Translations under genes and position numbers: made by a program | Shown here: positions 1-64,000 of the stretch, piece by piece | How positions within the stretch are numbered: the stretch's first letter is position 1 | Layout: every line of letters starts with the position of its first letter | The notes under the pieces: model-generated | What the model was told of the DNA's origin: nothing | Databases searched by the model: none | What the model saw: only the letters and a program-made list of their open reading frames with translations | NCBI GenBank assembly: GCA_000209465.1 | Contig: GL890593.1 | Span: 1 to 64,000, forward strand | Length of the DNA stretch: 64,000 nucleotides | Source: Lachnospiraceae oral taxon 107 str. F0167 | GTDB lineage: Bacteria; Bacillota; Clostridia; Lachnospirales; Lachnospiraceae | Direction: 5' to 3'

Positions 1-360
1 TGGGAATACAACCGACAAGACAAGTCCAAAAGACGTGTCTGTCACTGTGATAATCCCTGTACAACTTCTTCCTGCGGTAGAATGATTTATGTTTATCCTG
101 AAAAGAATCTCAGAGCTTATCCCGGAGTAGAACGAGGTTCTAAAGAGTGGGATGAAACATATAAGATCAGGGTAAATGTTGAAAAATCAATCAATCACTT
201 TAAGGATAGTTTCTGCATTGCTAAACGGAAAACAACAAATGAAAAAACACTGCATTCCGATTTACTGCTAGCCGGTATATCACAGTTATTAACTGTAGTT
301 GTTGCCGATAAAATCAACCAACGACAACATATCAGAAGTTTAAAATCTTTAATTGCTTAG
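1..360 (+). pseudogene. transposase, C-terminal part (truncated by window edge)
   Basis: The frame is open from base 1 and ends in TAG at 358-360, so only the last 119 codons are seen; the ATG at 82 is internal, not a start. The residues resemble the C-terminal end of DDE-type IS transposases: a Cys/His-rich stretch (CHCDNPC) followed by a YVYPEKNLR...YPG segment and an RVNVEKSINHFK helix. The IS family cannot be fixed from this piece. Whether the gene is complete upstream is not visible. It ends about 150 bp before the CRISPR array, and the spacer DNA holds a perfect 10-bp hairpin (436-458) and an inverted repeat ATTGCGAA/TTCGCAAT (about 479-507), which may be the end of the IS. Confidence 0.6.
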
Positions 361-510
361 GACTTATCAACTTTATATGAGCACTATGCTTATTAAAGTG
401 CGCCTAAATCTTGTAGTTATCAACTTTTTAGCTTAAAATTTGTGCTTTGCACAAATTTATCCTTGTATGCAATAAGGATTGCGAACGAGCTTAGCGAGTT
501 TCGCAATTAC

Positions 511-1131
511 CTATACAGATGATAACCCCGATAAGGGGACGGAAACAGTATGGAAAGACCACCTTATTAAATGACCCAGAACAACGTTTACAGATGATAA
601 CCCCGATAAGGGGACGGAAACATTTTTTAATTGTTATTTGTCTTTAGCATTTCTTGTATCGTTTACAGATGATAACCCCGATAAGGGGACGGAAACTATA
701 TAAGGAGATTAAAAATGAAGGTAAAAGTTGGAAGTTTACAGATGATAACCCCGATAAGGGGACGGAAACGCACGCTAACTTGTCAAGCCATAGTTGTGTC
801 GATGTACTATGTTTACAGATGATAACCCCGATAAGGGGACGGAAACTCATCAAATCTTCCACCCAATAATTTTTGAGCCATGTTTACAGATGATAACCCC
901 GATAAGGGGACGGAAACTTGATGATAAAGCATTCTTAACGAATATCATATCGTTTACAGATGATAAGCCCGATAAGGGGACGGAAACCTTTCCAAGGAAT
1001 CAAATTTATTGTTACTGATAGATAAGTTTACAGATGATAAGCCCGATAAGGGGACTGAAACTTCACACTGCAGCAAGTTTTTATCGTCTCGTGTTCATTT
1101 GTTTACAGATGATACCCCCGATAAGGGGACG
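511..1131 (+). CRISPR. CRISPR array, 9 repeats of 36 bp, 8 spacers, no adjacent cas genes
   Basis: Repeats start at 511, 586, 661, 734, 811, 882, 952, 1026 and 1101. The 36-bp consensus begins GTTTACAGATGATAA, has a CCCC-GATAA-GGGG hairpin core and ends GGACGGAAAC. Copies 2-6 are identical. Copy 1 differs at its first bases, copy 7 has one change, copy 8 two, and copy 9 is mutated and cut off after about 31 bases. Spacers are 34-41 bp and all different. Decay at the right end, and the GAAAC 3' end, suggest transcription on + with the leader on the left. The left neighbour is a transposase end rather than a recognisable leader, and no cas gene occurs in the window, so this may be an orphan or relic array served in trans. 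Confidence 0.95.
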
Positions 1132-1285
1132 ATTTAAGAATATTTTTATTGAAAAATATTTATATTCATCATAAAATAAAGCCAAGTATATAACTTTTAT
1201 TTTATTTCTATTTTTATTTTCAAATTTTATATCTTATTAAAGTAATTTCTACTAAATCGAATAAGTTATATTAAATGGAGGGCGT

Positions 1286-2194
1286 ATGAAGGGCAACAAA
1301 GAAAAGGATATCACACAAAAGACACTTGAAAGGTATAATGATGTATTTGCAGATATTATAAATGTATTATTGTTTGATGGGAGGCGTGTAGTAACAGAAG
1401 ACAGTCTAACAGAGGCAATGCCCGGAAGTGTTTTAAAGATGGATGGCAGAATAAGGACACAGTACAGGGATATTGCAAAATATTGGCATAACAGTAAGAT
1501 AAAACTATCAATGTTCGGATTGGAGAATCAGACAAAACCGGAAAAGAGAATGCCACTTAGGGTATTCGGATATGATGGAGCTGAATATGTAAGGCAAGCA
1601 AGAAAAGAGAATAGCAAAGAAGCAATATATCCGGTAATTACATTAGTATTATACTTTGGATATAATGGTAGATGGAGTCAGCCAAAGAGCTTATTTGAAC
1701 TCTTGGAGATAGATAAGGAGATAAAACCATATGTCAATGATTTTAAAATGAATCTTTTTGAGATAGCCTACCTTGATAGGGAAAAGATAGATATGTTCAA
1801 GAGTGATTTTTGGATACTCGCTGACTATCTATATCAAATGCGAGTAAATAGGGAATACGCAGCCGGTGATAGATTAATTGAGCATGTGGATGAACTGTTA
1901 TTGCTGATGACGGCAATGACAAGTGACTATAGATTTGAAGAGACAATAAACGAGTTAAAAGGAAAGGAGCAAGTGACTATGTGTGAAGTACTGGATAGAG
2001 TAGAGGCAAGAGGGATAGAAAAAGGGATAGAAAAAGGTAGACAAGAGGGGATTAAAGAGGGGACTATAAATGTTCTTATTTCTTTGGTAAATGATGGAAT
2101 TCTAAGTGTTTCAGATGCGGCAAAAAGAGCGAATATGAGCGAAGAAAGCTTTAGAGACATTTGCAAACATAAACCTAAACAAATAAATCCATAG
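1286..2194 (+). CDS. Rpn family PD-(D/E)XK recombination-promoting nuclease / putative transposase
   Basis: This 302-residue protein has the architecture of the Rpn (RpnA-like, 'transposase_31') family: an N-terminal nuclease-like region beginning LERYNDVFADIINVLLFDG, a middle region with YPVITLVLYFGYNG, and the hallmark charged C-terminal tail built of repeated GIEKG/RQEG units (about residues 245-262) followed by a short helical end. Rpn proteins of E. coli are DNA endonucleases that promote RecA-independent recombination; function here is inferred. The start follows TGGAGGG at 1275-1281. A strong terminator follows at 2217. The gene stands alone between the CRISPR array and the kinase operon, a typical position for this scattered family. 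Confidence 0.8.
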   Translation: MKGNKEKDITQKTLERYNDVFADIINVLLFDGRRVVTEDSLTEAMPGSVLKMDGRIRTQYRDIAKYWHNSKIKLSMFGLENQTKPEKRMPLRVFGYDGAEYVRQARKENSKEAIYPVITLVLYFGYNGRWSQPKSLFELLEIDKEIKPYVNDFKMNLFEIAYLDREKIDMFKSDFWILADYLYQMRVNREYAAGDRLIEHVDELLLLMTAMTSDYRFEETINELKGKEQVTMCEVLDRVEARGIEKGIEKGRQEGIKEGTINVLISLVNDGILSVSDAAKRANMSEESFRDICKHKPKQINP

Positions 2195-2216
2195 AAAAAC
2201 CAATAATATTATGTTA

Positions 2217-2256
2217 CACTCCATATGAAACAGTTTTCATATGGAGTGCTTGTTTT
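2217..2256 (+). terminator. rho-independent terminator after the Rpn gene
   Basis: A perfect 14-bp stem (CACTCCATATGAAA, 2217-2230; TTTCATATGGAGTG, 2235-2248) with loop CAGT is followed by a T-rich tract. Confidence 0.75.
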
Positions 2257-2315
2257 TGTGGATTGTGATAAATATCCTGAGAAGAAGTGCAGATATATAT
2301 ATGAGGTGAATGCTT

Positions 2316-3239
2316 ATGCAAGAATTTAATAATTGGAAACCGCCGATACTTCCTGAAAGCATCGAACAGGGAGATATGCCGGGTGATAAGGTCGTAATCA
2401 GTGAGTATCATATTGACAGGGCAAACAGAATCTTCCCGTATTTACTTGAGGAGATTAAAAAGGTCAAGGAAGAAAGCGGCAATAAAAAGATAGTTGTGGC
2501 TGTATGCGGAGGCTCGGGGGTGGGTAAGTCAGGAATAGCTGCCGTATTATCCTATTATTTAAAAGAGATAGGACTGGGAAGCTACACTTTGTCAGGAGAT
2601 AATTACCCCCATCGAATTCCTGAGTATAATGATGCTGAAAGATTACACCTGTTTAGAGAAGGTGCATTAAAAGAAATGCTAAAAGACGGTGAGTACAGTA
2701 AAGAGCGCTTTGATATAATTCATGCATTGCAGATAGAAGGAGAAGATGCCGATACTGAAAATGCTAAAAAATATGATTGGTATAAATCATATTTGAAGGG
2801 TGGTCGTAAGGCGTTGGAAGGCTATCTTGGTACTGAAAATGAGCTTGGATTTAAAGAATTGGAAGATATTTTAGCAGAATTTAAGTCGGGTGCGGATAAG
2901 ATATGGCTAAAGAGAATGGGAAGAACCGATACACAGCTATGGTATGAAGACATTGATTTTAAAGATGTAGGTGTTCTTATGATTGAATGGACACATGGAA
3001 ACAGTGACTATTATAAGGGAGTGGATATTCCGATACTGCTCCACAGCACCCTACAGGAAACATTGGAATACAGATTGCTTAGGAATCGTGACGGTGCAAT
3101 AGACAGTCCTTTTACTACGATGGTACTTGAGATTGAGCAGGAGATGATAAAAAATCAGGCTCATAAGGCAAAAATAATAATTGCCAAAAATGGTGACAGA
3201 CTAAGTTATACCGATTATTGTAAATCTATGGGAATGTAG
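2316..3239 (+). CDS. P-loop kinase, uridine kinase / phosphoribulokinase-like
   Basis: The protein (307 residues from ATG 2316; the upstream ATG at 2310 is too close to the GAGGTG ribosome site at 2303-2308) has a clear Walker A motif GGSGVGKS at about residues 65-72, then LSGDNYPHRIPEYND, reminiscent of the acceptor-site loop of uridine kinase-like and phosphoribulokinase-like enzymes. The C-terminal part carries RLLRNRDGA, a possible lid. It is longer than ordinary uridine kinases. It sits 10 bp upstream of a GH13_18 phosphorylase-like gene and two genes from a UroD-like methyltransferase, so the substrate is more likely a sugar or sugar derivative than uridine. The substrate is not known. 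Confidence 0.65.
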   Translation: MQEFNNWKPPILPESIEQGDMPGDKVVISEYHIDRANRIFPYLLEEIKKVKEESGNKKIVVAVCGGSGVGKSGIAAVLSYYLKEIGLGSYTLSGDNYPHRIPEYNDAERLHLFREGALKEMLKDGEYSKERFDIIHALQIEGEDADTENAKKYDWYKSYLKGGRKALEGYLGTENELGFKELEDILAEFKSGADKIWLKRMGRTDTQLWYEDIDFKDVGVLMIEWTHGNSDYYKGVDIPILLHSTLQETLEYRLLRNRDGAIDSPFTTMVLEIEQEMIKNQAHKAKIIIAKNGDRLSYTDYCKSMGM

Positions 3240-3249
3240 GGAGATGGAT

Positions 3250-4962
3250 ATGAATAAAAATGATAATGGTCCTATGCTGAATGCATACCCGGACAGTCTG
3301 GGAGGAAGCCTTGGTGATATTGTAAATTTCTTGAGCAAAAAAGAATTAAAGGATGTTTTTTCTTCCTTTTATATACTTCCAAGTCTGTTTCATACAGATT
3401 TGGACAGGGGATTTTCAGTTATTGACTATGAATTAAACAGTCTTTTTGCAAAAAAAGAGGATTTAGAAGAATTTAAAAAGCTGGGAATTGATTTAAAACT
3501 TGATTTTATATTAAATCACGCATCCGTATTATCTGAGCAGTTTCAGGATATTATAAAGAAAGGTGAAGAATCAAAGTACAGAGACTTTTTTATAGATTGG
3601 AATAAATTCTGGGACGGATGCGGTGAGATGACTGATGCAGGATATATACAGCCAAATCCGGATTTAATAAAGGATATGTTTTTTAGAAAACCGGGACTGC
3701 CGATATTGATGGTTCGCTTTCCTGACGGAAAAGAAGTTCCTTACTGGAATACATTTTATCAGGAAGTAAGATATCCTGCTTTAGATGCTGTAGATATAAG
3801 AGATATTGCCTCTGTACAGTATGGTATTGCAGAAGGACTTGCCAATTTATTAAATGAGGGGTTAAGAGAGGGTAAATCGCCAGCAGAGCTTTTAAGTGAG
3901 AAAAATATCTATACAGATAAGATAACTGATAATCAAAGGACAGTGCTTTGCGAAAAGCTGGAATCAGAGAGAAAATATCTCGGGCAAATGGATTTGAATA
4001 TAAAATCACCTCTTGTATGGGAGTTTTATGATAATACTTTAAAGACATTGGCTAAATATGGTGCGGAGATTGTACGACTGGATGCTTTTGCCTATGCTCC
4101 AAAGGGAGTAGGCGAGAAGAATTTTCTAAATGAGCCTGCTACCTGGGATGTACTTACAAGGGTGAGAGAATTGGCTGATAAATATAATCTAAGATTACTG
4201 CCTGAGATTCATGCAAGTTATGAGGAAAAAATCTATAAGAAAATAGCGGATAAGGGCTATATGACTTATGATTTCTTCCTTCCGGGACTTATTATAGATG
4301 CTTTTGAGCAGCAATCCGGTGAGGTCTTAAAAAGATGGGCGGATGAACTTGTAGAAAAAAAGATACAGGTTGTAAATATGCTTGGATGTCATGACGGTAT
4401 TCCTCTGCTTGATTTAAAGGGGCTGATTAGCGAAGAAAGAATTCAGTCTGTTATAGATACCGTAGTGAAAAGAGGAGGTTATGTAAAGGATCTTCACGGT
4501 CAGAAAAATGTATATTATCAGGTGAATGCGACCTATTACAGTGCGCTTGGAGAAGATGATAAAAGGATGCTTTTTGCCAGAGCTATTCAAGTCTTTATGC
4601 CCGGAAAGCCTCAGGTATGGTATCTGGATCTCTTTGCCGGAAAGAATGATTATGAGGCGGTAAAGAGAGCGGGAGCAGGAGGTCATAAAGAAATCAATCG
4701 TACCAATCTGACTGTAAAAGAGATGGAAGACGGATTGCAAAGTGATATTGTACAAAAGCAGCTTGAAATACTGAGACTTCGTTCTACATTTCATGCATTT
4801 TCAAAGGATAGTGAATTTGAAATGAAATGTGCCGGAAGTAAGATTTTTATGGAATGGAAAAATAATAACAGCCATGCAGTGCTGGAAGGGAATTTATTAA
4901 GCTGTGAATTTAATATTATAGCCAAGGAGAATGGAGATATTGTTTATAAAAGCGACCTCTAA
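3250..4962 (+). CDS. GH13_18 sucrose phosphorylase-like glycosidase
   Basis: This 570-residue protein (ATG 3250, 6 bp after AGGGAG; ATG 3244 abuts the ribosome site) follows the sucrose phosphorylase plan: NAYPDSLGGSLGDI at the N-terminus, YILPSLFHTDLDRGFSVIDY, the nucleophile motif RLDAFAYAPK (Asp about 278), LLPEIHASY (acid/base Glu about 319), CHDGIPLLD (Asp about 382) and the phosphorylase-type stretch YQVNATYYSALG. Family members split sucrose, sucrose 6-phosphate or glucosylglycerate with phosphate to give glucose 1-phosphate. The catalytic triad is complete, so it should be active; the acceptor sugar is uncertain. The adjacent kinase may phosphorylate the released product or substrate. 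Confidence 0.8.
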   Translation: MNKNDNGPMLNAYPDSLGGSLGDIVNFLSKKELKDVFSSFYILPSLFHTDLDRGFSVIDYELNSLFAKKEDLEEFKKLGIDLKLDFILNHASVLSEQFQDIIKKGEESKYRDFFIDWNKFWDGCGEMTDAGYIQPNPDLIKDMFFRKPGLPILMVRFPDGKEVPYWNTFYQEVRYPALDAVDIRDIASVQYGIAEGLANLLNEGLREGKSPAELLSEKNIYTDKITDNQRTVLCEKLESERKYLGQMDLNIKSPLVWEFYDNTLKTLAKYGAEIVRLDAFAYAPKGVGEKNFLNEPATWDVLTRVRELADKYNLRLLPEIHASYEEKIYKKIADKGYMTYDFFLPGLIIDAFEQQSGEVLKRWADELVEKKIQVVNMLGCHDGIPLLDLKGLISEERIQSVIDTVVKRGGYVKDLHGQKNVYYQVNATYYSALGEDDKRMLFARAIQVFMPGKPQVWYLDLFAGKNDYEAVKRAGAGGHKEINRTNLTVKEMEDGLQSDIVQKQLEILRLRSTFHAFSKDSEFEMKCAGSKIFMEWKNNNSHAVLEGNLLSCEFNIIAKENGDIVYKSDL

Positions 4963-5004
4963 GTTATTTAAAAGAAAAATAACAACATAGTCGTGGAGAA
5001 AGTT

Positions 5005-6057
5005 ATGCATTTAAAGATTCATCCTAAAGATAAAATGACTCCCTTGGAAAGAGAAAGGGCTATAGCTGAAAATAAAGACTATGACAGAATAATTATGGAT
5101 CCGTTTTTAGGTGATATAAAAGCTCGCATTATAGGAAAGAATATTGCAGATTATTGGAGTGATGCAAACAATTTGCTAATGGGTGATGTGGAGGGTATGA
5201 ACAGATTCGGTCTTGATATTATGGATGTGGGACCGAATCTCTATGGTATAGCTGAGGCAATGGGAGCAGTATTGCATTATCCTGAACATGGATATATCTC
5301 TATAAAGAATCGTCCGATATACAGTATGGATGAAGTGTCTAAACTAAAGGATATAACTAAAGACAGCGGCAGAATGGCAATGTATTATAATGCAAATGCA
5401 AAATTAAGGGAGATTGCAGACGGATTTTGCAGGGTTTGTACTTCACTATCAGGTCCCATTACATTGGCAGGTTTATTATTGGGTACAGATAATTTATTGG
5501 GGGAGATGGTAAGTTCACCTGATAAAGTGCATATATTTTTAAGATACATTACCGAGAATATAAAATATGTGGTGGATATTTTTGCAGGACTTGATATAGA
5601 CTTTGCTATGGCTGATCCGATAGCAAGCTGTACAGTGATAAGTCCACAGATGTATCTTGAATTTGCATATCCATATACTTTGGAAATAAGTTCGTATATA
5701 AGAGAGAAATCAGGAAAAGCACTGACTTATCATGTCTGTGGTAATACAAAGCAGGTATGGAAATATATAAAAAATCTCGATATAGGGATTTTCAGTATAG
5801 ATAATAAGATGGATATAGATGAAACCTGTGATTTTTTCTCGGATTCAAATAGGATTGCCGGTAATGTGGATTCGGTGTCTATTATATGCCATGGAACAAA
5901 AAACGATATAGAAAATGAAGTAAAAAGATGTATCAGAGCAGGCAGGAAATGTAAGAAAGGATTTATTCTTACACCGGGGTGCAATCTGCCATTAAATACC
6001 ACAGATGAAAAGATAGATATGTTTTTGGATGCAGGGAGAAAATACAGTACTATATAA
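5005..6057 (+). CDS. uroporphyrinogen decarboxylase family protein (MtaA/corrinoid methyltransferase-like)
   Basis: The 350-residue product (ATG 5005 with GGAG at 4995-4998; the longer GTG start at 4993 is less likely) belongs to the UroD fold family. It shows HVCGNT with His about 243 and Cys about 245, and a later GCNLP with Cys about 326. This His-X-Cys...Cys set matches the zinc site of MtaA/MtbA-type methylcobamide:thiol methyltransferases, not haem-making HemE. It is the third gene of the kinase/GH13_18 operon, about 40 bp after the glycosidase gene. No corrinoid protein or substrate methyltransferase is next to it, so its role beside sugar enzymes is unexplained. Specific substrate unknown. 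Confidence 0.7.
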   Translation: MHLKIHPKDKMTPLERERAIAENKDYDRIIMDPFLGDIKARIIGKNIADYWSDANNLLMGDVEGMNRFGLDIMDVGPNLYGIAEAMGAVLHYPEHGYISIKNRPIYSMDEVSKLKDITKDSGRMAMYYNANAKLREIADGFCRVCTSLSGPITLAGLLLGTDNLLGEMVSSPDKVHIFLRYITENIKYVVDIFAGLDIDFAMADPIASCTVISPQMYLEFAYPYTLEISSYIREKSGKALTYHVCGNTKQVWKYIKNLDIGIFSIDNKMDIDETCDFFSDSNRIAGNVDSVSIICHGTKNDIENEVKRCIRAGRKCKKGFILTPGCNLPLNTTDEKIDMFLDAGRKYSTI

Positions 6058-6200
6058 GGAATAGGATTAATTTTAGTATTAATTTAAATCAAATGCTTAT
6101 ATTTTACCGTAAAACTACCTAAAAAGTTTGCAAATAAAAAGACATAATGGAAATCATTATTTACAATGAATATGTAAGTTATTTTTTGGAAAAAAAATGA

Positions 6201-6250
6201 GCCTTGTAATAAGTGAGAATCTAATTTATTACAAGGCATTTTTCTTTTTA
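6201..6250. terminator. bidirectional terminator between convergent operons
   Basis: A perfect 12-bp stem (GCCTTGTAATAA, 6201-6212; TTATTACAAGGC, 6226-6237) is followed by a T-rich tract on + and by TCATTTTTTTT when read on the minus strand. It lies between the UroD-like gene and the oppositely oriented lipoprotein gene. Confidence 0.8.
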
Positions 6251-6284
6251 CAATAGTATACATATTAAAATGTGTATACTATTG
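6251..6284. repeat. 12-bp perfect inverted repeat
   Basis: CAATAGTATACA (6251-6262) and its exact complement TGTATACTATTG (6273-6284) are separated by 10 bp, immediately after the terminator. There is no T-run, so it is not a second normal terminator. It could be a protein-binding site or the relic of a small element. Confidence 0.6.
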
Positions 6285-6339
6285 AAACGAACAAAATTCA
6301 ATTACTAAAAACATAAAATTAACTATGAGATCCTTTAAA

Positions 6340-7926
6340 CTATTTATTTGCCATCTTATCCAAATCGGAAACTTTATCAACCAACAATAGAAATTCCAGC
6401 TTGCTCGTATCATCTTTTATATCTGAAACAGAATTAAGTAGTGATAAGGCACTTTCATAGCTTGAGTTTCCTTTATATTCCGAGTCACGAAGAAGCATTC
6501 CGGTTTCTGCTATGGCTGATGCAAATTTCATATTGTCGGACATTTCGGTTTTGATGGATTCGGTTGTAACAGGGTAGTTCAGCTCCTGACTTGTTTCGGA
6601 ATCAGGCTCCTTATATCTTACAGCTATATTTAAAAGATCATTAGAATCTGTGACAGAACTGCTTTGATATTTCAAATCCGAGCCGATATCCATTGGAGAG
6701 TCTGTATCTACTATCTCATAGAGTACGGTTACCCTGTGACCTGAACCTACCTCGCCGCCATCCTTGGTATCATCCTTAAAATCCTCATCATCCATAATTC
6801 GATTTTCATAGCCTATCAGTCTATATCCCTTTATAAACTTAGGATTAAATTCCAATTGAAACTTTACATCCTTTGCCACTGTAAAGAAGTTTGCACCCAG
6901 TTCTTCTGAGAGAACCTTCTTTGCTTCAAATCTTGAATCAATATATGAATAATTGCCGTTTCCATTGTCGGCAAGTGCTTCCATCTTATTATCCTTTATA
7001 TTTTCAGTACCGAAGCCCAGTACGGAGAGGAATACACCGCTTTCTTTTTCTTTTTTAATAAGTCTTGTAAGTTTACCCTCGCTTGTGATTCCGACATTTA
7101 AATCGCCGTCTGTAGCAAGTATAACTCTATTATTGCCATCCGATTTAAAATATTTTTTGGCAATTTTATAGGCTGTTTTTATACCGTCTGAGCCTGCCGT
7201 ACTGCCGGCAGCTTCCAAATCCTCTATGGCGGACATTATCTCTTTGGAATCTGAACCACTTGCGCCTTCCAAAACAACCTGATCATATCCGGCATATGTA
7301 ACAATGGATATTGTGTCATTTTCCTTTAACTCCTCACATAGGAGCAGAAAGGCATTTTTTACCAATGGCAGCTTGTCAGGTTCATCCATAGAGCCTGATA
7401 CATCTATAAGAAATACCAGATTTGACGGTTTTTTCTCGGACTCCTCGACCTTTTTTGCCTGCATACCTATCATCATAAGCTTCGTATCAGGGTTCCAAGG
7501 GCAGGCTGAAATTTCGGTACTTACAGAGAATGGCTCACCATCCTTTGGTTGCGGATAATCATAGCGGAAATAGTTTAACATCTCCTCTATTCGTACAGAA
7601 TCAGCCGGAGGCAATTCTCCGGAATTTATAAAACGCCTGATATTTGCATATGATGCAGTATCTACATCCGCTGCAAATGTGGAAAGCGGCGAAGTTGCTA
7701 CAGCATGGAAACTGCTTTCTTTGATAGCATTATACTCCTCCGTATTATAATTAACATTCGGTTCGTAACTAACATATGGAGCAGCATTTTCGGCTGTTTT
7801 TGCGCCGTCATAAACGGCACCGCTGTTATAATGTGGGGCTCTACATCCGGTAAATAAGACCGGCGCGCTGATGGCAAATATCAGCATGCCTGCGCTTACT
7901 TTAAAAAAACTTGATCTTTTTTTCAT
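6340..7926 (-). CDS. VWA domain lipoprotein (YfbK-like)
   Basis: The 528-residue protein starts with a lipoprotein signal (hydrophobic stretch 11-25, lipobox LFTGC with Cys 28). It then has the YfbK-type N-terminal domain (SPLSTFAADVDTASYANIRR) and a von Willebrand A domain with the MIDAS motif DVSGSM (about 175-180) and ATDGDLNVG. A DUF3520-like C-terminal region follows. It is expected to be anchored outside the cytoplasmic membrane and to bind a divalent metal and a partner protein; the partner is unknown. It is monocistronic, with AGGAGGA just before the ATG. Confidence 0.85.
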   Translation of the reverse strand: MKKRSSFFKVSAGMLIFAISAPVLFTGCRAPHYNSGAVYDGAKTAENAAPYVSYEPNVNYNTEEYNAIKESSFHAVATSPLSTFAADVDTASYANIRRFINSGELPPADSVRIEEMLNYFRYDYPQPKDGEPFSVSTEISACPWNPDTKLMMIGMQAKKVEESEKKPSNLVFLIDVSGSMDEPDKLPLVKNAFLLLCEELKENDTISIVTYAGYDQVVLEGASGSDSKEIMSAIEDLEAAGSTAGSDGIKTAYKIAKKYFKSDGNNRVILATDGDLNVGITSEGKLTRLIKKEKESGVFLSVLGFGTENIKDNKMEALADNGNGNYSYIDSRFEAKKVLSEELGANFFTVAKDVKFQLEFNPKFIKGYRLIGYENRIMDDEDFKDDTKDGGEVGSGHRVTVLYEIVDTDSPMDIGSDLKYQSSSVTDSNDLLNIAVRYKEPDSETSQELNYPVTTESIKTEMSDNMKFASAIAETGMLLRDSEYKGNSSYESALSLLNSVSDIKDDTSKLEFLLLVDKVSDLDKMANK

Positions 7927-8544
7927 ATACTCATCCTCCTAATAAAACAATCAAGTCTAAAGTGTTATAATAATAGTAACATTAAATACAAGATAATAAA
8001 AGTAGAAGAGCATAAGTATTTATTAAAAATTATATAAATAAAAGAATATAATGAAATTATATTTATAATGATAAAATTTTCAGATTAATATAATATATAC
8101 AAATAGGAATGTATGGTGTATTATCAGGAAAATCAGTCGGCATACAATATAAAGAAATCTAAAGTAATCATACAAAATTGGATAGAGAAGCAAAAAAATC
8201 CGGCAAAACAAAGAAAGACACAAATGTGGCTTTTAATATTAAAAGTAGAAAGGCAGGTATATTTATTTATGCTATCTATATTGCATATTTTTTAATTAAA
8301 ATAATAAAATTTTTATACTTAAATAAATTATAAATATATTTATAAGAATATTGTAATTAAATATTGCATTTTAATAGCAAATATTTTATTATAGGTAGGT
8401 GAAACTGTATATTTGCCCGTGAATCTTTGCAGTTTTAATTTTGTCAGGGAAATATCACTTTTTATAGATAAAATAGATTGCAAGACTATTTAAAATATTT
8501 TGGTATGAATATTTTCCTGTAAACTTTTAGAAAGTGAGAAGCAT
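7927..8544. other. 618-bp AT-rich intergenic region, divergent promoters
   Basis: This stretch separates the minus-strand VWA gene from the plus-strand DUF969 gene and must hold both promoters. Most is very AT-rich. A 60-codon ORF at 8113-8295 lacks a ribosome site and family resemblance and is not called. Between 8395 and 8460 there is AAACTG...CAGTTT pairing around GCCC/GGG segments, which could fold in the leader of the DUF969 operon. I recognise no known riboswitch class. Confidence 0.4.
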
Positions 8545-9219
8545 ATGGAAATTATTAAATTAATTGGTGTACTGGTGGTGATAGTCGGTCTTGCTTTGAA
8601 ACTGGACACTTTGGCTACTGTAGTGGTAGCAGGTGTTATTACAGGTCTTGTAGCAGGTATGTCACCTATGGAAATCCTTACAGTACTGGGAAATGCATTT
8701 ATTTCTCAAAGAATATCTACTCTTTTTGTACTTGCATTGCCTGCAATAGGTATTTGTGAGAGATATGGACTTAAGGACAAGGCGGTAGATTTGATAAAAA
8801 AGATTGTAAATGCAACTACAGGAAGAATTTTAACATTATATCTTGCTATTCGTGTATTCGCAGCAGCAACTTCTTTACGTATAGGTGGTCATATTCAGTT
8901 TATCAGACCGCTTATTCATCCTATGGCAAGAGGTGCCGCAGTAGCAAAGTATGAAGATATTGATGAGAAGACAGAGGATGATATCAAGGGACTTTGCGCA
9001 GGAGTTGAGAACTTTGGAAACTTCTTCGGACAGAACTGTTTCCTTGGAGCATCAGGTACTCTTCTTATAGTATCTACACTTACAGAGCAGGGCATCAATG
9101 TAGATGTACTCGGAGTGGCTATGTGGTCTATTCCAATAGCTATAGCGGCTGTAATAATAGGAACTGTGTATTTCTTGATCTATGATAAAAAACTTGAGAA
9201 ATCATTGGGAGGTAAATAA
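8545..9219 (+). CDS. 5-oxoproline transporter, DUF969 family subunit
   Basis: This 224-residue, strongly hydrophobic protein begins MEIIKLIGVLVVIVGLAL and has several membrane segments plus the conserved loops GICERYGL and GGHIQFIRPLIHPMA typical of DUF969. DUF969 and DUF979 proteins are encoded next to pyroglutamyl peptidase in many Firmicutes and are named together as a 5-oxoproline (pyroglutamate) transporter. The same arrangement is seen here: the next start codon overlaps this stop, and pcp follows. Membrane location is clear; transport substrate is from family knowledge. Confidence 0.88.
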   Translation: MEIIKLIGVLVVIVGLALKLDTLATVVVAGVITGLVAGMSPMEILTVLGNAFISQRISTLFVLALPAIGICERYGLKDKAVDLIKKIVNATTGRILTLYLAIRVFAAATSLRIGGHIQFIRPLIHPMARGAAVAKYEDIDEKTEDDIKGLCAGVENFGNFFGQNCFLGASGTLLIVSTLTEQGINVDVLGVAMWSIPIAIAAVIIGTVYFLIYDKKLEKSLGGK

Positions 9220-10181
9220 TGGATAGCGTTTTAAAACTTTCTGAGATAGGAACTTGGGGCCTTCCAAAGGTTGTTGCGGAGATTTTCTTCATTTGTATAG
9301 GTATTGTTTTTATATTGGTAGGACTTAAGGCACTTAAGGACAAGCAGTTTGACAATAGTAAGACAACTGCATTTTTCTGGTTTGTTGTAGCATTTACATT
9401 TATAGCGGGGCCTTATGCACCTAAGTTTATAACAGGAATTTGTGTAATACTTATGGCATTCCTTACAGCTATAGGCAAGGTAGGACAGAGCGCCAGTGAT
9501 GTGCCTACAGCCGCAGAAACAAGAGCGAATGCGGATAGACTTGGAAATAAGATATTTATTGCACCTTTAGCACTTGCGCTCAGTGCATGGATTATAGCTA
9601 CAGTATGGAAAAAGCTCGGTGCAAACAATGCGGTTGGAGTTTCAGCTCTTATCGCCTTGATAGTTGTATTCGTTGTAACAGGTGCTAAGAAAGAATATGC
9701 TATAAAAGACGGTACAAGACTTATGGACAATGTAGGTCCTGTAGGACTTTTGCCACAGGTTTTGGCGGCTCTCGGTGCAGTATTTACAGCTGCCGGAGTT
9801 GGTGATGTTATAGCAAAGGGCATCGAAACAGTCATACCTGATAACAACAGAATCATTGCAGTTATTGTATATTGTCTTGCAATGGCACTTTTTACAGCAA
9901 TTATGGGAAACGGTTTTGCCGCATTCTCTGTTATTACAGTGGGTATAGGTATTCCGTTCCTTATTAATCAGGGTGCAAATCCTTTAGTAGTAGGTGCCAT
10001 GGGACTTACAGCAGGATATTGCGGTACTTTGATGACACCTATGGCTGCAAACTTTAATATCATGCCGGCGGCACTTCTTGAAACGAAGAATAAATACGGA
10101 ATTATAAAGATGCAATTGCCTTTTGCAATTGTTATGCTTGTAACTCATATCATTTTGATGTATATATGTGCTTTTAGATAA
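9219..10181 (+). CDS. 5-oxoproline transporter, DUF979 family subunit
   Basis: The 320-residue membrane protein has about nine hydrophobic segments and the conserved C-terminal half of DUF979 ([19 protein letters not shown], then [19 protein letters not shown]). Its ATG at 9219 shares a base with the TAA of the DUF969 gene, so the two are translationally coupled, fitting a two-part permease. It is followed 24 bp later by pcp. Together the operon would bring in pyroglutamate or release it from peptides as a carbon and nitrogen source. Confidence 0.88.
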
Positions 10182-10204
10182 AAGTATTTTGGAAAGGATT
10201 AAAT

Positions 10205-10852
10205 ATGAAATTATTATTGACAGCCTTCGATCCGTTCGGCGGAGATGCTGTAAATCCCGCACTTGAAGCAGTGAAGCTGGTAGCGGATAAAATAGGCAGA
10301 TTTGATATAGTAAAGCTTGAAGTGCCTACGGTTTTTCGTAAGTCTATAGAAAGAGTAGCTCAGGCTATTGAGGAGGAGAAGCCGGATGCTGTACTTTGTA
10401 TAGGTCAGGCAGGTGGAAGATTTGAGATAACACCTGAGAGAGTTGCAATCAATATAGATGATGCCAGAATAAAGGACAATGAAGGCAATCAGCCTATAGA
10501 TACAAAGATTTTTGAAGACGGTGAGAATGCATACTTTACCACACTGCCTATAAAGGCAATGGTGGAGGCAATCAGAGAGGCTAATCTTCCTGCAGCTGTA
10601 TCCAATACGGCAGGAACATTTGTATGCAATCATCTTATGTATGGTGTACTTTATACATTGGCAAAGAATTACCCTAATATAAAGGGCGGTTTTACACATG
10701 TTCCATTTATACCTGAGCAGGTGGCAAGAAGAACACCTGTGGCTCCATATATGGCTCTTGAAGATATAAAGAGAGGTCTTGAAGCGGCTATTTCTGCTAT
10801 TGATAAGAATTTTGAAGCTGATATAAATGTAAATGGCGGGAAAGAATTTTAA
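10205..10852 (+). CDS. pcp: pyroglutamyl-peptidase I
   Basis: This is a full-length 215-residue cytosolic cysteine peptidase of family C15, which removes N-terminal pyroglutamate from peptides. The catalytic residues are all present: Glu 78 in [14 protein letters not shown], Cys 141 in [14 protein letters not shown] and His 165 in [12 protein letters not shown]. Their spacing is that of the Bacillus enzyme shifted by three residues. Ribosome site GGAAAGGA precedes the ATG. It is last in the DUF969-DUF979-pcp operon and ends at a strong terminator. Confidence 0.96.
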
Positions 10853-10860
10853 TTGATTAT

Positions 10861-10895
10861 AACCTGTTTTGGTATTCCAAGACAGGTTTTTTATT
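10861..10895 (+). terminator. terminator of the pcp operon
   Basis: The stem AACCTGTTTTGG/CCAAGACAGGTT (10861-10888, one T-G wobble, TATT loop) is followed directly by a T tract. Confidence 0.9.
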
Positions 10896-11075
10896 ATAAG
10901 CAGTGGAATTGTCACTGTTTATATTTAGGAAAGAGCAAGAGTAAAATATTTTTGAAATAAAATATAGTAAAATAAATTTACCTACATTAACAATTGTTAC
11001 AGAAAAACATTTGTTAAAATACTATACTGTAGAAGTAATGAGGATTTAAACTTTTTTTATATAAAGGAGAAAAAT

Positions 11076-11684
11076 ATGAGTGCAATACTGGGACCAATAC
11101 ATCATTGGTTATTCAGAAAAGTAAAAATACAAAATGATTTGACAAATGCTATTATAGAAGGGGCAAAAGAGAAGAATTTGAATGTGGCTCCTTTAGCGGA
11201 TATAGATGCTAAATACGGTTCACTTCCGGAAGGAGACCTTGGAAATATTATAGATCCTACAAATATCCACGGCTGGCTTCAGGATAAGATCGCTATAGTG
11301 GAGAGAAGACTTGCATATGTAGTAAAGACACTTACAGATGGCGATGCAGAGGCTATAAATATTATTTGTGATATATCAAGAGCTTTCGGTGTAAAAAATG
11401 CCATATCAAACGGAGTTTCTCCTACTGACGGATTTGAATACTATGAGAATACATTTGTCAGCGGTATGCCATGTGACGGAGTGAATATGATTGTGAATGA
11501 AGACAGTGATGAGCTTATGTGGCAGGAAACTGTAGATATACACAGGCAGTATTGGGATGAATTAGGTGCAGATATAGCACAGTTTTATGAAATAAGGAGT
11601 GCCATGATAGAGGGTGTGTTTGCCGGTAGCGGTTTGACATATTATGCCTTGGGAAATGGTTCATATAAGTTGGTAAGGGAGTAA
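11076..11684 (+). CDS. conserved hypothetical protein upstream of hemerythrin
   Basis: The 202-residue soluble protein begins MSAILGPIHHWLFRKVKIQNDLT and has no signal peptide or membrane segment. I recognise the MSAILGPIHHWL-type N-terminus as occurring in clostridial conserved proteins of unknown function but cannot assign a domain. Visible features are two histidines in the first 10 residues, a GWLQDKI...ERRLAYVV helix, and SGMPCDGVNM with the only conserved-looking Cys region. It lies one base before the hemerythrin gene behind a good ribosome site (AAAGGAG), so the pair is one operon, hinting at a role linked to oxygen, NO or iron sensing. Confidence 0.6.
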   Translation: MSAILGPIHHWLFRKVKIQNDLTNAIIEGAKEKNLNVAPLADIDAKYGSLPEGDLGNIIDPTNIHGWLQDKIAIVERRLAYVVKTLTDGDAEAINIICDISRAFGVKNAISNGVSPTDGFEYYENTFVSGMPCDGVNMIVNEDSDELMWQETVDIHRQYWDELGADIAQFYEIRSAMIEGVFAGSGLTYYALGNGSYKLVRE

Positions 11685-11685
11685 T

Positions 11686-12249
11686 ATGTACGGAATAGAA
11701 ATTTTAGTAGATGAACATAAAAATATTGTAGAGTTTTGTAAGAGTATGAAATCAATGTGCTGCTCTATTATAGAGGGTGAAGATGCTGATGCAAATCTTG
11801 TAAGGGAATGTGTGTCTTTCGGTAAGACCTATGCCGATCATCTTCATCATGGTAAGGAAGAAAAGATACTTTTTAAAATAATGCTTGAAAAGTTGGGACC
11901 GGTTGCGGATAAACTTATCAGAAACGGTATGCTTGTAGAGCATGACCTTGGAAGATTGCATATGAATGAGCTATTGGAAGCTGCCGACAGATATGAGAAG
12001 GATCCTTCCACAGCAAATAAGCTTGATATTATAACAAATGCATCAGGCTATGCTACACTTTTAAACAGACATATAGGAAAAGAAGATGAGGTAGTATATA
12101 CATTTGCCGAGAGAGCACTTTCTGCCGAGGATAAGGAGAGAGTGGATGTGGAAACAAAGGAATTTGACAATGATCCTGAGAATAAAGCAAATGTAGCTAA
12201 ATACCTTGAGTGGTTTGAGGGATTCAGAAGAAAATATCCTGCAAGATAA
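11686..12249 (+). CDS. hemerythrin HHE domain protein
   Basis: The 187-residue protein has the bacterial hemerythrin pattern: LVDEHKNI (first His-Glu pair near residue 10), YADHLHHGKEEKILF, LVEHDLGRLHM and LLNRHIGKEDEVVY, supplying the His and Glu/Asp ligands for a di-iron site in a four-helix bundle. Such proteins bind O2 or NO or repair/sense iron damage in anaerobes. It overlaps the ribosome region of the upstream gene with a 1-bp gap and ends before a terminator. Cytosolic. Confidence 0.88.
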   Translation: MYGIEILVDEHKNIVEFCKSMKSMCCSIIEGEDADANLVRECVSFGKTYADHLHHGKEEKILFKIMLEKLGPVADKLIRNGMLVEHDLGRLHMNELLEAADRYEKDPSTANKLDIITNASGYATLLNRHIGKEDEVVYTFAERALSAEDKERVDVETKEFDNDPENKANVAKYLEWFEGFRRKYPAR

Positions 12250-12273
12250 AAAATATTAATAGAATTACTTATG

Positions 12274-12336
12274 GAATTAAGAAAAGCAATTAATCATTAT
12301 TTTAGTGAGAAATGTTTTTCTTAATTCTTTTTTATT
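12274..12336 (+). terminator. terminator after hemerythrin gene
   Basis: GAATTAAGAAAA (12274-12285) pairs with TTTTCTTAATTC (12316-12327) and is followed by TTTTTTATTATT. The loop is 30 nt, longer than usual. Confidence 0.65.
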
Positions 12337-12597
12337 ATTAAGAAGATAGAGGAATATTTACAAATATTTAGTTCTAAAATTTAATTATTTATACTATTTG
12401 TTAAGTTGGAATATTTAAATATCATTTATATTTTGCAATGTGGAAAAGAAAATTTTAAATAATAGGAAATGAATGAGGTAGGAGATGTTTAGGAGGTTAG
12501 AATGACATGATAAAAACATGAAATACGATATAAAATGCTAAAATAATAATATAATAGAATTTAAAAACAATTAAAAACGAAAATAATGTTTTTAATA

Positions 12598-12626
12598 TTG
12601 ACTAGTAACCGGATAGATGATATTAT
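12598..12626 (+). promoter_or_regulatory. sigma-A promoter of the AAA ATPase operon
   Basis: TTGACT (12598-12603) and TATTAT (12621-12626) are spaced by exactly 17 bp, about 30 bp upstream of the ATPase start. The rest of the 12336-12597 gap is AT-rich with only a two-codon ORF after an AGGAGG at about 12491 and no gene I can support. Confidence 0.7.
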
Positions 12627-12654
12627 ATCTATATGTTGAAGTAAGGTGGTTGAT

Positions 12655-13806
12655 ATGATGAGATTATTGAAAATTGTTGTAGATGGTTTGATGCTATTTA
12701 AAGAAAAAATAGATATTGATTTTTATGCAGAACAAAGGGTATCCGGCGATAATAATGAGATGGTTTCACCATGTTTTGGGAGCATTTACACCAATAATGT
12801 TATGTCTATTGTAGGTATCAATGCTTCAGGAAAAACGTCTTTATTAAAGGTAATTTCTTTTGTTATTGAATTCATTAACGGTGAGTCAATTAATAATATC
12901 GTTAATAAGGATATCTTGAAGGAAACAGATAAAGTAATTATTGAAGCTTATTTTTATGACACTAATAATGGAGTATGTAAGCTTGAATCAGAAATAATAA
13001 GGGTTTGGGATAATGAAATTGATAGCAGATATGTAGTCAGAGCTGAACACTTGTGGATAAAGAAAATATCAAAAGTAAAATCAAAGAAAGATCTATTAGT
13101 TTTTAAAGATGACCAAATCGTTAGAATAAGAGATAACAAAGCAGAGTTCTTAAAGGATGATACAAGCATTGTTTTGTCACTTAATAAGAATAAAAGTTTT
13201 TATTTAAAAGATTTAATAGGGCATACAAATGTTAATTTATTGAGAATGATAGGTAATTTTCCACATGAACTCATTTCTTTTCTTGACCCAAGTATTGAGA
13301 ATATTTCATTTGATAGAAAAACCGGAGAATCTAAACTGAAATTTTATAATAGAGAAGAGATTATGGTAGCTAATCCCATGCTTTTTGAACAGTACCTGTC
13401 ATCAGGAACAATCAAGGGTATTAATATTTTTATAAATGCAATGATGGTATTTGAAGAAGGTGGATACCTGATTGTTGACGAACTTGAAAATCATTTTAAT
13501 AGAGAAATTGTTGCAACCCTTGTAAGGTTCTTTATGAATAAGAATGTTAATAAAAATGGTGCTACACTTATTTTTTCAACGCATTACTCTGAACTACTGG
13601 ATGAATTTGAACGTAATGATGGTATTTTTATAATAAGAAATAGAGATGGTATTTCTGTGCAGAAACTTAGTGAAATACTTACAAGAAATGATATTAAGAA
13701 GAGTGAAGCATTTAAGAGTGATTTCCTTGGAGGGACTGTTCCGGCGTATGAGGCTTATATGGAGTTGAAAAAAGTAATTATTTCAAGTAAAGTAGAGGAG
13801 GAGTAG
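12655..13806 (+). CDS. AAA family ATPase (OLD/ABC-like, probable defence-system ATPase)
   Basis: The 383-residue protein (ATG 12655, 5 bp after AAGGTGG; the GTG at 12646 lies inside that site) has Walker A GINASGKT (about 54-61), a signature-like LSSGT, Walker B YLIVDELEN (Asp about 275) and the switch His in IFSTHYSELLD. It is a compact SMC/ABC-like ATPase of the kind found in OLD, PARIS AriA, RloA and AbiL-type anti-phage modules. The next gene starts 6 bp downstream and resembles a small TOPRIM-like protein, so they form a two-gene module with its own promoter. Very AT-rich codons and nearby gene fragments suggest horizontal arrival. The defence role is inferred. Confidence 0.8.
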   Translation: MMRLLKIVVDGLMLFKEKIDIDFYAEQRVSGDNNEMVSPCFGSIYTNNVMSIVGINASGKTSLLKVISFVIEFINGESINNIVNKDILKETDKVIIEAYFYDTNNGVCKLESEIIRVWDNEIDSRYVVRAEHLWIKKISKVKSKKDLLVFKDDQIVRIRDNKAEFLKDDTSIVLSLNKNKSFYLKDLIGHTNVNLLRMIGNFPHELISFLDPSIENISFDRKTGESKLKFYNREEIMVANPMLFEQYLSSGTIKGINIFINAMMVFEEGGYLIVDELENHFNREIVATLVRFFMNKNVNKNGATLIFSTHYSELLDEFERNDGIFIIRNRDGISVQKLSEILTRNDIKKSEAFKSDFLGGTVPAYEAYMELKKVIISSKVEEE

Positions 13807-13812
13807 TTCGGA

Positions 13813-14349
13813 TTGGTGAATGATAAAATAATAGCATGTATATGTGAAGGAAGTGCTGAAAGTGCTATTGTTAATAAGTTAATGGATGAAGGAAAACTTG
13901 TTTTCTCGAGGGATGATTTGCTGGATAATGAAGTTATAAGATGTAGAAGTGCCGGTAAGTTTCAGGAAAAATACTTGGGAAAAGGTTTTACGAAAAAGAT
14001 AACTGTTTATCGTATTTTGGATTCACGCCGAGAAGATTTCAAGCTAAATAAGGCATATAAATCTAAAATTGATGTAATAAATATTATCACTGCTCCCGAA
14101 ATAGAAATGCTTGTGATAATAAATGAAGGGAAATATTTGCAATACAGTAAAGTAAAAAGCAAGACTAAACCCAGTGAATTTTGCAAAAATACTCTTAAAT
14201 TTTCAAAAGTAAAGTCTACCGAGTTTATTACCGATTATTTTTCAAATGTTGATGATTTGATTAATGCGATTTTTGAGTATAAAAGATTGTCAAATATTCC
14301 TAGTGGTGAGAAATGTTTAGCAGATCTGCTTGTGAAAAAAGAAGGTTGA
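13813..14349 (+). CDS. small TOPRIM/RloB-like partner of the AAA ATPase
   Basis: The 178-residue protein starts at TTG 13813, 9 bp after AGGAGGAG. It begins with a strand ending in ACICEGSAESAIV (Glu 12), has a second strand ending YRILDSRRED (Asp 70) and a third, APEIEMLVII (Glu 96 and Glu 98). This Glu...Asp...PEIE-hydrophobic order recalls TOPRIM nucleases of the RloB/OLD type, where the last motif is often NPcFElW. The match is by eye and weak, and the protein is shorter than AriB or OLD nucleases. Paired with the AAA ATPase it would be the effector or nuclease part of a defence module. Function not proven. Confidence 0.55.
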   Translation: MVNDKIIACICEGSAESAIVNKLMDEGKLVFSRDDLLDNEVIRCRSAGKFQEKYLGKGFTKKITVYRILDSRREDFKLNKAYKSKIDVINIITAPEIEMLVIINEGKYLQYSKVKSKTKPSEFCKNTLKFSKVKSTEFITDYFSNVDDLINAIFEYKRLSNIPSGEKCLADLLVKKEG

Positions 14350-14423
14350 AATATACCTTCTTTAATTTTGGACAAATTATTTAAACATTTAAAATCGTAG
14401 AAAATTGTTTGCCTTATTAAAAT

Positions 14424-14537
14424 ATAGGAGAAAAAGTATCGCTAATACTACTTTCAGCAAATTCCGCTATGAATTATTATCCTAAAATTAATTTTGAAAA
14501 AGCGGACAATGCATTTATAATTAAAATAAAATCATAA
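14424..14537 (+). pseudogene. duplicated 3' end of a GNAT acetyltransferase gene
   Basis: These 114 bp match 15560-15673, the last 37 codons and stop of the intact GNAT gene, with no gaps and about nine substitutions. The copy lacks the acetyl-CoA site and any start, so it is a dead fragment. Its final bases run directly into the ATG of the isochorismatase-like remnant, placing a recombination joint near 14537. Confidence 0.9.
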
Positions 14538-14776
14538 TGGAGAAAGGATGGGCTTACAAATGGTATATTGTTTATATAAAACACAATGATTTAACTCAAA
14601 GCGCCAAATATTTTAAACCTGGAACTAAGGGAGCTGAACTTGTTGCGGATTTAAATGTGGTCTCGGATAATATATTTATTAAAAACAAAGGAAATGCACT
14701 AACATCGGAGGATTTTAAATCTTTCATTGATAAAAACGAAATTACCGAATTTTATATTACAGGAGCGGATTCATGA
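14537..14776 (+). pseudogene. isochorismatase-family hydrolase fragment
   Basis: The 79-codon frame matches the middle of cysteine hydrolases of the isochorismatase family: YIVYIKHND, FKPGTKGAELVADLNVVSDNIF, KNKGNALTSEDF and ITEFYITGADS. The stop comes just before the catalytic-Cys segment, which normally follows GAD, and the N-terminal catalytic Asp region is missing, so no active enzyme can be made. The ATG arises at the joint with the GNAT fragment. It overlaps the start of the next gene by four bases. Confidence 0.75.
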
Positions 14777-15168
14777 AGGGAGAGTATTTATTTATGTTTT
14801 CAATATTAGGGGCGGTATTATTTGGAGTTATAGCAATTATGACAGTTCTTGTTGCCTGCGGTTTACCTTTAGGTGAATTTACAATGGGTGGACAATATAA
14901 AATCTTACCAAAGAAACTTAGAGTTGTTGCAGTCGTTTCAGTGGCTATCCAAATTTTTGCAATGATAATTATTTTGCAAGCCGGAGGCTTTATTTCCTTG
15001 TTGTTGCCTTTTAAGGTTACTAAATATATTTGTTTCTTTTTTGCCGCTTACCTATCTCTTAATACTATTATGAATATGATTTCAAAAAGTAGGAAAGAAA
15101 AATATGTTATGACTCCGATTTCGCTTATAGCCGGGATATGCTTTTGGGTAACGGCATTTCAGATGTAG
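14773..15168 (+). CDS. small integral membrane protein of unknown function
   Basis: The 131-residue protein has four hydrophobic stretches (about 6-29, 49-67, 71-95 and 112-129) separated by short basic loops (PKKLR, SKSRKEK). AGGAG at 14761-14765 sits 7 bp before the ATG, so it is probably translated despite the upstream remnant. I recognise no family. It ends about 110 bp before the GNAT gene. Confidence 0.55.
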   Translation: MKGEYLFMFSILGAVLFGVIAIMTVLVACGLPLGEFTMGGQYKILPKKLRVVAVVSVAIQIFAMIIILQAGGFISLLLPFKVTKYICFFFAAYLSLNTIMNMISKSRKEKYVMTPISLIAGICFWVTAFQM

Positions 15169-15277
15169 TATGCAAAATGAGGATAATCTATAATTTTTAA
15201 AATAATGTGGTTTAGAGTTGTTAGAATATAAGCCAAGAATGAAATTATGACTGTGTTTTAAAGAAAGAAGGAAAAAT

Positions 15278-15673
15278 ATGATAACTTACGAGATTGCAAG
15301 AAACTATGATATAGAAAAAATAATTGAAGTATTTGAAAGCTCGGGTATAATAAGACCTACAAAAGAAAAAGAGCGTATAAGGTCTATGTTTGAAAATGCA
15401 AATCTTATCTACTTTGCTTACAATAATGGGGAACTTATAGGACTTGCAAGATGTGTTACAGACTTCAGCTACTGCTGTTATCTTTCAGATTTGGCAGTAA
15501 AAAAAGAGTATCAAAAACAAGGTGTTGGAAAAAAACTCATAGAAAAGGTGAGAGAGCATATAGGAGAAAAAGTATCGCTAATACTACTTGCAGCAAATTC
15601 CGCTATGAATTATTATCCTAAAATAGATTTTGAAAAAGCAGATAATGCGTTTATAATTAAAAGAAAATCATAA
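15278..15673 (+). CDS. GNAT family N-acetyltransferase
   Basis: The 131-residue protein has the GNAT fold: an N-terminal helix pair, LIGLARCVTD and YLSDLAVKKEYQKQGVGKKLIEKV, where QKQGVGKK is the acetyl-CoA pyrophosphate loop (R/QxxGxG/A). The short C-terminus ends with YYPKIDFEKADNAF. The acceptor is unknown. AGAAAGAAGG precedes the ATG. Its 3' third is duplicated at 14424-14537, so this locus has been copied or recombined. Confidence 0.88.
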   Translation: MITYEIARNYDIEKIIEVFESSGIIRPTKEKERIRSMFENANLIYFAYNNGELIGLARCVTDFSYCCYLSDLAVKKEYQKQGVGKKLIEKVREHIGEKVSLILLAANSAMNYYPKIDFEKADNAFIIKRKS

Positions 15674-15721
15674 CAGGAACAAGTATAGTCCGGTTAAATG
15701 AAGAATTTGAGGGAATTGAAG

Positions 15722-16177
15722 ATGGGAATTAGAATTGAGAAAGGAATCAATAAAAATAATATTGAACTTTTATGTAGTTGGTCCAATGAACTGAGTTCTG
15801 TGTTTCAGGAGCAATGGATGGGTACACAAGTTTCATATCCGTTGACCTATGAAAAAATTGAAAAATTGGAAAATAAATTTTCTATCTTCAATGAAGAAGA
15901 GTTCATCGGAATGATACAAGAGGTGCGAATCAAAGAAGATAATATTCATATAGGTAGATTTGTATTAAATCCTCAAAAAACAGGATTGGGTTTTGGAACA
16001 GAGGCATTGAAAGAATTTATAGATTTTATTTTTAAAGATAAAAATATTAGAAGTATTTCTTTAACTGTTTTTGATTTTAATAAAAATGCAAAGCAGCTTT
16101 ATGATAAGCTTGGATTTGTGGTTGACGAAGTGATTGAAACTCCAAAATTGAAATATATTATGAAAAAATACAGATAA
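15722..16177 (+). CDS. GNAT family N-acetyltransferase
   Basis: The 151-residue protein is best started at ATG 15722, 7 bp after GAGGGA; an in-frame ATG at 15698 has no ribosome site. GNAT features are FIGMIQEVRI, IGRFVLNPQKTGLGFGTEALKEF (Q-x-x-G-x-G-F/T acetyl-CoA loop) and SISLTVFDFNKNAKQLYDKLGF. It resembles RimJ/RimL-type members by the NxNAxxLYxKxGF motif. The substrate is unknown. It is not related closely enough to its neighbour to be a tandem copy. Confidence 0.85.
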   Translation: MGIRIEKGINKNNIELLCSWSNELSSVFQEQWMGTQVSYPLTYEKIEKLENKFSIFNEEEFIGMIQEVRIKEDNIHIGRFVLNPQKTGLGFGTEALKEFIDFIFKDKNIRSISLTVFDFNKNAKQLYDKLGFVVDEVIETPKLKYIMKKYR

Positions 16178-16650
16178 ATCTGAGTTTATCGTACCAAAAG
16201 GAAGTATAAAAATTATTATATTTTACTACTGCGATTCATTGTCCCATATGGGAGACACGAGCCGATGATTCTCGTAGTGATTTTTTGAGGTGGATGAAAC
16301 CGCTAGTGTAGGAGGATCATGAAAAGAGTATTGAGGATGATGCCATCAATCTATTGAGAGATTTTTGAAATCGCAGGACGCAATCCGGACGACTATATTC
16401 CTATGTCCAAATTGAACCCGATGTATCATGTCTATTTTAATTCGTCACCTTTAAGATTCTATTCACTTTCCAACGATTTAGGAGAACTGCATAATATGAA
16501 CCCATTATTAGTGATAAAAGTTTGATAGATATTAGGCTTAAAGAGATTATCTGTAGATACGGGTAATCTTTTTATGAATGAAAAGAAAACAATATCGGAT
16601 TTATAGAGAAGATATTTAAGTGTTTATATATTTTTAAAAGAGGTGTGGAT
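16178..16650 (+). other. 473-bp gap with gene debris
   Basis: There is no intact gene. An imperfect stem around the palindrome CCCATATGGG (near 16240-16250) followed by a T-run at about 16283 may terminate the GNAT gene. A short oxidoreductase-like frame lies at 16358-16525 (listed separately). The remainder reads as out-of-frame debris. Confidence 0.5.
16358..16525 (+). pseudogene. remnant of a phytoene desaturase-like FAD oxidoreductase
   Basis: The frame encodes EIFEIAGRNPDDYIPMSKLN, then PMYHVYFNSSPLRFYSL. This resembles the segment of CrtI-like/NAD(P)-FAD oxidoreductases where an AGR..DDY helix precedes LDPMYRV-F. There are stops on both sides and no start, flavin-binding motif or ribosome site, so only about 55 codons remain. 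The assignment is by eye and tentative. Confidence 0.45.
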
Positions 16651-17037
16651 ATGAGATATAAAGATATAAGAAAAGAATGTGAAGAGTTATGGGCAAAAAA
16701 TAAATATTATGTACTAAGCAAATCTCATAAAGCATATCTGGAGATAAGGACGTATTTGAGGGAAAAAGAACCGGATGTTTTATGGGTAAATAAAAAAATA
16801 CAGGAAGCAAGAGATATGAATGATAGTAAAAAAGATTTCAGTAATGCCGTTCTTCATATATGGGGATATTTCAAAAAAGAAGCAAGCACAATGGAAAAGC
16901 GGATATTATTTGATATATTAAATGAATATATGAAAGGGGAAAATAACAGGGAAGCTGTAATTGAGTACCTTAATACTTTACTGAAAAAATACCCAAATGA
17001 ATATTTAGAGCAATCAACTTTCTTAACAGGAGAATAA
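16651..17037 (+). CDS. DUF1722 (YbgA-like) domain protein
   Basis: The 128-residue protein (ATG 16651 after AGAGGTG) is a stand-alone DUF1722 domain: LWAKNKYYVLSKSHKAYLEI, then SNAVLHIWGYFKKEASTMEK, and a final EYLNTLLKKYPNEYLEQSTF. In many bacteria this domain is fused to DUF523 or to photolyase-linked proteins; its biochemical role is unknown. It is one base from a TIGR02328 family gene, with which it forms an operon, suggesting a shared task in nucleic acid maintenance. Confidence 0.75.
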   Translation: MRYKDIRKECEELWAKNKYYVLSKSHKAYLEIRTYLREKEPDVLWVNKKIQEARDMNDSKKDFSNAVLHIWGYFKKEASTMEKRILFDILNEYMKGENNREAVIEYLNTLLKKYPNEYLEQSTFLTGE

Positions 17038-17038
17038 T

Positions 17039-17407
17039 ATGAGACTATGGCATGAAGAACTTATCCACTTATTACCAAAAAATCAGCTTCTTGGACAACA
17101 TAGGGAATGTTGTGCTCTGAGGGGCAACGGATGGAAAAAGAAACATAAAACTGTGGACTATGTGTTTTCATATTCCCCCTATCATTTATTTGTATATCAT
17201 TCATTGGTTATGGAGGAAATGGAGAAAAGAGGATATAATGTTTCTGTGGAATGGAAGGATAAAAATTATAGAGGAAAAACAGCAGAAAAGTATGATAATC
17301 TTAAAGAGGAAATTACAGACAGCCCGATTTATAAGGAGCATGATAGTGAATATCTGGCTGAATGTATAGAAAATTTAGAAAAGAAAGGTATACATTTAAA
17401 AGTATAG
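17039..17407 (+). CDS. TIGR02328 family protein
   Basis: The 122-residue protein carries the conserved family start MRLWHEELIHLLPKNQLLGQ, then HRECCALRGNGWKKKH, TVDYVF and EMEKRGY, and YRGKTAEKY. The invariant-looking LLGQHREC and GNGW segments are present. The MRLW N-terminus recalls small pyrimidine-dimer glycosylase-like proteins, but I cannot assert catalysis. It follows the DUF1722 gene with a 1-bp gap and good ribosome site AGGAG. Confidence 0.75.
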   Translation: MRLWHEELIHLLPKNQLLGQHRECCALRGNGWKKKHKTVDYVFSYSPYHLFVYHSLVMEEMEKRGYNVSVEWKDKNYRGKTAEKYDNLKEEITDSPIYKEHDSEYLAECIENLEKKGIHLKV

Positions 17408-17428
17408 TTGTTTAGAGGAGATGATTAG

Positions 17429-17977
17429 TTGAAATATTATAAAAAAATAAGACTTGCAAACAATATGCTTTGTATTATAAGAAATGCTACAATTGACGAT
17501 GCCATGGGAGTACTTGAGAATACAAAGATTATCCGTGAGGAAACAGACTTCCTTCTTTCTTATCCGGATGAAATAAATTTTAGTGTTGAGGAAGAAGAGG
17601 AATTACTTGAAGATAAAGAAAACAGCCCCTGTGAGATACAAATTTGTGCACTTGTTGATGATAGAATTATCGGTTTAGCCAAAATTTCTGCGGTTGGATC
17701 AAAAGACAAGGTAAAGCATCGTGCAGAGTTCGGGATAAGTATTGAAAAAGCATATTATGGAAAAGGTATAGGCACTGCATTAACAAAGGCATGTATTGAT
17801 TGTGCAAAAACTGCCGGATATCGACAATTGGAACTTGAGGTGGTTGCCGAAAATAAAAATGCGATTACACTTTATAAAAAATTTGGATTTGTGGAAAGTG
17901 GTCGTAATCCAAGAGGCTTTTGTTCTCGTTATACCGGATGGCAGGAACTTATATCTATGCTGTTAGAATTAGATTGA
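17429..17977 (+). CDS. GNAT family N-acetyltransferase
   Basis: The 182-residue protein starts at TTG 17429, 8 bp after AGAGGAG. It has a complete GNAT core: RNATIDDAMGVLE, IIGLAKISAV, EFGISIEKAYYGKGIGTALT (acetyl-CoA loop YGKGIGT) and LELEVVAENKNAITLYKKFGF. It is like ribosomal-protein-type or antibiotic-type acetyltransferases, but the acceptor is not predictable. It may be cotranscribed with the DUF1722/TIGR02328 pair, 21 bp away. Confidence 0.88.
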   Translation: MKYYKKIRLANNMLCIIRNATIDDAMGVLENTKIIREETDFLLSYPDEINFSVEEEEELLEDKENSPCEIQICALVDDRIIGLAKISAVGSKDKVKHRAEFGISIEKAYYGKGIGTALTKACIDCAKTAGYRQLELEVVAENKNAITLYKKFGFVESGRNPRGFCSRYTGWQELISMLLELD

Positions 17978-18177
17978 AAATATTTTGTACTATAGATAAG
18001 TGACAGCTTAGATTGACATAGTAATGCTTTTTTTCAGGAGGAAATTAAAGCAAGGACTTATCTCTGATTGTTACAGTTTTAAAGAATAACTTAGGAGAAC
18101 GCTCATGTGATATTTTTGAATTTGAGGCAGGGTTATTGTAAGAGAATATGAATTTATAATTTTTGGAGATAATTTGA

Positions 18178-18627
18178 ATGAATGATAAAGTAAAAGATTT
18201 TTGGATTAAATTTTGTAATGAAAAGAAATTACCGACAGATATAAAATATCAGGCATGGAGTTTCGGCAATACAAAAGAGATGGCTGATGAATTGGCAGAA
18301 TTGGTTAATTGTAATATTAAGACGGCTACGACTTCAGCATTTGAACTATATGAAGCAGGTGATGATATACCGGAGGTTGGAGAGTATAATATTATTCTAG
18401 GCGGTTCTAAAGAGCCGGTATGTATTATACAAACAAAAGTAGTGTATATAATGCCTTATAATTTAATTACACCGGAACATGCATGGCATGAAGGTGAAGG
18501 CGATAGGAGCTATAAGTATTGGAGAGAGGTTCATGACAGATTCTTTGTGGAAGAATATAAATCGGTAGGGAAAAAATTCTATGAACAGGCTCCAATGCTA
18601 TGTGAAGTATTTGAAAAGATTTATTAG
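18178..18627 (+). CDS. ASCH domain protein
   Basis: The 149-residue protein has the ASCH (PUA-like RNA-binding) layout: AWSFGNTKEMADELAELV, KTATTSAFELYEAG, VGEYNIILGGSKEPVCIIQT and AWHEGEGDRSYKYWREVHDRFF. ASCH proteins are thought to bind RNA or modified nucleosides; some are amidohydrolases for acetylated cytidine. It ends at a strong two-way terminator. In the 200 bp upstream there is a short out-of-frame piece of another gene. Confidence 0.85.
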   Translation: MNDKVKDFWIKFCNEKKLPTDIKYQAWSFGNTKEMADELAELVNCNIKTATTSAFELYEAGDDIPEVGEYNIILGGSKEPVCIIQTKVVYIMPYNLITPEHAWHEGEGDRSYKYWREVHDRFFVEEYKSVGKKFYEQAPMLCEVFEKIY

Positions 18628-18640
18628 ATAACTATAAAAA

Positions 18641-18671
18641 GAGGATGTCGCCCTGCGACATCCTCAAAATT
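18641..18671. terminator. bidirectional terminator between ASCH gene and surface protein
   Basis: GAGGATGTCGC (18641-18651) pairs perfectly with GCGACATCCTC (18655-18665) around a 3-nt loop. It is flanked by A-rich DNA on the left and T-rich DNA on the right, so it can stop both convergent genes. Confidence 0.85.
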
Positions 18672-18672
18672 T

Positions 18673-19701
18673 TTATCTGCTCTGTGTCCAAACACCGCTG
18701 CCGTCTACATAGTAGCGATTGTTATCAACCCACTGATTTGTAAGCATCTTACCAAGATTGCTGTTATTCTCTGTACTGAGCCAATACCACTTACCTGAAT
18801 ATGGGCTCTTAAGCCAACCGGTTACCATATAACCTCTGTTATCAAAATAGTACCAGTTACCGTTTATCTGCTGCCAGTTATTTGTTGTATATGTTCTGTC
18901 AGCATTGATATACCACCAGCCTACATTGTCCTTTAACCAAGCACCTGTGCCTGAACCTGAACCGCTTGGTGAACCGCCTGAACCTGTCTGACCGCCTAAG
19001 TTTGCCAAAACATCTTCATCTACATCAAATTCATCAGATTCTGTCCATTTACCCTTAGAACCGTTGCTTGCTATAGCACGAATCTTTACAGTATAGTTAC
19101 CCTTACCATTCTCACGAATCTTGCTACGGAAATCATAGCTTGTAGCTGTAGTTGAGATAGTGTCCTTGATTACATTGTTACGATAAAGCTTTACTTCATA
19201 TTGCTTTGCATAACTTGCACCGTCCCATGTAATAATAGGACTGTCATCATCGCCCCAGGAGATATCACTTACTTCAAGACCGCCCTCGTCACCTGAACTG
19301 GTCTTTGGAAGAGTTACTGTGATAGACATATTACCGCTGCTTGATGAAACTTTGGTAATAGTAGCACCCTTGCCGGTCTTATCCTCAAGTGTAACATTAC
19401 CTGCCGGTGTTCCCTTAAAAGTAAAATCACTATCAGGTTTTACCTTTAATGTAACCTTAGGCTTTTTGCCGTAATCGGTGTTTGTAACAGATGAGACTGT
19501 AACACCGTCAACACCTGTGCTATCACTGTCTACATCAATATTACTTGTACTCATATTAGGTGCAAGATCATAATTTATACTGATCTTTACATTCTGTACA
19601 ACTGTCTTTGTGTTCTTCGCAAAAGCTATACCAGCCATTCCAAGTATCATGGAAGCTGTTAAAACTACGGAAGCCATTTTCTTTAAATGTTTTCGTATCA
19701 T
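18673..19701 (-). CDS. secreted cell-wall-binding repeat protein
   Basis: The protein is 342 residues from ATG 19701, which follows GGAGG by 6 bp; the longer frame to 19782 has no site. It begins with a signal peptide (basic MIRKHLKK, hydrophobic core, cleavage near AFA). Two beta-rich regions follow, the second fibronectin III-like (ISWGDDDSPIITWDGASYAK). After a Gly/Ser linker the C-terminus has choline/cell-wall-binding repeats: VGWWYINADRTY, WQQINGNWYYFDNRGYMVTG, WYWLS and NRYYVDGSG. It is probably exported and attached non-covalently to wall polymers; the ligand is unknown. Confidence 0.82.
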   Translation of the reverse strand: MIRKHLKKMASVVLTASMILGMAGIAFAKNTKTVVQNVKISINYDLAPNMSTSNIDVDSDSTGVDGVTVSSVTNTDYGKKPKVTLKVKPDSDFTFKGTPAGNVTLEDKTGKGATITKVSSSSGNMSITVTLPKTSSGDEGGLEVSDISWGDDDSPIITWDGASYAKQYEVKLYRNNVIKDTISTTATSYDFRSKIRENGKGNYTVKIRAIASNGSKGKWTESDEFDVDEDVLANLGGQTGSGGSPSGSGSGTGAWLKDNVGWWYINADRTYTTNNWQQINGNWYYFDNRGYMVTGWLKSPYSGKWYWLSTENNSNLGKMLTNQWVDNNRYYVDGSGVWTQSR

Positions 19702-20026
19702 TAGTTCCTCCATTCCGCAGGTCTCCCTGCTGAAAAAAATTATTTTGTATTTGTTATGCTTATATTCTAAAATACTTTTCAAATAAAATATAGTCCTTTA
19801 GACTTAAGTTTATCTTACTATATTGTAACTAATTTTGAATTTCCGTGAAAATAAAGGAATAAAAATTGAAGAATAACAGAATATTATTTTGAGTAATATT
19901 TTGTGCTGTTTTTTATAAGAATTATGTAATTATTATAGATATAGTACAAGAAAATTTGTGCGAATTTATGGAGGCATAAAACATGCTCTACTACAAAATA
20001 AATGCCTATTCTTTAAAATAAGCTAC

Positions 20027-20083
20027 TTGATTTATTTTACAAAATGAGGTATAACTATAAACATAGTTAGGTTAACCTAACTA
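20027..20083 (+). promoter_or_regulatory. promoter with DtxR-family operator for the metal-uptake operon
   Basis: TTGATT (20027-20032) and TATAAC (20050-20055) with 17-bp spacing form the promoter. A perfect 20-bp palindrome, TAGTTAGGTTAACCTAACTA (20064-20083), covers the expected transcription start. Its core TTAGGTTAACCTAA is the classic box of DtxR/IdeR/SirR-type metal repressors, so metal-loaded repressor would block initiation. The repressor is probably the one encoded at the end of this same operon. The rest of the 19702-20119 gap is AT-rich and holds the divergent surface-protein promoter. Confidence 0.85.
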
Positions 20084-20119
20084 AATAAATTAAATTACCT
20101 TTTATCAGGGGGAGAGATT

Positions 20120-21124
20120 ATGTTTAAAAAAAGATTAAGTATACTTATGGCAGCCATGGGTGTGGCATTTTCACTTGTTGCATGTTCAGGAGCTAAAACT
20201 GCCGATACAAAGAGTGCCGATACAAGCAGTGAAGAAACCAAGGCTGTGGAGGAAACTACAAAATCCGAGGCAAAGTCTGAAGGTACAGATAAAAAGAATG
20301 TGGTGGTAACTACTTCATTTTTGCAGGATATGGTGGAACAGCTCGCAGGAGATACTGTAAATGTGGAACTTATAATACCTGCCGGAGAGGATCCGCATCT
20401 TTATGTGGCAAAGCCTGAGGATTATACAAAGTTAAGTTCTGCGGATCTTACTCTTTATCACGGTCTGCATTTTGAGGGAAAGATGGTGGATGCACTGGAA
20501 GCCGGAGGAGAGTCGGTAAGCAGGGATTTTCCTAAAGATCGTATAGGTACAATGGATGAAGACGGAGAGATTATCACCGATCCTCATTTTTGGTTTGATA
20601 TAGATTTGTACAAAATGGCAGTGGAGGCTGCAGGTACATCTCTTGAAAATCTAAATCCCGAATACAAGGATAAATATGAGGAGAATAAGGTCAAATACCT
20701 GGATGAGCTTACAAAGCTTGATGAGTATGTAAAGGAAAATATATCTTCCATACCTAAGGAGAGCAGGTATCTTATAACACCTCATGATGCCTTTAATTAT
20801 TTTTCAAGGGCATATGATATAGAGGTTAAGGCTCCTCAGGGTGTGAGCACAGAGTCGGAGGTGGCAAATCAGGATATACAAGAGACTATTGATTTTATAG
20901 TGGAGCATAAGATCAAGGCGATATTTGCCGAGTCTACCACAGATCCCGCGCGTATGGAAAAGCTGAAAGAGGGTGCGGCAGCCAAGGGAGCGGATGTAAA
21001 GATAGTAAGCGGTGAAGGAAATGAATTATTCTCAGATTCATTGGCTCCAAAGGGGCAGGATGGAGATACATATATTGATATGTATAAGCATAATGTAAAG
21101 CTTATTACCGAGAATTTAAAATAG
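20120..21124 (+). CDS. metal ABC transporter substrate-binding lipoprotein (Mn/Zn/Fe, ZnuA/TroA type)
   Basis: The 334-residue protein has a lipoprotein signal (Cys 22 after SLVA) and a Glu/Lys/Thr-rich linker, then the cluster A-I binding fold. Candidate ligands are His 93 (EDPHLY), His 114 or 117 (LYHGLHFEG), His 156 (TDPHFWFD) and an acidic residue in IFAESTTDP. There is no His-rich loop, which argues against a dedicated zinc protein and leaves manganese or iron as good options. It is first in the operon, right after the DtxR-type operator. Confidence 0.88.
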   Translation: MFKKRLSILMAAMGVAFSLVACSGAKTADTKSADTSSEETKAVEETTKSEAKSEGTDKKNVVVTTSFLQDMVEQLAGDTVNVELIIPAGEDPHLYVAKPEDYTKLSSADLTLYHGLHFEGKMVDALEAGGESVSRDFPKDRIGTMDEDGEIITDPHFWFDIDLYKMAVEAAGTSLENLNPEYKDKYEENKVKYLDELTKLDEYVKENISSIPKESRYLITPHDAFNYFSRAYDIEVKAPQGVSTESEVANQDIQETIDFIVEHKIKAIFAESTTDPARMEKLKEGAAAKGADVKIVSGEGNELFSDSLAPKGQDGDTYIDMYKHNVKLITENLK

Positions 21125-21155
21125 TAATTAAATTCGGCTTAAATAGACTTTTAAC

Positions 21156-21254
21156 GGTTCAGGTATGCAGACATGATATTTAAAATTTACATCCGATTTG
21201 TAATTTCTGTAAGCTTGCAGAATGTTACAGGCTGTATTTCTGCACACCTGAACC
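21156..21254 (+). other. long intra-operon stem-loop between binding-protein and ATPase genes
   Basis: GGTTCAGGTATGCAG (21156-21170) pairs with CTGCACACCTGAACC (21240-21254) at 14 of 15 positions. Inside, CTGTAA and TTACAG form a second stem. There is no T-run. It fits an mRNA processing or stability element that lets the binding protein be made in excess over the membrane parts. Confidence 0.65.
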
Positions 21255-21297
21255 ATAGTTTATTACCGTTACATCGCAGATGCAAAATGGAGATAAT

Positions 21298-22008
21298 ATG
21301 GAAAAAGTATTGATACATGTGGAAGATTTTACAATGGCATATACCGATATTCCTGTAATATGGGATATGGACCTGGATATATATGAGGGAAGTATTACCG
21401 CCATAATAGGACCTAACGGTGCCGGAAAATCTACTCTTATGAAGGGGATACTCGGGCTTATGAAGCCTATTTCCGGTAAGGTAAGTATTATGGGTAAGTC
21501 TTATAAGGAGGTATACAAGCAGATTGCTTATATACCACAGACCACCACGGTAAATTGGAATTTTCCCACTACAGTTATTGATGTGGTGACTATGGGAAGA
21601 TATGCAAGTCTCGGCCCTTTTAAAAGGGTAAACTCGTTTGAAAAGGAAAAAGCTTTAGAAGCATTAAAAAAAATGAAAATGGAGGAATTTGCAAACAGGC
21701 AGATTTCCGAACTCTCAGGGGGACAGAAACAAAGGGTATTCATAGCAAGGGCGATTGCTCAGAATGCCCTTATTTACTTTATGGATGAACCTTTGGCAGG
21801 AGTTGATAAAAAAACCGAGAATATAATTATAGAAACCATGAGGGAGTTTAAAAGAGAGGGAAGGACAATAATTGCCGTACACCATGACTTAAACACCCTA
21901 TGTGAGTACTTTGACCATGTGGTAATGGTCAATAAACAACTTATAGCAAGCGGAAAGACCGTGGAAACCTTTACAAATGAAAATATAGCGGCAACATATG
22001 GGGAGTAG
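21298..22008 (+). CDS. metal ABC transporter ATP-binding protein
   Basis: The 236-residue ATPase (ATG 21298, 5 bp after GGAG; the ATG at 21280 is poorly placed) has Walker A GPNGAGKST, Q-loop AYIPQ, signature LSGGQKQRV, Walker B LIYFMDEP and switch AVHHD. It belongs to the Mn/Zn/Fe cluster A-I import family (MntA/ZnuC/TroB). It is cytosolic, bound to the two permeases that follow 3 bp downstream. Confidence 0.92.
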   Translation: MEKVLIHVEDFTMAYTDIPVIWDMDLDIYEGSITAIIGPNGAGKSTLMKGILGLMKPISGKVSIMGKSYKEVYKQIAYIPQTTTVNWNFPTTVIDVVTMGRYASLGPFKRVNSFEKEKALEALKKMKMEEFANRQISELSGGQKQRVFIARAIAQNALIYFMDEPLAGVDKKTENIIIETMREFKREGRTIIAVHHDLNTLCEYFDHVVMVNKQLIASGKTVETFTNENIAATYGE

Positions 22009-22011
22009 ACT

Positions 22012-22899
22012 ATGAATATAAGTATGATTACACAGTATTCATTTATTGTGGTTGCAATAGGAACAATGCTGCTTGCCATGGCAACCGGGATAGTTGGAAC
22101 CATAAGTATATTAAAGGGACAAAGTTTGATTGGAGATGCGGTAGGTCATGCATCATTGCCGGGAATTATTCTGGCTTTTATGATATCCGGCAGGAAAAGT
22201 TCCATTATTTTAATGCTTGGGGCAATAGCCGCAGGAGTAATCGCCTTTATTCTTATACAGATTATTGCGGAAGGTTCAAAGATAGAGGCGGATACTGCAA
22301 TGGCGGTTATTTTATCCGCAATGTTCGGTCTTGGAATGGTATTAAAGAGTCATATTCAGGGAAATCCGAAGTATCAGGGGGCATCACAATCCGGACTTGC
22401 AAGTTATATATTCGGGCAGGCGGCATATATACTAAGGGAAGACGTTTATATAATATTGACGGTGTCTATTATATCGCTGGTTTTATTTGTGATTTTTTAC
22501 AAGGAAATAAAGGTATATGTATTTGACACGGTATATGCCTATACGATAGGAATAAATTCAAGGCTTATATCACTTCTTATAATGATAATCACTATGATAC
22601 TTATAGCAGCCGGTCTAAAGGCGGTGGGAGCTATTTTAATAAGCAGCATGCTTATAACTCCGGCGGTTACCGGCTTACAGTGGAGTAAAAGTTATGAGAA
22701 GGTACTGTTTATAGCAGCCTTTACGGGAGCTGTGTCGGCATTTCTTGGAACATTTATAAGCAGTGCGGTAAAGGGATTTTCTACAGGACCAAGCATTATA
22801 CTTATCATGTCAATCATTGCACTTTTATCGGTGCTGTTTGCACCTAGGGGCATTGTCAGGATGATTTTAAATATAAGAAGGATGAGGGGTGGAAAATGA
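22012..22899 (+). CDS. metal ABC transporter permease 1
   Basis: The 295-residue membrane protein has eight to nine hydrophobic segments and the family signatures GDAVGHASLPGI near the N-terminus and KAVGAILISSMLITPA near residue 205. It is of the ABC-3 (ZnuB/TroC/MntB) type. It is preceded by GGGGAG. Its TGA overlaps the ATG of the next gene (ATGA), so the two permeases are translationally coupled. Confidence 0.9.
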   Translation: MNISMITQYSFIVVAIGTMLLAMATGIVGTISILKGQSLIGDAVGHASLPGIILAFMISGRKSSIILMLGAIAAGVIAFILIQIIAEGSKIEADTAMAVILSAMFGLGMVLKSHIQGNPKYQGASQSGLASYIFGQAAYILREDVYIILTVSIISLVLFVIFYKEIKVYVFDTVYAYTIGINSRLISLLIMIITMILIAAGLKAVGAILISSMLITPAVTGLQWSKSYEKVLFIAAFTGAVSAFLGTFISSAVKGFSTGPSIILIMSIIALLSVLFAPRGIVRMILNIRRMRGGK

Positions 22900-24665
22900 T
22901 CGAATCTTTATATATACTTATAATAACCTCTCTTGCCTGTGCCGTTTTGGGTGTATTTTTGGTACTTAGGAGACTTTCCATGGTATCGGATGCCATTTCA
23001 CATTCGGTGCTCCTTGGAATAGTAATAGGATACTTTGTTACAAAGGATATAGGCAGTGTTTTTTTAATAATAGGTGCAAGCCTTTTCGGTGTTCTGACAA
23101 CATTTTGTATAGAGCTTCTTATAAAAAGTAAAAGGATTACCGAGGATGCTTCGGTTGGAATAATTTTTCCTTTATTTTTTTCGGTAGCTGTTATACTTAT
23201 TACAAGATATGCAAGAAATGTTCATCTGGATACGGAGATAGTTTTAATAGGTGAGATTATACTTGCTCCGCTTCACAGAATAAATTTTTGGGGATTTAGT
23301 CTTCCAAAGGCTTTGGTGCAGATGAGCTTTGTGCTTTTGATAAATATAGTATTTATAACCGTGTTTTTCAGGAAATTAAAAATCAGCTCATTTGATCCGG
23401 TGTATGCGACTGTGGCAGGAATTGCAGGAGCAGTTTTACATTACAGTTTTATGGCATTGGTATCATTTACTGCCGTATCCGCATTTGAATCTGTTGGAGC
23501 AATACTTGCGATTGCATTTTTTATATCACCGGCTGCAAGTGCATATCTGATATCAAAAGATTTAAAAATAACAATACTTCTGGCATGTGTATATGCGGTT
23601 TTTAATTCATTTATAGGATATTTTCTTGCAGTAAAATTTAATGTATCTATGTCCGGAATGTGTGCAGTGGTTTCAGGTATAACATTTTTAATAACCATGT
23701 CTGTATATCCGGGAGGGATATTTACAAGAATGATAAGATATATAAATAACAGGAACCGTTTCAGCAGGGAACTCTTGATTTTACATATAGACAATCATTC
23801 GGGTAAGCAGGAAGCACTTGGAGAACTTGGCTACAGCACCATAAGGCAGCATATCGGTTGGTCTGACAGAAAACTTAAATATGTTTTGGACAGGCTTATA
23901 AAAAAGGGATATGTTTACAGGGCAAAAGAAAGGGGGGTATACAGTCTAACAGAAACAGGGAAGAAATTAAGTGATGAGATAAAGCTTCATTACGGACTTA
24001 TGGCAGGGGAAAATGATATGGCTAAGATAGACACCGGTAGAGATGATTATATATTGGCGATTTATGAGCTCATTGAAAAGCAGGAAAATGCAACAAATAA
24101 AAAGATTGCGGACATTTTGGGTATTAAGGCAGCATCTGTAAGCGAGATGTTAAAGAAGCTTGTTGAGGAAGGTGATGTATACACCGAAAATAAAAGTATT
24201 TGTTTAACCGAAAGTGGAAAAAAGAGAGCCAGAGCTTTACTTACCAAGCATAGACTATGGGAGCTGTTTTTGGTGGAGTATCTGGGATATTCATGGAAAA
24301 ATGTACATGAGGATGCAAAGGCATTGGAATATGTCACTTCAAACGGGTTGAAGGACAGATTGAATGAATTTTTAAATAAGCCCAAACATTGTCCGCATGG
24401 AAATGAAATATATGAGAATCATCCGGATGTGGATAAGCTGAAAAAACTTTCTGAACTTTCAAAAGGAGCAAAGTGCAGGCTTCATAAGGTTGAGGATGAC
24501 AGGGATTTACTTGAATATCTTGTAGAAAAGAAGGTAAATTTGGGGGATGAGTTTATTATAAAGGATATTGATAATTTTGACGATTCGGTGCTTGTAAGCT
24601 CTGAAAGTGAAGATAAGCATATTGCGGGAAAGGCTGCAGTAAGGATGATGGTGGAGATTATTTAG
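22896..24665 (+). CDS. metal ABC transporter permease fused to DtxR-family repressor (YtgCR-like)
   Basis: The 589-residue protein has three parts. Residues 1-285 are an ABC-3 permease with SMVSDAISHSVLLGI and FESVGAILAIAFFISPAAS. Residues about 291-365 are a winged helix (STIRQHIGWSDRKLKYVLDR, then LIKKGYV). Residues 375-589 are a complete DtxR-type repressor: RDDYILAIYELIE, ADILGIKAASVSEMLKKL, TKHRLWELFLVEYLG, VHEDAKALEYVTS, CPHGNEI and an FeoA/SH3-like end. Ancillary-site ligands (His, Glu of KHRLWE; His of VHEDA) are kept, but the usual LEH is LEY, so one primary-site ligand is changed. Chlamydia YtgCR has the same fusion and is cleaved to release its repressor. Confidence 0.92.
   Translation: MIESLYILIITSLACAVLGVFLVLRRLSMVSDAISHSVLLGIVIGYFVTKDIGSVFLIIGASLFGVLTTFCIELLIKSKRITEDASVGIIFPLFFSVAVILITRYARNVHLDTEIVLIGEIILAPLHRINFWGFSLPKALVQMSFVLLINIVFITVFFRKLKISSFDPVYATVAGIAGAVLHYSFMALVSFTAVSAFESVGAILAIAFFISPAASAYLISKDLKITILLACVYAVFNSFIGYFLAVKFNVSMSGMCAVVSGITFLITMSVYPGGIFTRMIRYINNRNRFSRELLILHIDNHSGKQEALGELGYSTIRQHIGWSDRKLKYVLDRLIKKGYVYRAKERGVYSLTETGKKLSDEIKLHYGLMAGENDMAKIDTGRDDYILAIYELIEKQENATNKKIADILGIKAASVSEMLKKLVEEGDVYTENKSICLTESGKKRARALLTKHRLWELFLVEYLGYSWKNVHEDAKALEYVTSNGLKDRLNEFLNKPKHCPHGNEIYENHPDVDKLKKLSELSKGAKCRLHKVEDDRDLLEYLVEKKVNLGDEFIIKDIDNFDDSVLVSSESEDKHIAGKAAVRMMVEII
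24005..24665 (+). CDS. possible internal start giving free DtxR-family repressor
   Basis: Inside the fusion gene an in-frame ATG at 24018 follows AGGGGA (24005-24010) by 7 bp. The product, 215 residues beginning MAKIDTGRDDYILAIYELIE, starts exactly where normal free DtxR/MntR proteins begin. A separate soluble repressor could therefore be translated from the same mRNA and act on the operator at 20064-20083. This is inferred from sequence alone; proteolysis of the fusion is the other route. Confidence 0.55.
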
Positions 24666-24844
24666 ATAAAATTATATATTTTTATATAAAAGTTTTTATA
24701 AAGGGGAGAGTGGATTTATAGGGATCTCTTTGAAAAGAATATATAGGTACTTTTTATAAGAAACAAAAATCTAGACAATACCAAGAATTCTGTGGCGAAT
24801 GGCACAAAGAATAGAATAAAGAAAATACAATGGGAGTGATAAAA

Positions 24845-25915
24845 ATGGATAAAAAAGATTTGCCTATAACCGGGGATAGTGAATATATAAAAATGCTTGA
24901 GAAAATAAAAATATCATATAGAGACAGGCAAATTAAAGCAGCAGTTTCCGTAAATTCCGAAATGCTAAAGTTTTATTATAGCTTAGGAGAAGAAATCATT
25001 AGCTTAAAGGCGGAAAGCAGATGGGGAAGCGGATTTTATAAAAAACTAAGTTCAGATTTGCAAAAGGAAATTCCAAATGTTAAAGGGTTTTCTATTACTA
25101 ATTTAAAATATATGAGAAAATTTTATGAAATGTATTCTCCGATAAATCGTTCACAGCTTGTGGATGATTTACGAACATCAAAAGTCGGTAGAGATTTTGA
25201 TATGATTTTTAGTATACCCTGGGGGCACCACAGATATATTATGGATAGATGTGAAGGAGATTTGAATAAAGCTTTTTTCTTTATATCTAAAACATTAGAA
25301 AATAGCTGGAGTAGAGCTGTGCTTTTAAATTTTTTGGATACAGACCTGTTTGATAGACAAGGAAAGGCAATAACAAATTTCATAAATAATTTGCCGGCTA
25401 CACAAAGTGATTTAGCCAATGAAATAACAAGAGATCCATATAATTTTGACTTTATAGCTATCAGACAAAATTATGATGAAAAAGAACTGAAAGATGCTTT
25501 GATGGATAATATTCAGAAGTTCTTGTTAGAGCTGGGAACGGGCTTTGCATTTGTAGGTAGAGAATATAGGCTTGTTATCGGGAACTCTGAAGAATTTATT
25601 GATATGCTGTTCTATAACATTAAGTTGCATTGCTATGTGGTTGTGGAGGTTAAGGTATCTGCATTTAAACCTGCGGATATAGGTCAACTCGGAACCTATG
25701 TAACATCTGTAAATCATGTATTAAAAGGTGATGGAGATAATCAGACAATAGGTCTTTTAATCTGTAAGACCAAGGACAATGTATTGGCAAAATATGCTTC
25801 TGAAAGTTCAAGAGAACCTATTGGAATTTCAGAATACCAATTACAAAACCTAATTCCTGAAAGTTTTAAAGGAGCATTGCCAAGTATAGAAGAAATTGAA
25901 AATGAACTAAAATAA
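24845..25915 (+). CDS. YhcG/DUF1016 family PD-(D/E)XK nuclease
   Basis: The 356-residue protein (ATG 24845, 8 bp after GGGAG) has the DUF1016 N-terminal domain (KAAVSVNSEMLKFYYSLG, then GFSITNLKYMRKFY and SIPWGHHRYIMDR). The C-terminal nuclease half has FAFVGREYRLVIG, EEFIDMLFYN and VVVEVKVSAFKPADIGQ, i.e. the Asp and Glu-x-Lys of PD-(D/E)XK. Homologues are stand-alone or sit in restriction-modification and mobile loci, and are thought to cut or repair DNA. Here it is alone. It has its own ribosome site and converges on pckA, sharing a terminator. Confidence 0.88.
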   Translation: MDKKDLPITGDSEYIKMLEKIKISYRDRQIKAAVSVNSEMLKFYYSLGEEIISLKAESRWGSGFYKKLSSDLQKEIPNVKGFSITNLKYMRKFYEMYSPINRSQLVDDLRTSKVGRDFDMIFSIPWGHHRYIMDRCEGDLNKAFFFISKTLENSWSRAVLLNFLDTDLFDRQGKAITNFINNLPATQSDLANEITRDPYNFDFIAIRQNYDEKELKDALMDNIQKFLLELGTGFAFVGREYRLVIGNSEEFIDMLFYNIKLHCYVVVEVKVSAFKPADIGQLGTYVTSVNHVLKGDGDNQTIGLLICKTKDNVLAKYASESSREPIGISEYQLQNLIPESFKGALPSIEEIENELK

Positions 25916-25940
25916 ATTCAGAAAGTATAATAACAGTACA

Positions 25941-25977
25941 AAAGGCGTTGCAGCTTTGCTGCAGCGCCTTAAAGTTT
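25941..25977. terminator. shared terminator of yhcG-like gene and pckA
   Basis: AAGGCGTTGCAGC pairs with GCTGCAGCGCCTT (25942-25970, one wobble, TTT loop). Read on the minus strand it is followed by TTTTGTACTG; on + by AAAGTTTATAAATATTTT. Confidence 0.85.
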
Positions 25978-25994
25978 ATAAATATTTTAAAGTA

Positions 25995-27602
25995 TCAGTC
26001 TACCTTTGGTCCGGCAGCTACTAAAGCCTTACCTGCCTCGTTTGTCTCATACTTCTTAAAGTTCTTTGCAAATCTTGAAGCAAGATCCTTTGCCTTGATT
26101 TCCCAATCTGCAACATTTGCATATGTATCTCTAGGATCAAGAATCTTTGTATCCACACCTTCAAGCTCTGTAGGAATCTCAAAATCAAAGTAAGGAAGCT
26201 TCTTTGTAGGAGCATTCTTTATAGCACCGCTAAGGATTCCGTCGATAATACCACGGGTATCCTTGATGGAGATTCTCTTACCTGTACCATTCCATCCTGT
26301 GTTTACAAGATAAGCCTTTGAACCGTTCTTTTCCATTCTCTTTACAAGTTCCTCGGCATACTTTGTAGGATGAAGCTCAAGGAATGCCTGTCCGAAGCAA
26401 GCTGAGAATGTTGGTGTAGGCTCTGTGATACCACGCTCTGTACCCGCAAGCTTAGCTGTAAATCCGCTGAGGAAATAGTACTGAGTCTGCTCAGGTGTAA
26501 GGATTGATACCGGAGGAAGCACTCCGAATGCATCTGCTGAAAGGAAGATTACATTCTCTGCTGCAGGACCGTGTGATATAGGCTTAACTATATTGTCGAT
26601 ATGGTTTATAGGATATGAAACTCTGGTGTTTTCTGTCTTGCTTCCGTCATTAAAGTCAATCTTTCCGTTTTCATCAAGAGTAACATTCTCTAAAAGAGCA
26701 TCTCTTCTGATGGCATTGTAGATATCCGGCTCTGATTCCTTATCAAGGTTTATAACCTTGGCATAGCATCCGCCCTCATAGTTAAATACACCATTGTCAT
26801 CCCAACCATGCTCATCATCACCGATAAGAAGTCTCTTAGGATCTGTTGAAAGAGTTGTCTTACCTGTTCCTGAAAGACCGAAGAAAATAGCTGTATTCTC
26901 ACCTTTTAAATCTGTATTTGCTGAACAGTGCATTGAAGCAATGCCCTTAAGCGGAAGATAGTAGTTCATCATTGAGAACATACCCTTCTTCATCTCGCCG
27001 CCATACCAGGTATTGAGGATAACCTGCTCACGACTTGTGATATTGAAAGCAACAGCTGTTTCAGAATTAAGTCCAAGCTCCTTGTAATTAGTAACCTTTG
27101 CCTTTGAAGCATTGTAAACTACGAAATCAGGTTTGAAATCCTTTAATTCCTCAGCAGTTGGCTGAATAAACATATTTGTAACAAAATGTGCCTGCCAAGC
27201 AACTTCCACGATGAAACGAACTGACATTCTTGTGTCCTTGTTTGCACCGCAAAAAGCATCCACGACATAAAGCTTCTTGTTTGAAAGCTCATTTTTTGCA
27301 AGGTCTTTTAATACTTTCCATGAATCCTCCGATAAAGGATGGTTGTCATTTGCATAATCTGCAGATGTCCACCATACAGTATCTTTAGAATTCTCATCCA
27401 TTACTATAAATTTATCTTTAGGGGAACGACCTGTATAGATACCTGTTAATACGTTAACGGCACCAAGCTCACTTACCTGTCCTTTTTCATAGCCGGTTAA
27501 TGAAGAATCTGTCTCGGCTGCAAATAATTCATCATAAGATGGATTGTGTACTATCTCTGTAGTGCCTGTGATGCCATACTGAGTTAAATCAATATTTGCC
27601 AT
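25995..27602 (-). CDS. pckA: phosphoenolpyruvate carboxykinase (ATP)
   Basis: This full-length 535-residue enzyme interconverts oxaloacetate and PEP with ATP/ADP; in anaerobes it often runs toward oxaloacetate for fermentation. Diagnostic motifs are [26 protein letters not shown], the kinase P-loop [11 protein letters not shown] (about 242-252), LIGDDEHGW with metal-binding Asp residues, and [16 protein letters not shown] precedes the ATG. It is monocistronic. The upstream 230 bp hold its promoter and the mecA terminator and nothing else I can name. Confidence 0.97.
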
Positions 27603-27791
27603 AATAATCCTCTTTTCTATAATTCATTTATTTTGATATTATGAACCCCCGGGTGAAAAGGCATTTTTCCCCTTGATACACAATATAAAAGTTATGTACT
27701 TATTAAAGTACAAGAACCTTATTAGAATATACATAACTATTTGGAAAAAAGCAATAATATTTTGAACTTTGTTAAAAAAATAATAAAGTAC

Positions 27792-27818
27792 AAGAGCATC
27801 GTATAAACCGATGCTCTT
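27792..27818 (-). terminator. mecA terminator
   Basis: On the minus strand AAGAGCATCG, a 7-nt loop and CGATGCTCTT (27818-27792) are followed by GTACTTTATTATTTTTTT. Confidence 0.85.
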
Positions 27819-27832
27819 AAAATTGTCAAATA

Positions 27833-28513
27833 TTATATTTTTGCCATTTGATTTATAGCATTTTCTTTTACCAAAACTTTAAAATGTTCTTTATAATAAT
27901 CCTCGCTAAAGGATGTGGCAGATAATTTATTTCCATATTCGGAAAGAATATTTGCAGCAGATGCAAAATCCTTATTATTATCATTCTTTTTAAGAACAAG
28001 TATAAAGCGTTTGTTTATTTCATCCTTGTACAAAGTATTTTCACCGGAATAAATCTGAACAGCCTTGGAGGCTTCTATAAACTCATCCAGAGTGTTAAAT
28101 GAATATGCTCTTAAATAAGGTTCTTTTTTAGAATCATCTTCCCTGTCTTCGGTATCCAAGTCAAGTGCACCCTCAAGCAGATTATTAAACTTTAAATCAA
28201 AGGCTGCAAATAAACTGTCAAATATTGAAGGAGAGAACTTGGCAAATCTTGTATCAAGTTCCTCAGGATCATCAACCTTTGTTACATATATAATAATACT
28301 TTCATTGGACAGCGGAACAGCCTCTATCATAAGTGCCGAATCATCCGCATCAAATCCTACTTCATAAGAAGCTTTATTTAACATCTCCTGAAACAGGGCT
28401 TTGGCATTCTCACTGCCATAGGATAATTCCACAACATTTAAATTTCTGTTTTCCAAATCTACACTGGATAATGTACATCTTATCTGATTGGTACTAACCC
28501 TTTCAATTCTCAA
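27833..28513 (-). CDS. mecA: adaptor protein MecA
   Basis: The protein is 226 residues from TTG 28513, which follows AAGGGGTGA; the longer frame to 28609 adds a tail absent from the family. The N-terminal domain is typical (RIERVSTNQIRCTLSSVDL, then ELSYGSENAKALFQEML). An acidic linker follows, then the C-terminal ClpC-binding half (AYSFNTLDEFIEASKAV, ...NKRFILVLKK). MecA delivers substrates such as ComK to the ClpC-ClpP protease in Firmicutes. Confidence 0.9.
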   Translation of the reverse strand: MRIERVSTNQIRCTLSSVDLENRNLNVVELSYGSENAKALFQEMLNKASYEVGFDADDSALMIEAVPLSNESIIIYVTKVDDPEELDTRFAKFSPSIFDSLFAAFDLKFNNLLEGALDLDTEDREDDSKKEPYLRAYSFNTLDEFIEASKAVQIYSGENTLYKDEINKRFILVLKKNDNNKDFASAANILSEYGNKLSATSFSEDYYKEHFKVLVKENAINQMAKI

Positions 28514-28613
28514 GGTATCACCCCTTTCTATCCTTTTGGTCTGTACAAATATATTGTACTTATATTTTCTCAGTATGTAAAGAGAGTAAGTGCCTAAAGA
28601 AGTGCACAAAAAA

Positions 28614-28684
28614 AGCAGGTGATGGGAATCGAACCCACGTATTCAGCTTGGAAGGCTGATGTTCTACCATTGAACTACACCTGC
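28614..28684 (-). tRNA. tRNA-Gly (anticodon TCC)
   Basis: Read on the minus strand, GCAGGTG and CACCTGC form a 7-bp acceptor stem. The D arm has AGTTCAATGGTAGAAC, the anticodon loop is CTTCCAA with TCC, and the T arm has GGGTTCGATTCCC. The 3' CCA is not encoded. Length is 71 nt with discriminator T. Confidence 0.97.
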
Positions 28685-28829
28685 AAAAGTTACTGTGTAA
28701 TAATACCAAACCGGAGAAGTTTTGTCAACAGAAAAATAATAAAATAAAGCTTGTTTTGTGTATATTTTTTAATACATAGCTGTTTCTCTTAAAATATTTT
28801 TGAAATATTAAAATATAATTAGATAAGTC

Positions 28830-28858
28830 TTGAAAAGCTTATAGAAAAATGTTAAAAT
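28830..28858 (+). promoter_or_regulatory. promoter of ssnA-ygfK
   Basis: TTGAAA (28830-28835) and TAAAAT (28853-28858) are 17 bp apart, about 60 bp upstream of the ssnA start. Confidence 0.65.
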
Positions 28859-28918
28859 ACAAGCTACATTATTAGGTTTTTGTAATTAAAACTGCATAAT
28901 TCAGAGAGGAGATTTACA

Positions 28919-30262
28919 ATGCTACTAATTGGTAATGGAAGGGTAGTTACTGGAAATCAGGAACAGCCATTGATTGAGGATGGGTCTGTAGTACTGGATG
29001 GCAACACAGTTTTAGAGGTTGGAAACTACCGTGATTTGAAGGAAAAATATGCGGATGCAACTTTTGTGGATGCAAAAGGCGGGCTCATAATGCCGGCATT
29101 CATAAACACACATGAGCATATCTATTCCGCAATGGCAAGAGGTTTAAGTATCAATGGTTACAACCCACATGGATTCTTAGAGATCTTAGATGGTTTGTGG
29201 TGGACCATAGACAGAAATTTAGACAATGAGCTCACATATCTGTCTGCTATGACTACCTACATTGATTGTATCAAGAACGGTGTTACTACTATTTTTGATC
29301 ATCATGCAAGTTTCGGCGAGATTGAGGGAAGCCTTTTTGCTATTGAGAAGGCTGCAAAGCAGACAGGAGTTAGAAGCTGTCTTTGCTACGAGATATCAGA
29401 TCGTGATGGCGAAGACAAGATGAAGGCTGCCGTTAAGGAAAATGTCGATTTTGCAAACTATGCAAAAAAAGATGATTCCGATATGATTGCAGGTATGATG
29501 GGAATGCATGCAAGCTTCACTATTTGTGACAAATCAATGGAATATGCTATGTCAAGAAAGCCGGAAGATATCGGATGTCATATCCACGTAGCTGAAGGTA
29601 TTGAAGATTTACATTCATGCTTGAAAGTACACAACCAGAGAATTGTTGACAGATTATATGACTGGAAGGTTCTTGGCGATAAGTCATTGCTTGCACACTG
29701 TATTTATATTAACCCACACGAGATGGATCTCATCAGAGATACAAATACTTGTGTAGTACATAACCCTGAGTCAAACATGGGTAATGCATGCGGATGCCCT
29801 CCAACAATGGAGCTCGTTCACAGAGGAATCGTATGCGGACTCGGAAGTGACGGTTATACACATGACGTTTTGGAGTCATGGAAGGTTGCAAATGTGCTTC
29901 ATAAGCACCATTTATGTGATCCTAATGCAGCTTGGGGCGAAGTTCCTAAGATGCTTTTTGAGTACAATGCAAATATTGCAAACAGATACTTCAAGAAGCC
30001 GCTTGGAGTATTAAAGCCGGGAGCTGCAGCAGATGTTATAATAGTTGATTATACACCTAATACACCTATGACAGCTTCAAATATAAACAGCCATTTATTA
30101 TTTGGAGTATGTGGAAAAGATGTAAGAACTACAATTGCAAACGGAAATATCTTGATGAAAGATAGAGAGCTTCTTCACATTGATGAAAAAGAAGTGCTTG
30201 CTAAGGTAAGAGAAGGCGCTATGAGACTTGCGAATAAGATCAATGGAAGGGGAAATGCATAA
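28919..30262 (+). CDS. ssnA: putative aminohydrolase SsnA
   Basis: The 447-residue amidohydrolase-superfamily protein has the metal motif NTHEHIYSAMARGL (His 65 and His 67), CHIHVAEG, LLAHCIYI and GLGSDGYTHDV. It matches SsnA, which is regularly encoded with YgfK and hydantoinase in selenium-dependent molybdenum hydroxylase loci and is thought to deaminate or hydrolyse purine-like compounds. The substrate is unproven. GAGAGGAG lies before the ATG. Its stop overlaps the ygfK start. Confidence 0.92.
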   Translation: MLLIGNGRVVTGNQEQPLIEDGSVVLDGNTVLEVGNYRDLKEKYADATFVDAKGGLIMPAFINTHEHIYSAMARGLSINGYNPHGFLEILDGLWWTIDRNLDNELTYLSAMTTYIDCIKNGVTTIFDHHASFGEIEGSLFAIEKAAKQTGVRSCLCYEISDRDGEDKMKAAVKENVDFANYAKKDDSDMIAGMMGMHASFTICDKSMEYAMSRKPEDIGCHIHVAEGIEDLHSCLKVHNQRIVDRLYDWKVLGDKSLLAHCIYINPHEMDLIRDTNTCVVHNPESNMGNACGCPPTMELVHRGIVCGLGSDGYTHDVLESWKVANVLHKHHLCDPNAAWGEVPKMLFEYNANIANRYFKKPLGVLKPGAAADVIIVDYTPNTPMTASNINSHLLFGVCGKDVRTTIANGNILMKDRELLHIDEKEVLAKVREGAMRLANKINGRGNA

Positions 30263-33246
30263 TGGGCGATATAATGACACCGATTCCTTTTGATAGGATC
30301 ATGGGAAGACTCCTTGAGGAGATGGAAAAAGAAGGCTCTTGTTATGGAGTAAAGAAAGCTTATAAGGCTGATAAGAATAAGTTTTATACAATTTTCGGAA
30401 GGAAATTGGAGACACAGATAGGTCCTGCAGCAGGTCCTCATACACAGCTTGCACAGAACATCATTGCAGGATATTATGCAGGTGCAAGATTCTTCGAGCT
30501 TAAGACAGTTCAGAAGATGGATGGTAGAGAGCTTGCGGCATGCGTTGCAAAGCCATGTATCACAGCCGAGGATGAGTGCTACAACTGTGAGTGGTCAACA
30601 GAGCTTACAGTTCAGGAGGCTTTTGATGAGTATATCAAGGGATGGTTTGCACTGAAGGTTATCTCAAAGGAATGGGATCTTGGAGGAAGCGACGGCTTCC
30701 AGTTCAATATCTCTGTAGGTTATGACCTTGCAGGTATCAAACTTCCTAAGGTGGACAATTTCATCAATGGAATGATGGATGCATCAGAAACACCTATATA
30801 TAAAGAGTGTAAGGAATATCTTGAGAAGAATTTAAGCAAATTCAAGAAGTTTACAAAGGCTGATCTTGATGCTATTACTCCTGATATTGTAAATTCTGTA
30901 ACAGTATCCACATTGCACGGATGTCCTCCACAGGAGATCGAGGCTATTGCATCATATCTTATCACAGATAAGAATTTGAATACATTTGTAAAATGTAACC
31001 CTACTCTTCTTGGATATGAAGTTGCAAGAGAGATGCTTGACAGCATGGGATATGATTACATTGCATTTACAGATCTTCACTTTAAAGAGGATTTACAGTA
31101 TTCAGATGCGGTTCCTATGTTAGAAAGACTTATGGCACTTGCTTCTTCAAAGGGCTTGGAGTTCGGTGTTAAGATCACCAACACATTCCCTGTTGATGTT
31201 AAGAATAATGAGCTTCCATCACAGGAAATGTATATGTCAGGAAAGTCATTGTACCCGTTATCACTCTTAGTTGCCAGAAATCTTTCAAGAAGCTTTAACG
31301 GCAAGTTAAGAATTGCATACTCAGGCGGTTGTGATTACTTTAATATAGATAAGGTTGTAGGCATTGGAATCTGGCCTGTAACAGTGGCAACCACAATCTT
31401 AAAACCGGGCGGATATCAGAGATTTGATCAGATGGCTAAGAAACTTGAAAAGCCTGAAATTAAGCCTTGGTCAGGAATAAATGTAGAAGGCCTTGAGAAG
31501 CTTGTAGAAGATGTCAGAACTGATAAGCACCATGTTAAGCCTGTAAAGCCGCTTCCAAACAGAAAATGTGATAAGAAGGTACCATACCTTGATTGCTATA
31601 TGGCACCATGTGTAAACAGATGCCCTATCAATCAGGATATTACAGCTTACGGAATACTTGTTAATGAAGGAAGATATGAGGATGCACTCAATGTAATCCT
31701 TGAAAAGAATCCGCTTCCGTTTATGACAGGTCATATCTGTACACATACTTGTCAAAGTGCCTGTACAAGGAATCACTATGAGACAGATGTACAGATTAGA
31801 AGAAACAAGCTTATTGCCGCACAGAACGCATTTGAAAATGTTGTACCTACACTAAAGAGTGCCGATAAGAAGAACTTAAAGGTCGCTGTAGTAGGTGGAG
31901 GTCCTGCAGGTATCGCAGCCGCATTCTTCCTTGCAAGAGAAGGTGTGGATGTTACTGTATTTGATGAGAGAGATACCATGGGTGGTGTTGTTGCAAACAT
32001 TATCCCGGGATTTAGAATTCCTGCTGATGATATACAAAGAGACGTAGAGCTTGCCAAGGCTTACGGAGCAAAGTTTGTTACAAACAAGAGAATTGACGAT
32101 ATAAAAGCACTTATGGCTGAGGGCTATGACAAGGTTATTCTCGCAATAGGTGCGCATAAGGAACTTCCGCTTGAGCTTGAAGAAGGAAAGGCAATCAATG
32201 CACTTCACTTCTTGGAGGATTTTAAGAAGACAAACGGTAAGATGGATCTTGGCGAGAATGTTATCGTTGTAGGTGGCGGTAATACCGCTATGGACGTAGC
32301 AAGAGCGGCTAAGAGAGTTCCGGGTGTTAAGAATGTATACCTTGCATACAGAAGAAATGCAAGATATATGCCTGCTGATGAAGAAGAGCTTAATGAGGCG
32401 GTTGAGGACGGTGTAGAGTTTGTTACACTTGTATCTCCAAAATCATTCAAGAACGGAAAACTTATATGTGCAAAGAATGTACTAGGTGATCCGGATGAGA
32501 GCGGTAGAAGAGGTGTTAAGGAAACAGATGAGCTTGTTGAATTGCCATGTGATACACTTATCGCATCAATCGGTGAGAGTGTAAGAGGTGATTTCTACAC
32601 AAGCAACGGTATCGAGATTGACAAGAAGAATCTTCCTATACTTAATCCTGTTACTTTCGAGACAAATGTTAAGGGAGTATATGCGGCAGGTGACGGTGCA
32701 AAGGGTGCATCTGTTATTGTAAAGGCTATTGCTGACAGTAAGAAAGCTTGTGAGGCTATTGTAAATCACGCAATAGGTGAACTTAAGATTTCTGATACTA
32801 CTGATGAGAAGGTATACTCATACAGAGGAATCCTTGAAGAGGTAGAGGAGAAGAAGGCGGACAACAGATGTTTAGCTTGTGACTATATTTGTGAGAATTG
32901 TACAGAGGTTTGTCCAAACAGAGCTAATGTATATGTTAATGTAAAGGGTAGCCATCAGATAGTTCATGTGGATTATATGTGCAATGAGTGCGGTAACTGT
33001 GAGACATTCTGTCCATACGCTTCTGCACCATATAAGGATAAGCTTACATTATTTGCAAATGAAGCTGATATGCTTGATTCAGAGAATGACGGTTTTGTAA
33101 TCATTAAGGGAAGCAAGGATGTTAAGGTTAGAATTGACGGTCAGGAACTTGTATATAGAATCGGTGAAGCAAATGATAAGTTGAATTACAGATATGCTGA
33201 AATTATAGATACAATCTATAATGAGTATGAGTATTTGCTTCTGTAA
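30262..33246 (+). CDS. ygfK: YgfK-type putative selenate reductase / FAD-NAD(P) iron-sulfur oxidoreductase subunit
   Basis: This 994-residue protein begins MGDIMTPIPFDRIMGRLLEE like E. coli YgfK. It has a dihydroorotate-dehydrogenase-like TIM barrel (IGPAAGPHTQLAQN; STLHGCPPQEIE), a glutamate-synthase-like N-terminal iron-sulfur domain (CVNRCPINQDI; HICTHTCQSACTRNH), an FAD site VVGGGPAGIAAAFFLA, an NAD(P) site VVGGGNTAMDVARAA, and two C-terminal ferredoxin-like cysteine clusters (CLACDYICENC; CNECGNCETFCPY). It probably passes electrons between NAD(P)H and a molybdenum enzyme. Selenate reduction is an annotation tradition, not shown here. Confidence 0.93.
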   Translation: MGDIMTPIPFDRIMGRLLEEMEKEGSCYGVKKAYKADKNKFYTIFGRKLETQIGPAAGPHTQLAQNIIAGYYAGARFFELKTVQKMDGRELAACVAKPCITAEDECYNCEWSTELTVQEAFDEYIKGWFALKVISKEWDLGGSDGFQFNISVGYDLAGIKLPKVDNFINGMMDASETPIYKECKEYLEKNLSKFKKFTKADLDAITPDIVNSVTVSTLHGCPPQEIEAIASYLITDKNLNTFVKCNPTLLGYEVAREMLDSMGYDYIAFTDLHFKEDLQYSDAVPMLERLMALASSKGLEFGVKITNTFPVDVKNNELPSQEMYMSGKSLYPLSLLVARNLSRSFNGKLRIAYSGGCDYFNIDKVVGIGIWPVTVATTILKPGGYQRFDQMAKKLEKPEIKPWSGINVEGLEKLVEDVRTDKHHVKPVKPLPNRKCDKKVPYLDCYMAPCVNRCPINQDITAYGILVNEGRYEDALNVILEKNPLPFMTGHICTHTCQSACTRNHYETDVQIRRNKLIAAQNAFENVVPTLKSADKKNLKVAVVGGGPAGIAAAFFLAREGVDVTVFDERDTMGGVVANIIPGFRIPADDIQRDVELAKAYGAKFVTNKRIDDIKALMAEGYDKVILAIGAHKELPLELEEGKAINALHFLEDFKKTNGKMDLGENVIVVGGGNTAMDVARAAKRVPGVKNVYLAYRRNARYMPADEEELNEAVEDGVEFVTLVSPKSFKNGKLICAKNVLGDPDESGRRGVKETDELVELPCDTLIASIGESVRGDFYTSNGIEIDKKNLPILNPVTFETNVKGVYAAGDGAKGASVIVKAIADSKKACEAIVNHAIGELKISDTTDEKVYSYRGILEEVEEKKADNRCLACDYICENCTEVCPNRANVYVNVKGSHQIVHVDYMCNECGNCETFCPYASAPYKDKLTLFANEADMLDSENDGFVIIKGSKDVKVRIDGQELVYRIGEANDKLNYRYAEIIDTIYNEYEYLLL

Positions 33247-33284
33247 TATCTATAATATATTTGGTTTTAATATGATATAGTGAG

Positions 33285-33314
33285 ATATGCCACCCGAAAA
33301 AGTGGCATATTTTG
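33285..33314 (+). terminator. hairpin between ygfK and hydA
   Basis: ATATGCCAC (33285-33293) pairs with GTGGCATAT (33302-33310). Only four T's follow, so it may be a partial terminator with read-through into hydA. Confidence 0.55.
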
Positions 33315-33331
33315 CTATGTAAGGAGAAAAT

Positions 33332-34723
33332 ATGAAGAGGGTTTTTATAAAGGGCGGAACAATAGTAAATTCCAAAGAATGCTATGTCGGAGATATACTT
33401 ATAGAAGATGAAAAAATAAGTAAAATTCTTAAATCCGGTGAAACAGTAAAGCTTGATGCCGATACAAAGATAATAGATGCAGGAGGAAAGCTTGTTTTTC
33501 CGGGATTTATAGATGCACATACACATTTTGATTTGCATGTGGCAGGTACTGTGACCTGTGATAATTTTTATTCCGGAACGAGAGCGGCTATAAGCGGCGG
33601 AACTACCGTTATTATAGATTTCGGTACACAGTATAAGGGTGAAACCCTTAATGAAGGAATGGATAATTGGCTTGCAAAGGCTAAAGACGGTGTATTCTGT
33701 GACTATGGTATACATATGTCCATCAGTGATTGGAATGAAGAGGCAAAAAAGGAATGTCAGGATATGATGGACAGGGGTGTGACCACTTTTAAAATCTATC
33801 TTACATACGATATTCTCTTAAAGGATAATGAGGCTTTTGAGGTAATACAAAGACTTAAGGAAGTTGGTGCTATTACCGGAGTACATTGTGAGAATGCCGG
33901 ACTTATCTTTGCAATGCAACAGGAATATGTAGAAGCGGGATTAAAGAATAAAGTTTCCTCTCATTATAAAACCAGACCGGCTGCAGCCGAGGCTGAGGCT
34001 ATTGACAGAATACTTCATCTTGCAGAGGTGGCAGGCAGTGATATAATTGATGTGCATTTGACCTGTAAGGAAGGTTTGGATGAGATAAGAGCTGCCAGAA
34101 AGCGTGGGCAGAAGGTATATGCCGAGACCTGTCCGCAATACCTTACAATGACCAATGCTCTGTATGAGCTTCCGGGATTTGAGGGAGCAAAGTATGTTAT
34201 AGCGCCTCCGCTCAGAGAGCAGTCAGATATTGATGAGCTTTGGAAGGCGATTGCAGACGGAGAAATCCAGACTGTAGCAACGGATCATTGTTCTTTCACA
34301 TCTGAGCAAAAGAAACTTGGAACGGAAGATTTCAGAAAGATTCCCGGAGGTATGCCGGGAGTTGAAACAAGGGGTATTGTGATGTACTCCGAGGGTGTTG
34401 CAGCCGGTAGAATCAGTGCAGAGAAGATGTGTGAGGTACTTTGTGAAAATCCGGCAAAACTCTACGGGCTCTATGACAGAAAGGGCTTTATAGAGGAAGG
34501 CTTTGATGCGGATATCGTTATACTGGATCCGAAGGCGCATACTAAGATTACAGCAGCTACTCAGGTTTCAAAATGTGACTATGCTCCGCTTGAGGGCAGA
34601 GTTCTTAGCGGACATATCGAGAAGGTGTTCTTAAGAGGAAGCGAGATAGTGGACAACGGTAAGATCAAAGATATTCCTGAGGGTAAGTTCTTAGAGAGAA
34701 AGCCATATCAGAAGTTTTTATAG
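33332..34723 (+). CDS. hydA: dihydropyrimidinase / D-hydantoinase
   Basis: The 463-residue amidohydrolase has the cyclic-amidase signatures: GFIDAHTHFDL (His 63, His 65), TTFKIYLTYD with the Lys about 154 that becomes carboxylated, GVHCENAGLI, DVHLTCKEGL and VATDHCSF. It hydrolyses dihydropyrimidines or hydantoins. It is placed after ssnA and ygfK, an association repeatedly seen with selenium-dependent molybdenum hydroxylases in purine/pyrimidine-fermenting anaerobes. TAAGGAG precedes the ATG. Confidence 0.93.
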   Translation: MKRVFIKGGTIVNSKECYVGDILIEDEKISKILKSGETVKLDADTKIIDAGGKLVFPGFIDAHTHFDLHVAGTVTCDNFYSGTRAAISGGTTVIIDFGTQYKGETLNEGMDNWLAKAKDGVFCDYGIHMSISDWNEEAKKECQDMMDRGVTTFKIYLTYDILLKDNEAFEVIQRLKEVGAITGVHCENAGLIFAMQQEYVEAGLKNKVSSHYKTRPAAAEAEAIDRILHLAEVAGSDIIDVHLTCKEGLDEIRAARKRGQKVYAETCPQYLTMTNALYELPGFEGAKYVIAPPLREQSDIDELWKAIADGEIQTVATDHCSFTSEQKKLGTEDFRKIPGGMPGVETRGIVMYSEGVAAGRISAEKMCEVLCENPAKLYGLYDRKGFIEEGFDADIVILDPKAHTKITAATQVSKCDYAPLEGRVLSGHIEKVFLRGSEIVDNGKIKDIPEGKFLERKPYQKFL

Positions 34724-34739
34724 TGAATATATTTTATAT

Positions 34740-34784
34740 ACGCCATGATTTATTTAAATACAAAATAAATCATGGCGTTTTTAT
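34740..34784 (+). terminator. hydA terminator
   Basis: A 16-bp stem starting ACGCCATGATTTATTT (34740-34755) pairs with AAATAAATCATGGCGT (34763-34778) and is followed by TTTT. Confidence 0.88.
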
Positions 34785-34825
34785 CGACTTTATAGTATAA
34801 TGTTTTGGTATAAGTGTAAAAGTAG

Positions 34826-34873
34826 ATGTAATAGCGGATGGAATGCTCGGTATTAAATTTCTGATTATTACAT
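34826..34873 (+). promoter_or_regulatory. 5'-leader hairpin of the molybdenum operon
   Basis: ATGTAATA (34826-34833) and TATTACAT (34866-34873) pair perfectly around a 32-nt loop, ending 4 nt before the ribosome site AAGGGG. The position suits control of translation or a bound regulator. I do not see the conserved elements of the Moco riboswitch. Confidence 0.5.
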
Positions 34874-34885
34874 AGAAGGGGAAAT

Positions 34886-35917
34886 ATGCGACTGATTGAT
34901 ACAAAAGATGCCGTAGGGCATATGCTCTGTCATGATATAACTCAGATAATAAAGGGTGAGAAAAAAGGTCCTGTATTCAGAAAGGGACATATCATAAGGG
35001 AAGAAGATGTGGAAGTTCTTCTCTCAGTGGGTAAGGATCATATATATATCTGGGAAGTAAATGAAAATATGCTGCATGAAAATGATGCGGCACTGATGCT
35101 TTATGATATGTGCAAGAATGAACATCTTACAAGAGATCCTGATATAAAAGAAGGTAAGGTGGAGTTGATTGCAGAATGTGACGGACTTTTAAAAATAGAT
35201 AAGGAAAGGATCAATAAGCTCAACTCAATTGGTGAGATGATGATTGCCACCATACATGATAATTTTCCTGTTAAAGCCGGTCAACATCTGGCAGGTATGA
35301 GAGTTATACCTCTTATAATAGAAAAAGAAAAAATGGAAAAGGCTAAGGAAGTTGTAGGCAGTGAGCCGCTCTTTAATCTTTTACCGTACAGACAAAAGAA
35401 AGTCGGAATAGTTACTACAGGTAATGAGGTGTATTATGGTAGAATAAAGGACACATTTACACCTGTGGTTATAAACAAGATGAAGCAATACGGTGCAGAA
35501 ATTATAGCACATGAGATAAGCAGTGATGATGTGGAGATGGAAATTGAGTGCATCAAAAAGGTCATGGCGGCAGGAGCAGATATAGTACTTTGTACAGGCG
35601 GAATGAGCGTGGATCCTGATGATAAGACACCTTATGCTATAGGGCAGAATGCAAGCAGAGTTATTACTTATGGTGCACCGGTGCTTCCCGGTGCAATGTT
35701 TATGCTTGCCTATGGCGGTGAGAATGAAAATATTACCTTTATGGGACTTCCGGGCTGTGTAATGTATGAAAAGAAAACAATATTTGATATTGTATTGCCA
35801 AGAATTATGGCAGGAGAAAAGGTGGAAAAATCCGATATAGATTGTTTGGGAGTAGGCGGATATTGCATGCATTGCCCTGTATGTATATTCCCGAATTGTT
35901 CATTTGGTGTGTCATAA
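34886..35917 (+). CDS. molybdopterin-binding protein, MoeA-like
   Basis: The 343-residue protein has a MoCF-biosynthesis (MogA/MoeA) domain: KKVGIVTTGNEVYYGRIKD, VLCTGGMSVDPDDKTPYAI and FMGLPGCVMYEKKT. Its N-terminal half (MRLIDTKDAVGHMLCHDITQ) is like the MoeA-related proteins of selenium-dependent hydroxylase loci and shorter than true MoeA. The C-terminus ends GGYCMHCPVCIFPNCSFG, a Cys-rich tail that may bind metal. It is first in the operon that runs to moaC and probably inserts or modifies molybdenum in the pterin. Confidence 0.88.
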   Translation: MRLIDTKDAVGHMLCHDITQIIKGEKKGPVFRKGHIIREEDVEVLLSVGKDHIYIWEVNENMLHENDAALMLYDMCKNEHLTRDPDIKEGKVELIAECDGLLKIDKERINKLNSIGEMMIATIHDNFPVKAGQHLAGMRVIPLIIEKEKMEKAKEVVGSEPLFNLLPYRQKKVGIVTTGNEVYYGRIKDTFTPVVINKMKQYGAEIIAHEISSDDVEMEIECIKKVMAAGADIVLCTGGMSVDPDDKTPYAIGQNASRVITYGAPVLPGAMFMLAYGGENENITFMGLPGCVMYEKKTIFDIVLPRIMAGEKVEKSDIDCLGVGGYCMHCPVCIFPNCSFGVS

Positions 35918-35936
35918 ATTATAAAGGAGCGAGAAT

Positions 35937-36965
35937 ATGGACAAGGAATTATACAAAATAATACAAGAGTCAAAGAAAAAAGGGTTAAGAACATTTGTAT
36001 TTACAGCATTAGGTGACAAGGACTATGGCAGCAAGGCTGTGATAAGAGAGGGCGAGCCGGTATGGATAAGTCCTGATACAAGTTTTTTAAATGAAAATCT
36101 TGCACAGATAAAGGAAATAAATAAATCAGGTATGATTGAGATATCCGGTAATAAAGTATATGTAGAGCGTATATGCAATACCGGTAAGATAGTAATCTGC
36201 GGTGCAGGTCATACAAGTATAGCCATGATTAAGATGGGGCAGATGCTTGGCTTTGAGATGGTGGTTGTAGAGGACAGGGAAGAGTTTGCAGCTAAGGCAA
36301 AGAATGCAGGTGCAGACAGAGTTTGCTGTGAGGACTTTTCATCGGCGCTTGCAAAATTCGAGTCGGATTATGATACATATTTTGTAGTAGTTACCAGAGG
36401 GCATCAGTGGGATAAGGAATGTATCAGAGAAATATTAAAGAAGCCATATGCTTATATAGGTTTGATGGGTGCCAAGAGAAGAGTGGGCTTTGTGTTGGAT
36501 GCCATCAGAAGTGAGGGCTTTGATGAGAAGAAAATTGATGAGATTTACTCTCCGATTGGTCTTGATATAAACTCTGAGACTCCGGTAGAGATAGCAATCT
36601 CCATTTTTGCCGAAATAATCTCCGTAAAGAATGCAAAGAATAAGAATGTTGGCTATGTAGACGGAATGCTTGAAAGAATAGAGGAGAGCAATGAGAGAAT
36701 GGTCATGGCTACAATAGTAGGCAAAAAAGGTTCCGCACCGAGAGGTGTAGGATCAAAGGCATTATTCTTAAGAGACGGAAGCTTTGTCGGAACTATAGGT
36801 GGCGGAAAAGCGGAACATGATATTATGGTTAAGGTGGAAGAGATACTTAAAAATAATGACGATATGCAGCCATATTTATTGCATGTTGATCTCACAGATG
36901 ATGAAGCAAGCATTGAAGGTATGGTTTGCGGCGGAAGAATAGAAGTATTGCTTGAGCTTGTTTAA
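35937..36965 (+). CDS. XdhC/CoxI family molybdenum hydroxylase maturation protein
   Basis: The 342-residue protein contains a Rossmann XdhC_C domain (KIVICGAGHTSIAMIKMGQM, then VVEDREEF; GLMGAKRRVGF; SPIGLDINSETPVEIA) in the middle. Residues about 257-340 form a complete XdhC_CoxI domain (KKGSAPRGVGSKALF, GTIGGGKAEHDI, VCGGRIEVL). Residues 1-80 look like a worn CoxI-type domain. The good CoxI domain is therefore C-terminal, the reverse of standard XdhC. XdhC proteins bind molybdopterin, help add the terminal sulfur and insert it into xanthine-dehydrogenase-like enzymes. It lies 19 bp after the MoeA-like gene. Confidence 0.88.
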   Translation: MDKELYKIIQESKKKGLRTFVFTALGDKDYGSKAVIREGEPVWISPDTSFLNENLAQIKEINKSGMIEISGNKVYVERICNTGKIVICGAGHTSIAMIKMGQMLGFEMVVVEDREEFAAKAKNAGADRVCCEDFSSALAKFESDYDTYFVVVTRGHQWDKECIREILKKPYAYIGLMGAKRRVGFVLDAIRSEGFDEKKIDEIYSPIGLDINSETPVEIAISIFAEIISVKNAKNKNVGYVDGMLERIEESNERMVMATIVGKKGSAPRGVGSKALFLRDGSFVGTIGGGKAEHDIMVKVEEILKNNDDMQPYLLHVDLTDDEASIEGMVCGGRIEVLLELV

Positions 36966-36973
36966 GATTAAAT

Positions 36974-37945
36974 ATGAGAGATAGTTATAATAGAAAAATA
37001 GATTATATGCGAATCTCTGTTACCAATAAATGCAATTTCCGGTGTACGTATTGTATGCCGGAAGCCAAGAAGGTGGAGGAAACTTTAAGCCTTGATGAAA
37101 TATATCAGGTTGCATTTGCGGCAAGTGAATGTGGTATAAGCAAGTTTAAAATAACCGGAGGTGAGCCTCTTGTAAGAGAAGGCATAGTTGATTTTATAAA
37201 AAGACTTAATGATTTGGACAATGTAAAAGATATTACTATGACAAGTAACGGTTTTTATCTTTTAAAATATGCCGATGCTCTAAAATCCGCCGGGATTTCA
37301 AGTATAAATGTAAGCCTGGACTCTCTTGACAGAGAGAAATTTAAAAAAATTGCAGGTGTGGACGCTTTGGAAGATGTGATGGCAGGTATAGAAGCATCAA
37401 TAAAAGCGGGAATCGCTACAAAGATAAATACGGTTATTCAAAAGGGTGTCAATGATGATGAACTCTTTGATATCATAGAACTTGCAAAAAATGACAGAGT
37501 AAATATAAGATTTATAGAAATGATGCCGATAGGGCATGGTAAGGAGTCAAAGGGCGTAAGCAATTTTGAAATCCTTGAAAGAATGAAAGAAAAGTATATC
37601 ATTACAGAAGATACAAGACGCCATGGCAACGGACCTGCTAAGTATATAAAACTTGAGGGTTTTACAGGTTCAATAGGATTTATCAGTGCAATACATGGCA
37701 AATTTTGTGATGCCTGTAACAGAATCAGATTTACATCTACAGGCAAATTAAAGCCATGTCTTTGTTATGACTCAAATATTGACTTAAAAGATATTTTAAA
37801 AGATGCTTCACTTAGCATAGATGAAAAAAATGCTATATTAAGAGAAAAAATAAATGAATGTATAGTGTCAAAACCTTTGGCACATTCTTTTGAGGATATA
37901 TCTAAAATCAGCGAGTTAAAGGACATGTCGGAAATAGGTGGATAA
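36974..37945 (+). CDS. moaA: GTP 3',8-cyclase MoaA
   Basis: The 323-residue radical SAM enzyme has the N-terminal cluster motif CNFRCTYC (about residues 18-25), TGGEPLVR, and the C-terminal second cluster in FCDACNRIRFTSTGKLKPCL. The protein ends in the expected Gly-Gly (SEIGG), needed for catalysis. It makes the cyclic intermediate for cyclic pyranopterin monophosphate together with MoaC, encoded at the end of the same operon. The start is 8 bp after the XdhC stop. Confidence 0.95.
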   Translation: MRDSYNRKIDYMRISVTNKCNFRCTYCMPEAKKVEETLSLDEIYQVAFAASECGISKFKITGGEPLVREGIVDFIKRLNDLDNVKDITMTSNGFYLLKYADALKSAGISSINVSLDSLDREKFKKIAGVDALEDVMAGIEASIKAGIATKINTVIQKGVNDDELFDIIELAKNDRVNIRFIEMMPIGHGKESKGVSNFEILERMKEKYIITEDTRRHGNGPAKYIKLEGFTGSIGFISAIHGKFCDACNRIRFTSTGKLKPCLCYDSNIDLKDILKDASLSIDEKNAILREKINECIVSKPLAHSFEDISKISELKDMSEIGG

Positions 37946-37949
37946 ATAA

Positions 37950-38879
37950 ATGGATATAAAAGCAGAGGTTTTAGCAGTCTGTATAAGTGAGAAAAAAGGA
38001 ACTGAAAAAAAGGAAGTAGAAAAGATTGCTTTAAAGAAGGATTGGGGCATTGAAGGAGATGCACATGCAGGCAAATGGCATAGACAGGTAAGTCTTTTGG
38101 CATTTGAAAAGATAGACGCCTTTAGAAAAAAAGGTGCGGAGGTTGATTTCGGTGCATTTGGAGAGAATATTATTGTAGGCGGCATAGATTTAAGAAATCT
38201 GCCTGTGGGAACTGTCCTTGAAATAGGAGAGGCAAAACTTAGAGTTACACAGATAGGTAAGGAATGTCACAGCCATTGCAATATATATAAAAAGATGGGA
38301 GACTGCATTATGCCGAGGGAAGGTATTTTTGCAGAGGTACTAAAGGAGGGATATGTACAAAAAGGCGATATTATAAAAATAATTGAAAAAGAGAACGGAC
38401 CGTACAGAGTGGGTATAATTACCGTTTCAGACAGGGCTTCAAAGGGAGAATATGAGGATAAATCAGGTCCTATGATAAAGGAACTTGTGGAAGCTGCCGG
38501 AATGGAAGTGGTTGATTATATTATTGTTCCTGATGAAAAAAGTCAGATAGTGAAAAAATTATTGCATTTTAGCGATCAAAGACAGGCAGATTTGGTATTT
38601 ACTACAGGTGGAACAGGATTTTCCAAAAGAGATGTCACTCCTGAGGCGACAAAGCAGGTTGTGGAAAGAGAAGTTCCGGGCATTGGAGAAGCGCTTAGAA
38701 GCTATTCACTGACTATTACGCCAAAGGCAATGCTGAGCCGTCAAACAGCAGGGATAAGGGGAAATACTCTGATAATAAATTTGCCGGGAAGTCCGAAGGC
38801 ATGTAAAGAAAATATTGATTATATAATGGGACCGCTAAAACATGGCTTGGGAATTTTAAGCGGCAGAGAAAGCGATTGA
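37950..38879 (+). CDS. MOSC domain - MogA/MoaB fusion protein
   Basis: The 309-residue fusion has an N-terminal MOSC domain (GIEGDAHAGKWHRQVSLLA, FGENIIVGGIDL, IGKECHSHCNIYKKMGDC; Cys in KECHSHC may carry sulfur) and a C-terminal MogA-type adenylyltransferase (VGIITVSDRASKGEYEDKSG, FTTGGTGFSKRDVTPEAT, NLPGSPKACKENI). MogA activates molybdopterin by adenylation before metal insertion; MOSC domains bind Moco or sulfur. The fusion occurs in clostridia. It is 4 bp after moaA. Confidence 0.93.
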   Translation: MDIKAEVLAVCISEKKGTEKKEVEKIALKKDWGIEGDAHAGKWHRQVSLLAFEKIDAFRKKGAEVDFGAFGENIIVGGIDLRNLPVGTVLEIGEAKLRVTQIGKECHSHCNIYKKMGDCIMPREGIFAEVLKEGYVQKGDIIKIIEKENGPYRVGIITVSDRASKGEYEDKSGPMIKELVEAAGMEVVDYIIVPDEKSQIVKKLLHFSDQRQADLVFTTGGTGFSKRDVTPEATKQVVEREVPGIGEALRSYSLTITPKAMLSRQTAGIRGNTLIINLPGSPKACKENIDYIMGPLKHGLGILSGRESD

Positions 38880-38905
38880 TAGATTTTATTTAAAGGGAGA
38901 AAATT

Positions 38906-39811
38906 ATGAGATTAAAAAATGTGTTTAAAGTATTGGGTGTAGTTGCAGCATTGACATTAGTAGGTTGCGGTGGACAAAAGGAAGCTGAGACAACAGTAGC
39001 TGAAACTACAACAGTTGCAGAGACAACAAAAGAGGAAACTACAACAAGTGCGGAGACAACAAAGGCGGAGAGCATGGGTGATGGCTCAGGCATAAATGTA
39101 TTTGCAGCCGCTTCATTAAAGGGCGCAATGGAAGAAATCATCACCGAGTATAATAAGGCAAATCCTGATGTTAAAATCAATTTGAATACAGATTCTTCAG
39201 GTAAGCTTCAGACACAGATAGAAGAGGGATTCGCATGCGATATCTTCTTTAGTGCAGGTAAGAAGCAGATGGAGAAGTTAAAAGAAGGCGGATTTATCAA
39301 GGAAGGAACAGATGCAGACCTGCTTCACAATAAGCTTTGTATAGTGGCACCGAAGGAATCGGACACAAAGGTTACAGGTATTGCAAATATAAAGGATGCA
39401 AAGTCAATCTCTATAGGAGAGACAACAGTACCTGCAGGTGCTTATGCAAGAGAGGCTCTTTCAAAATCATATCCTGACCTTGGAATCAGCAAGGAGAGCA
39501 CAGGTGCACAGCTTCAGGAAAAGCTTGGTCTTGAAGTAATAGAAAACTCAAATGTTACAAAAACACTTTTATCTGTTGTAGAGGGATTTGGTGAGGTAGG
39601 ATTTGTATATATTACAGATACTTACGGAAAAGATGATGTAAAAATTATTGAGAAGGTGGATGAGAGCCTTACAGGAAAGATCACATATCCTATAGCAAGA
39701 GTAAACAATGATGAAGCAGATGACAAGATAAGTGCTGAGGCTGACAAGTTCTATGACTATTTAAAGTCGGAGGATGCCAAGAAAGTATTTGAAAAATATT
39801 TATATGAGTAA
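38906..39811 (+). CDS. modA: molybdate ABC transporter substrate-binding lipoprotein
   Basis: The 301-residue protein has a lipoprotein signal (LTLVGC, Cys about 22) and a Thr/Glu repeat linker (variations of ETTTVAETT). The ModA fold follows: FAAASLKGAMEEI, NLNTDSSGKLQTQIEEG, DIFFSAGKKQM and VPAGAYAREAL. It binds molybdate or tungstate outside the membrane. Overlap with modB by 8 bp couples their translation. Confidence 0.93.
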   Translation: MRLKNVFKVLGVVAALTLVGCGGQKEAETTVAETTTVAETTKEETTTSAETTKAESMGDGSGINVFAAASLKGAMEEIITEYNKANPDVKINLNTDSSGKLQTQIEEGFACDIFFSAGKKQMEKLKEGGFIKEGTDADLLHNKLCIVAPKESDTKVTGIANIKDAKSISIGETTVPAGAYAREALSKSYPDLGISKESTGAQLQEKLGLEVIENSNVTKTLLSVVEGFGEVGFVYITDTYGKDDVKIIEKVDESLTGKITYPIARVNNDEADDKISAEADKFYDYLKSEDAKKVFEKYLYE

Positions 39812-40472
39812 TGTTTTAGCACATTTAGATTGGAGCCCTTTTTTTATAACCCTAAAAATAGGGCTTCTTTCTACAATAATATGTTTTTTTCTGGGTGTGG
39901 GTCTTGCCTATGTGAGCCTGTATATGAATAAAAGAGTAATGGCTGTGTTTGACAGTATACTTACATTGCCGATGGTGCTTCCGCCTACGGTAATGGGCTT
40001 TTTTTTACTCCTCATATTCAGTAGAAGAAGACCGGTAGGTATATTTTTATACAGCAATTTTCAGATAAAGATAGTACAAAGCTTTGCCGGCTGCGTAATT
40101 GCGGCTTTTATCATAGCATTTCCGCTGATGTATAAAAATGCAAAATCGGCATTTTTACAGCTGGATAAAAATCTTATATATGCAGGCAGAACACTTGGAC
40201 TTTCTGAGCTTAAGATATTTTTTAAGATAGTATGTCCTATAGCATCTCCCTCACTTTTTTCGGGAGCGATTCTAAGTTTTGCAAGAGCCATAGGAGAATA
40301 CGGTGCTACATCCATGCTTGCAGGGAATATATCCGGGAAAACCGCTACCATATCACAGCAGATAGCGATACTTGTGCAAAATCAGAAATATCTTGAAGCC
40401 GGAATATGGGTAAGCATTGTGCTTTTTATAGCATTCCTTATAATGCTTTTGATGGAGTATATACAAAGATAA
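39804..40472 (+). CDS. modB: molybdate ABC transporter permease
   Basis: The 222-residue membrane protein (ATG 39804, overlapping the modA end; an upstream ATG at 39774 abuts its AGGAGG) has five to six hydrophobic segments, LPMVLPPTVMGFFLL, and the EAA loop GRTLGLSELKIFFKIVCPIA. FARAIGEYGATSMLAGN is typical of ModB. It forms the membrane channel with ModA and ModC. Confidence 0.93.
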   Translation: MSNVLAHLDWSPFFITLKIGLLSTIICFFLGVGLAYVSLYMNKRVMAVFDSILTLPMVLPPTVMGFFLLLIFSRRRPVGIFLYSNFQIKIVQSFAGCVIAAFIIAFPLMYKNAKSAFLQLDKNLIYAGRTLGLSELKIFFKIVCPIASPSLFSGAILSFARAIGEYGATSMLAGNISGKTATISQQIAILVQNQKYLEAGIWVSIVLFIAFLIMLLMEYIQR

Positions 40473-40473
40473 T

Positions 40474-41505
40474 ATGCTTGATATAAATATAAAAAAGAAA
40501 CTTAATAATTTTACTTTAAATATAGAATGTAAATTAGACAGCAACAGAATAGGAATACTTGGCGGTTCAGGTGCCGGAAAAAGTATGATTTTAAAGATGC
40601 TTGCAGGTATAGAAAAACCTGACAGAGGTTATATAAAGCTGGACAATACGCTGTTATTTGATTCGGATAAAAAGATTGATATAAAGCCTCAAGGCAGACA
40701 TATAGGGTATTGTTTTCAAAACTACGCTCTCTTTCCACACCTGAGCGTATATGAAAATATTGTTATAGGACTTGATACAAATAACAGGGCAGAGGTGGAT
40801 GAGTTTTTGGAAAAGTTTGAACTTACAAAAATCAGGGACTCAAAGCCGAATAAAATAAGCGGAGGTCAGGCTGCCAGAGTCGCAATGGCAAGGATACTTA
40901 TAAGAAAACCGGAGATTTTACTATTTGATGAGGCATTTTCCGCATTGGATATTTATTTAAGAGATCATATTCAGGAAGAGATAGCAGATGTTTTGTCAGG
41001 ATTTAAAGGAAGTGCAATTTTTGTATCACATTCCAGAGATGAAATATACAGACTTTGTGACAGTATGATGGTGATTGATTCAGGTAAAATATCAAATCTC
41101 GGAAAGACAAAGGATATTTTTAAAAATCCCGGGACAAAGACTTCGGCAATACTTACAGGCTGTAAAAACATTTCGGATATAAGATATATTTCCGAAAATA
41201 TAATAGAGGCGACACAATGGGGAGTACGGTTTGAGTTTTCATACAAGCTGCCAAAGGATGTAACTGCCATAGGGATAAGGGCACATGAATTTAAGCCTGT
41301 GTGGGGTGAAGAAAAGGGCAATATAATTAAGTTTAATTTAAAGAGTACCGCCAAGCTTCCTTTTGAGGATAATTATTATCTGAATACAGATGGTGACGGC
41401 GATATTACCTGGCTTGTACAAAAGGATATCAAGGAAAAGATTGATAAAAAGGGTTTGCCCGACTTACTGCAAATAGATGAAGAAAATATATTACTGTTAA
41501 GATAG
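40474..41505 (+). CDS. modC: molybdate ABC transporter ATP-binding protein
   Basis: The 343-residue ATPase has Walker A GGSGAGKSM, Q-loop YCFQNYALFPHL, signature ISGGQAARVAMAR, Walker B ILLFDEAFSAL and switch VSHSRDE. A C-terminal regulatory region (about 235-343) is in the place of the ModC MOP/TOBE domain but weakly conserved. It starts one base after modB. Confidence 0.93.
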   Translation: MLDINIKKKLNNFTLNIECKLDSNRIGILGGSGAGKSMILKMLAGIEKPDRGYIKLDNTLLFDSDKKIDIKPQGRHIGYCFQNYALFPHLSVYENIVIGLDTNNRAEVDEFLEKFELTKIRDSKPNKISGGQAARVAMARILIRKPEILLFDEAFSALDIYLRDHIQEEIADVLSGFKGSAIFVSHSRDEIYRLCDSMMVIDSGKISNLGKTKDIFKNPGTKTSAILTGCKNISDIRYISENIIEATQWGVRFEFSYKLPKDVTAIGIRAHEFKPVWGEEKGNIIKFNLKSTAKLPFEDNYYLNTDGDGDITWLVQKDIKEKIDKKGLPDLLQIDEENILLLR

Positions 41506-41517
41506 ATTGGAGAATAT

Positions 41518-41982
41518 ATGGAATTTACACATTTTGATGATAATAAAAATGCGGTGATGGTGGATGTTTCAGATAAGGAAGCTACCGACAGAGTTGCTAT
41601 GGCTACAGGGAGAATCACCCTTTGTGATGAGGCTATGGAAGCCATAAGGGGAAGAAAAATAAAAAAAGGTGATGTACTTACAGTGGCACAGGTAGCAGGT
41701 ATTATGGGACAAAAAAGGACCTCCGAACTTATACCTATGTGCCATAATATAAATCTTACAAGTTCAAAGATAACATTTGAAATAGAGGGAAATGATATAG
41801 CGGTATTTTCTATGGCAAAGACCACAGGTCAAACAGGAGTTGAGATGGAGGCTCTTATGGGAGTTAATATAGCACTTCTTACCATATATGATATGTGTAA
41901 AGCCATAGATAAAAGGATGTTAATAAGCGATGTTCACCTTGTGGAAAAGACAGGTGGTAAGAGTGGAGATTTTCATTTTTAA
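41518..41982 (+). CDS. moaC: cyclic pyranopterin monophosphate synthase MoaC
   Basis: The 154-residue enzyme is full length: [57 protein letters not shown] and [14 protein letters not shown]. It converts the MoaA product to cyclic pyranopterin monophosphate. It is last in the operon, 12 bp after modC and before a strong terminator. MoaD/MoaE, needed for the next step, are not in the window. Confidence 0.96.
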
Positions 41983-41986
41983 TTTT

Positions 41987-42036
41987 AAAAAGACTATAGC
42001 ATTTTGAGCCGGGCTCATATGCTATAGTCTTTATTA
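41987..42036. terminator. bidirectional terminator between moaC and SH3b gene
   Basis: AAAGACTATAGCA and TGCTATAGTCTTT form the outer stem, TGAGCC and GGCTCA the inner (41988-42032). T-rich DNA follows on + and AAAATTAAAAATG (T-rich on -) precedes. Confidence 0.85.
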
Positions 42037-42037
42037 T

Positions 42038-42928
42038 TTATTGTGCCGGTTTAATATATGCGGTGGCTACATAAGCCTGTCCGCCATTATAATTGATTAT
42101 AGACCATGTGGAATCATGCTCGCCGGCATAGTCCACAGTAACGCCCACATTTAAAGTAGCAAGTATATCACCGTCACGGCTTGGAGCGGAACGAACATTC
42201 AACTTTGCCGTAGTGACATATTTTGTACTTGCAGTGGCAGCGGCTTCTGTGGAAGTTTCGGAATTAGTCTCTGAACTGTCGGAACTTTCTCCGGAAGTGG
42301 CTGCGGTGGTGGTAGTAGTTGTTGTAGTCTTTTTATTATTCTTAAAAGGATTAAGCGATCTGAAAAGGAAAATCAAAATAAGCAATATAACAAAGCCTAC
42401 AGCAACCTTTGCAAGATCAGAGGTGTTTACAGTAGGTCTTTTCTTATTCTTGGAAGTTTTCCTGACAACCTTTCTTTTTGGTGTACTTTCTGTAGCTGAA
42501 ACACTTTGTCTTCTTTGAATATTGTCATTTCTGACAGGTGTTATAACAGGACTTATTCTGGTCTTTTTAGGAGAATAATCATGTATAAAGGTCTGTACCT
42601 CTTCTGAAAGTAACTGATATGCAATAGTTGCATTATATCCGTCATCATTATTTTCATGTACAGCCTTATTCCCTATGGCACGAATCTTATGATAATGCTC
42701 ACATGATGTTTTTGAAATAATATTATTTGTATATAAAGAGTCTATAATATCAGCCAGACTTTGATCTTCTTCATCCTCTCTTCCGCTGAGTTGCTTTATT
42801 ATTATCTCCAGGGTTTGTCTGGCTTTAATCATGGATAAATTATATTCCTGATTGGTTAAAAGCTTCTCTGTATCATAAACCCCTGCTTGAATCTGCTGCC
42901 AAGCACTGCGAGTAGCTGAGTTTGCCAT
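42038..42928 (-). CDS. membrane protein with HEPN/DUF4145-like N-terminus and SH3b C-terminus
   Basis: The protein is 296 residues from ATG 42928, after GAGGAGG by 8 bp. The N-terminal ~110 residues (ARQTLEIIIKQL, HYHKIRAIGNKAVHEN) resemble the DUF4145/HEPN-type helical domain. A basic stretch precedes one membrane segment (VAVGFVILLILIFLF, about 172-190), then a Thr/Ser/Glu-rich linker with a run of Thr. The bacterial SH3 domain (TTAKLNVRSAPSRDGDILA) probably lies outside and touches the cell wall. It may sense wall state; function unknown. Confidence 0.75.
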   Translation of the reverse strand: MANSATRSAWQQIQAGVYDTEKLLTNQEYNLSMIKARQTLEIIIKQLSGREDEEDQSLADIIDSLYTNNIISKTSCEHYHKIRAIGNKAVHENNDDGYNATIAYQLLSEEVQTFIHDYSPKKTRISPVITPVRNDNIQRRQSVSATESTPKRKVVRKTSKNKKRPTVNTSDLAKVAVGFVILLILIFLFRSLNPFKNNKKTTTTTTTTAATSGESSDSSETNSETSTEAAATASTKYVTTAKLNVRSAPSRDGDILATLNVGVTVDYAGEHDSTWSIINYNGGQAYVATAYIKPAQ

Positions 42929-43142
42929 TAGGTAAACCTCCTCTAAAATCATTTATATATCTGTGAATAAAAGTGTAAATACAAAGCTCACAGAAACCTA
43001 GCTTTATTATACAATATAATCCATATAAAAGACAATATTTAGTGAGAATTATTCGTAAAAAAGGGGATAAAATTTGTTACAGTTCAGTTAATTACTGTAC
43101 AGATTTTGTTTAATAATCCGTAAAGAATGAATATAGGGGCAA

Positions 43143-43210
43143 AAAAGGACTGTTACAATCAATGCCGGCAGATTAATCTGTGGCATATCTTAAAGAAACA
43201 GTCCTTTTAA
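43143..43210 (-). terminator. ridA terminator
   Basis: On the minus strand AAAAGGACTGTT pairs with AACAGTCCTTTT across an inner ATGCC/CAGAT hairpin, with a T-run after it (43148-43141). Confidence 0.75.
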
Positions 43211-43226
43211 TTATTAAATTATTTGA

Positions 43227-43595
43227 TTATGCTTCAGCGATGCACTCGATTTCGCAAAGAACTCCCTTTGGGAGATCTCTAACAGCGAAACAGCTTCTTG
43301 CAGGCTTTGAAATAAAATACTTTGCATATACTTCATTGAATGCGGCAAAATCGGCAATATCTGCAAGGAAGCAGGTTGTCTTAACTACCTTATCCATTCC
43401 TGAACCTGCAGCTTCAAGTATAGCGGCTACATTCTTACAGCTTTGCTCTGTCTGTGCTGTGATACCCTCAGGAACCTCACCGTTTTCAGGATTAACAGGA
43501 ATCTGTCCTGATGTAAAAACAAGTCCGTTTGTAATAAATCCCTGTGAATATGGTCCGATAGCACCCGGTGCATTTTTTGTATCAATTACTTTCAT
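43227..43595 (-). CDS. ridA: RidA family enamine/imine deaminase
   Basis: The 122-residue protein is a typical RidA/YjgF: NAPGAIGPYSQGF, VFTSGQIPVNPENGEV, KTTCFLADIADFAAFNEVY and the catalytic Arg in KPARSCFAVRDLPKG; the last strand is CEIECIAEA. It hydrolyses reactive enamines from PLP enzymes. Note the last motif has Cys-Glu-Ile-Glu as in active members. It is the last chromosomal gene before the conjugative element, whose left end is about 180 bp from its start codon. Confidence 0.94.
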   Translation of the reverse strand: MKVIDTKNAPGAIGPYSQGFITNGLVFTSGQIPVNPENGEVPEGITAQTEQSCKNVAAILEAAGSGMDKVVKTTCFLADIADFAAFNEVYAKYFISKPARSCFAVRDLPKGVLCEIECIAEA

Positions 43596-43777
43596 GTAAC
43601 TCTCCTTTTCTTTTTATTATATATATTTTATAACAAATTTTAGATTTGTACAGCCTCTTTTTTATATTAGATATAAATTTATTTGTGGAAATAAAACATT
43701 TACTAAAATCACCGTACTTTTTAAAACAGATAATATATTTCATATTATATAAAACTTTAATAATTAACCCTCAAACC

Positions 43778-44044
43778 CCTTGAAATACAAGGATATTTGC
43801 AAGAGAACAGATTGAATTTACTACCAATTTACTACTTTTGAGGAAAAAGCCTTGATGTGCTGTAAAAACTCTTGCGAATAAAGGTATTTTACCACAGATG
43901 CCGTAAGGTATGTTGCAGGGATCAAAATTAAATAGGAAATCGTAAAAGCGGTGATCTTTCGCTTCTGTAAAGGAAGTATAAGAACACCGCTTTTTTTATG
44001 CCCATGTTACGAAGTAGAAGCCAATCAGGGCTTGAAATACAAGG
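43778..44044. repeat. direct repeat CTTGAAATACAAGG at the element's left end
   Basis: CTTGAAATACAAGG occurs at 43779-43792 and again at 44031-44044; each is itself a small inverted repeat (CTTG/CAAG). Between them, TTTACTAC is repeated 11 bp apart near 43832-43850, as in arm sites of tyrosine integrases. They may be attachment-site or regulatory sequences. Confidence 0.5.
43944..43998 (+). terminator. terminator in the ICE left-end region
   Basis: AAAAGCGGTG (43944-43953) pairs with CACCGCTTTT (43985-43994) followed by T's. It may shield the element from chromosomal transcription or act as an attenuator. The remaining 43999-44144 holds another stem, AGGGAA/TTCCCT inside TTTTG/CAAAA (44059-44097), just before the first ICE gene. 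Confidence 0.75.
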
Positions 44045-44144
44045 CTTTCAGAGGACGGTTTTGACAAAGTAAAGGGAATATACCTTTTCCCTCAAAATCG
44101 CCCTTTCACTGCGTAACAAATAAAAAATGAAAGGAGCTAAGATC

Positions 44145-45041
44145 ATGGCAGTTTTCAGAGTAGAGAAAAACAAGGGCTATACCGTCATGAGCAACCATCA
44201 TCTGCGAAATAAGGAACTGACCCTAAAGGCAAAGGGCCTGCTTTCTCAAATGCTTTCACTTCCTGAAAACTGGGACTATACCCTTGCGGGACTATCCCAT
44301 ATCAACAAGGAAAGCATTGATGCCATTCGTACCGCAGTCTTGGAGCTTGAAAAAGCGGGATATATCGAAAGGTCGCAAGGCAGAGATGAAAAAGGAAAAA
44401 TGACAGCCATTACCTACACCATTTATGAGCAGCCGATTAGTCCGGTATTGGAAAATCCAACATCGGATAAGCCGATATTGGAAAAACCGAAAGCGGATAA
44501 TCCGATATCGGAAAATCCAACGCAATTAAATAAAGATATACAAAATACAGATCTATCAAAAAAAGAAGAAAGAAATAAAGATGGATTGAATACCGATTCC
44601 ATTCCTATCCTTTCCCCTGACCCCTCTCCTTTGGAGAAGTCCTTACCGGAACAGGACGGAAAGGAAGAGAAAGACGCATACAAAATCTATGAAGAAATTA
44701 TCAAGGACAATATCGAGTATGAACACCTCATAAATGCAAAACGCCTTGACCGTGATCGTATTGATGAAATCCTTGACCTCATTCTTGAAACAGTATGCAG
44801 CAAAAGAAAGAAAATCTTAATTGCAGGTGATGAGTACCCTGCGGAGCTTGTAAAGGCAAAATTCATGAAGCTTAACAGCAGCCACATTGAATTTGTTCTT
44901 GACTGTATGCAGGAGAACACCACAAAGGTAAGAAACATCAAGCAGTATCTAAAGGCAGTGCTTTTCAACGCCCCGTCAACAATAGGAAACTATTACACCG
45001 CGCTTGTTAATCACGATATGTACGGAAGAAATGACTTCTAA
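44145..45041 (+). CDS. DUF6017 / winged-helix replication-type protein
   Basis: The protein is 298 residues from ATG 44145 (AAAGGAG 9 bp upstream). The N-terminal winged helix is FRVEKNKGYTVMSNHHLRNK, then LTLKAKGLLSQMLSLPENWD and RTAVLELEKAGYIERSQGRD. A repetitive linker follows in which P-I-L/S-E-N/K-P units recur six times, then the DUF6017 C-terminal helical domain (YEEIIKDNIEYEHLI; KAVLFNAPSTIGNYY). It is the first gene of the conserved ICE block and is thought to act in element replication or control. Confidence 0.85.
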   Translation: MAVFRVEKNKGYTVMSNHHLRNKELTLKAKGLLSQMLSLPENWDYTLAGLSHINKESIDAIRTAVLELEKAGYIERSQGRDEKGKMTAITYTIYEQPISPVLENPTSDKPILEKPKADNPISENPTQLNKDIQNTDLSKKEERNKDGLNTDSIPILSPDPSPLEKSLPEQDGKEEKDAYKIYEEIIKDNIEYEHLINAKRLDRDRIDEILDLILETVCSKRKKILIAGDEYPAELVKAKFMKLNSSHIEFVLDCMQENTTKVRNIKQYLKAVLFNAPSTIGNYYTALVNHDMYGRNDF

Positions 45042-45053
45042 AGGAGAAAATTT

Positions 45054-45266
45054 ATGAAACAGGGAACCCTTATCTTTGATGAATACCGCGACCGCTATGA
45101 CATTCGTTTTGACTTAACCGAATATTACGGAGGGCTGCACTGCGGGGACTGTCTTGAGGTATTCACCCGCGGCAAGTGGAAGCCCGCTCGAATGGAGTAC
45201 GGCAATAACTGGTATCTTACGGGCATACGCACCGAGGACTTAAACGGACTTTTGGTACGAATTTAA
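45054..45266 (+). CDS. DUF5348 family protein
   Basis: The 70-residue acidic protein (KQGTLIFDEYRDRYDIRFDL, then EYYGGLHCGDCLEVF, KWKPARMEY) matches the small DUF5348 proteins always found at this point in these elements. Function unknown. AAAGGAG is 8 bp before the ATG. Confidence 0.85.
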   Translation: MKQGTLIFDEYRDRYDIRFDLTEYYGGLHCGDCLEVFTRGKWKPARMEYGNNWYLTGIRTEDLNGLLVRI

Positions 45267-45307
45267 TTCATATAGCCGCGTAGGAAGCGGAGAAAGGAGG
45301 AGGAAAT

Positions 45308-45790
45308 TTGCAGGAAGAAATAAATGAAAAAGTAATCGCCCTGTATATCAAGGGCGGAAAAATAACGGCAAGGCTATTACAAAAGGCAATGAAGATATTT
45401 CTTGCCGAAATAAAAAAACAGGAAGCAAGGCGGCAGCTTCCTCACGGAAAGCAAAGCCTAAAGCAGCTTATGAAACAGAATGCCGGCGTTTCCAACATTG
45501 AAATCACAGATGAGAATATCAAAGCCTTTGAAGCGACCGCAAAGAAATACGGAATCGACTTTGCCCTAAAAAAAGACAGAAGCACTTCGCCGCCCCGCCA
45601 CCTTGTATTTTTCAAGGGACGGGATGCGGATGTTCTAAAGGCGGCATTTGACGAGTTTTCAAAAAAGAAACTCACAAAAGAAAAGCTCCCCTCTGTAAGA
45701 AAAGTGCTTTCCACCTTTAAGGAGCAGGCAAAGGCAATAAACAAAGGACGGGAGGTTGTAAAAAATAAGGACATGGGGATTGAACGATGA
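45308..45790 (+). CDS. PcfB family conjugation accessory protein (DUF3801)
   Basis: The 160-residue protein starts at TTG 45308 behind GGAGGAGG. It has KGGKITARLLQKAMKIFLAE and LKKDRSTSPPRHLVFFKGRD, the PcfB signature region. In Enterococcus pCF10, PcfB works with the coupling protein PcfC and the relaxase to dock DNA. Here it overlaps the coupling-protein gene by four bases, the same arrangement. Confidence 0.9.
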   Translation: MQEEINEKVIALYIKGGKITARLLQKAMKIFLAEIKKQEARRQLPHGKQSLKQLMKQNAGVSNIEITDENIKAFEATAKKYGIDFALKKDRSTSPPRHLVFFKGRDADVLKAAFDEFSKKKLTKEKLPSVRKVLSTFKEQAKAINKGREVVKNKDMGIER

Positions 45791-47562
45791 CGGAAGAAAC
45801 AAAGAAACAAATTTTACTGCATCTGCCGTATCTGGTCTTTGTCTATCTCTTTGACAAAATAGCACAGGGCTTTCGCTTATCCTACGGAATGGATATGGGA
45901 ACAAAGCTTCTGCATTTTCCAAAGGGTTTAACAGAAGCCTTCTCTTTTCCCCTTATCAGCTTTCATTTATCCGATCTTTTGATAGGGATCATAGCGGCGG
46001 CACTTATTCGTTTTGCTGTCTATGTAAAAGGCAAAAATGCAAAGAAATATAGGAAAGGAACAGAGTACGGATCCGCCCGTTTTGGAAATAAAAAAGACAT
46101 TAAACCATACGTCGATCCGGTCTTTAGAAATAACATTCCTCTTACTAAAACGGAGTGCATTACCATGAATAGCCGTCCGAAAAATCCGAAGTACGCAAGA
46201 AACAAAAACATCCTTGTTGTCGGAGGATCAGGCAGCGGAAAGACGCGGTTTTTTGTAAAGCCGTCCCTTATGCAGATGCACAGCTCTTATGTAGTTACCG
46301 ACCCGAAAGGCGAGCTTCTTCTCTCCTGCGGAAAGCTTCTGCAGCGAGGCGGATATAAGATTAAGGTGCTGAATACCATCAATTTCAAAAAGTCTATGAG
46401 GTATAACCCTTTCTCATATATCCGAAGCGAAAAGGATATTTTGAAGCTGGTAAATACAATCATTATGAACACCAAAGGCGACGGCGAAAAAGCCGCCGAG
46501 GACTTCTGGACCAAATCGGAACGTCTTTTCTACTCTGCACTGATCGGATATATCTTCTATGAAGCACCGGAGGAAGAAAAGAATTTCACCACGCTTCTTG
46601 AAATGATAAACGCATCGGAGGCAAGAGAGGACGATCCGGAATTTCAAAGCCCTGTTGACCTTATGTTTCAGAGATTAGAGGAAAAAGATCCGGAGCATTT
46701 TGCGGTAAGGCAGTATAAGAAATTTCTGCTTTCCACCGGAAAAACAAGATCCTCAATCTTAATTTCCTGCGGCGCCCGACTTGCCCCCTTTGACATTAGA
46801 GAGCTTAGAGAGCTATTTGAAAAGGACGAAATGGAGCTTGATACCATAGGAGATCGAAAAACCGCACTCTTTGTTATCATAAGCGACACCGATGATACCT
46901 TTAACTTTGTTGTAAGTATTCTATACACCCAGCTATTTAATCTTCTCTGCGACAAAGCCGATGATGTGTACGACGGAAGGCTGCCTGTTCATGTTCGCTG
47001 TCTGCTTGATGAGTTTGCAAATATAGGGCAGATTCCAAAGTTTGAAAAGCTCATTGCCACCATCCGAAGCCGTGAAATATCGGCTTCTATTATTTTACAG
47101 TCCCAGTCCCAGCTTAAAGCCATATATAAGGAAAATGCAGACACCATTGTCGGAAACTGCGACAGCTTCCTCTTTCTTGGAGGCAAGGAAAAAACAACGT
47201 TAAAGGACGTATCTGAAATACTCGGTAAAGAAACCATCGACAGCTTTAACACCTCTGAAACAAGAGGACGGGAATTATCTCACGGACTGAACTATCAAAA
47301 GCTCGGTAAAGAACTTATGACGCAGGATGAAATCGCGGTAATGGACGGCGGAAAGTGCATCCTGCAAATAAGAGGTGTAAGACCGTTCTTTTCGGATAAG
47401 TACGATATTACAGCCCATCCCAATTACAAATACCTTTCCGACTATGACAAGAAAAACTCTTTTGATGCGGAAAGGTATATCAAACGCCGCCCCGCAGTCG
47501 TAAGACAAAATGAAGTCTTTGACTACTATGAAATCGATGCGGAGAAATTGACGGAAGAATAA
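45787..47562 (+). CDS. VirD4-like coupling protein, CD1115 family
   Basis: The 591-residue type IV coupling ATPase has two N-terminal membrane segments (about 12-32 and 62-80), Walker A VVGGSGSGKTRF (about 144-155), Walker B CLLDEFANIG, and the TraG/TraD-type stretch ILQSQSQLKAIYKENADTIV. It sits at the membrane and hands relaxase-bound DNA to the secretion channel. Translationally coupled to pcfB. Confidence 0.95.
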   Translation: MTEETKKQILLHLPYLVFVYLFDKIAQGFRLSYGMDMGTKLLHFPKGLTEAFSFPLISFHLSDLLIGIIAAALIRFAVYVKGKNAKKYRKGTEYGSARFGNKKDIKPYVDPVFRNNIPLTKTECITMNSRPKNPKYARNKNILVVGGSGSGKTRFFVKPSLMQMHSSYVVTDPKGELLLSCGKLLQRGGYKIKVLNTINFKKSMRYNPFSYIRSEKDILKLVNTIIMNTKGDGEKAAEDFWTKSERLFYSALIGYIFYEAPEEEKNFTTLLEMINASEAREDDPEFQSPVDLMFQRLEEKDPEHFAVRQYKKFLLSTGKTRSSILISCGARLAPFDIRELRELFEKDEMELDTIGDRKTALFVIISDTDDTFNFVVSILYTQLFNLLCDKADDVYDGRLPVHVRCLLDEFANIGQIPKFEKLIATIRSREISASIILQSQSQLKAIYKENADTIVGNCDSFLFLGGKEKTTLKDVSEILGKETIDSFNTSETRGRELSHGLNYQKLGKELMTQDEIAVMDGGKCILQIRGVRPFFSDKYDITAHPNYKYLSDYDKKNSFDAERYIKRRPAVVRQNEVFDYYEIDAEKLTEE

Positions 47563-47578
47563 AAGAAGGAGGAAAAAC

Positions 47579-47626
47579 TTGATCTATAAGACAGCAGTAT
47601 ATAGAGCGCGGGCGCCTGACGCCTAA
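47579..47626 (+). CDS. 15-codon leader peptide ORF before an intra-operon terminator
   Basis: AAGGAGG (47566-47572) is 6 bp before TTG 47579, opening a 15-residue frame, MIYKTAVYRARAPDA, that stops at 47624-47626. A perfect terminator begins 6 bp later. A strong ribosome site, very short frame and terminator in a row look like a translation-dependent attenuator controlling Maff2 and the downstream transfer genes. Expression is not proven. Confidence 0.5.
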   Translation: MIYKTAVYRARAPDA

Positions 47627-47632
47627 ACACCG

Positions 47633-47658
47633 ATCCGCTAAAAAAAGCGGATTTTTTT
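47633..47658 (+). terminator. terminator/attenuator inside the transfer operon
   Basis: ATCCGCT (47633-47639), AAAAAA loop, AGCGGAT (47646-47652), then six T's. A GC-rich stem GGCG/CGCC (about 47611-47623) precedes it and could form the alternative fold. Confidence 0.8.
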
Positions 47659-47719
47659 ATGAAGAAAAAAAGAAAACAAAACTATGTTTAGCCGATGTAT
47701 CGGCAGAAAGGATGAATCT

Positions 47720-50683
47720 ATGGGATTTTTTAATTCAGCAGTCGGAGTATTACAGACACTTGTTATCGCACTTGGCGCAGGTCTTGGAATTTGGGGCATT
47801 GTAAACCTTTTGGAAGGATATGGGAACGACAATCGTGCGACACGTTCATAAGTGAAAAGCTTATGCACTAAGTCGAAGGACTAAAAGTTCAAAACTTAGG
47901 AGAACTGACAATCTAATAGGTAGAATGACGGGGTAACGCCCTGAAATGCCTACACTGATACTCCGATTGGCAATGAATATTAGACTATTTCATTGTCAAA
48001 AGCTCGGTAAAGTCGGCAGAGAGTAGCCGTAAGACTGATATTAACATCAGACACGAAAGCTGTTCAGAGGTGGACGGTGCTACCTATATGCCGGGTGTCG
48101 AATACGCATGGTGAGAATGTGTATACCAAAGCACTGACGTACTTCCGAATGTACAAGTCTAAACGTTTGAATTTGCCTAACGGCAATTCCCATCAAAGAT
48201 GGGGTGTTTGTGGATGAGTAAGAATGGTTGTTATGAAAATCCATATATCGTTACAGGCGATATGGTGAAAACTAAACACAGGCTTAGAGGAAGAACCTAA
48301 ACGTATTCAATGATAAGATTGTCGGAACGTGGTAAGCCAGGAACACGGAAGCAGTCTAATGCTAATGAAGTGTTGAATGGGAAAATGACTGAAAAAACAG
48401 CATATAACCGTTCTTTATCTTGGTGAAAGCGGTGGCACAGTACCTATGAAGCGAAAATAATAAGTTCGTGGAGGGATAGCCACCAGTCACAGGAAAGTAC
48501 AAGAACTGAAATTAAGACAAACACAGCTTCGAGTATGACAAAGAAAATCAAATCCGAAAGGAGATGGTGACTGTGTCCGCTTCGAAACAAACACTGAAAC
48601 AAAGCAAAATCCGTTATACGGAATATTATGACTTGCAGAAAGTCCTTGATGATTTATATGAAGATAGCAGTAAGAATAAAGTATTTTCAAATTTAATGGA
48701 GCTAATAACTTCAAGAGAAAATATCAAACTTGCCTATCGGAGTATCAAAGGGAACAAAGGAAGTCATACGGCTGGGGTAGATGGCAGAACAATAAAACAT
48801 TTATCAAGGCTAAATGAAGAAGAATACATTTCTCTCATACAAAAACAGTTCCATTGGTATAAACCACGCCCTGTAAAGAGAGTGGAAATGCGAAAGCCTA
48901 ACGGAAAAATAAGACCTTTAGGAATACCGACTATTGTAGACAGAATTGTACAGCAATGTATCCTGCAAATACTAGAGCCGATATGTGAAGCCAAGTTTCA
49001 TGACAGCTCCTATGGGTTTCGACCCAACAGGAGTACGGAACACGCTATAGCAGAATGTGCAAGACTAATGCAGATACAGCACTTACATTATGTGGTTGAT
49101 ATTGATATACAGGGATTTTTCGACAATGTATATCATGCAAAGCTCATAAGGCAGCTTTGGAATTTGGGAATCCAAGACAAAAAGTTACTTTGTATCATTA
49201 AGGAAATGCTGAAAGCAGATATAGTTATGCCTGATAAAGAGGTAATTACACCAACAAAGGGAACACCGCAAGGCGGAATATTATCACCGCTACTATCTAA
49301 TGTAGTCTTGAACGAATTAGATTGGTGGGTTTCTTCTCAATGGCTGACAATGCCCACGCATTATCCATATAAACAGAGAACGAACAGTCAAGGAACAGAG
49401 ATAAAAAGCCATACCTACAGAGCTTTAAGAACAAGCAACCTAAAAGAAATATACATTGTAAGGTATGCCGATGATTTCAAGATATTTTGCCGTAATTACT
49501 ACGATGCAAAAAGAACCTATCAGGCAGTTACAAAATGGTTGCAAGACAGATTAAAACTAAATGTAAGTGAAGAAAAATCTAAAATAACAAATCTAAAACA
49601 AAGGTACTCGGAGTTCTTAGGCTTCAAGCTTAAGGTTAAACCAAAAGGCAAAAAGTTTGTTGTACAGTCGCATATAAGTGATAAGGCACTGAAAAATGCA
49701 AAAGAAAATATTTCTAAAAGTGTTGCAGATATAAAAAGACCTGCAAACGAAAAGGAACAGTACAAAGCAATAGCCAAGTATAATGCCACTGTTTCAGGCT
49801 TGCACAATTATTACCAAATAGCAACAAATGTGAGTTTGGACTTTGCTAAAATAGCCTTTCACATTAAAAAGCAGATGAACAACAGGCTTGATATTAAAAC
49901 CAGTGGAACACTAAACAAAGGATTTATCAAAGAAAAATATGGAAAAAGTAAACAGCTTCGCTTCCTTAATGGACATCCGCTAATTCCGGTGGGATATGTA
50001 AGGACAAAGGACGCAAAACATAAGAAAAAGGCTGTAAATAAATACACTGTAAAGGGCAGAGTTCTCATTCATAAAAATTTACAGATTGATGTAGACACTC
50101 TTATCTGGCTGATGAAACACCCAGTGCTTGATAAAAGCATAGAGTTTGCGGACAACAGAATCTCGCTTTTTGCAGCTCAATATGGCAGATGTGGAGTGAC
50201 AGGTGTAAAACTTATACCAAACGACATACATTGCCATCACAAGATACCGCTTGAACAAGGTGGTACAGACAGTTACAGCAACTTAATTCTTGTTACAGAA
50301 GCAGTTCATATACTCATCCATGCAACAAAAGAAGATACAATCCAAAAATATATAAAAGAGCTTGGGTTAACAGTCAAGCAGATTGAGAAATGTAATAAGC
50401 TTAGAAAAATGGCAGAATTGCCACTAATTTAGAGAAAAAATAATTTGTTACGAAGTGTGTAAGTCTTAGTTAAAACGTGAAAATCTTTCTTGTGATGGAA
50501 CGCCGTGTGCGGTGAAAGTCGCATGCACGGTGTGAAGTGGGGGAAAATCTGGAGATAACATCAAAGGATTACCTATCACTATCCGGCGCAAAATCACAGG
50601 GAATAAAGCAGCTTATGGCGGGCGGAGGCGTTGCCCTTATCGGTACAACCCTTGTTCCGCTTCTTCGCGGACTGTTCGGATAA
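47720..50683 (+). CDS. Maff2 family small membrane protein, split by a group II intron
   Basis: Exon 1 is 47720-47834 (38 codons plus one base) and exon 2 is 50583-50683. Joined, they give an intact 71-residue protein: MGFFNSAVGVLQTLVIALGA...GIVNLLEGYGNDN then PGAKSQGIKQLMAGGGVALI...LLRGLFG. The junction codon becomes CCC (Pro). Maff2 proteins are conserved small hydrophobic proteins of Tn1549-like elements, probably the pilin-like or VirB2-position part of the channel. Without splicing the frame runs into intron sequence and stops within a few codons. Confidence 0.9.
47835..50582 (+). mobile_element. complete group II intron with ORF
   Basis: The 2748-bp intron starts with the consensus GTGCGAC and ends in AT. 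Domain V is at 50500-50533 (CGCCGTGTGCGGTGAAAGTC and its pairing arm), with a GAAA tetraloop and CGC triad. Domains I-III fill 47835-48540, domain IV holds the maturase, and domain VI lies at about 50536-50580. All parts needed for splicing and retrohoming appear present, so the intron is probably active. It is inserted in the sense direction in Maff2. Confidence 0.92.
48564..50432 (+). CDS. ltrA: group II intron reverse transcriptase/maturase with HNH endonuclease
   Basis: The 622-residue multifunctional protein has the RT0-7 core (AYRSIKGNKGSHTAGVDG, KPNGKIRPLGIPTIVDRIVQ, YGFRPNRSTEHAI, TPQGGILSPLLSN, and active-site YADD at about 301-304), a maturase X domain (about 370-470), and a C-terminal HNH nuclease (CGVTGVKLIPNDIHCHHKIP, HHK...LEQGGTDSYSNLILV). 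It assists splicing and retrohoming of its host intron. The ATG at 48564 abuts its AAAGGAG site, so GTG 48573 (9 bp away) may be the true start. Confidence 0.95.
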   Translation: MVTVSASKQTLKQSKIRYTEYYDLQKVLDDLYEDSSKNKVFSNLMELITSRENIKLAYRSIKGNKGSHTAGVDGRTIKHLSRLNEEEYISLIQKQFHWYKPRPVKRVEMRKPNGKIRPLGIPTIVDRIVQQCILQILEPICEAKFHDSSYGFRPNRSTEHAIAECARLMQIQHLHYVVDIDIQGFFDNVYHAKLIRQLWNLGIQDKKLLCIIKEMLKADIVMPDKEVITPTKGTPQGGILSPLLSNVVLNELDWWVSSQWLTMPTHYPYKQRTNSQGTEIKSHTYRALRTSNLKEIYIVRYADDFKIFCRNYYDAKRTYQAVTKWLQDRLKLNVSEEKSKITNLKQRYSEFLGFKLKVKPKGKKFVVQSHISDKALKNAKENISKSVADIKRPANEKEQYKAIAKYNATVSGLHNYYQIATNVSLDFAKIAFHIKKQMNNRLDIKTSGTLNKGFIKEKYGKSKQLRFLNGHPLIPVGYVRTKDAKHKKKAVNKYTVKGRVLIHKNLQIDVDTLIWLMKHPVLDKSIEFADNRISLFAAQYGRCGVTGVKLIPNDIHCHHKIPLEQGGTDSYSNLILVTEAVHILIHATKEDTIQKYIKELGLTVKQIEKCNKLRKMAELPLI

Positions 50684-50694
50684 GGAGGTAACAC

Positions 50695-51564
50695 GTGCAG
50701 AGCATACTTGATGCAATCAATGAATGGATCAAAGATATTTTAATCGGATCCATTCAGGGAAATCTTGAAGCTCTGTTCGGAGATGTCAACGAAAAGGTAG
50801 GAACCATAGCGGCAGAGGTAGGCAAAACCCCGCAGAGCTGGAACGGCAGCATATTTTCCATGATAAAAACCTTGTCGGAAAATGTGATCGTCCCCATTGC
50901 GGGGCTTGTCATTACCTATGTTCTTTGCTACGAGCTGATCAGCATGATTATTGATAAAAATAACCTGCACGAGCTGGACACCTTTATGTTTTTTAAGTGG
51001 TTTTTCAAGGCATGGGTAGCGGTATTTATCGTTACCCATACCTTTGATATTACTATGGCGGTATTTGATGTGGCGCAGCACGTCGTATCGGGCGCAGCCG
51101 GTGTAATCAGCTCGGACACAAGCATGGATATTTCTTCAACCATAACATCTATGGGCGATAAATTAAAGGACATGGAGATACCGGAGCTTCTGCTCCTTTC
51201 CATAGAAACGGGACTTGTAAGCCTTTCTATGAAAATCATGTCCATTTTTATTACCGTTGTCATCTACGGCAGAATGATAGAGATCTATTTAGTCTGCTCC
51301 GTCGCCCCGATTCCTTTTGCCACTATGACAAATAAGGAATGGGGATCGATCGGAAACAATTACCTTAAAAGTTTATTCGCACTTGGTTTTCAGGGCTTTT
51401 TAATCATGGTATGCGTCGGAATTTATGCCGTCTTGGTAAAGGGCATGACTATATCGGATAACCTGCATACCGCGATATTTTCCCTTGCGGCATATACCGT
51501 GCTGCTTTGCTTTATGCTTCTAAAATCAAGTGCTATTTCAAAATCAATTTTCGGGGCACATTAG
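50695..51564 (+). CDS. VirB6/TrbL-like ICE membrane protein, CD1112 family
   Basis: The 289-residue protein starts at GTG 50695, 5 bp after AAGGAGGT. An N-terminal amphipathic segment (AINEWIKDILIGSIQGNLEA) is followed by six hydrophobic segments. Family stretches include DTFMFFKWFFKAWVAVFIVT and VCSVAPIPFATMTNKEWGS. It is the polytopic inner channel subunit of the element's type IV secretion system. It sits directly after exon 2 of Maff2. Confidence 0.92.
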   Translation: MQSILDAINEWIKDILIGSIQGNLEALFGDVNEKVGTIAAEVGKTPQSWNGSIFSMIKTLSENVIVPIAGLVITYVLCYELISMIIDKNNLHELDTFMFFKWFFKAWVAVFIVTHTFDITMAVFDVAQHVVSGAAGVISSDTSMDISSTITSMGDKLKDMEIPELLLLSIETGLVSLSMKIMSIFITVVIYGRMIEIYLVCSVAPIPFATMTNKEWGSIGNNYLKSLFALGFQGFLIMVCVGIYAVLVKGMTISDNLHTAIFSLAAYTVLLCFMLLKSSAISKSIFGAH

Positions 51565-51592
51565 CCCTTAATGGAAAGGAGGAATCAGAACA

Positions 51593-52129
51593 ATCAGTAA
51601 AAAATACAGCATTATCTATGCCGATCCGCCGTGGAAGTACGAAAGAAGTAAGGTACAGGGCGCAGCAGAAAATCACTACCCCACCATGAGCATAGAGGAA
51701 CTTTGTGTGCTTCCCGTTTCTGAAATTGCGGAAAAGGACTGCGTACTTTTTTTATGGGCTACTTTCCCGCAGCTAAAAGAAGCCCTGCAGCTTATCAAGG
51801 CATGGGGCTTTCAGTATAAGACGGTTGCTTTCGTATGGCTGAAAACGAACAGGAAAGCAGACACATGGTTTTACGGACTTGGCTTTTGGACAAGAGGAAA
51901 CGCGGAAATCTGCCTGCTTGCAACGAAAGGTCATCCCAAAAGGAAGGCTGCAAATATCCACCAGCTTATCATAAGCCCCGTTGAAGCACACAGCAAAAAG
52001 CCGGATGCGGCAAGAGAAAAAATCACAGCCCTTATGGGAGATCTTCCTAAAATAGAACTTTTTGCAAGGAAAGAAAGTCCCGGCTGGGATATATGGGGAA
52101 ATGAAGTAAAAAGCAGTATAACGCTTTAG
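51593..52129 (+). CDS. MT-A70 family adenine methyltransferase with apparent ATC start
   Basis: The 178-residue enzyme has the catalytic DPPW (about residues 11-14, in KYSIIYADPPWKYE), HYPTMSIEELC, LFLWATFPQL, GFQYKTVAFVWLKTNRK and FWTRGNAEICLLATKG. It methylates adenine in DNA (or RNA). No ATG, GTG or TTG occurs in frame before DPPW; the first in-frame ATG (51686) would remove the active site. AAAGGAGGA (51575-51583) points to ATC at 51593, where relatives would be expected to have ATG. Initiation may be weak or the gene crippled. Confidence 0.85.
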   Translation: MSKKYSIIYADPPWKYERSKVQGAAENHYPTMSIEELCVLPVSEIAEKDCVLFLWATFPQLKEALQLIKAWGFQYKTVAFVWLKTNRKADTWFYGLGFWTRGNAEICLLATKGHPKRKAANIHQLIISPVEAHSKKPDAAREKITALMGDLPKIELFARKESPGWDIWGNEVKSSITL

Positions 52130-52145
52130 CGGAAAGGAGGTTTTT

Positions 52146-52541
52146 ATGGCGTATGTACCCGTACCGAAGGACTTAACAAAGGTTAAGACAAAGGTTGCCT
52201 TTAACCTGACAAAAAGGCAGATCATTTGCTTTACGGCAGCCTTAATTTTAGGGCTGCCTGTTTTCTTTCTCCTGAAGGGAAGCACAGGAACAAGCCTTGC
52301 AGCTTTTTTCATGATTTTAATCATGCTTCCCTTTTTCCTCTTTGCCATGTACGAAAAGCACGGACAGTCCCTTGAGGTCATCCTGAAACACATCGTGCAG
52401 ACAAAGTTTATCAGAAAGAAAGAGCGTCCATACAGGACGAGAAACTATTATGCCCTGTTAATAAAGCAGAGAAAACTTGAAAAGGAGGTATTTCATATTG
52501 TTAAAGGACAAAACAAAGGGAAAAAACAGCGTAAAAAATAA
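52146..52541 (+). CDS. PrgI family conjugation protein
   Basis: The 131-residue protein has the PrgI pattern: AYVPVPKDLTKVKTKVAFNL, two hydrophobic segments (about 28-43 and 48-66) and a basic C-terminus ending KGKKQRKK. It takes the VirB3 place and always precedes the VirB4 gene, which it overlaps here by 44 bp. AAAGGAGG precedes the ATG. Confidence 0.92.
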   Translation: MAYVPVPKDLTKVKTKVAFNLTKRQIICFTAALILGLPVFFLLKGSTGTSLAAFFMILIMLPFFLFAMYEKHGQSLEVILKHIVQTKFIRKKERPYRTRNYYALLIKQRKLEKEVFHIVKGQNKGKKQRKK

Positions 52542-54903
52542 AAGGAAGCTCACAAGAAGCGAAAAGAAACAGATTGCGGAGCTGATCAGAAAAGCAAAGC
52601 CGGATAAAAAGGCTTCTTCTGCGCAGGAGAGCATACCCTACATTTCAATGCACCCGGACGGGATCTGCAAGGTAACGGAAAACCGCTACAGCAAATGCAT
52701 TGCTTTTTCCGACATAAACTACCAGCTTGCAGGAGCGGACGAGAAAACCGCTATCTTTGAAAACTGGTGCGACTTTCTAAACTATTTTGATTCCTCTGTG
52801 GATGTACAGCTTTCCTTTATCAATCAGGGAAGCCGCGGAGAAGCAAAGACCGCAATTGAAATTCCGATGCGTGATGATGGCTTTCAGTCCATAAGAAGCG
52901 AGTATCAAAAAATGCTTTCCGAGCAGCTTTCCAAAGGAAACAACGGTCTTGTAAAGCTGAAATTCGTAACATTCAGCGTGGAAGCGGAAAATATGAATGC
53001 GGCAAAGGCAAGGCTTAACCGCATTGAAACGGATATGTTAAACAATTTTAAGGTGCTTGGTGTAAGTGCCCACTCTATGAACGGCTACGAAAGATTAAAA
53101 ACCATGCACGGCATTTTTCATCCGGAGGGAGAGCCTTTCTTCTTTTCTTGGGACTATCTTGTGCCGTCAGGATTATCGACAAAGGACTTTATCGCACCAT
53201 CCTCTTTTTACTTTGGAGAAGGCAGAACCTTTCGCATGGGAAAAAAGCTTGGTGCAGTAAGCTTTCTTGAAATCTTAGCTCCGGAATTAAACGACCGCAT
53301 CCTGTCCGACCTTTTGGATTTGGAAACGGGAATGATTGTAAACCTGCATATTAAAAGCATCGATCAGGCGGAGGCGATTAAGACGATAAAAAGGAAAATC
53401 ACCGACCTTGACAAGATGAAAATTGACGAGCAGAAAAAAGCGGTACGCTCCGGCTATGATATGGATATTATCCCGTCCGATCTTGCCACTTACGGAGGGG
53501 AAGCGAAAAACCTGTTGCAGGATTTACAAAGCAGAAACGAAAGAATGTTTTTTGTTACCTTTTTAGTGGTGAACATGGCGGGCAGCAAAAGAAAGCTGGA
53601 TAACGATATTTTTGCCGCCGCAGGAATCGCACAGAAATATAACTGTGCCTTAACCCGCCTTGACTTTCAGCAGGAGGAAGGCCTGATGTCAAGCATCCCG
53701 CTTGGAAGAAATGAAATTGAAATTCAAAGAGGACTTACCACTTCAAGCACCGCCGTATTCATTCCCTTTATCACGCAGGAGCTTTTTCAAGGCGGAGAAG
53801 CGCTTTACTACGGGCTTAACGCACTTTCAAGCAACATGATTTTATGCGACAGAAAGCAGCTTAAAAACCCGAACGGCTTGATACTGGGGACGCCCGGTTC
53901 CGGTAAATCCTTTGCGGCAAAGCGTGAAATTACAAACGCCTTTTTAATCACGGACGATGACATCTATATATCCGATCCCGAAGCCGAGTACGCTCCTTTG
54001 GTAAACAGCCTTTCAGGGCAGGTAATCCGCATTTCTCCTACAAGTAAAGAATATATCAACCCTATGGATATAAACCTTAATTACAGCGATGATGATAATC
54101 CCCTTGCACTAAAATCGGATTTTATCCTTTCCCTTTGCGAGCTTGTAGTCGGAGGAAAGGAAGGACTTGCTCCTGTGGAAAAAACAGTCATCGACCGTGC
54201 GGTCAGAAATATTTACAGAGAGTTTCTTGCAGATCCTGTGCCTGAAAGGATGCCGATTTTAGGAGATCTTTATGAGGAGCTTTTAAGACAGCCGGAGCCG
54301 GAAGCTGCAAGAGTTGCGGCTGCACTTGAGCTTTATGTAACGGGTTCTCTTAATGTCTTTAACCACAGAACCAATGTAGAGCTTTCTAACCGCCTTGTGT
54401 GCTTTGATATAAAGAGCCTTGGAAAGCAGTTAAAAAAGCTTGGAATGTTAATCGTGCAGGATCAGATATGGAACCGCGTTACCATAAACAGAGCAAAAAA
54501 GAAAGCAACCCGCTACTACATGGACGAATTTCACCTTTTGCTTCGTGAGGAACAGACAGCGGCATACAGCGTTGAAATCTGGAAGCGTTTCAGAAAATGG
54601 TCGGGAATCCCCACAGGGATCACGCAGAATGTCAAGGATTTGCTTTCAAGCCGCGAGGTAGAAAACATCTTTGAAAACAGCGACTTTGTACTGATGCTGA
54701 ATCAAGCGGTAAGCGACAGAAATATCCTTGCAAAGCAGCTTAATATTTCTCCACAGCAGATGAAATATGTAACCCATACGGAATCCGGCGAAGGACTTCT
54801 CTTTTACGGAAATGTGATTCTGCCCTTTGTAGATCACTTCCCGAAAGATACGAAGCTTTACAAGGTCATGACGACAAAGCCGGAGGAAGTGAGCAGAGAA
54901 TGA
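52498..54903 (+). CDS. VirB4-like conjugation ATPase, CD1110 family
   Basis: The protein is 801 residues from TTG 52498, 7 bp after AAAAGGAGGT. The N-terminal VirB4 domain is followed by Walker A LGTPGSGKS (about 463-471), Walker B YYMDEFHLLL and the C-terminal RecA-like region (SGIPTGITQNVKDLLSSREV, then NSDFVLMLNQ). It powers assembly of the mating channel. Its stop overlaps the methyltransferase start. Confidence 0.95.
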   Translation: MLKDKTKGKNSVKNKRKLTRSEKKQIAELIRKAKPDKKASSAQESIPYISMHPDGICKVTENRYSKCIAFSDINYQLAGADEKTAIFENWCDFLNYFDSSVDVQLSFINQGSRGEAKTAIEIPMRDDGFQSIRSEYQKMLSEQLSKGNNGLVKLKFVTFSVEAENMNAAKARLNRIETDMLNNFKVLGVSAHSMNGYERLKTMHGIFHPEGEPFFFSWDYLVPSGLSTKDFIAPSSFYFGEGRTFRMGKKLGAVSFLEILAPELNDRILSDLLDLETGMIVNLHIKSIDQAEAIKTIKRKITDLDKMKIDEQKKAVRSGYDMDIIPSDLATYGGEAKNLLQDLQSRNERMFFVTFLVVNMAGSKRKLDNDIFAAAGIAQKYNCALTRLDFQQEEGLMSSIPLGRNEIEIQRGLTTSSTAVFIPFITQELFQGGEALYYGLNALSSNMILCDRKQLKNPNGLILGTPGSGKSFAAKREITNAFLITDDDIYISDPEAEYAPLVNSLSGQVIRISPTSKEYINPMDINLNYSDDDNPLALKSDFILSLCELVVGGKEGLAPVEKTVIDRAVRNIYREFLADPVPERMPILGDLYEELLRQPEPEAARVAAALELYVTGSLNVFNHRTNVELSNRLVCFDIKSLGKQLKKLGMLIVQDQIWNRVTINRAKKKATRYYMDEFHLLLREEQTAAYSVEIWKRFRKWSGIPTGITQNVKDLLSSREVENIFENSDFVLMLNQAVSDRNILAKQLNISPQQMKYVTHTESGEGLLFYGNVILPFVDHFPKDTKLYKVMTTKPEEVSRE

Positions 54904-55817
54904 AGAAACTGACGCATTTCAGCCTGTTTACCGGAATCGGAGGAATCGACCTTGCGGCAGAAGCCGCAGGCTTTTCTACCATTTGTCAATGCGAATGGGC
55001 GGACTTTCCGACCGCTGTATTAAAAAAGCATTGGCCAAAGGTTCCGCGTTTTCAGGATATTACCACAGTTACAAAGGAGGCATTTATTGAAAAAACAGGA
55101 CAAGAAAGCGTCACACTCATATCCGGAGGCTTCCCGTGTCAGCCTTTCTCCGCCATCGGAGCAAAAAAGGGCTTTACAGACCCCCGTTATCTCTGGCCGG
55201 AAATGTGCAGAGTTATTAAAGAGCTGCGCCCCCATTTCGTGCTTGGCGAAAATGTTGCTAACTTCGTCAATATGGGGCTCAACAAAACGATCATTGACTT
55301 GGAGAAAGCGGGATATGCCGTTTGGACATTCGTACTTCCTGCTTGCAGCGTCGGCGCATGGCATGAACGCAAGCGAACTTTTATCGTGGGGGCAGATGTT
55401 TCCTACGCCCCTTGCTTCCGACACCGGAACGCGTCCGAGAGTGCCGCAGGTAATCCTATCTCCTGCGGGCTCCTTTCGCAGAAAGAAGAAAACGGGGCAC
55501 TGGTCGGCGAATCTTTCGGAGGCAATCTATTATCTGGAAAAGGATGCGGCACCCGATCTTCGCTTCAATCCGGAGTGGGTAGAGTGGCTGATGGGATTCC
55601 CGCGGGCATGGACGGAAATCTCCTCTGGATAACAGAGCCTACGGATATTCCGAGGCTTACAAGAGATAAAAAAGACAGGGTAAAACGCTTAAAGGCACTG
55701 GGTAATGCCGTTGTTCCCGCACAGGTTTATCCGATACTCAAATACATTGCGGATATTGAGCTTGGGCGCTGCAAAAGCGCTTGCGTCTTTTCAGGAAAGG
55801 AAGGTGATGCACTTTGA
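54900..55817 (+). CDS. DNA (cytosine-5-)-methyltransferase
   Basis: The 305-residue enzyme has motif I LFTGIGGIDLAAEAAGF, motif IV GGFPCQPFSAIG with nucleophile Cys 80, motif VI GENVAN, motif VIII VGAWHERKRTFIV and motif X LKALGNAVVPAQVYPIL. It probably protects the element from restriction. The variable region (about 55390-55630) is also open in the +1 frame, which there reads MFPTPLASDT and NPEWVEWLMGFPRAWTE, like other phage-type cytosine methylases; see findings. It overlaps virB4 by four bases and the next gene by four. Confidence 0.9.
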   Translation: MKKLTHFSLFTGIGGIDLAAEAAGFSTICQCEWADFPTAVLKKHWPKVPRFQDITTVTKEAFIEKTGQESVTLISGGFPCQPFSAIGAKKGFTDPRYLWPEMCRVIKELRPHFVLGENVANFVNMGLNKTIIDLEKAGYAVWTFVLPACSVGAWHERKRTFIVGADVSYAPCFRHRNASESAAGNPISCGLLSQKEENGALVGESFGGNLLSGKGCGTRSSLQSGVGRVADGIPAGMDGNLLWITEPTDIPRLTRDKKDRVKRLKALGNAVVPAQVYPILKYIADIELGRCKSACVFSGKEGDAL

Positions 55818-57718
55818 AAGAACCGCTAAAGCCCCGCGATAAGTACAGGCAAAAAATGAGCCGGGACGGGCTTATAAGAGAAAATATGACAACCGGAGAA
55901 ACAGAAAATATATCAAAAAGGATGCAGGAAAATCCCGAAAATGATATTCCCAAAAGTCCTATATCGGATAAGGAAATCCCGAAAAGAAAATCCTCAAGGC
56001 TTACCTTTACCGAGGAAGAAAGAGCTATCCCGGAGCTTCAAAGGTATATCAAAAAATCCGATCAGGCGGCGGACCGTCTTGATAAAGCAAGAGATAAAAT
56101 CCCAAAGAAAAAGAGCCTTTCCTTTGAGCGTGAGTTTGATGAAAGATCCGGCAAAGGAAAAACGAGGCTTCACTTTGAAGAAAAGGAAAAGCCCATAGGC
56201 TCCGGTAAGTCTGCAAATCCTCTTTCGCCTGCCCTTGATGAAGCAGGCGCCTTTGTGCACAAGAAAATTCATGAAACGGAGCATGACAATGCAGGAATTG
56301 AAGCAGCCCACAAAACCGAAAAAGCCGCAGAAACACTTGGTCGTTACAGCGTAAGAAAGGCAAGAGAAAATTACAGAAATCAGAAGCTAAAGCCCTACCG
56401 CAAGGCAAGAAAAGCAAAGAAAGCCGCAGAGAAAGCAAATGCAAAATACTTTTACAAAAAAGCCATGTATGAAAATCCGAATCTGTCATCTGCAAACCCC
56501 GTTAGTCGTATTTGGCAGAAAAGGAAGATAAAAAAGAAGTATGCGGCGGAGCTTCGCAAGAAAGGTCAGAGCGCGGCAAAGGCGGCAAGGACATCCGCAG
56601 AGAAAACAAAACAGGCAGGCTCCTTTATCATACGCCACAGACGAGGGCTTGCCCTTATTATTTCTCTGCTTCTAATCTTCATTCTGATTTTTACCGGCTT
56701 ATCGTCCTGCTCCTCTCTTTTATCGGGAGGCTTTAACGGCATTTTAGGCACAAGCTATACATCCGAGGACAGCGATCTTGTGGAAGTGGGAAATGCCTAT
56801 GCCGCTATGGAAAGTGCGCTTCAGGGGAAAATAGATAGTGTAGAAAAGGATCATCCCGGCTATGACGAGTACAAATATGAGCTTGACGGTATCGGGCATA
56901 ATCCCCATGAGCTTGCGTCTATCCTTACGGCAAAGCACCAAAGCTACACCCTTTCCAAAGTGCAGGCGGACTTACAGAAGATTTTCACAAAGCAGTATTC
57001 TTTTACCCTGCAGGAAGAAATTGAAGTGCGCTATAAAACGGAAACCCATACCGATCCGGACACCGGAGAAACCACAGAGGAAGAAGTCCCGTACAACTAT
57101 TACATTCTTCATGTAAAGCTGAAAACGACACCGCTTTCTGATATTGCAAGAGAAATCTTAAATGAAGAACAGCTTAAAATGTATGGCGTCTATCTTGAAA
57201 CCAGCGGAAACAAACCCCTTGTATTCGGCGGAGGCTCCCCTGATGGCAGCGCGTCGGAGGATTTAAGCGGCGTTCATTTTGTAAACGGCACCCGCCCCGG
57301 AAATCCGGAGCTTGTAAGCCTTGCAAAGAAGCAGGTCGGAAATGTGGGCGGCTATCCTTACTGGAGCTGGTACGACTTTAACGGACGCGTGGAATGGTGC
57401 GCCTGCTTTGTATCTTGGTGCTACAACAAGGCGGGAAAAAATGAGCCGCGCTTTGCAGGCTGTCAGTCGCAGGGCGTTCCTTGGTTTACCTCACGCGGAC
57501 AATGGGGAGCAAGAGGCTATAAAAATATTGCACCGGGCGATGCCATTTTCTTTGACTGGGACGGTGACGGCGGAGCCGATCATGTGGGAATCGTTATCGG
57601 AACGGATGGAAGCCGTGTTTATACCGTTGAAGGAAATTCAGGCAATGCCTGCAAGATAAAAAGCTATGACTTAAATTCAGGCTACATCAAAGGCTACGGT
57701 CTTATGAACTGGGATTAA
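55814..57718 (+). CDS. conjugative peptidoglycan hydrolase with CHAP domain, CD1108 family
   Basis: The 634-residue protein starts at TTG 55814 (AAGGTG upstream). A long, very basic cytoplasmic N-terminus (about 1-275, rich in Lys/Arg/Glu helices) precedes one membrane segment (about 278-297, ALIISLLLIFILIFTG). The external part has a stalk domain, then a CHAP amidase (LAKKQVGNVGGYPYWSWYDF, WCACFVSWCY with the catalytic Cys, ADHVGIVIG with His). It opens the wall for the mating channel, as VirB1/Tn916 Orf14-like hydrolases do. Confidence 0.92.
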   Translation: MKEPLKPRDKYRQKMSRDGLIRENMTTGETENISKRMQENPENDIPKSPISDKEIPKRKSSRLTFTEEERAIPELQRYIKKSDQAADRLDKARDKIPKKKSLSFEREFDERSGKGKTRLHFEEKEKPIGSGKSANPLSPALDEAGAFVHKKIHETEHDNAGIEAAHKTEKAAETLGRYSVRKARENYRNQKLKPYRKARKAKKAAEKANAKYFYKKAMYENPNLSSANPVSRIWQKRKIKKKYAAELRKKGQSAAKAARTSAEKTKQAGSFIIRHRRGLALIISLLLIFILIFTGLSSCSSLLSGGFNGILGTSYTSEDSDLVEVGNAYAAMESALQGKIDSVEKDHPGYDEYKYELDGIGHNPHELASILTAKHQSYTLSKVQADLQKIFTKQYSFTLQEEIEVRYKTETHTDPDTGETTEEEVPYNYYILHVKLKTTPLSDIAREILNEEQLKMYGVYLETSGNKPLVFGGGSPDGSASEDLSGVHFVNGTRPGNPELVSLAKKQVGNVGGYPYWSWYDFNGRVEWCACFVSWCYNKAGKNEPRFAGCQSQGVPWFTSRGQWGARGYKNIAPGDAIFFDWDGDGGADHVGIVIGTDGSRVYTVEGNSGNACKIKSYDLNSGYIKGYGLMNWD

Positions 57719-57741
57719 AAAACGAAAGGAGAACAACATTT

Positions 57742-57993
57742 ATGGCAAACAAAAAAATCCTGAAAATCGAAAACGAGATCCAAAAGACCCGTGAGAAAAT
57801 CACGGAGCAGCAAGGCAAGCTAAAAGACCTTGAAATGCAGAAAACGGAGGCGGAAAATCTTGAAATTGTGCAGATGGTAAGGTCGCTTCACATGACCCCT
57901 GCCGAGCTTTCCGTATTTTTAGCAAAGGGCGTCATTCCTGATGTACCCGCAAATAAAAATGAAGATATGGAGGATATGGAAAATGAAAAATAA
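57742..57993 (+). CDS. DUF4315 family protein
   Basis: The 83-residue protein is mostly one coiled coil (IENEIQKTREKITEQQGKLK) followed by QMVRSLHMTPAELSVFLAKG. This small protein always lies between the CHAP hydrolase and DUF4366 genes in such elements. Role unknown. It overlaps the DUF4366 start by 11 bp. Confidence 0.88.
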   Translation: MANKKILKIENEIQKTREKITEQQGKLKDLEMQKTEAENLEIVQMVRSLHMTPAELSVFLAKGVIPDVPANKNEDMEDMENEK

Positions 57994-58648
57994 AATTTTG
58001 ATGAGAATAACGACAGCTCTCTTTGCCGCCCTGATCCTTATGGGCGGCTTTTCTATTCCCGCTTATGCAAATGGCGGTGAAGCTACCGATGACAGCAATG
58101 TAAAAACAGAGGAAAAGAAAGAAGAAAAAACGCCCCTTACTCCTGACGGCAACATGAGCCTTGTGGATAATGTCAAGGGAGATGCCGCAAAGGACAAGGA
58201 ATTTATCATTGTAAAAAGCAAGGGCGGAAATTACTTCTATATCGTAATCGACCATGCGGCGCAGGGAGAAAACACGGTTCATTTCTTAAATCAGGTGGAT
58301 GAAAAAGACTTACTTTCCATTATTGATGAAAAAGACAGTCTGAGTGCAAAGCTGGAGCTTCCAAAAGAGGAGGAGAAGAAAGAGTCGGAGGCGGAAAAAG
58401 AAAAGCCGGAAGAAAAACAGGAGAAAAAGAATCCTGCCGGAATAATTGCCTTATCACTCATCTTGATTCTTGGACTTGCAGGCGGCGTCTTCTACTATTT
58501 CAAGATTCTAAAGCCGAAGCAGAATGTAAAGGGTACGACAGAGCTTGACGAATTTGACTTTGAGGACTATGAGGACGAGTTCACAGATGAAGATAACGAG
58601 GACGGCGAGGAAGCTTTAGAAGAAGCAGAGCCGGATGAAACAGTATGA
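57983..58648 (+). CDS. DUF4366 family membrane-anchored protein
   Basis: The protein is 221 residues from ATG 57983 (GGAGG at 57969-57973); the longer frame from 57941 lies within the DUF4315 gene. It has a signal peptide (ALFAALILMGGFSIPAYANG), an external domain with FIIVKSKGGNYFYIVIDHAA and VHFLNQVDEKDLLSI, an acidic/lysine linker, one C-terminal membrane segment (GIIALSLILILGLAGGVFYY) and an acidic cytoplasmic tail. It is probably a surface part of the transfer machine. Confidence 0.9.
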   Translation: MKNKILMRITTALFAALILMGGFSIPAYANGGEATDDSNVKTEEKKEEKTPLTPDGNMSLVDNVKGDAAKDKEFIIVKSKGGNYFYIVIDHAAQGENTVHFLNQVDEKDLLSIIDEKDSLSAKLELPKEEEKKESEAEKEKPEEKQEKKNPAGIIALSLILILGLAGGVFYYFKILKPKQNVKGTTELDEFDFEDYEDEFTDEDNEDGEEALEEAEPDETV

Positions 58649-58830
58649 CATGGTTTACAGACAGTATCTATGAAAGGCTGATGAGTGAAAAACCGAAATG
58701 CGGGCGGCACGAAAAAGAGCCACCTGCTTCTTTTTCTTCAAAATGTGAGGGCTGTCCTTACAGGAGAAAGTCCCCATGCATCGGGTACTGTATCAGGAAA
58801 ATAAAAGAAAAAAGCGAACCGGAGCTTTAG
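58645..58830 (+). CDS. small Cys-rich protein of the ICE
   Basis: The 61-residue protein overlaps the DUF4366 stop (ATGA). It has CGRHEKEP, CEGCPYRRKSPCIGYC: six cysteines in all, four as CxxC...CxxxC, like a small zinc-binding module. I recognise its position and size from related elements but not a function. Confidence 0.7.
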   Translation: MTWFTDSIYERLMSEKPKCGRHEKEPPASFSSKCEGCPYRRKSPCIGYCIRKIKEKSEPEL

Positions 58831-58854
58831 ATATTATATGAGAAAGGATCAGAT

Positions 58855-60936
58855 ATGAAACTTGTTATATGTGAGAAACCGAGTGTGGCAGCATCGATTG
58901 CTGCCGCCCTTGGAATAGAAATGAAAAAGGACGGATATATGGAAGTTGCGGACTTTCTTGTGTCTTGGTGCATAGGACACCTTGCAGAGCTTTCCGAGCC
59001 GTCCTGTTACGGAAAATGCTATGAAAAGTGGAGCCTTGAAGCCTTACCCATCCTGCCTGAAACATGGCAGCTTACTGTATCAAAGGATAAGGAAAAGCAG
59101 TTTTCTGTATTAAAGACACTTCTTTTTAGAAAGGATGTTACCGAGGTTATAAACGCCTGCGATGCCGGACGCGAGGGAGAACTCATTTTCCGTTTCGTTA
59201 TGGAAAAAGCAGGCTGCAAGAAGCCTGTAAAAAGACTTTGGATTTCCTCAATGGAAGAAAGCGCAATCCGAAAAGGCTTTGAAAATCTGAAAGACGGAGC
59301 GGACTATGACAGCCTTTATCAGTCCGCCCTGTGCAGAGCAAAAGCGGACTGGCTTGTCGGAATCAATGCAACCCGCCTCTTTTCCCTGTTATATAACCGT
59401 ACCTTGAATGTAGGACGGGTACAGAGCCCGACCTTAAAAATGCTTGCGGATCGAAGCGAGGCGATTATGAGTTTCAAGAAAGAAAAGTATTACCATGTGC
59501 GCCTTATTTTAGACGGTACGGAAGCTGTAAGCGAAAAGTTTTCAGAGAAAGAAGCGGCAGAAAAAATCGCAACATCCTGCAAAGGAAAAACGGCAGTCTG
59601 CACTTCTGTTACCTCTGAAAAAAAGGAAGTGCTGCCGCCTAAGCTCTTTGATCTTACCGCACTTCAAAAGGAAGCAAACCGCATTTTCGGTTACACCGCA
59701 AAGCAGACCCTTGACCTTGCACAGAGCCTTTATGAAAAGAAGCTTCTGACCTATCCGAGAACGGACAGCAACTACCTGACAGACGATATGAAAGAAACAG
59801 CGGATAAGGTTATTCTCATGCTTCTTTCAAAGCTTTCTTTTATGAAAAGCATAGAATTTACACCAGAGATTACAAGGCTTCTTAACAGCAAAAAGATATC
59901 GGATCACCATGCCGTGATTCCTACAATGGAGCTTGAAAAAACGGAACTTTCCCTGCTTCCCGAAAGCGAGCGAAACATTCTCTTTCTTGCAGGTGCAAGG
60001 CTTCTTATGGCTTCCGCATCCTCTCATGTCTATGAAACGGTTACGGCTACATTTAGCTGCGAGGATCATACCTTTACAGCAAAGGGAAAGACTGTGTTAT
60101 CTTCCGGCTGGAAAGAAATAGAAAGATTCTTTCTTATGAGTTTAAAAGAAAAACCGGATAAAGAAAATGAAAAAGAGCTTCCGGCATTTTGTAAGGGAGA
60201 AAGCTTTGACAGCTTCCCGATAAAAGTTACGGAGCATGACACACTTCCCCCAAAGGCATACACGGAAAGTACGCTTCTATCTTCCATGGAGTGCGCAGGA
60301 AACAAGGAAACCACAGAGGATGCAGAGCGTAAAGGTTTAGGTACTCCCGCAACCCGTGCAGCCATCATTGAAAAAATCATCAAGGCAGGCTTTGTTACAA
60401 GGAAAGGGAAACAGCTTATCCCGACCAAAGACGGAATGAACCTTATCTCCGTACTTCCTGAAACCCTGACCTCTCCGCTTCTTACGGCAGAATGGGAAAA
60501 CGAGCTTTCAAGGATTGCAAAGGGAGAAGCGGATGCTGACAGCTTTATGGAAAAGATAGAAGCCATGACAAAAGAGCTTGTAGAAAATGCGGACGCTGAA
60601 AAAGCAAAAGCAGAACTTTTCAAAGAGGAAAAAACCGTAATCGGCTTATGCCCGCGCTGTAAAAATCCCGTTTACGAGGGAAAGAAGAACTACTATTGCA
60701 GTAACAGGGATTGCCGCTTTTCCATGTGGAAGAATGACCGCTTCTTTGAGGATAGGGAAATCACCTTTACACCAAAGATAGCAAAAGCACTGCTCAAAGA
60801 TAAGACGGTAAAAGTAAAGGACATCTACTCTCACAAAACAGGCAAAACCTATGACGGAAATGTGGTTCTTTGCGATACCAAAGATAAGTATGTGAACTAT
60901 CGTATTGAAATAGAGAGGAAGAAAAAAGAAGAATAG
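58855..60936 (+). CDS. topB: type IA DNA topoisomerase III
   Basis: The 693-residue enzyme begins LVICEKPSVAASIAAALG (Toprim), with NACDAGREGELIFRFV (acidic triad), GRVQSPTLKML, the active-site Tyr about 300 in TYPRTDSNYL, and ISDHHAVIPT. The C-terminus has a CPRCKNPVYEG...CSNRDCRFSMW zinc ribbon. ICE-borne TopB is thought to help process or decatenate transferred DNA. GAAAGGA is upstream of the ATG. Confidence 0.96.
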   Translation: MKLVICEKPSVAASIAAALGIEMKKDGYMEVADFLVSWCIGHLAELSEPSCYGKCYEKWSLEALPILPETWQLTVSKDKEKQFSVLKTLLFRKDVTEVINACDAGREGELIFRFVMEKAGCKKPVKRLWISSMEESAIRKGFENLKDGADYDSLYQSALCRAKADWLVGINATRLFSLLYNRTLNVGRVQSPTLKMLADRSEAIMSFKKEKYYHVRLILDGTEAVSEKFSEKEAAEKIATSCKGKTAVCTSVTSEKKEVLPPKLFDLTALQKEANRIFGYTAKQTLDLAQSLYEKKLLTYPRTDSNYLTDDMKETADKVILMLLSKLSFMKSIEFTPEITRLLNSKKISDHHAVIPTMELEKTELSLLPESERNILFLAGARLLMASASSHVYETVTATFSCEDHTFTAKGKTVLSSGWKEIERFFLMSLKEKPDKENEKELPAFCKGESFDSFPIKVTEHDTLPPKAYTESTLLSSMECAGNKETTEDAERKGLGTPATRAAIIEKIIKAGFVTRKGKQLIPTKDGMNLISVLPETLTSPLLTAEWENELSRIAKGEADADSFMEKIEAMTKELVENADAEKAKAELFKEEKTVIGLCPRCKNPVYEGKKNYYCSNRDCRFSMWKNDRFFEDREITFTPKIAKALLKDKTVKVKDIYSHKTGKTYDGNVVLCDTKDKYVNYRIEIERKKKEE

Positions 60937-60944
60937 CAAGCATA

Positions 60945-61028
60945 GGAAAGGGGTACCCTTTCCGTGAAAAATCTCCGTTTTCCGCACCTGCGGCGGCGGA
61001 GATTTATATTTTCCGGGATAGTCCCGGA
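60945..61028 (+). promoter_or_regulatory. three consecutive hairpins between topB and the ArdC-type gene
   Basis: Hairpin 1: GGAAAGGG/CCCTTTCC (60945-60963, loop GTA). Hairpin 2: AAATCTCCG/CGGAGATTT (60969-61005) with an inner CCGC/GCGG. Hairpin 3: TCCGGGA/TCCCGGA (61012-61028, loop TAG). Only weak T-tracts follow, so at most hairpin 2 is a terminator. They lie 13 bp before the ribosome site of the ArdC-type gene. Confidence 0.75.
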
Positions 61029-61056
61029 CCCTTAAAAAACGAAAGGAGAAAAATTC

Positions 61057-64000
61057 ATGCCATATATGGAAAAAGCAGAAGAAATAAAAGAGGTTACGCC
61101 CATTGTCCTAAGCTCTGAAAATCAAAAGGACAGACTAAAGGAAATTACGGATCGTTTGGAGCAAGGGATTTTAGAAGTCTTTGAAAGCGAAAGGTACAAG
61201 GAGTATCTTCGCGTCATGTCAAAGTTTCATCATTACAGCTTTAACAATACCATGCTGATTGCCCTGCAAAAGCCCGACGCTTCCCTGATTGCAGGCTTTA
61301 GTGCATGGAAAAACAGCCACGGAAGAACGGTCAAAAAAGGAGGAAAAGGAATCCGTATTATCGCTCCTGCACCCTTTAAGGTAAGGCAGAAAATGGAAAA
61401 GCTTGATCCGAAAACAAATATGCCCCTTGTCGGGGCAGACGGAAAGGCAGTTACCGAAGAAAAGGAAATTACCATTCCTGCCTACAAGGTGGTATCCGTC
61501 TTTGATGTATCACAGACAGAAGGAAAAGAACTTCCCTCTATCGGAGTAAATGAGCTGACCGGCGATGTGTCGCAGTATGAGGACTTTTTTACGGCGCTGA
61601 AAAAGGCATCCCCTGTTCCGATTGCCCTTGAGCATATCGAGGGAAGCGCTCACGGCTACTATCACCTTGCGGAAAAAAGAATTGCCATTGACGATAACAT
61701 GAGCGAGCTGCAAACACTAAAGACCGCCATTCACGAAATCGCCCATGCAAAACTTCATGATATTGACCTAAATGCACCGAAAGAGAAACAGGAAAATCGC
61801 CCGAACCAGCGTACCCGCGAGGTTGAAGCGGAAAGCGTCGCCTATACCATATGTCAGCACTACGGGCTTGATACCTCCGATTATTCTTTCGGATATGTTG
61901 CAGGCTGGAGCAGCGGTAAGGAACTGTCAGAACTCAAAGGCTCTCTTGAAACCATCCGCCTTGCTGCATCGGATCTGATCGACAATATAGACGGGCATTT
62001 CAAGGAGCTTCAAAGGACAAGAGAAAATGAGCTTTCAGAAACGGAAGCGGAACCAGCTTTGCAGGAAGAAAAACATGAAGCAGCTTACCAACTTGAAAAC
62101 GGAAGCTATCTCTATATTCAGACCTGCGAAACAGGCTATGACTATACTCTGTATCAGCCTGACTTTACAGACCTTGATGGCGGACAGCTTGATAATCCGG
62201 AAATCTCTATTGAAAAAGCCCGTGATGAAATCCTAAAAATGCACGAGCTTTCAGGGCAAGACTTAAAGGAAATCTCCATAGATGATTTTGAAAAGATGCA
62301 GGAAGAAGCTTCACAGGAAAAGAAAGCCGGAATACAGGTAAAGTATTATCCTATCAATGAAGCTGCGGCAAAAAGAGCAAAGGAAATGAACAGCTTTTCG
62401 GACTACACGCCGAGAAGTGCAACTCTTGAATACAAAAGCCTTGTGGATCAGGCGACGGAAATTGCTGAAAATCAAAAAAAGAGAGTTGATCCGTCCTTTC
62501 ATACCAAAATCGACGCCCTGCTTGATACCTACTCTAAAAGACTTACGGCAAATATGAATAACGGATTTGCGATTGATGTCCGCGTTCCCTCTGTACTGAT
62601 TGCGGGAGGATCCAATTTCCCTATGCGAAAAAAGGAAAAGCAAAACACCGCCCGTGATAAAAACTATGGAGAGTGGAAAGATATTCAGGGACTTCTTGAA
62701 AAAATCAGAAGCACCGGAATGGGCGGAATCAGCGCAGATGATCCGGATGCAGTAAAGAAATTAACTGCAAAGCTTGAGAAGCTGACAAAGACGCAGGAAA
62801 CCATGAAGGCGGTCAATGCCTACTACCGAAAGCATAAAAGCCTTGAGGGCTGCCCGGAGCTTGACAGTGAGGCAATCGAAAAGCTAAAGAAAAGAATGGA
62901 AATCAGAGGCATTCAGGACAAGCCCTATCCGTCATGGGCACTTTCCAATAACAATGCAGAAATCAGAAGAATTAAAGAGCGTATTCAAAGCCTTTCCGTA
63001 AATAAGGATAAGCTTTACACAGGCTGGGAGTTTACCGGAGGCAGAGCCGAAATAAATGTAAAGGATAACCGCTTGCAGCTTTTCTTTGACGATAAGCCGG
63101 ACGGCAAAAAAATCAGAGATGAATTAAAGGCAAACGGCTTTCGCTGGTCGCCGAAAGCTTCCGCGTGGCAAAGACAGCTTAATTCCAATGCAATCTATGC
63201 GGCGGATGCTATCAGCAGCATAAAACCCCTTACGGGAGAACGCGTAATAGAGCTTCAAAGAAATTTCAGAAAGAAAGGCAGCATTGAAGCTACCCCGGAA
63301 TATATCTACAAGGTACTGGAGGATCCCTCTGAAAAAGACAGCACGAAAAACTTTCGCCTTGAGGCCTATATCGTAAAGGAAAACGGCAAGGCGCAGTCCG
63401 AGCTTTTATATGCCGGAACAAAGGAGAAATGCAAGCAGCTTTTAGATGAGGTGCGTTCCGGAAAACTCACAAACGGACAGATCAAAGAGCTTTACGCAAA
63501 GGCTGAAAACACTACCCCTGAAAAAGATACCTTTCGGATCTATCAGCTAAAGCGCGGCGAGGACACAAGAGAGCTTCAATTTGAATCCTACGACCGCTTA
63601 AAAGAATCGGGGCAGATACTTAACTCGGATAACTATGTCAAGGTATATGAGGCGGAGCTTTCAAAGGGACTTTCCCTTGAGGATATTTATACCCGCTTTA
63701 ATATCGATCATCCAAAGGACTTTTATGGACACAGCCTGTCTGTTTCCGATGTGGTTGTACTTCATAAGGACGGAAAGGACACGGCTCACTATGTAGACCG
63801 ACTTGGTTACAAGGAAGCCCCGGAATTTCTGAAACCGGATAATTACCTGAAAACTGCCGAGATTTCTACAGAGCAAAATTACAACATGGTTGACGGAATT
63901 ATGAATAACACACCGCCTGCACCTACCGTAGACGAGCTTGAACAGAAAGTAAAGGCGGGAGAATCTATTTCTCTTACCGAGCTTGCAAAAGCGGTTAAAG
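61057..64000 (+). CDS. giant ArdC-type multidomain ICE protein (5' part)
   Basis: The frame starts at ATG 61057 (GAAAGGAG 8 bp upstream) and stays open to the window edge, over 980 codons. Residues about 20-110 are an ArdC-like ssDNA-binding domain (FHHYSFNNTMLIALQKPDAS; GFSAWKNSHGRTVKKGGKGI). A zinc metallopeptidase region has HEIAHAKLHD (HExxH about 229-233) and EVEAESVAY. Then come a YLYIQTCETGYDYTLYQPDF-type domain, a region with FTGGRAEINVKDNRLQLFFD and NGFRWSPKASAWQRQL, and a YodL-like domain (TFRIYQLKRGEDTRELQFES). ArdC proteins protect incoming DNA from restriction. The 3' end is outside. Confidence 0.88.
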   Translation, partial: MPYMEKAEEIKEVTPIVLSSENQKDRLKEITDRLEQGILEVFESERYKEYLRVMSKFHHYSFNNTMLIALQKPDASLIAGFSAWKNSHGRTVKKGGKGIRIIAPAPFKVRQKMEKLDPKTNMPLVGADGKAVTEEKEITIPAYKVVSVFDVSQTEGKELPSIGVNELTGDVSQYEDFFTALKKASPVPIALEHIEGSAHGYYHLAEKRIAIDDNMSELQTLKTAIHEIAHAKLHDIDLNAPKEKQENRPNQRTREVEAESVAYTICQHYGLDTSDYSFGYVAGWSSGKELSELKGSLETIRLAASDLIDNIDGHFKELQRTRENELSETEAEPALQEEKHEAAYQLENGSYLYIQTCETGYDYTLYQPDFTDLDGGQLDNPEISIEKARDEILKMHELSGQDLKEISIDDFEKMQEEASQEKKAGIQVKYYPINEAAAKRAKEMNSFSDYTPRSATLEYKSLVDQATEIAENQKKRVDPSFHTKIDALLDTYSKRLTANMNNGFAIDVRVPSVLIAGGSNFPMRKKEKQNTARDKNYGEWKDIQGLLEKIRSTGMGGISADDPDAVKKLTAKLEKLTKTQETMKAVNAYYRKHKSLEGCPELDSEAIEKLKKRMEIRGIQDKPYPSWALSNNNAEIRRIKERIQSLSVNKDKLYTGWEFTGGRAEINVKDNRLQLFFDDKPDGKKIRDELKANGFRWSPKASAWQRQLNSNAIYAADAISSIKPLTGERVIELQRNFRKKGSIEATPEYIYKVLEDPSEKDSTKNFRLEAYIVKENGKAQSELLYAGTKEKCKQLLDEVRSGKLTNGQIKELYAKAENTTPEKDTFRIYQLKRGEDTRELQFESYDRLKESGQILNSDNYVKVYEAELSKGLSLEDIYTRFNIDHPKDFYGHSLSVSDVVVLHKDGKDTAHYVDRLGYKEAPEFLKPDNYLKTAEISTEQNYNMVDGIMNNTPPAPTVDELEQKVKAGESISLTELAKAVK

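Follow-up and report, generated by a model that had tools for sequence, protein, structure and literature searches.

A TroD-TroR fusion gene in the metal-uptake operon of Lachnoanaerobaculum and two related genera

Architecture of the operon and of the fused gene

The window analysed is a stretch of 64,000 nucleotides from Lachnospiraceae oral taxon 107 str. F0167. Positions refer to the window, and labels such as G185 or L034 are our handles for genomes and loci. The genes considered here encode, in order, a binding protein, an ATPase, two permeases and a repressor, which is the troABCDR order of tro-type operons. The separate troR of such operons is absent, the repressor being fused to the second permease in eight genomes. 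The features are as follows.

20120-21124, forward strand: troA-like substrate-binding lipoprotein, 334 aa, ZnuA family (open reading frame and domains)
21142-21256, forward strand: strong, imperfect hairpin between troA and troB, which lie 155 nt apart (folding of 21125-21300 gives z -4.2)
21298-22008, forward strand: troB-like ATPase (listed open reading frame starts at 21280; ATG 21298, the better Shine-Dalgarno match, is preferred)
22012-22899, forward strand: troC-like ABC-3 permease, 295 aa (open reading frame and domains)
22896-24665, forward strand: troD-troR fusion gene, 589 aa, ATG start (translated open reading frame and Pfam)
22899-23702, forward strand: ABC-3 permease domain, residues 2-269 (Pfam, 1e-43)
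23721-24017, forward strand: TroD-type winged-helix tail, residues 276-374 (comparison with unfused permeases, profiles, structure models)
24018-24662, forward strand: TroR part, residues 375-589, with an in-frame ATG at 24018 (candidate internal start)
24042-24191, forward strand: DtxR DNA-binding domain, residues 383-432 (Pfam Fe_dep_repress, 2e-12)
24207-24413, forward strand: DtxR metal-binding and dimerisation domain, residues 438-506 (Pfam Fe_dep_repr_C, 5e-26)
24444-24656, forward strand: SH3/FeoA-like domain, residues 517-587 (Pfam, 4e-5, barely above the cut-off)

The hairpin, considered as a possible repeat element, is present in a single copy in the assembly, and a search of positions 19700-25000 with Rfam gave no family at gathering score. 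The gap in which it lies is 156 nt in G634, 127 nt in G244 and 5 nt in four other congeners and G185.

The last gene is one open reading frame of a metal-uptake operon in which a metal ABC permease precedes a DtxR-type repressor, the architecture of YtgCR. An earlier note on this DNA had described it as a permease joined to a winged helix and a full DtxR-type repressor, and the Pfam domains found along the 589 residues bear this out. By sequence, the best structural relative of the permease part is a manganese ABC permease (PDB codes 7kyo and 7kyp, E 5e-24), and a basic stretch can be seen by eye behind the last membrane segment of the fused protein. The winged helix spans about residues 292-365, and HTH_27 at residues 292-355 reaches 6e-5 for the whole protein, with no single stretch significant. 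The TroR part carries the Fe_dep_repress helix-turn-helix, Fe_dep_repr_C and SH3/FeoA domains in the order of the three-domain SloR/TroR type, and its best PDB matches are SloR (E 2e-34), MtsR (2e-31) and ScaR (2e-29). On its domains it is classed as DtxR-type, and its activation by metal is putative.

Structure prediction was poor, with mean pLDDT values of 54.5 and 43.0 for two models (six near-identical sequences). Only the two helix-turn-helix regions are usable and we therefore claim no domain arrangement. Helix-turn-helix and wing elements are predicted at residues 313-365, within a winged-helix block of pLDDT up to 84. The Foldseek matches listed merely repeat the DtxR assignment.

A frameshift or stop codon splitting the gene would undo this reading, as the earlier note pointed out. 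The frame is uninterrupted in nine of nine fused sequences, from eight genomes, and full length in all six genomes of the genus Lachnoanaerobaculum, so the fusion is not a sequencing error.

Promoter and operator

Upstream of troA lie the following elements.

20027-20032, forward strand: -35 box TTGATT; CTTGATTT is the same in all 8 fused operons
20050-20055, forward strand: -10 box TATAAC, 17 nt behind the -35 box; TATA is kept in 8 of 8 fused operons
20064-20083, forward strand: perfect 20-bp palindrome TAGTTAGGTTAACCTAACTA, a putative DtxR-type operator (sequence, conservation)
20067-20080, forward strand: 14-bp operator core TTAGGTTAACCTAA (sequence, genome scan)

The palindrome, previously placed over the operon promoter, is indeed perfect over 20 bp, but with its start 8 nt beyond the -10 box it would lie over the transcription start and not over the -35 and -10 boxes. 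The promoter scanner accepts only -10 boxes that end in T and hence does not list the TATAAC promoter; the promoter-like sites that it finds in 19750-24850 are no commoner than in shuffled sequence (19 against 21.4).

In the 3.29-Mb assembly TTAGGTTAACCTAA is the only site with 0 or 1 mismatch; at two mismatches there are three further places, the control pattern giving 20 per strand. TTAGG-N4-CCTAA is in register with the same -35 and -10 boxes in all eight fused operons. The uniqueness of the core and its constant position make it unlikely that the operator is a product of chance. The motif TTAGG-N4-CCTAA occurs at two other places in the genome, both with the sequence TTAGGAAAACCTAA; judged by eye, one is just past a flavodoxin-like open reading frame and the other ahead of a rhomboid-like one. 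Exact half-sites are present in five of 21 other upstream regions (G953, G970, G099, G480 and G340), while some of the 21 hold near matches and some nothing close, for example G1201, G853, G319 and G443.

The 14-mer is identical to a designed DtxR site for one dimer, for which the available text of PMC13379313 gives an apparent Kd of 5.5 nM with cobalt. Given this match, the single occurrence of the core in the genome and only two further places with TTAGG-N4-CCTAA, TroR most likely regulates its own operon and little besides. The earlier view is supported that the permease is joined to what is probably the repressor of the operon encoding it, with a DtxR-type operator at the operon start.

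Distribution and origin of the fusion

The fusion occurs in all six genomes of Lachnoanaerobaculum and in G185 and G244, which belong to two other genera of the same family and whose fused matches show identities of 88% and 63%. The nine fused sequences represent eight genomes, those of L036 and G088 being identical. The window belongs to a Lachnoanaerobaculum genome, with 98% protein identity to L. saburreum DSM 3986 (L034), and the TroR part is 61 to 88% identical across genera. These eight genomes, each with the fusion uninterrupted, are the outcome of the search for the 589-residue architecture across Lachnospiraceae that had been proposed earlier. Among the matches listed, full-length ones come from four of 299 family genomes and four of 392 order genomes, and in the 391 class and 398 phylum genomes from the window's own genome only. 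Thresholds were E 1e-25 for genus, order, class and phylum and 0.001 for family, the samples overlap, and fusion status rests on loci whose DNA was inspected. The fused forms group as a single clade in the TroR tree (support 100/99) and in the TroD tree (99/99), among whose sequences some are truncated or on long branches (G332, G422 and G072).

Seven of 34 annotated loci are fused. Among the remaining 27, the second permease is 364-405 aa long and ends in a winged-helix tail in 18. Further unfused permeases with such a tail are found in a second set of 20 loci. The fused protein likewise has a winged helix of about 90 residues after the ABC-3 domain. The earlier note had regarded this extra winged helix as a feature of the fusion, a view that fails because unfused TroD-type permeases carry the same tail; TroD of Treponema denticola, at 366 aa, is of matching length. 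Profile comparisons asked whether the tail might be a relic of an earlier permease-DtxR fusion. It resembles the DtxR helix-turn-helix (hhalign 94%, E 9e-8, 47 columns) and its best PDB profile match is MntR (E 1e-4), with weaker winged-helix matches that include MarR (E 0.002) and Pfam matches scattered over winged-helix families. Comparison with the helix-turn-helix of another type of fusion, that of L152-L155 considered below, is unconvincing (10%, E 0.003), the alignment including one degenerate row, L156.

In 15 of the 34 loci the gene immediately preceding troA is a dtxR. In eight of the 20 loci of the second set a repressor gene follows troD. The two genes overlap by 1 nt in G907 and G753 and by 4 nt in G953 and G853, and are spaced by 10 nt in G1201 and 33 nt in G970; in G1217 and G1328 the repressor is a more distantly related, MntR-like protein. 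A 509-aa open frame gave G970 the appearance of a second fusion, but stops lie between the two genes in the DNA and this is an unfused pair.

In Treponema denticola TroD, of 366 aa, and TroR, of 222 aa with an SH3-like domain, add up to 588 aa against the 589 seen here, a comparison of length and not of sequence that is drawn from the portion of the literature available to us. Given these lengths and the separate, adjacent troD and troR genes of relatives, the 589-aa protein is TroD plus TroR, united where the two genes met. The stop between the two genes would have been lost, probably once, in an ancestor of Lachnoanaerobaculum and the two related genera.

The metal-binding site

The ancillary site of DtxR (His79, Glu83 and His98) is intact as His452, Glu456 and His471 in all eight fused genomes. 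The primary site departs from the canonical M/D/N10, C/E102, E105 and H106 and presents Lys475, Glu478 and Tyr479. The lysine is found in eight of eight fused genomes and the tyrosine in seven, the exception, G244, having K-E-H. It had been noted earlier that LEY replaces the usual LEH. That is correct, the residues being Glu478 and Tyr479, but Lys475, at the position of C102/E99, is the larger departure. With Lys475 and Tyr479 in place of two primary-site ligands, activation by metal may have changed or disappeared.

A table of 44 DtxR-type sequences, limited to DtxR rows at 1e-4 or below, shows similar losses in free TroR proteins encoded after troD: K-Q-Y in G907 and G753, S-Q-S in G1201 and N-Q-S in G970. 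The primary site is kept as D-E-H in G953 and G853 and as E-E-H in the MntR-like proteins of G1217 and G1328. The departure therefore belongs to some TroR proteins, whether fused or not. Nor does LEY serve as a mark of the fusion, since the fused protein of G244 has LEH and free TroR has LQY in G907 and G753 and LQS in G1201 and G970.

A candidate internal start at the seam

Codon 375 is where free TroR proteins start, and one further feature is assigned here.

24005-24010, forward strand: Shine-Dalgarno-like AGGGGA, 7 nt ahead of the internal ATG at 24018 (sequence, 16S duplex energy)

A purine-rich site precedes codon 375 in the fused genes, AGGGGA in the window, GAGAGGA in G244 and AAGGGA in the congeners other than the closest relative of the window. 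The Shine-Dalgarno sequences of troR in G907 and G753, AGGAGG and AGGGGG, lie within the 3' end of troD and match the position in the fused gene. Met375 and the sequence MAKIDT are invariant in the nine fused sequences, whereas of the six residues just before them five vary. For the nine sequences the computed energy of pairing with the 16S end lies between -6.3 and -10.5 kcal/mol, comparable to the starts of troB (ATG 21298, -6.4) and troC (-7.3) and, except in G244, weaker than those of troA (-10.1) and troD (-12.3). When all in-frame ATG, GTG and TTG codons are considered, codon 375 ranks just 1-6 of 35-48. In seven sequences it ranks 1-4 of 12-18 internal ATG codons, and in these seven 1.4 to 12% of all codon positions score equally well.

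Synonymous resampling of residues 368-374 gave no sign of selection for the Shine-Dalgarno sequence (p 0.76 in the window, 0.21 in L038, 0.27 in L035 and 0.36 in G244). Codons 371-385 have zero synonymous differences in the pairs window/L035, window/L036 and L034/G185 (fixed-window p about 0.001). The low divergence around the seam, 365-385 at its widest, is weaker in two L038 pairs (0.013), loses significance in a search of the entire gene (p 0.15-0.76, five pairs, G244 left out) and is absent in the comparison with G244. Setting the start-like seam of the fused genes against the failed synonymous and ranking controls, we tentatively favour internal initiation at codon 375 as the route to a free repressor. 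With what resembles the old troR start signal kept within the fused gene, one gene may make two proteins.

Regulation and alternative explanations

We propose that this is a tro operon whose troD has lost the stop that once set it apart from troR, that TroR represses the operon and that free TroR comes at least partly from ATG 24018, a reading in which we place middling confidence. Metal-loaded TroR would dimerise on the single operator over the transcription start and turn the operon off. Such autorepression is suggested by the domains, the operator and their conservation. The form that binds DNA would most likely be, at least in part, the free 215-residue TroR made from the old troR start at Met375, and the full-length product would act as the TroD permease, carrying the repressor as a tethered tail. 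We put forward more tentatively the idea that each mRNA yields both the permease with its tethered repressor and a free repressor, in a ratio set by translation and not by a protease, and that free repressor could meet competition from the tethered copies or be titrated by them. If that is so, repression would report the number of transporters.

Might the fusion be made at full length only and TroR be freed by a protease? YtgR is freed from YtgCR of Chlamydia in infection, and C-terminal products appear in Escherichia coli too, as described in the accessible text. Both models predict a low-confidence stretch (364-380 or 366-380) between better-predicted helical domains. Release of this kind is nonetheless improbable, because the linker contains MAKIDT, conserved in nine sequences as a floppy cut site need not be, and unfused relatives start TroR on its own, which makes a protease unnecessary. 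It is somewhat less doubtful, though still rather unlikely, that repression is the work of the intact fusion in the membrane, with tethered TroR domains pairing across permease subunits, binding the operator from there and coupling the state of the transporter to transcription. Direct coupling was the suggestion of the earlier note; a start kept at codon 375 may instead provide a free repressor. The presence of one clear operator target in the genome suits a local regulator, the fusion has been retained in eight genomes, and the accessible part of a review likens full-length YtgC to a membrane-anchored LacI. A lone target is, however, equally expected of a free autorepressor, and the sequence retains what free TroR needs.

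The partial loss of primary metal-site ligands raises a further alternative, a neutral accident that left TroD working with a passenger tail and TroR with residual activity, the operon being under other control. A candidate for such control is at hand in L033, a second DtxR-type protein of this genome, with two domains and the usual EH. The similarity of the TroR part across genera, the intact ancillary site and an operator conserved in step in all eight fused operons argue against this, and we consider it very improbable.

Comparison with known systems

The tro operons of T. denticola and T. pallidum likewise have the order A-B-C-D-R, with the repressor last in an operon under its control. 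The available text of PMC2628430 describes T. denticola TroR as a manganese- and iron-dependent repressor of its own tro operon. As far as the accessible sources go, troD and troR are separate genes in T. denticola, the promoter oligonucleotide bears another palindrome, and TroR has Glu at the C102 position, and Asn10, unlike Lys475 here. SloR, ScaR and MtsR are free proteins with an E-E-H primary site, as opposed to K-E-Y in the fused protein.

Chlamydia YtgCR is, like the protein described here, the product of one open reading frame in which a metal ABC permease precedes a DtxR-type repressor, encoded in the uptake operon that it controls or, here, probably controls, and the earlier note was right to cite it as the precedent. 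We know of no extra winged helix in YtgCR. In the sources available ytgD follows YtgCR, whereas no further gene of the operon comes after the fused permease here, and cleavage and a WWW codon motif are described for Chlamydia; WWW is absent from the fused protein. Cleavage of YtgCR with release of YtgR is given in the accessible part of a 2017 review, which also mentions orthologous permease-repressor fusions in 11 phyla. Joining a permease to a repressor is no novelty of kind in view of those reports and of another type in the same phylum, L152-L155 (G1015, G1186, G1368 and G1061). These combine a permease, a winged helix and a DtxR metal-binding domain in a metal-uptake operon. They differ in having, by eye, a single winged helix, with LEH kept, compared to two winged helices here. 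There is one permease gene within 8 kb and the order is ATPase, fusion, binding protein. The proteins are of 509-639 aa, with an 878-aa open frame in L153, and GC is 71-77%. A long frame like that of G1015 is also seen in G1099. The list of 11 phyla reportedly goes back to Thompson 2012, PNAS.

Literature linking Lachnoanaerobaculum with DtxR, or YtgR with an internal start, was not found, nor, judged by titles and abstract openings, were papers on a TroD-TroR fusion, subscription journals being thinly covered in both cases. This case is set apart by its TroD-TroR composition, in which there are two winged helices, by unfused relatives that reveal its origin and by the possible start signal at the seam. 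The fusion can now be placed and explained: its parts are separate adjacent genes in relatives, it apparently arose in one event and it has kept a candidate ancestral start. Two things that the architecture confuses, the winged-helix tail of the permease itself and the repressor, are told apart, and attention is drawn to TroR proteins, some free and some fused, in which the primary metal site is partly lost and the ancillary site kept. The question posed by YtgCR, whether the repressor is cut, separately translated or active when tethered, becomes testable in free-living bacteria and with E. coli reporters.

The metal site and a second DtxR-type gene

The primary metal-binding site is degenerate and the ancillary site is kept, both in the fused TroD-TroR proteins and in the TroR proteins encoded by free genes that follow troD in G907, G753, G970 and G1201 (L132, L133, L135 and L136, respectively). 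The variants observed at the primary site in these proteins are K-E-Y, K-Q-Y, N-Q-S and S-Q-S. The genome that carries the window encodes a second DtxR-type protein (locus L033, G000:C1:20436-23603), which comprises two domains in 121 residues and carries an IEH motif. Its gene is placed behind an ORF that, judged by eye, resembles a P-type metal ATPase.

The operon and its surroundings

The 155-nt gap between troA and troB contains a strong, imperfect hairpin (window 21142-21256, fold z-score -4.2), which a repeat check found as a single copy in the whole assembly. In the congener G634 the gap measures 156 nt. The remaining four congeners have 5 nt here, as does G185, and G244 has 127 nt; G185 and G244 are fused representatives from other genera of the family. 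Two genes flank the operon:

24830-25915, YhcG/DUF1016 PDDEXK nuclease-like gene, immediately 3′ of the tro-type operon
18673-19782, (-) strand, divergent ORF for a secreted protein with a C terminus resembling cell-wall-binding repeats (by eye)

Elsewhere in the genome there are two TTAGGAAAACCTAA palindromes (L049:1501-1514 and L050:1501-1514), each a candidate operator or terminator. One lies between two ORFs, 5′ of a rhomboid-like ORF, the other directly 3′ of a flavodoxin-like ORF.

Other permeases with DtxR-like domains

In G1268 (L156:2761-4086) the first permease has 441 residues, and its C terminus carries a winged helix together with a DtxR-like domain that is degenerate and matches weakly (E 9e-4). 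A permease-DtxR fusion of another type than TroD-TroR occurs in GC-rich genomes of the same phylum (L152, L153, L154 and L155, from G1015, G1186, G1368 and G1061, respectively), with what appears by eye to be a single winged helix, the LEH motif kept and the gene order ATPase, fusion, binding protein.
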